NCBI RefSeq assembly: GCF_000003605.2
Contig: NW_003141328.1
Span: 126,588 to 149,883 of the forward strand
From: Saccoglossus kowalevskii
Taxonomy: Eukaryota > Hemichordata > Enteropneusta > Harrimaniidae
Direction of reading: 5' to 3'
DNA: 23,296 nt
Positions 1-23,296 of the stretch are shown one piece after another; positions within the stretch are counted from its first letter, which is position 1, and each line of letters starts with the position of its first letter. The notes under the pieces were generated by a model. That model was not told the DNA's origin. It searched no databases and saw nothing but the letters and a program-made list of their open reading frames with translations. Position numbers and translations under genes: made by a program.

Positions 1-2
1 AC

Positions 3-119
3 TTTAGGTCATTTTTTATTAGCCAAGAAACGTTCCGAGCGCCTGTGCCGATAAAGCCTCCTACTCCTAGAAAATGGGCTCCTCCACATTCACAGCTACA
101 TGTACAACGTCGCGGCTAA
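3..119 (+). other. Open frame running in from the left edge (possible 3' end of an upstream gene)
   Basis: A frame open from the window edge ends at a TAA at 117-119 and encodes about 38 residues, proline- and basic-rich toward the end (APVPIKPPTPRKWAPPHSQ). The stretch is richer in G+C and CpG than the sequence after it, which is why it was noted. No splice acceptor can be judged because the edge is too close, and no clear AATAAA follows soon. It could be the last codons of a neighbouring plus-strand gene, or chance. Confidence 0.2.
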
Positions 120-689
120 CTATTATTACTTTAGTGATTTTGAACTAGCCGATCATGGTGTAATGTGGCTTAACTTGTGTCGTGGATCATGATGGTGAAA
201 GTACATCGAAGTCTAATATAAATATGTGCATTTCTGACACACAAAACGGAAAACACTCACCATAGTTTCCAAAAACACTTACTACGCCATATAAAAACAG
301 CCAAGAAACTATCGCACGTTGTACCACACACTGTAATAATGGCTACTGATTACATCAGCTTTATCCAAAAGACGTATGAGAAAGATAGTTTGATTGGGTA
401 GTTCTTGACAAACCTGTTCAACTACAGAATTCATATCCAATCAAAAATGGGTTAACGAAAAACTTTTCCAATAACACGAAGGGTCGTTACCGTCTTAATA
501 TTAATGTGGTATACACTCATTTATCTACAAAAAATTGAATTCATGTTGGGTTTATTCATTTAAAAAGGTTATCTATATTATTTTATTCACTACACTGTCA
601 TTTGCGATAACAATTTTTCTTTATTTTTCATATATTGTATGATGTCAACCGCCCCTCGTAGGCAGAGTGTCACATCAAAAATAGAATAG
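120..689. other. Upstream intergenic sequence, nothing recognised
   Basis: AT-rich sequence without a convincing open frame, RNA gene or repeat. It separates the left-edge open frame from the LRRC59 promoter area. Distal regulatory elements could be present but cannot be recognised by eye. Confidence 0.4.
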
Positions 690-826
690 TCCATAAAAGG
701 GAGGTCATAGTTCAATCAGCTGGTTGCGGAAACGGCAAACGACGGACACGTCGAAGTTTCTTTACAGGACCAACATACTGTACGTAAAATTATAAAATCT
801 TCTGTGAGAATCGCATTTCCGACGAC
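690..826 (+). promoter_or_regulatory. Presumed LRRC59 core promoter and 5' untranslated region
   Basis: A TATA-like CCATAAAAGG lies at 691-700. It is followed by a short CpG-bearing stretch (about 720-760) that stands out from the AT-rich surroundings. The LRRC59 start codon is at 827, with G at -3, a reasonable initiation context. If the TATA-like box is used, transcription would begin near 720-730 and the leader would be about 100 bases. The start site is inferred from position only. Confidence 0.35.
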
Positions 827-922
827 ATGCCTTCTAAAGAACAGTCTCTGAAGGAAAGACTGGATGGAAATGAGTTGGATTTGAGTATGAGCGGACTTCT
901 CAAAGTCCCCGTCAAAGAATTG
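827..922 (+). CDS. LRRC59: LRRC59 exon 1 (coding part)
   Basis: Encodes residues 1-32, from the ATG through DGNELDLS to VPVKEL. The donor GTGAGT follows at 923 and the exon ends in phase 0. The start was chosen because the family's conserved DGNELDLS lies only about a dozen residues downstream, as in vertebrates. Confidence 0.93.
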
Positions 923-3900
923 GTGAGTCAACTTTAATTCAAAATAATTATCAAAATTGTCGCAATCAAATAACAACTTGACGCGACTAATTAAAAAATG
1001 GAGTGGTTGCCCGGAATTCGTTGTTTTTGTTTTGTTTGTGTCTAATTTAATTGTTACTGAAATGTAAGTAAATATCTTGGTTGACTTGGACGCCCAACCA
1101 AAGGTCGTGCAAGGGTTATTTGATGTTACACTCATGTTGTGAAATCTGACGGTGAGATAACTAAATGTACTTCAGTATGTACTAGACAGTTATCTGATGT
1201 GCTCATAGTACACAATAATTCTCACTGTCGTTTCTTGTAAATACATAAAATGCATTGATCTCTCGAATGTAATTTGGAAAGTATTAAGCCTTGTCAATAA
1301 TAATTTGATTAACTCGCATTTTAGATTAGCTAACTGGATGCTTCTACCTGTTAATATTTACAAATGTAGATTCACAGTCAAACAAGAGGTTGGAGTGTGT
1401 GTTTTTTGTTTTGTTTTTTTTTTGCACTTCCCTCAATGCACAAGACAGATTGCTGATTAGATGATACTAGAATCAAAATTGTATTCATCCCACCAGTGAC
1501 GTGTGATCAGTCACAGTTGCTATGATTTGACAATGATTGAACTGCTATTTTAAGTTTACAAATGTTATTTTATGAAATGCTGAATTGTACAAGTTATGGA
1601 TATTGTGTTACGAAAATTATAGTTAGATATCACATACACTTTTGAAAAACCACACCCAAATTGTAACTCGATGTTCAATCAACAAAACTTTGAGTTCCGT
1701 GCAATATATATTTTTGTTTTAATCAAACATCAACGTTTAGTAACTCAAACTTTAATAAACAGTTAACCAAACTTTGAGTTATGAGCAAGACTTGTTTACT
1801 TTAAAATACTTTATTTTTGATTGGAATTGATTTTCGCTATTTTCGCTAAAGGGATGATTCATTGAAAAAACAAAAGTACAGTGAATGTACGTTTTTTTCC
1901 TATATTTTACATTCAACTCGTCAAAAATCAGTGAAAATAAATTCCATACTAAACAGCCAAAAAGTCTTTTCAGCAAAAATTAATTTCAGCAGTATTTTAC
2001 AGTATTCAATTCAGCATCCCTTGTTTTAATAACTTTAGCCATATACATGGATAATCCAAAATGAAAGTGGAGAGACTGATTAAACACCAAAAGTTCTATT
2101 GTTGTATTTCAAAACTTAAAAAGCCCTTTCAATTTTGAGTCACTTGACCAAAAAAATCAAAAATTACAAACTGAGTTATACTGATCTAAATTTGACCAGA
2201 TGATGTGATCACAAAATCCCCAAACTAACATGGATTTTAGAATATTAATACAAATGAGTCAAGTCTGTGAGTGTGCATAGAAATACCGTTAAGTTTGATT
2301 GAACTTTAGATCATTGTCTTGGTACAACACACTATAAAGCTTAGGTCTGAAGCAGCTATAAAATAGAGATACATGTATATAGTTTCTTATATTTCATAAC
2401 CATCTCAATAATAATTGTTCTGCGTACTTGTCTTTTAAACATTTGATCACAGTTGGCTGATGTGTGTATTATGTACTACATATCAGAAGGAGAAAGATGT
2501 GAAACCAGGCTTAGAAAACATTGTGATTACATAAAATTGTATCATATTTATATTATGCGAAGCTTTTATTGATATACAATGGTAGCAATGCATGTGAGAC
2601 TCTTCTAAAAATGCAAGACATTCGCACATTGGCCATTTTTGTTGATTTGAGCATAAACCTTAAAAATAGGTCTACGACAATAGAACAGAAAGTAAGTCAT
2701 TGACACCTAGTAGTAGTGAATTTGCATAAGAGATTACAAGTAATATGACATCAAAAGAATTGCCTCAGTTTATTATCCCTCTGCTATGGAGTCTATGGTT
2801 TCCTGACAGTCAATTGTTGAAGTTCTTTTATTGCATAAAAAGTAGAGTGCCATGCTGGAGGACATGCTATATATGTAAATATACACATGCACTCCACCTC
2901 CCTTCTCTACTTCATGACAATTTTTTGCTTAAAATTAAGAACAACTAATAAAAATATGTAGTAAATGTCAATAACTTGTTGATATTCTGTAAAATGACTA
3001 ATTTTCACTGGGTTTAAATTTCACTGATTTATCATTTCAGGAATATTCAGTGGGTTTTAAATTCACCGTTTTATCATTTTAGATAATGTGTTCTATGCTA
3101 AATTTTACATATTCACTGGGTTTTAATTTAGCATATTTTTCAGTCAGCGAAATAAGCAAAATTAAAACCCAGTGAATAATTAACCCTTGTAATTAATTAA
3201 CCCTTGTAATAATTAACCTTGACCATGAATTCTGTAGGATTTTATTGTCAATGTGGTTTAATAGTTGAATATAGTGCCCTCAACTGTCAACACTTGACAA
3301 AGAACAATTAATTTAATGCTTTTTACACTGCTTGTATTGTAATCATCATAGTTGCATCCTGAGCTCATTCCTGAAGTTGTTAAAGGCCCAGGTATACTAT
3401 AAATACACTCCTAAAACAATAGGGATTATTTCCCTGCTTGTCACACTGTAGTAAACAGCTCTAGCCAAGCTCCGATAAAAACGCGTTTTCTCGAACTTAC
3501 AGGCCAATTATGTCGTGCCAAAGTGGATGCATGTGACTATGAATATCATAGCAGTGACTGTGTGTAGTATTTATGACAATAAATAGTGTACGAGTTGAGA
3601 TTTTGGCGGATAAAAGTCAAAAACACGAACCGGGGAAGGGGACGCGCTACTAATCTTGACTAATTAACTACTACCAATCAAAATCACATGATGTTGGGCC
3701 GCTGAAACGGGATTCTCTTAATTATTGCGGCCTTGATTAGTTTTGAATCCTCAATATTTCCAGCATTTCTCCCATATTCTTACCATTAAGTGATTAATTT
3801 TACACATAATAGTACCAAGACTCCAATAAAGCTGTAGAAATGATCTCAGAGTGCAGTTTTAATATTAAATAGTGCATGTAAATTTTCAGGCATCCATAAG

Positions 3901-6900
3901 CCATGCCCGATATTTCAAGTAGATGAAATCTATAAATCCTCTACTGCTCAATACACATCAAGTTCTAAGCATCTTTTATCATATGATGCTATTAAAATAA
4001 TCAGAAGAAAACCATGCATAGAAGGAAATAGACTTTGTAAAAACTGCAAAGAAAAAGTAGTTGACAATGAAAATCATTATTTAAAGAATGTGATATCAAA
4101 TCAAAACAAAACAGGAAGAGAGAAGACTGAACAACTTTATAAAGATATGCAATTGTAATACTACATTGGCCATTTATTTAACAAATACAATATACAGAAT
4201 TATATAAATTAGAAACAAGGGGGTTACATTTCTGTAATAGTAATTTTCCTTTTAATGGTGACGCAAAATGCATTGTTTGTTTTTGTCTGTGTAACATATT
4301 TATATTTTATTTTTACTATACGTTCATCTAAGGTGTCACTTGTGGAGTGATAAAGTTATTATAATTCAGTTTCATTTTCCTGACTAAGGTTGTGATTAAT
4401 TAATTAATTAACTTTTAAGTGGTGAAGTCAATGTACATTGGGCTGACAAGCTGAGGTTTAATACCATTTGCATTTTTGTTCTATTAAAAGCACATCTGTA
4501 ATTGAAATGCCTATGAACCAACACATTGCATTTTATTGTATGCTGATCTATTAAAATATGATATAGGCGACATAAAAATTATAATAATCCACAGCACATG
4601 TCACTGGGGATTTTCTGAATTACTTGTTTTGTCACATTTTTGTAATACCTTGTAACATTTGAATATTTATTTGCAGGCTGCACTCCCAAAAGCGACCAGA
4701 TTAGATTTATCCTGTAATCAGCTCACCTATTTGCCTGTAAGTACCTGTCAATATTTATACAATACACAATATGATTTTAGCTATTTTGAATAGTTACTTA
4801 CGATCGCTGAATGTCAAAAAACAGTATATGCTCAGTTTTTCAATTTTTCCTTCTACCAAAATGTTAGGTTCTGGATGAAGATTTATTTTATGGCTTTTAA
4901 CTATGACTGACTATCATGATCTTGCATATTGTGCTCAAGATGCAAACCAAACATCTGCCACAAAAATCCAATGATTTGATTTTAAACTTGAATTTCTTTT
5001 TCTGTAGCTCAATGTCTAATTGCCAATCTTTCAGAGGGTAATTATCAAATGCCTATAGCACATTATTACCATAAGCATGGAATTACTTCTTAAAATTCTT
5101 TAATGTTTGTTGAATCCCACATTTTAATGCTACTGCAACACACTGAATTTCACACGTAACGCAGGATGTCACAGTGAACACAAAATTGTCTATTACAACT
5201 GTGAACTAGAATAATGTCTGAATTTATGCAAAAACCATTTTTAATTTTAGTGAAGAAATTTTGGCAGCCGCTGTCGTGATCTAGCCATATTTATATATAT
5301 AATATATCCATGAATTTTTTTATTTATGTGCTCTTCAGTTGTGAATGTGCTTCTAATAGGCTGACACTTCTTCTTTGACTTCTAAATTTGGATGTTTAAA
5401 ATTTGACTGATTGTCATATCCTTCATCTGACTGGGCTTTTGCTAACCCTTCACCAGTCGCCAATCGTGAACTATGTTATGAAATTTAATTACAACAAATG
5501 ATTGTAAAGACCACATGATTACAACTGTGAAAAGTGACAGCATGTAAGGCACCAGTTTAGTCAAATTAACCTGTATATAAAGACCACCTATCTAATGTGA
5601 CCAGTGACAGCATGTTTGGTCAAATCAACCTGTATATAAAGAACACCTGTCTAATGTGAACACTGACAGCATGTTTGGCACCAGTTTGATCAAATCAACC
5701 TGTATATAAAGACCACCTGTCTAATGTGAACAGTGACAGCATGTTAGGCACCAGTTTGATCAAATCAACCTGTATATAAAGACCACCTCTCTAATGTGAA
5801 CAGTGACAGCATGTTAGGCACCAGTTTGGTCAAATCAACCTGTATATAAAGACCACCTGTCTAATGTGAACAGTGACAGCATGTTAGGCACCAGTTTGAT
5901 CAAATCAACCTGTATATAAAGACCACCTGTCTAATGTGAACACTGACAGCATGTTTGGCACCAGTTTGATCAAATCAACCTGTATATAAAGACCACCTGT
6001 CTAATGTGAACAGTGACAGCATGTTAGGCACCAGTTTGATCAAATCAACCTGTATATAAAGACCACCTCTCTAATGTGACCAGTTATCTCCACCTTTAGT
6101 ACTGGTTATAAAACCAAAATGATCGCAGGATTAGTGTTTTAAACTTGTCTCCACACTGACATTTTAATTTAAACAAGACAAGCAAGTGTATAGTTATTTA
6201 TTGTTCAAATATCTATTGACTAATTGTTGGAAATTCTTATCATATAATTTTTGCTCACAAAATAATTAAATAACTTCTGTATAAACACTACCTGTCCATG
6301 AAGGATATTTAGCATATTGTATTTACTTACATGAATATAAAAATTATCTCACCTTGATCTTATCTGTCTAAACAGGCTGGTAATCAGTGAATAAAAACAA
6401 TACTGTGCCCGGTCTTGTGTCCTGTATTATTTTGGACAATAAACAAAATATCTATCCTGTAATCACTTTCATTGTAATTTCCCTTTCATTTTCAGGATGC
6501 ATTTGGTACATTAACACACCTTGTGAAAATAGATTTAAGTAAGAATGCTGTATCTGATCTACCACCCAGTATAGGAGGTCTGGTTAAATTACAGTATCTG
6601 GATCTTCTTGGAAATCAGTTGCAATCCCTTCCAGTTAGCTTTGCCAATTTAAGGAGTTTAAAATGGCTTGATTTAAAGAGCAATCCATTGAGTATAGAGC
6701 TACAGAAAGTTGCTGGAGATTGCTTAGATGACAGGCAATGCAAAGAATGTGCTAAACAGGTAAGGGAAGATTACCCAGTGTCAGTTATTATTATACTTTA
6801 TTTCAGACTCAGACATCGGAAACAGCATTATTTATAAAGAAGGCGTCTATAATTACGCCAAAAACTTGACCTTAGAAATAAGTCACTGTTTATACAATTA

Positions 6901-9900
6901 TCAATTATACTATTTTCACTCTGAAACAATCGCTGTTTAAAATTGTATAAAGATTTTCTATGAAGTGTTGAAAAATTGAAAATATTTCTTCTGACATAAT
7001 TACCGCTTGCACTGCTCGACCTCTCTAATTTAAAAACCAACCGAAGTACACCAACACCGAAGTGTTGTATGCTTTATGCAGAGCATGCAACTGCTTGTCA
7101 GTGTAATTCCTCCATACATTTAAGCAATAGTTACTATATAAAAATGAGCAAAAAAAAAAGAGTACATTTCACATGTTCCGAGCACTTCCCAAAATTCCTC
7201 AAAATAAGATTTGACCTGAGAATATACATTATTCATTAGCTCTGGCTACCATCTGTTTTACTTATTCATGAATTCTACACATGCTTACAGAGATGCATGT
7301 ATATGAACATTACATTGACTAACAAAGTCATCATAGAGGGCATACTATTGTGTATGTCTGTATTAAAAATCTTCTGTACTACCGCCTTGATTTTACAGGT
7401 GACAAGTTATATGAGGGCAGTGCAATCAGAACTTGAAAGACAAAAACAGAAACGATTGAATGAAGAAAAGGGTCAGTATAGCTTGGATACGAGTAAATTA
7501 ATTGTTAGATATTTATTGGTGTTTTAGTCAAAAGTCTGCTCTAAACTAGTCAATAGTTACTTGTGTTACAGTTTCTATGTTTTTCATATACAAAAAAAAA
7601 AGGCATAAAAGTGGTATGGCTCTAGAAGTCATTGTATCATTGCTTGCACGGAAAGATTGAAATAAAACGACTTGCATGTAATTTCCCCGTAGCAAGAGAA
7701 GCTGCAAAGGCAGCTGAACAAGATAGACAGCGAGAAATGAAAAAGAAACAGAAACAAGCAGAGAAGGAAAGAAAAAGAAGAGAATATGAAGCCAAACAAG
7801 CTGCCAAAAGACAAGAGCAATTGTTATTAGCTGAGCAGGAGAGGATAGTCAAGGAAGGTCTGTATAAAGTCGGGCATTCCAAACTCTCTGGAATGTTGCA
7901 TCTTTCCCATTTTCTAACAATAAATTCTCAGTTGTGTGATTATTATGTGTAAAGCTCAAAGTGTCAGTCATTGTGCCACATTATGTTCAATATGAGGTCT
8001 CATGCCACATGTATAATATATACAAAAAAACATTGATAACTATCAATTTGGCAGAAAGTTCCCAGAATTCCCATTCCCAGAATGGATTTTATGGAGAAAA
8101 TTAGTAGCAAGTTAAACAAAATACAAAGCAATGAGAATGGGGCATGCAAGGCAGAAAAATCTAATGAGGTTATTATGAGGATACCTCAAAGTATGCACAA
8201 AGACACTGTAGCGGGAGTATCGACTGATATGCGGCGGAGGTCAATGTGAGGGCATACTGTCTGAGTGCATACTTTGAGGTATCCTCGTAATAACCTTATT
8301 ATACATCTTTTCCTTCAAAGGATACATCATGGGAATGCCGAAATCCAAAATGTTTAGAACAGAATCAGCAAACTTCTTTGTGTGGAGTCTGGTCAAACCC
8401 TGGTGGCAGCCATGTTTGTTTTTAGTATTAGAGGATGCTTACACGCTTAATCATTCCATATTTGGAATTCTCATTTCCTTATATTTATTATTATTATTAT
8501 TTTATTTCCATTTCTCTAAAGAAATATACCCCACTAACCTGGGAGAACAGGTTACAATGCGAAAGTTACAGGCGTGACTTTAATCGCCTCAATAATATAA
8601 AGTATTATATATATATACACATACACACACATATACAACTCATCTATTGGAGAACTCACACTAACAAATGATATCTAATCTGAAAAGCTGTGTATACAAC
8701 TCCTGCAATACTTTGGATGATTTCATGGTTATCCTGAGAAAAAATATATGTAAGTTTACGGATAGGCGAAAGGAACTCGAATTGTGGTTCAATGCGGTTA
8801 TTTCGATCAAAAAGCGGTTTTCCAATATGGTTATATGCTGGACAAACTACCAGAAAATGAGTTTCATCTTCAACAGCATCTATACATATTTGGCAGGTTC
8901 TATTTTCCACTGGAGTTCCATAATATCTACCGGTCTCAATGTGTAACTTATGATTAGAGCACCGGAGTTTAGTTAAAGCTTGTCTGTACAGGGGAACACG
9001 AACGATATCCAAATAATTCTCGTAAAAAATATTTGTTTTAAATTGGCGAAATGTTCGTAACTTTTACTGTTTGGGGATCTACGAACATTGTCAAATAAAG
9101 CATCTTTCCAACTTTTGAAATAAAAATCTCTCTTTCTTTCCAAATAACAACATTGTTTCATCGGTAATTTGGGAGATAAACCTATTCTCCCAAACAGTAT
9201 GCATATTGTGTTTAATTAATAATTTCTTAATAGCTAAAGCAAAACATGGTTTTCCTATCTGTGCCATTTTTTCAGACTATCTATAGGCTTTGTAAACGAG
9301 TCGATTAGATGACATTTTCAGAATACGTTTCCAATATTTAATACGGATTAGATTTCTGCCAATACTAAGTGGATATCGTCCGAGTTCACCTATAACTGCA
9401 CTTATATGGTAGGATGAAAATACCCCATAAAATACCGCCAGATTACGGCACGCTGTAACTTATGCCGTTACGGTGACAGATGTATAATAATAAGAGTAAT
9501 GAAAAAGTTGGGAGGTGAAAACACTTGTTCAATGAAACAAATGACTGAGCATGTATGGAAAATATACACAGTAATTACATCATGAATGCCGGACATTATT
9601 GAAACAACATGAAAATCATGACAACACTTACATTGTAATGAATGTCTTTTTCTTTCATTATCCACAGAAATTAAAAAGCAAAATAGTTCACAACCTGTGA
9701 AATCAAAGCCAGACTCTTCAGGTATGTACCAAATTCAGTCTGCACTGGTGATACAGTTTTAGGTTTGATTTTCTATTCTAAGTCGGACCTTCATGGGGCA
9801 TCACAACCAGAATTTACAAAACAACTTCCAGCATAATGAAAATGAACAGAATGATTTTTTACCTCTGCTGCTTACTTAGCTGATCGACCAAAGCTGTTCA

Positions 9901-10467
9901 TATTACTGTCTATCATTGTCAACTTTACATTTTGACACTTTATACTTGGTATATATGTACTTTGATACTTCGTATATATGTACCTTGGGTGGAACTTTCA
10001 GATCTGTTTATTTCATGAAGATATCTTCAAGTCTTCATATTTTTGACTTCTTTAAAATGGCTAGCCCCATTGCTATCGATCAAAGTTGCTAATTTCAGAT
10101 CATAAAATATTGAGTGCCCTCCACATGGTCACATTTTGCTCATCTGGGTGTTACACATTACATTAAAGCAAATACAGTACCAAAAAAAGCTGGCGATCTA
10201 ATCAGAAATTTGTATTGGGCAATTACCTTAACCCAGTGGTTCATTTGTCAACAAATACTTGTGGCATTATGACATTGAATTATTTTGATTTTTTTTTTAG
10301 TGACGCCATTGTCTGTGATGTTCTTGTTTACTATAGTGGTTGCTATAGGATCCATCATCTTTGGTGTTTGTTTCTACTGTCAGAACCATGGTAACAACCC
10401 AGCTTGCCAAGATATTTTTCATCGAATTCAACAAGTTACAGGAACAATTCGTAGTTTATTCCAATAA
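827..10467 (+). CDS. LRRC59: LRRC59: leucine-rich repeat ER membrane protein (complete, seven exons)
   Basis: Join 827-922, 4677-4736, 6496-6759, 7399-7471, 7693-7857, 9668-9721 and 10301-10467. The total is 879 bases, giving 292 residues plus TAA, close to the roughly 307 of human LRRC59. All introns are GT-AG and phases agree throughout. The N-terminus has the family signature DGNELDLS. Leucine-rich repeats follow (about 15-115), with [25 protein letters not shown] and [10 protein letters not shown], then the conserved [18 protein letters not shown]. Residues 141-220 are Lys/Glu/Arg/Gln-rich and probably helical. A single membrane span lies at about 241-263, followed by a short tail. In vertebrates LRRC59 (ribosome-binding p34) sits in the ER membrane with its repeats in the cytosol; it binds ribosomes and supports nuclear import of cargoes such as FGF1. 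The family assignment is firm; those functions are carried over from vertebrates. Confidence 0.96.
1797..2004. mobile_element. Foldback (MITE-like) element, family A copy 1
   Basis: Left end about 1797-1838 and right end about 1971-2004 are imperfect inverted repeats, reading TACT...AATACTTTATTTTT inward and ...AGTATTTTACAGTA outward. A second, better-kept copy lies at 20392-20607 in the opposite orientation. The two share most internal sequence, including the GATGAGTTGAATGT-like core. The 65-codon open frame across this copy is a by-product: the other copy encodes a similar chance peptide. No transposase is present, so it would be non-autonomous. Confidence 0.7.
2984..3178. repeat. Interspersed repeat with 67-base near-palindrome
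   Basis: Several variants of TTCACTGGGTTTTAAATT occur from 2984. The last forms a hairpin: ATTCACTGGGTTTTAAT at 3111-3127 is matched exactly by its reverse complement at 3161-3177, and the pairing continues imperfectly inward. A related copy on the minus strand covers about 16990-17098. The CTGTAAAAT start resembles the ends of the other foldback elements here, suggesting a related non-autonomous family. Confidence 0.55.
3371..3740. other. G+C- and CpG-richer block in LRRC59 intron 1, unidentified
   Basis: This block contrasts with the AT-rich intron. It holds several CpG sites, including ACGCGTTTTCTCG near 3481 and ACCGGGGAAGGGGACGCG near 3629. No open frame or RNA gene was recognised. It may be a transposable-element fragment or an internal regulatory island. 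Confidence 0.3.
3892..4158 (+). other. Unidentified 88-codon open frame with a CxxC-type cluster
   Basis: The frame has no ATG at its start but is directly preceded by an acceptor-like AATTTTCAG (ending 3889). It runs to TAA at 4156-4158. A short cysteine cluster, [16 protein letters not shown], and basic stretches look more protein-like than neighbouring frames. It is not part of LRRC59: exons 1 and 2 join to give the expected family sequence without it. It could be a transposon-derived fragment or a cryptic or alternative exon. No family was recognised. Confidence 0.3.
4677..4736 (+). CDS. LRRC59: LRRC59 exon 2
   Basis: Twenty codons, phase 0 at both ends, giving [20 protein letters not shown], the first well-formed leucine-rich repeat and very close to the vertebrate sequence. 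Acceptor TTTGCAG, donor GTAAGT. Confidence 0.95.
4737..6495 (+). other. LRRC59 intron 2
   Basis: A 1759-base intron. The 70-bp minisatellite at 5541-6083 fills about a third of it. In 4737-5540 and 6084-6495 only AT-rich sequence was seen, with no open frame or repeat worth naming. Confidence 0.85.
5541..6083. repeat. 70-bp tandem repeat (minisatellite), about eight units
   Basis: Unit starts (CATGT) fall at 5541, 5611, 5670, 5740, 5810, 5880, 5950 and 6020. The second unit is shortened to 59 bases. Each full unit carries GTATATAAAGACCACCT and most carry the palindrome TTTGATCAAA. Variants recur in order: units 5670 and 5740 match 5950 and 6020 in their distinguishing bases, suggesting a 280-bp block duplication. 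Confidence 0.95.
6496..6759 (+). CDS. LRRC59: LRRC59 exon 3
   Basis: Eighty-eight codons, residues 53-140. It encodes the core leucine-rich repeats ([34 protein letters not shown]) and the conserved [15 protein letters not shown] segment that caps them. Acceptor TTTTCAG, donor GTAAGG. An internal ATG at 6523 is not the start, because the sequence upstream of it in the exon is family-conserved (THLV). Confidence 0.96.
6760..7398 (+). other. LRRC59 intron 3
   Basis: A 639-base intron ending in TTTTACAG. Nothing recognised inside: the short minus-strand open frame at 6828-7040 has no supporting features. Confidence 0.8.
7399..7471 (+). CDS. LRRC59: LRRC59 exon 4
   Basis: Seventy-three bases ending in phase 1 before donor GTCAGT. 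It encodes [19 protein letters not shown] and on to NEEK, the beginning of the charged helical linker. This matches the vertebrate pattern of Met-x-Ala-Val-Gln followed by Glu/Arg-rich sequence. Confidence 0.92.
7693..7857 (+). CDS. LRRC59: LRRC59 exon 5
   Basis: A 165-base exon entering and leaving in phase 1 (acceptor CCCCGTAG, donor GTCTGT). It encodes the Lys/Glu/Arg/Gln-rich linker, including [19 protein letters not shown], which aligns with the vertebrate KERRRKEYDALKAAKREQE region. Antisense open frames over it come only from its composition. Confidence 0.94.
8163..8300. mobile_element. 138-bp foldback element with 36-bp inverted ends
   Basis: Bases 8163-8198 and 8265-8300 are reverse complements with only two mismatches. 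The arms read inward AATGAGGTTATTATGAGG then ATACCTCAAAGTATGCAC. The 66-base centre is G+C-richer and pairs only partly. Neither target duplications nor a transposase were seen. The structure fits a miniature inverted-repeat transposable element or a snapback palindrome. Confidence 0.75.
8590..9412 (-). pseudogene. Non-LTR retrotransposon ORF2 3' fragment, decayed
   Basis: Read on the minus strand, 9412 down to 8656 encodes the C-terminal region downstream of a LINE reverse transcriptase. It contains [11 protein letters not shown], later VWENRF, then [19 protein letters not shown] zinc-binding-type cluster follows (RTCQIC, then [10 protein letters not shown]) before a TGA at 8656-8658. An in-frame TAG at 9277-9279 and a frameshift near the T-run at 9024-9029 break it. 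Below 8656 a TA/CA-rich tail resembles a LINE 3' end. The endonuclease and reverse transcriptase parts are absent, so this is a 5'-truncated dead copy. The clade was not determined. Confidence 0.82.
9668..9721 (+). CDS. LRRC59: LRRC59 exon 6
   Basis: A 54-base exon, phase 1 to phase 1, encoding [17 protein letters not shown] between two split codons. This is the variable Ser/Lys/Pro spacer before the membrane segment. Acceptor CCACAG, donor GTATGT. Support comes from frame and position rather than conservation. Confidence 0.85.
9722..10300 (+). other. LRRC59 intron 6
   Basis: A 579-base intron ending in a long T-run and TTTAG. About 9930-10075 is a partial, diverged copy of a repeat seen again at 12185-12520 (shared pieces include GATATCTT after a CAGAT(C/T)TGTT(C/T)ATTT motif). 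Nothing else recognised. Confidence 0.75.
10301..10467 (+). CDS. LRRC59: LRRC59 exon 7 (membrane anchor and stop)
   Basis: Completes a split Val codon, then encodes the hydrophobic segment [19 protein letters not shown] and a short C-terminal tail ending in RSLFQ, with TAA at 10465-10467. The single span near the C-terminus matches the topology of LRRC59: cytosolic repeats and a short lumenal tail. Confidence 0.94.
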
Positions 10468-11300
10468 CGTAATTCAAGATTGTCTGACCTCAGCTGTCCC
10501 CACCAGTCTTACATTCTGTTCTTTCTATGACAGCACTATCACAGGGATGGGGTGGCAACAAATCATGAAAATAAAAATCTGCATGCCCTTAGGAGGGTGG
10601 ATGTCGCTCAGTGGAAAAAAATTACAGCAAATACATCAGGGAAAATAAAAATTAGCATGAACAAATTTATATTTTGCAGTTTTTCTGGCATCATCCCAGA
10701 GTTTCTAATGATCCTTCCTTAATTGTTGTACATATATCGTATGTTGACAAATCTTTTTAGCTAAAGTGCCTTGAATGGGGACCCTTTTTGGAGTCCGATT
10801 GTTTAAAACGGTTTCAGCATTCATTATCAAAATAAATCTATTGCAGAAAATAATTTTTAGAAAACATGCTGAGCGGTAAGCCTCAAAGACTGCTGATAAT
10901 CCCTACTAATTCCTTCTATCAAAATTTCGACACTGAACTTGGAATTCAGTTTAGGTTTCACTGTAGAATTAGTAATGCCTAAAAGACCCTCACAAAAATG
11001 GAAAAGGTTTTTTGTTATTTTTTTTAATTTCAATATAAATAAAGAGATACTAACTACATTTTACAAAATATAATAGCTTCTCTGATGTTAAATATATCCT
11101 ATTTTTACTGCTTATAGGCATACATTGTTGCCACGACTGATCCAGACAATATTTCTTGTGTAATCTAAATATTTTTATTCTATATACAATTTACTGGACA
11201 AAGTTACTCAGAAACCATATTAAGACGATTCCAGTAACTTTTAAGCATTTTATGTTGTAAATGAAATTTTCTCTTTTATTCCTTCAAATAAAAACTTACG
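10468..11300 (+). other. Probable LRRC59 3' untranslated region
   Basis: AATAAA hexamers on the plus strand lie at 10570-10575, 10644-10649, 10831-10836, 11038-11043 and 11287-11292. The base composition is AT-rich, so which one is used cannot be decided from sequence. The nearest would give a short untranslated region; LRRC59 transcripts in vertebrates have long ones. No open frame of interest follows the stop. Confidence 0.45.
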
Positions 11301-11775
11301 GTGAAATTATGGAGGTAAAAATGTTGCATCATTTTGTTTGAACGCAGTTTGAAAACTGGAACTTATGGATTGACTTCTGTCCATGGGGACCTATATCTTG
11401 GACATGCCTGGACCAATTACATTAAATACTTCATACATACATCATTAAAGATGGCCTAATGACTGACATTTTTGTACTGAAATCAAGCATTTCTGCATTA
11501 CGGAACCGGAACCCAGTCTTTTATAGATGGATTTTGTTCCAATTTAGTACATAGATTAGACATCAAAATGACTGGTGGCCATTTTATTTTAATGAATGTG
11601 GTTCTAAGCCATATCTCTGACATGCTTTGGCTGATTATATTATATTTATTTTAAAATACACCATGTCATAGATATACAGATGTATTAAAATACACCATGT
11701 CATAGATATACAGATGTATTAAAATGGACATGTTTTAATTATTGCTGTTCCAGAGCAATATCTCAATATGGACAA
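11300..11775. repeat. Diverged repeat sequence with a 34-bp tandem duplication
   Basis: Two exact neighbouring copies of AAAATACACCATGTCATA and what follows occur with a 34-base period at about 11653-11720. Around them, phrases such as CATATCTCTGACATG recur (near 11609 and 12038), indicating old duplicated repeat sequence interrupted by the inverted-repeat element at 11776. Confidence 0.5.
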
Positions 11776-11961
11776 GTACCGTAAAATCTGTATTAGAAGC
11801 CGCATCCCTAATAGAAGTCGCACCCATTCTTTTTGAATAATTGAGAACCAAAAATTCGTCATTTCTCATATGTGTAGATGCTCTAATAGAAGCCGCATCC
11901 CCTCTGTTGCATTGTACCATTTTAATAGAAGCCGCGGTTTCTAATACAGATTTTACAGTAC
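11776..11961. mobile_element. 186-bp inverted-repeat element with internal short repeats
   Basis: The ends 11776-11803 (GTACCGTAAAATCTGTATTA...) and 11934-11961 are reverse complements over 28 bases with two mismatches. The interior holds repeated forms of TAATAGAAGCCGCATCC. The minus-strand open frame at 11735-11998 is a by-product of this element. A related end (ATACCGTATTTGCTCTAAT) appears near 21661. It fits a non-autonomous MITE. Confidence 0.75.
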
Positions 11962-12793
11962 TACTTTGATGATCAGATACAAAATGACTGAATGTCAACC
12001 ATTTTAATGTTAATCAAGCATCAGCTTCTGGATCCATATCTCTGACATGTTTATGTTCCATGTTTATATTACTATAAACAAAACTATACATCTTAAATTT
12101 GATAACTGATGAGCGTGCCATGCATGGCTTGTTTTTTGTCAAACTTGCTAAATTAGGCCTAGTACCGGTATGCATTTCAGAAGTAAGTAAGTAAAAAGTG
12201 ATATTTTCGACTTGTAAAAAACCTCAAGTCCAATTACTTTGATATTGCATGTATAGGTACTACATGTGGACCTCTCTCAGATTTGTTCATTTTGTAACGA
12301 TATCTTGAATTCTCTAATTTTGGTGAATATTTGTCATTTTTGATAAAAAGTGATATTTTCCAATATTGTTGAAAATCGCAAGTCTGATTGCTTTGATACT
12401 ATAAATAATGTCCATTTTCTAAAGATATCTTCTGTTCTTAAATTGTAATGTGCATTGCTAACAGCGGAGCTATCTCAGCCGAGAGGCTGCTTGTTAACAT
12501 CAAAATTATGTGAAATTGCGATATCAATACCTTGAAGTGTTGGTGATATAAAAGACATTCTATAAAACAAAGCACAAGTGAGAATTAGTTGATTACCAAT
12601 GAATCATGTCGCACAGTCGCAAAACTTTAACTCTACATTGTGCAAACAATGAGTGAGGAACTATCAATTTTGTTATTATGTCAGTTATTTTTAATAAATA
12701 GTTTCATCTTGGCATATACGCTATATACCGACGCTGTACATTATATCACTTCCAAGTGAAAAAAGTTTGTGTCCAGTCTCGAGATGGAGCCAT
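11962..12793. repeat. Repeat-derived intergenic sequence
   Basis: Bases 12185-12520 contain AAAAGTGATATTTTC twice (near 12194 and 12348) with similar sequence after each, so an internal duplication is present. A partial relative lies at about 9930-10075. The right end carries an imperfect hairpin around AACAGCGGAGC...GAGGCTGCTTGTT (near 12460-12500). No coding signal was seen. Confidence 0.5.
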
Positions 12794-13030
12794 CTATTGA
12801 AATTCTGTTTTGTCAAGCAAATGTGGTACAACTTGGTGGGTGCCCTGGACTGTCAAATACATTGCCATCTTTAAAGGGTAGCCCTTTGCCGGCCTCTCAC
12901 TGATCATTTTATTTGTCACTTCCCATAATAATGTGCGACAAGATTTCACGGTCCCCACCATGTGACCAGTTTCAGCTACAACACTTTTCACATCGTATGT
13001 TAAGTGATGTAGCCTTTTGTAAAATTGCAC
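12794..13030 (-). CDS. Orphan open frame, possible terminal exon or retrocopy; function unknown
   Basis: On the minus strand an acceptor-like ATTGTTTTAG ends just before 13030. An uninterrupted frame follows from there to a TAG at the low end, coding about 78 residues. The peptide has protein-like composition (LHHLTYDVKSVVAETGHMV, then CRTLLWEV, then LTVQGTHQVVPHLLDK). Local G+C is higher than in the flanks. No in-frame ATG begins it: the first codon is GTG, and the first Met is at about residue 24. It lies downstream of, and on the same strand as, the GLEBS/CTD gene, so it could be an alternative last exon, the end of a separate gene, or a fragment of a transposon or retrocopy. No family was recognised. 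Confidence 0.4.
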   Translation of the reverse strand: MQFYKRLHHLTYDVKSVVAETGHMVGTVKSCRTLLWEVTNKMISERPAKGYPLKMAMYLTVQGTHQVVPHLLDKTEFQ

Positions 13031-13939
13031 CTAAAACAATATTTTAGTATATGTGGTTATATTTAAACAAAAAATGTTTAAATGTTCACAGCTTTGATAG
13101 TGAGCAAGGTGTGTGATTGAATTGAGCATATTCGAGATGTTTCAATGTATCAGGTCATATGACTTGTCCAACAAACATGTTGATAGATTTCTTTATGTAT
13201 ATTCTATGCATTGATGTAGAGTCTGTAGTTTCCCCGGAATGAACATATGCAAGATACATGTACAACTTGCTGGGAACACTTCAATAATCTACTTACAAGA
13301 TTGTGCCGAATTAACTACTCTGTCATAAGAGAAAGCAGCTTGTTTAGACGCATCAAATTTTGCCTTATATACAACTTTCAGTAGAATCATGGCAGCAAGG
13401 GACTGAAATCAAGTTTACATCCATTAGACAACAAACCAATGCATGTTCAAGTGTGAACAGTTATAAGAGTTATTCCCTGCAACTGGCCTACATGTATGAA
13501 AATCTCAAGAATAAACTCAAACTAGTATTTTTGTCAATATGCACCAGAATAGGACTTGACGCTATACGGAAGCCATTTAAGTTAGACTTTTGCTCAGCAA
13601 AATATCAAGAATTCAAGCTCTGTTTATATGAAGTAAACAATTCAGAGCTGTAATGAGGAATACTGTTCATACCCCTAGGCTATAAATATACATTTATGGC
13701 CAACTGGGGATACAATAATTATCCTACTCGTGTAACCCATTCTACCACAACTATTTCTGTGAACCCACTGTATTTATGGTAACTTCAAACCATTCACACT
13801 TGTATTGATATGCACAGAGTAATCGCTACAGATAACTGAACATGTAAACCACTATTGTAATTCTGCCCTTGGCTTCCACTGCAATGTCTGGAGCTGAGAA
13901 GTTTATGTAAACTATTGAATCAAAGAAAGCTTAGAAAGA
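13031..13939. other. Intergenic sequence, nothing firm
   Basis: An AT-rich stretch. A 97-codon plus-strand open frame (13360-13653) starts with ATG, but its composition suggests chance and neither flanking splice signals nor a recognisable family were seen. No repeat or RNA gene was identified. Confidence 0.5.
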
Positions 13940-15409
13940 ACTCCCATGTGCTGAGAGTATTGGAGACACATTAAATATAATTCGAAATTACTTAGCTGAA
14001 AACTAATTATGCAAATCAGAAAATTAATATGACCAGATTTGAGTGTAAAACTAATGAGGTCTGCGCAATGTAACAGAAAATCTATGTTTCCAAGTTTAAT
14101 TGAAATGTGATTAGAACCAAAACATGAATTATTATGCTTATTAGGGAATTAATATGAACAGATTTTTACCCCAAACTAATTAGGTTTGTACATTGTCCTA
14201 GAGCATCTTTGTACTAAGTTTCATTGAAATGGAATAATTAGTACTTTAGATATCAGTGTGAAAGCTTAAAATTGGTTAATTATGCAAATTAGGTAATTAA
14301 TATGTACAGATTTTAACCCACAATTATTCAGGTCTGTCTATTGTCCTACAGCATCCATGTACATTCATTGATATGTGATGTATAGTACCTGAGATATCAG
14401 TGTGAAAGTTGGTTAATTAGACAAACTAGGTGATTAATATGCACAAATATTTACCGAAAATTAATTGGGTCTGCATAATTCTAGATTCATTGAAATGTGA
14501 TGATTAGTACTTTAGATATCAGTAGAAAAGCTAAAATTAATTATGCAAATTAGGTAATTAATATGCACAATTATTTACCCTAAAACTAATCAGGTCTCTG
14601 CATAGTCCTAAAGGATCTATGTACCAAGTTTCATTGAAATGCAATGATTAGTACTTGAGATACCTGTGGAAAAGCTGAAAATTAACTAATTATGCAAATT
14701 AGGTGATTAATATGCACAAATATTTATCGAAAACAATCTCTGCATAGTCCTCGAGTATGTAAGTACCAAGTTTCATTGAAATGTAATGCTCACTAATATC
14801 AAATGCTGAAAATTAATTAATTATGCAAATTAGGTAATTAATATGTACTGATATTACCATAAAAACTATCAGGTCTGTGCAGTGTCATATGACATCTATG
14901 TACCAAGTTTCATTGAAATGTCATGATCAGTACTTATATCAAATGCTGAAAATTAATTAATATGTACTGATATTACCATAAAAACTATCAGGTCTGTGCA
15001 GTGTCATATGACATCTATGTACCAAGTTTCATTGAAATGTGATAATTAGTACTTGAGATATCAGTGGAAAAAATGAAAATTGACTAATCATTATGCAAAT
15101 TAGGTAATTAGTATCTACGGATTATTACCAAAAACTAATCGAAACCTAGCATTAGTTCAGAGCATGTATGTACAAAGTTTCATCAAAATCCAATGAGTGG
15201 TTGTTTAGATATCAGTGGAACAATCATGGAACAGCTAAAAATCAGCTAATTATCATGCAAATTAGCTAATTAATATGCACAGATTTTTACCAAAAACTAA
15301 GTTTCATCAAAAACCGATGTATGGTTCTTGAGATAGCAGGAACAGTCGGACACACATACAGACACACTAACTGCAAAGACTCCCATTATGTGCTTCGCAC
15401 ATGGGAGTC
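13940..15409. mobile_element. Helitron-like non-autonomous element with tandem-repeat core
   Basis: The left end ACTCCCATGTGC (13940-13951) is the reverse complement of GCACATGGGAGT at the right end (15397-15408). The right end also forms its own hairpin at 15378-15409: GACTCCCA pairs with TGGGAGTC and TGTGC with GCACA around a TTC loop, with a 3-base bulge. Subterminal inverted repeats, a 3' hairpin and a minisatellite core match the design of Helentron-associated elements (HINE/DINE-type). No Rep/helicase is encoded. Insertion-site bases were not conclusive, so class assignment is inference. Confidence 0.6.
14000..15310. repeat. Imperfect tandem array, about ten units of roughly 120-150 bp
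   Basis: Each unit carries variants of AATTATGCAAATTAGGTAAT, TTAATATG(C/T)AC, then CAAGTTTCATTGAAATG and GAGATATCAGTG. Unit anchors lie near 14006, 14130, 14278, 14415, 14538, 14688, 14818, 14950, 15090 and 15245. Units around 14842 and 14960 are nearly identical (118-base period), a recent duplication. Many units contain ATGCAAAT next to TAATTA. Confidence 0.85.
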
Positions 15410-15460
15410 AAAAAGGTGGCCAAGGGTGGGGCTCAAACCTTTTAACAGCTGAGCTATTGC
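15410..15460 (-). repeat. tRNA-like (SINE head-like) sequence, degenerate
   Basis: On the minus strand TAGCTCAGCTGTTA (15456-15443) resembles an RNA polymerase III A box, and GGTTTGAGCCCC (15439-15428) a B box. Only a few bases separate them, so the anticodon arm is missing and this cannot be a working tRNA. It directly abuts the 3' hairpin of the Helitron-like element. A decayed tRNA-derived SINE is the simplest reading; chance is possible. Confidence 0.3.
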
Positions 15461-16080
15461 TGATTTCGATGGAGGTTGTTGGCAAGCAGATGTATTAGAA
15501 TGGTCTGCATTGAATTATCCATGAGAGACGACTCAGCGTACCATAGACTGGTTGTATTTATATGTGAAGTAACATCTGTTCAGCACTGTGCATAGAGATA
15601 TGATTTACATAATATAAATCTAGATTTGGTCAATCTTGAAAATAAATCTTGGCTTTATATTTGTTATACAGTAATAGTTACTTTTCTCCAGAATGCCGCC
15701 CTTTAATTGAAATATTTCTTTTTTATCAATATGCAAGTTTTTCTGATAAAAAATTACTGGTACATGCTTGTGAACATACATGTATAAATAATTATGTTTT
15801 GTCGTTACAAACTAAAACAGATTTTTTTTGGAGTTAAAGTATGTTTGAAATCTTATTAAAGCTACAAAAAATGTGGATGCCATCAGGAATTAAATGTTAT
15901 CCATCAGTAGCCACTGTGTATGGTCTTAACACTAAGTTAATTCAAACCGGCTAAAAATGTCTGAAGAACAGTTGATATGTTTATAAAGGTAGAAAGTGAC
16001 TCTTGTATGAAAATACCAAGAATTTATTCATTTTTAAACGAATTGTACTCCCCGGGGAAATACATATCAACTTTAAAAAT
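15461..16080. other. Intergenic sequence, nothing recognised
   Basis: AT-rich sequence. The 62-codon plus-strand open frame at 15649-15837 has no supporting features. No repeats were identified. Confidence 0.5.
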
Positions 16081-16210
16081 GTTGGGGTCACCAGCCTAAT
16101 TTTTGAGAGAATGATTTTCAGTGGATAGTGACCATTTTGATAGTTTATAACCATTTTACCATATGTTCCAATGGCAGGGATATTATGCCATATGATGGGG
16201 TACTTTTGTT
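16081..16210 (+). repeat. Interspersed repeat, family B copy 1
   Basis: Shares GTCACCAGCCTA, ATTTTTGAGA, AATGATT, GTGGATAGTG, CCATTTTG, GATATTATGCCATAT and GATGGGGTACTTTT, in the same order, with the minus strand of about 22198-22392. Two copies in opposite orientation, one on each side of or inside the GLEBS/CTD gene, mark a dispersed element. Confidence 0.65.
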
Positions 16211-16989
16211 AAATTTCCTGGTTCAAAAAAAATGGAATTGTCACAATAACCATCACTGTAACACACACAACAAATGCTATTTTATTGTGTCACGAACAAC
16301 AGCTCTGAGATAGTACACCGATAAATAATGACATACGATTTATCTCAGACTTCCTCAAAAAATTATGTATATTCAAATGCATGTGAATACGTGACAGATA
16401 AACAATGAATGTGACTCGTATATATAATGTAAACAACTCTAATTTTGTATGAATTTCATTGAATGAAAATTACTCTGGAGTCCTACAAAAGTTTGATAAT
16501 CCTCAAATTATAAAAATTCCTAAATAAGCGTTTTCAGTATACATTGCTATGCAAAGTACAGAATCCTCATCAGATGTACATGGTGAAAGAAACTACTGCA
16601 CTCTTACTTATTGGTCAGAATTTAGAAAACAAAATAACATGTAAATTTGAGCAAAACCTGTAAAGAAATTATAGACATAGTGATGTGCAGATAAACCCAA
16701 ATTTATTTATCGGTATAATAATTATGGTCCCTGTGGCGGGACAAAACAGAATTTGTAACTCCATTCTTTCATGGATAGAGGTTACATTTGTTTTCAAACA
16801 AAAGTTGAAGTCACAGACATAAAGTACAATCCAAATGTGACAGTGTTAATTTGTCAAACAATGAAACACAACTAGTTGAACTACATACATGTATTGTAAA
16901 ATGCATTAATTATTCAATACTTTTTAATCTTGCTGATAAGTAAAATTTGCTAAAATAAATTCACTTAAACATGTAAAATAACAATTAGA
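16211..16989. other. Downstream flank and likely 3' untranslated region of the minus-strand gene
   Basis: AT-rich with no convincing open frame. TTTATT at 16702-16707 is an AATAAA on the minus strand about 410 bases after the stop codon of the GLEBS/CTD gene, making it a plausible polyadenylation signal. Other such hexamers occur by chance in this composition. Confidence 0.4.
16702..16707 (-). promoter_or_regulatory. Candidate polyadenylation signal (AATAAA) for the GLEBS/CTD gene
   Basis: The AATAAA hexamer on the minus strand is about 410 bases downstream of the stop at 17120-17122. It was chosen by distance only; usage is not proven. Confidence 0.35.
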
Positions 16990-17098
16990 ACTCATTGTTT
17001 TCCAGCAGAGTTTGTAAACTTAAAACCCTGTGAAATTGGTGAAAACATCAGAATAGTGAAATTAGATGCCAGTGAAAATAAATGATTTTACAGTACTT
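16990..17098 (-). repeat. Foldback-family fragment in the 3' untranslated region of the minus-strand gene
   Basis: Read on the minus strand, TACTGTAAAAT...TTATTTTCACTGG followed by AATTTCACTATTCTGATG and CACAGGGTTTTAAGTTT parallels, piece by piece, the sequence at 2984-3060. It lies just after the stop codon, so it would be transcribed as part of the 3' untranslated region. Confidence 0.5.
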
Positions 17099-17119
17099 CT
17101 ATATTAGTAACACTCAAAT

Positions 17120-18568
17120 TCAGTCAACATCATCAAACCTATGTACGGTATCAACACTTGTTTCAGCTTCTGCCAGTCGTGACTCAGTTCCATCTAATTT
17201 TGCACTGCAATCTCCAGTGTCAGTTGAAGTACTGATATCAGTAGAATCTACTGCTATTGTGATAGAATCAATAATCTGATCATATAACTTCTCAGTATCA
17301 ATATTATTTACACTCAGTGATTCGTTATCACTTGTAACACAGACAGGTTTATCCGTTTTCACTCTCATATTGGAATTCATACCATACTCTTCTGATAATC
17401 CTTCCCCGAGCTGCAACGTCTTGTCATCACATTCCGTAGATAGTTCAACGTTGATATCTTGACTGATAGACTCCACGTTAACAGGTTGTTCAGATTTGTG
17501 CATCTCCTTCTCACTAATATTATCATTTGGCTGCAATGGGGCATCTGTGGGCGAATATGTGGGAGAGGTGGGACAGTATGAAGGAGAGGCGGGTGAATAT
17601 GAAGGAGAGGGGGGTGAATATGAAGGTGAGGTGGGCGAATATTTAGGAGAGGTGGCCGAATATTTAGGAGAGGTGGGCGAATAATTAGGCGAGGTGGGAC
17701 AGTAGTATTCTGGTGACCATGAGCCATCCATGCAGTAATCCAGTGAAGCACTATTGTCTCCTAACTTTGTTGCATCAATGTCAATACTTTTAAAAGAGAA
17801 AGTTGAAGATTTCTCTTCAGATGGTAAACTCATACCACTGCTGCTGCTCCTGATATCACAGACTGTGGGTGTTGCTTCTTTTTTAACACGAGTTGGTGAA
17901 TCTTCACATGATGGTGACATTTTCACTTCAGGCGCTTTCACATGACAAGCATCTTCCATTTGAGGTGAGAACTCTTTAGAGTTATTACTGCTACCAGACA
18001 TGCACGATACCGGGGGATCTGTAGGAAAGCTGAAACTCCCGCTGCCACCACAAGAAAATAACTTATATTGCATCAAACCATCCCTATCATGTGGTTGATA
18101 TGACAAGACATTAAAGGCAGATGTGAAACCCTTTGATGCTGGCGCTTTAGATGGGCTGTATTTAACTCTCGTGATTATACGTCTGACTGGTTTCTTCTTA
18201 ATTCTACTGCAGAAGACGGGCACTTCACAAGAGTTAAACCTGACTGCATCATCCATGTTGACTTCATTGTTTGGTAATGAATCCTGTTTAGCTTCACTGA
18301 TGAAGTTTGAAGAGCTTTCCTTTCTAGAGTCTACTGCAGTAAATGTAGAGAAAGCTGGTTTTGATGCATTATTTACAGTGTTCATAAATGAGACAGGTGA
18401 CTTCAGACAGGGAGATACATCTGACATGGCTACTGAAGATGTCAATACTGTACTCTTGCTGGAATTTGACACACATTGAGATTCAGATTGTTTATTTCCA
18501 AATACGCCAAATATTGAATTCATCTTTTCTGGTTTATTACCATTCTTGTAGTTAGCAAATCTTATCTC
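17120..18568 (-). CDS. GLEBS/CTD gene, last exon (482 residues)
   Basis: Starts after acceptor TTTTACAG with [12 protein letters not shown], the second half of GLEBS copy 2. [11 protein letters not shown] follows. The residue numbers here count from the internal Met at 18523. The stretch is rich in Ser, Thr and Pro, with several short Ser-Pro sites. A basic stretch [19 protein letters not shown] lies at about 108-126. FSF pieces occur at about 164 and 242. The heptads span 274-329, followed by an acidic, Ser/Thr-rich tail ending FDDVD. Most of the exon is predicted disordered by composition. The Met at 18523 is not the true start, because the frame continues upstream through the splice site. 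Confidence 0.92.
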
Positions 18569-21500
18569 CTGTAAAATTAAAAATATATGACATTTAGAAA
18601 AAAAATTGTGAAAATTGCTTAGTGATCTTTGCTAACAAGTGTGATACAGTGAGTTATACAGTCATAGTGCAAACACTGTGGTCAATAGAATGGTCATTCA
18701 TTAGACCAGCCAGTGCTGTGGTCAATAGAATGGTCATTCATTAGACCAGTCAGTGCTGTGGTCAATAGAATGGTCATTCATTAGACCAGTCAGTACCGTG
18801 GTCAATAGAATTGTCATTCATTAAACCAGTCAGTGCCGTGGTCAGTAGAATGGTCATTCATTAGACCAGTCAGTGCCGTGGTCAATAGAATGGTCATTCA
18901 TTAGACCAGTCAGTACCGTGGTCAATAGAATTGTCATTCATTAAACCAGTCAGTGCCGTGGTCAGTAGAATGGTCATTCATTAGACCAGTCAGTGCCGTG
19001 GTCAATAGAATGGTCATTCATTAGACCAGCCAGTGCTAAGGTCAAGAGAATGGTCACTCATTAGACCAGTCAGTGCTGTGGTCATTAGAATGGTCACTTG
19101 CTGGACCAGCCTGTGCTGTGGTCAATAGAATGGTCACTCAGACCAATCAGTGCTGTGGTCAATAGAATGATCACTCAGACCAGTCAGTGCTGTGGTCATT
19201 AGAATGGTCACTCGTTAGACCAGCCAGTGCTGAGGTCAATAGAATGGTCACTCATTAGACCTGCCAGTGCTGTGGTCAAGAGAATGGTCACTCATTAGAC
19301 CTGCCAGTGCTGTGGTCAAGAGAATGGTTACTCATTAGACCAGTCAGTGCTGTGGTCAATAGAATGGTCACTTGCTGGACCAGCCAGTGCTGTGGTCATT
19401 AGAATGGTCACTTGCTGGACCAGCCAGTGCTGTGGTCAATAGAATGGTCACTCAGACCAATCAGTGCTGTGGTCAATAGAATGATCACTCAGACCAATCA
19501 GTGCTGTGGTCAATAGAATGATCACTCAGACCAGTCAGTGCTGTGGTCATTAGAATGGTCACTCGTTAGACCAGCCAGTGCTATGGTCAATAGAATGGTC
19601 ACTCATTAGACCAGTCAGTGCTGTGGTCAATAGAATGGTCACTCATTAGACCAGTCAGTGCTGTGGTCAATAGAATGGTCACTCATTAGACCAGTCAGTG
19701 CGGTGGTCAATAGAATGGTCATTCATTAGACCAGCCAGTGCGGTGGTCATTAGAATGGTCACTCATTAGACCAGCCAGTGCGGTGGTCAATAGAATGGTC
19801 ACTCATTAGACCAGCCAGTGCGGTGGTCAATAGAATGGTCACTCATTAGACCAGTCAGTGCGGTTGTCAATAGAACGGTCATTCATTAGACCAGCCAGTG
19901 CGATGGTCATTAGAATGGTCACTCATTAGACCAGCCAGTGCGGTGGTCATTAGAATGGTCACTCATTAGACCAGTCAGTGCGGTGGTCAATAGAATGGTC
20001 ACTCATTAGACCAGTCAGTGCAGTGGTTTATAAAGCAACATTAACCCCTCTGTAGAATACAATACAATGTAAGAATCAAATGTAAATAGGGACTCGCGTG
20101 CAGGAAACACAAAGTATAATACAGTTTATACTTAACAAATGAACACTCAATACTACATTTAAAAGAGAAAGTGAGATAAAGAAAATTTCCTAAAGGTGAA
20201 AAGAAAGCTCTCAGACCCCATCCTTAATTTACTTTAAGCTTTTGAGTCTATTTGCATAGAGTGCTAGCAGCCATTGAACTGTACCAGCTTTCTGTTCATA
20301 CCTTCAGGATTTACACTACACGCCAATCTCTAAGAATAAATAAAGAGCAGAAAACTATATTATGATGGAAACACAGACAGTTCTTAAAATATACTGTGGA
20401 ATACTTTATTTTCGCTGGAATTAATTTTCGCTGAAAAGGTTTTTTGGGTGTTCTTTATGTAATTTATTTTCACTGACTTTTGATGAGTTGAATGTGAAAT
20501 ATAATAGGAAAAAAAAGTATATTCGCTGGATTTTATTTTCACGGAATCATCCCTTCAGGGAAAATAGCGAAAATAAATTCCAAGTGAAAATAAAGTATTC
20601 TACAGTAGTTGATAGGATTGAAGAGCTATTACTATTCACGACAACAGTACTGTTTATTGTGGAAACTGACATACACTTAAAAAGTTACACATTCTATATG
20701 ACAGGACACAACCATATTTGCCCAGATAGTCATAAAAGCTAAGTAACAAAGGTAACATGGAAAACCAGTGTGACGAAGACAATGGCAGGGTAATATGAAC
20801 TTACTTCTATACTTTTATCAAGGGACATACATTGAATACCACTGGTGACAGGTTTGAATGCAGATGGGGTTAGTACATCTAGGGACTGAAATCAATACAT
20901 ATACCATGATTTGAATATTAGTATGACTATTAGTCACATATATCATTAGTAGGGAAATGAGATGCAAATCAGTAGAGTCGTATATACCTGGTATTATGAA
21001 ATTAATTGATTTCAATGTATGTATGAGGCATGTGATTTCAATTGTATCTGTTGTAAATGAATCTCTTATGAACATTTTGATTGCATTCACCTCACCAACA
21101 GTGTAAATTCTAGAACTCCTTAACTTACTGGTTTATAGAACACAGCAAATATAGCCACCTAGAAAACAATAATTTACCAGTTTTTAGAACAGCAAATATG
21201 GCCATCTAGAAAACAGTAACTTACCGGTTTATAGGACACAGCAAATATAGCCCTTCTAGAAAACAATAACTTACCGGTATATCTTTTACTTTATCATTTG
21301 AATCGCTAATCTGCATAGGTGTGTTTACTGTAGTATTAAACAAGTCTGCAACTTTTCTGTTTTCCTTGTAATCTTCTAGCCTCAACTCCTACATGTGAAA
21401 TGGATTACAAATTTACTGGTAGTGTATAATAGAGTGTATCTAGAAATATCAAACTGTGTGTGTGATGAAAAACAATTCGTAATTTATAACATGCTTACCT

Positions 21501-23296
21501 CAAAACTAAGATGTTGATATTGTTCCATTGCCGAGATACACTGATGCTGCGTTTTTATATTCACTGAATAAATATCATCATTAGACTGTGGAGCCTACAA
21601 ACATAAACAATATACCATCAATGCAGTTACCTAAAACATTGGCATTTGTTCCCAAGATGGAAATACCGTATTTGCTCTAATTTAGATGCACAGCTCCAAT
21701 AGAAAAGCATTTAAACTAAAAATCACAAGTTCTCTATGATGTGGACCGATATTAAAGACACCGCATTGTATAGGGACATACATCAAAGATGAAAAATTAT
21801 CCAGAAATGGCTAAAAAAAAAAAAAAAAAAAAGGATATGAATCCACAGATTAAAGGTTCTGAATTTCCACGTCTATCCTCAATGAATTGCTGCCACATTA
21901 CACAACTCCTTGACCTATATCATAATCTATCAACAGGTACTAGATTCGATAATTTAAGGTAGGAGCCTACTCCTAATTTGTGAGAAAGTTGGTCATATAT
22001 GGCATAACAATGTTCATTGGTTTATTATATACAATCATAGAAATATTATCCCATGGCAATATCAATTAGCATTCATTCATGTGTTACAGTGCCGTTTTTT
22101 TCAAAAATTGCTATTTTTAGAACAAATCCATCGAACACAAAAGAAAAATGCATTTTTGACACTTTTTAAAACCCAGATTTTTAAAATAATTTTGTACAAC
22201 AAAAAGTACCCCATCAGTCACAAAATATGGCTTTTTCAGCTCACATCACCAGCCTACAATTTAAGATATGGCATAATATCTCTGCGATAGAAACCTATGA
22301 TAAAAGCATTATAAATACTGACAAAATGGCCACTATCCACTAAATTAACAATCATTTTCTCAAAATATAGGCTGGTGATCCCCAATATCCTTAAATTGCC
22401 CATGAGTAAATTGTGGGTATTATCATTTTTGAGTAGTCTTCTACCTGAAGACAAAGACTTACGTTAAATTTGACTTGTGGACTTTTAAATGGCTGGTATG
22501 GTACTTTAAATGAAAATGATGACCATGCAGGTTGTATTAATTTAGAACTCATAGTTTTAATACTTATGTCTGGCGATGTTTTTGTACTGACTGTCTGCGA
22601 CATACCACCGGTTTTACGAGCCGATTTAAATCGTTGCACTGATGGAGCCGAAGAGGTAACAGTTGAGTTAAAAATAAATGGTTTGCTCTCCGAATTTGTT
22701 TCTGAAAAAAAAAAGAACAGACACTTTCAATACACTGAGAAGCCATCTGGTTTCATTGAAAGACTTGTGTACATCAATGATATAGACAATTTTAATTCAA
22801 TGAGAAGCCATCTGGTTTCATTGAAAGACTTGTGTACATCAATGATATAGACAATTTTAATTCAATGAGAAGCCATCTGGTTTCTTTCAATGGCTTGATG
22901 TGAACCAATGAAATGGACAATTTTAATTAATACACTTACAAGCCACCTGGTTTCATTCGATGATTTAATGTTAGCCAATCAAAGAATCCATATGGTTTCA
23001 TTCAATGAAATGATGTGATTCAATGACATGAACAATCTTAACAACGAGAATCCATTTAGTTTCATTCAATGACTAGGGTGTATATTAATTTACTATTACG
23101 CCATGTTTCAATCTTCTAAGATCCTAAACTAATGAATTGGATGTCTACCAAGTTCACTGTAAATAGCCACAACTTGTGCTGTCACGTTCACATTGTGCTA
23201 ACGACAGCAGATTGTTTTCATGTGCAATCACATGGCTTGTAAATAGAGAATAATGATAGGCAGTAATATTTATACAAACCTGATTCAGTATTGATT
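17120..23296 (-). CDS. NUP98-type double-GLEBS protein with RNA polymerase II CTD-like heptads (5' end outside window)
   Basis: Read from high to low: 23280-23296 (partial, tentative), 22463-22701, 21499-21594, 21275-21388, 20805-20885 and 17120-18568. From 22701 down, the phases agree, all introns are GT-AG, and about 659 residues precede the TGA- or TAA-type stop at 17120; the tentative edge exon adds five. Order: a Ser/Thr-rich part with FxF-type pieces (KPFIFNS, SSFSFK); a GLEBS motif with [15 protein letters not shown], matching the RAE1-binding site of NUP98; a second divergent GLEBS ([15 protein letters not shown]); [11 protein letters not shown]; a basic stretch [14 protein letters not shown] (possible nuclear import signal); eight YSPTSPS-like heptads; and an acidic tail. 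NUP98's GLFG array, autoproteolytic domain and NUP96 are not seen here. RAE1 binding is inferred from the motif, and a nuclear or nuclear-pore site from the motif and basic patch. It could be a NUP98 paralogue. The start codon and any upstream FG repeats lie off the window. Confidence 0.88.
17537..17704 (-). repeat. Eight tandem heptads resembling the RNA polymerase II CTD
   Basis: Fifty-six residues with Tyr at every seventh position and consensus YSPTSPS. Two units have Cys at position 2, one has Ala and one has Pro at positions 3 and 4 respectively, and one has Ala at position 4. The seventh position is Asn, Lys, Lys, Ser, Ser, Ser or Thr, and the last unit degenerates to YSPTDAP. The 21-base DNA units are similar but not identical (Ser as TCG or TCA, Pro as CCC or CCT). 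This points to tandem expansion followed by divergence, with the amino-acid pattern kept. In polymerase II these residues are phosphorylated at Ser2, Ser5 and Ser7; the same Ser-Pro sites exist here. Confidence 0.95.
18671..20037. repeat. 40-bp minisatellite, about 34 units
   Basis: Unit on the plus strand: CAGTGCTGTGGTCAATAGAA then TGGTCATTCATTAGACCAGT, with some units shortened by loss of TTA. Each unit contains TGGTC(N8)GACCA, able to form a small hairpin, and repeated GGTCA half-sites. A 120-base block (three units with the marker CAGTACCGTGG) occurs twice near 18790-19030, and a block including the shortened units is repeated at about 19095-19215 and 19385-19580, showing higher-order duplications. 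Confidence 0.97.
20392..20607. mobile_element. Foldback (MITE-like) element, family A copy 2
   Basis: Left arm 20392-20432 (TACTGTGGAATACTTTATTT...) and right arm about 20566-20607 (...AAAGTATTCTACAGTA) are inverted repeats of about 41 bases with few mismatches. The element is 216 bp, has no transposase, and is inverted relative to the copy at 1797-2004. The 84-codon open frame over its right half is a by-product. Confidence 0.8.
20805..20885 (-). CDS. GLEBS/CTD gene, exon with first half of GLEBS copy 2
   Basis: Twenty-seven codons, phase 0 at both ends, from acceptor ATTTCAG to donor GTAAGT. It encodes [18 protein letters not shown] and [19 protein letters not shown] parallels QCISAMEQ...SFE of the first copy, minus four residues. 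The next exon begins EIRF, so the intron splits the Glu-Glu pair exactly as in copy 1. Confidence 0.82.
20886..21274 (-). other. GLEBS/CTD gene, intron with tandemly copied donor sites
   Basis: A 389-base intron. Its 5' part (plus coordinates 21121-21266) is a three-copy, roughly 50-base tandem repeat in which each unit again contains the donor-like context of the preceding exon. The minus-strand open frame at 20818-21090 spans exon and intron and is not a gene. Confidence 0.8.
21121..21283. repeat. 50-bp tandem repeat overlapping the exon 3' splice-donor context
   Basis: Units start at about 21121, 21170 and 21217, with the fourth start at 21267 being the genuine exon end. On the plus strand each begins TAA(C/T)TTAC(C/T)(G/A)GT and continues TTATAGAACACAGCAAATAT with small changes. 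On the minus strand each supplies a GGTAAGTTA-like or GGTAAATTA-like sequence. Confidence 0.85.
21275..21388 (-). CDS. GLEBS/CTD gene, exon with second half of GLEBS copy 1
   Basis: Thirty-eight codons, phase 0 to phase 0, from acceptor CATGTAG to donor GTAAGT. It starts [12 protein letters not shown], which is nearly identical to the NUP98 GLEBS sequence (ELRLEDYQANRK in human, from memory). It continues into a Thr/Asn/Asp-rich linker ([11 protein letters not shown]). Confidence 0.93.
21499..21594 (-). CDS. GLEBS/CTD gene, exon with first half of GLEBS copy 1
   Basis: Thirty-two codons, phase 0 to phase 0, acceptor GTTTGTAG, donor GTAAGC. It encodes [14 protein letters not shown] and ends [15 protein letters not shown]. 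ISAMxxYxHxSFE is the NUP98-type lead into the RAE1-binding helix. The intron to the next exon is only 110 bases. Confidence 0.93.
21595..22462 (-). other. GLEBS/CTD gene, 868-base intron
   Basis: Contains a run of 20 A at 21813-21832, a fragment resembling the 11776 element end near 21661-21700, and a family B repeat at 22198-22392. Open frames here (22081-22290, 22254-22454) lie across repeats and have no support. Confidence 0.8.
22198..22392 (-). repeat. Interspersed repeat, family B copy 2
   Basis: The minus strand matches 16081-16210 in order and spacing over several blocks (TCACCAGCCTA, GTGGATAGTG, GATATTATGCCATAT, GATGGGGTACTTTT). TCACCAGCCTA at 22246-22256 is repeated in reverse complement at 22368-22378, so this copy also has an internal inverted repeat. 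Confidence 0.65.
22463..22701 (-). CDS. GLEBS/CTD gene, exon upstream of GLEBS copy 1
   Basis: A 239-base exon entering in phase 1 after a long pyrimidine run and CAG, and leaving in phase 0 at donor GTAAGT. It encodes 79 complete codons rich in Ser/Thr/Lys ([15 protein letters not shown], then VQRFKSARK, then [17 protein letters not shown]). The aromatic FIF, FSF and PFK pieces recall degenerate FG-nucleoporin linkers. Fit comes from frame and splice signals rather than clear homology. Confidence 0.8.
22702..23279 (-). other. GLEBS/CTD gene, intron at the right side
   Basis: A presumed 578-base intron between the exon at 22701 and a tentative exon ending at 23280. Much of it is a decayed 65-bp tandem repeat (22736-23075). 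The 126-codon plus-strand open frame at 22470-22850 is antisense to the exon plus repeat. Confidence 0.6.
22736..23075. repeat. 65-bp tandem repeat, decaying to the right
   Basis: Units beginning TGAGAAGCCATCTGGTTTC at 22736, 22801 and 22866 have a period of exactly 65. The first two are nearly identical. Further diverged units (CCACCTGGTTTCATTCGATG near 22945, CATATGGTTTCATTCAATG near 22990, CATTTAGTTTCATTCAATG near 23053) follow. Confidence 0.9.
23280..23296 (-). CDS. Tentative partial exon of the GLEBS/CTD gene at the right edge
   Basis: The last 17 bases of the window, read on the minus strand, end in a donor-like CAG|GTTTGT. In the frame needed to join the next exon (phase 1) they read INTES and complete a Glu codon with the following AA. 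The fit of phase and donor supports the call, but 17 bases cannot prove it. Confidence 0.4.

Follow-up and report, generated by a model that had tools for sequence, protein, structure and literature searches.

LOC102807286 of the hemichordate Saccoglossus kowalevskii (962 amino acids) is, on balance, probably a TRIM-class protein that captures RAE1 through a long, probably disordered, substrate-directing tail, which carries a NUP98-type GLEBS motif and a second, partly decayed GLEBS-like core. The tail is encoded near one end of the window analysed here, a stretch of 23,296 nucleotides from contig NW_003141328.1 (positions 126,588 to 149,883). Directly established are the exon structure, the homology and paired glutamates of the first GLEBS, the intron position of the second core and the RING and B-box ligands of the NCBI protein. 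If the transcript is real, one gene of an invertebrate deuterostome connects the TRIM family directly with the RAE1 branch of mRNA export.

Five exons on the minus strand encode the tail. Exon A (22701-22463), with AG and GT borders, covers residues 305-383 of LOC102807286, a linker after the TRIM head whose 3' end, VKFN, supplies the first GLEBS residues. Two exons with GT-AG borders complete this motif: exon B (21594-21499; residues 384-415) encodes the first half of GLEBS 1 and ends in SFE, and exon C (21388-21275; residues 416-453) encodes the second half, with the core part at 21388-21353. The first half of the second GLEBS-like module lies in exon D (20885-20805; residues 454-480), which ends in SIE, while exon E (18568-17120; residues 481-962 plus the stop) completes the second core (18568-18524) and continues into a Ser-rich tail. 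GT donors and AG acceptors join exons A-E into a single frame that ends in a stop within the last exon, and all four junctions within the window are phase 0. Exon E remains open for 482 codons, an event with a chance of approximately 4e-14 given the base composition. A search of 5.8 billion proteins showed that the joined translation of 658 residues is 100% identical to the C-terminus of LOC102807286; given that it matches without any change, the splice model proposed from the letters alone is the same as that of NCBI. The single minus-strand frame through five GT-AG exons described in an earlier note on this DNA thus agrees with the borders, the frame and the database protein, as does its 482-residue exon. 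The picture of the protein given there holds for the exons and falls short at the N-terminal side, as the gene continues beyond the window and the missing part is a TRIM head in the NCBI record.

This head (residues 1-304, outside the window) comprises a RING, a B-box and a probable coiled coil. The RING is recognized by two Pfam models (PF13445, 32.7 bits, cut-off 25.2; PF00097, 28.4 bits, cut-off 21), with six other RING-type models scoring below their own cut-offs, and the B-box scores barely above its threshold (PF00643, 24.8 bits, cut-off 24.1). Both domains have complete ligand patterns, that of C3HC4 type in residues 7-54 and that of the B-box in residues 99-135; the intact RING pattern suggests that ligase activity has been kept. 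The best match in the PDB is TRIM3 (E 3e-13, residues 5-199), and ranking by E-value puts TRIM21 and TRIM2 with it in the top three. In a single-sequence structure model of low confidence (mean pLDDT 34; 53-67 over residues 141-260), helices are predicted within residues 132-260, the region of the possible antiparallel coiled coil. Together, these features indicate a TRIM-class layout and probably a ubiquitin ligase, here considered putative.

LOC102807286 extends past the edge of the window, where the contig of the assembly also ends (149,883 bases), and the head exons lie outside this contig. Residues 1-314 have 16 matches in the assembly at 25-47% identity, none of which is the gene's own TRIM exon; 15 of the 16 head matches elsewhere in the genome touch the RING. 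The join between the TRIM head and exon A rests on the NCBI gene model, and the predictor may have fused a TRIM gene with a separate gene containing the GLEBS and heptads. Tandem repeats preceding exon A (22719-22957) are a further point in favour of such a chimera. It is nevertheless unlikely. Exon A has a good acceptor. Its first two bases finish a codon that starts in an exon beyond the window, and a stop closes the frame a short way upstream; given this mid-codon beginning and upstream stop, exon A needs either an upstream exon or an internal Met start. Moreover, the NCBI record, which is placed on a longer contig of 175,867 bases, uses exactly exons A-E, and TRIM proteins ordinarily combine a RING/B-box head with a C-terminal region of another kind.

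The first GLEBS (residues 380-427) is of the NUP98 type, as the earlier note had stated. The Pfam family Nup98_GLEBS (PF21240; cut-off 27) scores 44.8 bits on the full protein and 50.5 bits on the 658-residue piece. When the first 362 residues of the tail were searched against the PDB at E-values up to 10, nine matches were returned, of which seven (E <1e-7) are all NUP98 chains, including one with the label Peptidase S59 domain-containing protein; two weak matches to unrelated proteins (E 0.027 and 0.55) make up the rest. Isolated NUP98 GLEBS chains (3mmy_B, 4owr_B, 7byf_B and 7vpg_B) match at E 2e-10 to 3e-10, and all four structures were solved with RAE1, three of them also with a viral ligand. 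Salt bridges between RAE1 R216/R172 and NUP98 E201/E202 are described as crucial and as conserved from yeast to humans in a paper on the yeast homologue (PMC3783196). Since residue 427 aligns to NUP98 residue 213 (chain 7r5j_U0), E415 and E416 of the sequence SFEELRLEDY fall on positions 201 and 202, so that both salt-bridge glutamates are kept; an intron separates the two. A different partner, BUB3, would place LOC102807286 in the spindle checkpoint, given that the GLEBS of BUB1 binds BUB3 in a complex that closely resembles that of RAE1 (PMC3779320). However, the seven strongest PDB matches are all NUP98, none of the nine is named BUB1, and the Pfam match is specifically to Nup98_GLEBS, which makes binding of BUB3 very improbable.

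Downstream of this motif lies a second GLEBS-like core that was overlooked in the earlier note, which described a single GLEBS corresponding to the first copy. Residues 478-492 are the best ungapped match to the GLEBS 1 core among 521 windows of the remaining tail, with a score of 38 compared to 11 for the next window and none of 3000 shuffles reaching 38. The same segment scores 39 against the human core (next window 13; 0 of 3000 shuffles). When gaps are allowed the resemblance is less striking, with 23 of 2000 and 115 of 2000 shuffles reaching the observed scores, and Pfam Nup98_GLEBS does not report the second core. It contains adjacent glutamates (E480/E481), and a phase-0 intron separates the glutamate pair in each of the two cores; chance would place one of two junctions on that codon with a probability of about 0.4%. 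From this shared phase-0 position, we read the second core as a partly decayed copy made by duplication of an exon pair. In this copy FAN stands in the position of LED (within LEDY) and the ISAMEQY part is missing, which makes its binding of RAE1 uncertain. The doubled GLEBS with its shared intron position illustrates a route, exon duplication, by which a module of this kind can spread.

The tail shows no excess of FG dipeptides, which number two outside the heptads against a shuffle mean of 0.93 (p 0.24), and the autoproteolytic domain (PF04096) has no match in LOC102807286 at E-values up to 1. A NUP98 paralogue is ruled out by the lack of FG excess, the missing autopeptidase domain and the TRIM head, and the same features leave the earlier designation of a NUP98-like protein unsupported. 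Four FxF motifs (mean 1.2, p 0.028) were considered as decayed FG repeats, a signal too weak to adopt. S/T-P dipeptides outside the heptads number 12, compared to approximately eight expected. A basic stretch (18161..18205, minus strand) reads as a putative nuclear localisation signal. The tail encoded by exon E is probably disordered, being unstructured in a low-confidence single-sequence model (mean pLDDT 34).

Exon E also contains a run of heptads resembling those of the RPB1 C-terminal domain (CTD; 17704-17537, minus strand), encoded by a 21-bp tandem repeat with an 84% match. The eight YSPTSPS-like heptads initially reported are seven full heptads and an eighth that is broken (YSPTDAP); one of the seven is exactly YSPTSPS, and the Pfam family for the Rpb1 repeat (PF05001) scores 18.2 bits on the 658-residue piece and 17.2 bits on the full protein, below its cut-off of 20.3. 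These heptads have been proposed to mimic the CTD, in which case CTD kinases would phosphorylate them and they would bring CTD readers to RAE1 or serve as bait for CTD binders, a role compatible with a TRIM protein that captures RAE1. The seven heptads share an invariant Y1, S5 and P6, with P3 varying once, and their pN/pS is 0.52, where the genome's own RPB1 CTD gives 0.35, in a small sample; both observations speak for such mimicry, as do similar heptads in non-polymerase proteins such as MATH proteins of four Mytilus species. The repeat on contig C3166 was rejected as a pN/pS control, an unfair one in that its units were chosen by amino acids. Against mimicry, there are seven heptads compared to 44 by pattern in the RPB1 CTD of S. 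kowalevskii, which lies on another contig, and the Pfam score is under the cut-off. Pfam finds no RPB1 core domain in LOC102807286. Nor is there kinship with RPB1 at the DNA level beyond the shared residues: the best identity between the heptad DNA and the RPB1 CTD is 63.3%, compared to a mean of 63.7% for synonymous shuffles (184 of 300 at or above the observed value). The heptad DNA being no closer than these shuffles, a recent copy of the RPB1 CTD is unlikely and is unsupported at the DNA level, whereas an old copy is still conceivable from the sequence.

Heptad matches also occur on four contigs besides those of RPB1 and the window. Two are look-alikes with a seven-residue period in stop-broken frames, YSVTSPT and Y[SL]xTSPS, at C3166:390000-393500 (L022) and C1354:260000-262000 (L033); they weigh against mimicry and indicate that CTD-like repeats of this genome need not derive from a polymerase gene. 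The pattern filter gave nothing for the heptad match on C1009 (L032). On C3165 (L031, 283001-292999), a listed open frame of 15,246 amino acids looks like a satellite read through a run of N and not like a gene. The heptads of LOC102807286 most likely stem from the capture of a coding minisatellite with a 21-bp unit, and their use is minor or unknown. CTD mimicry is a secondary possibility that we regard as doubtful, and a protein that would tie pore complexes to CTD readers is not the favoured model; what stands of the original proposal is the YSPTSPx run in the same gene model as the GLEBS, its resemblance to the RPB1 CTD being weak (few heptads, a score below the cut-off and no DNA kinship).

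The combination of TRIM, GLEBS and heptads looks new and is seen in one species, in searches too insensitive to call it unique. A search with the whole piece returned 260 proteins at E-values up to 10, dominated by RPB1; among the best 120, which were inspected, RING or GLEBS domains appear in LOC102807286 alone. The co-occurrence of GLEBS and YSPTSPS that the earlier note had suggested looking for in such a search was accordingly seen only in this protein among the 120 matches listed of 260. Residues 295-650 (4451 candidates) recovered LOC102807286 itself and one NUP98 at E 7.9, and residues 376-510 (53 candidates) recovered LOC102807286 alone. As these searches returned a single NUP98, the absence of TRIM-GLEBS relatives proves little. 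The Nup98_GLEBS profile run over the genome, also an insensitive search, gave seven matches, of which only that of exon B exceeds the cut-off; the six weaker ones have stops inside or nearby and look like chance. The species' own NUP98 was not found, the only match over the cut-off being LOC102807286, a result that is uninformative since 14 control genomes also yielded none in both family searches and the protein searches were uncontrolled. No GLEBS cores or heptads turned up when 14 further TRIM-like loci (L005-L007 and L010-L020; 12 distinct places, 3.1-3.7 kb each) were scanned by pattern. In the literature collection searched, no TRIM protein with a GLEBS appears among the titles and abstract openings listed; YSPTSPS and tripartite motif appeared together only in work on TRIM28 and splicing, and neither convergent CTD-like YSPTSPS repeats nor LOC102807286 gave any result.

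Non-polymerase proteins with heptads among the 120 matches listed include four Mytilus MATH proteins, one ankyrin-SOCS-box protein, one FHA protein and one without Pfam domains. This count leaves out four proteins for which no polymerase core is listed: P0017, P0061 and P0113, which on inspection resemble fragments of RPB1 or a chimeric gene model, and P0101, which is ambiguous. The MATH proteins, from four Mytilus species (P0045, P0063, P0075 and P0098), have a MATH domain followed by 16-21 heptads by pattern, with no polymerase core found by Pfam, and are variously named by their sources as UBP15/USP7, RPB1-like, uncharacterized and USP7. The ankyrin-SOCS-box protein (P0116) has 11 N-terminal CTD-like heptads and the FHA-domain protein (P0115) has 12; neither has a source name.

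The window contains other features besides this gene. The intron between exons D and E holds a 40-bp minisatellite of 34 copies (18676..20027), and further tandem repeats lie at 5526-6084 (70 bp, 8 copies), 14142-14473 (148 bp, 2.3 copies) and 14835-15054 (119 bp, 1.8 copies). On the plus strand lie an LRR exon (6478-6837; LRR_8, 49.7 bits) and a Lys/Glu-rich open stretch with no significant Pfam or PDB match (7626-7952), LRRC59-like in appearance. An open stretch on the minus strand (8656-9063) has a sub-threshold zf-RVT match and is probably a retrotransposon remnant.

With respect to mechanism, the coiled coil would dimerise LOC102807286, thereby presenting two to four GLEBS peptides, which would clamp RAE1 in competition with NUP98, and the RING would ubiquitinate RAE1 or a RAE1-bound partner. 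When GLEBS is overexpressed in HeLa cells, RAE1 becomes mislocalised and poly(A) RNA stays trapped in the nuclei (PMC3783196; PMC12666860). With human TRIM34, which co-precipitates RAE1, reporter expression falls and immune transcripts are held back in the nucleus (PMC13189347). On the basis of these overexpression effects and the TRIM34 precedent, a TRIM protein with a built-in GLEBS is expected to capture RAE1. The protein would then regulate mRNA export, plausibly during stress or antiviral responses by analogy with mammalian TRIM34. The role of RAE1 in this process is disputed, as neither mice nor Drosophila SL2 cells were reported to show an export defect after its depletion (PMC3783196).

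Alternatively, LOC102807286 would merely keep RAE1 from the pore. As a decoy without ubiquitin chemistry, the GLEBS tail would only compete with NUP98 and thereby reduce export of mRNA under stress. The decoy is a variant of the favoured explanation with overlapping odds, and taken separately it is less likely than not. It gains from the behaviour of overexpressed GLEBS in HeLa cells (PMC3783196) and from TRIM34, which apparently acts on RAE1-linked export without needing its E3 activity (PMC13189347); the intact RING ligand pattern, suggestive of a kept ligase, is the point against it. A quite improbable further function is that of viral bait, in which copies of the RAE1-NUP98 site and of the phosphorylated Pol II CTD would catch viral proteins aimed at export or transcription for the ubiquitin ligase in a TRIMCyp-like manner. 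This reading builds on reports in which VSV M, sarbecovirus ORF6 and herpesvirus ORF10 target the RAE1-NUP98 site and influenza polymerase binds the phosphorylated CTD (PMC11092357).

The proposed TRIM protein that captures RAE1 can be compared with several known systems. As in the GLEBS of NUP98 (PF21240; PDB 3MMY), the first motif spans VKFN to ENRK and includes both salt-bridge glutamates, but it stands behind a TRIM head and not among FG repeats, and a second GLEBS-like core comes after it. Heptads of the form YSPTSPx are shared with the RPB1 CTD, though LOC102807286 has far fewer of them, uses different codons and has no polymerase part. YSPTSPS-like repeats without polymerase domains also characterize the Mytilus MATH proteins, in which Pfam finds no GLEBS or RING. 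Among mammalian TRIM proteins, TRIM34 associates with RAE1 and influences mRNA export; the TRIM34 paper leaves open whether its contact with RAE1 is direct and includes GLEBS once, within a reference title, whereas the contact predicted for LOC102807286 would be built in (PMC13189347). A further parallel is TRIMCyp (TRIM5-cyclophilin A), in which a TRIM head acquired the binding module of a cellular protein as its targeting part; that module is a folded domain, whereas the one in LOC102807286 is a peptide motif in a probably disordered tail, with RAE1 as its putative target.
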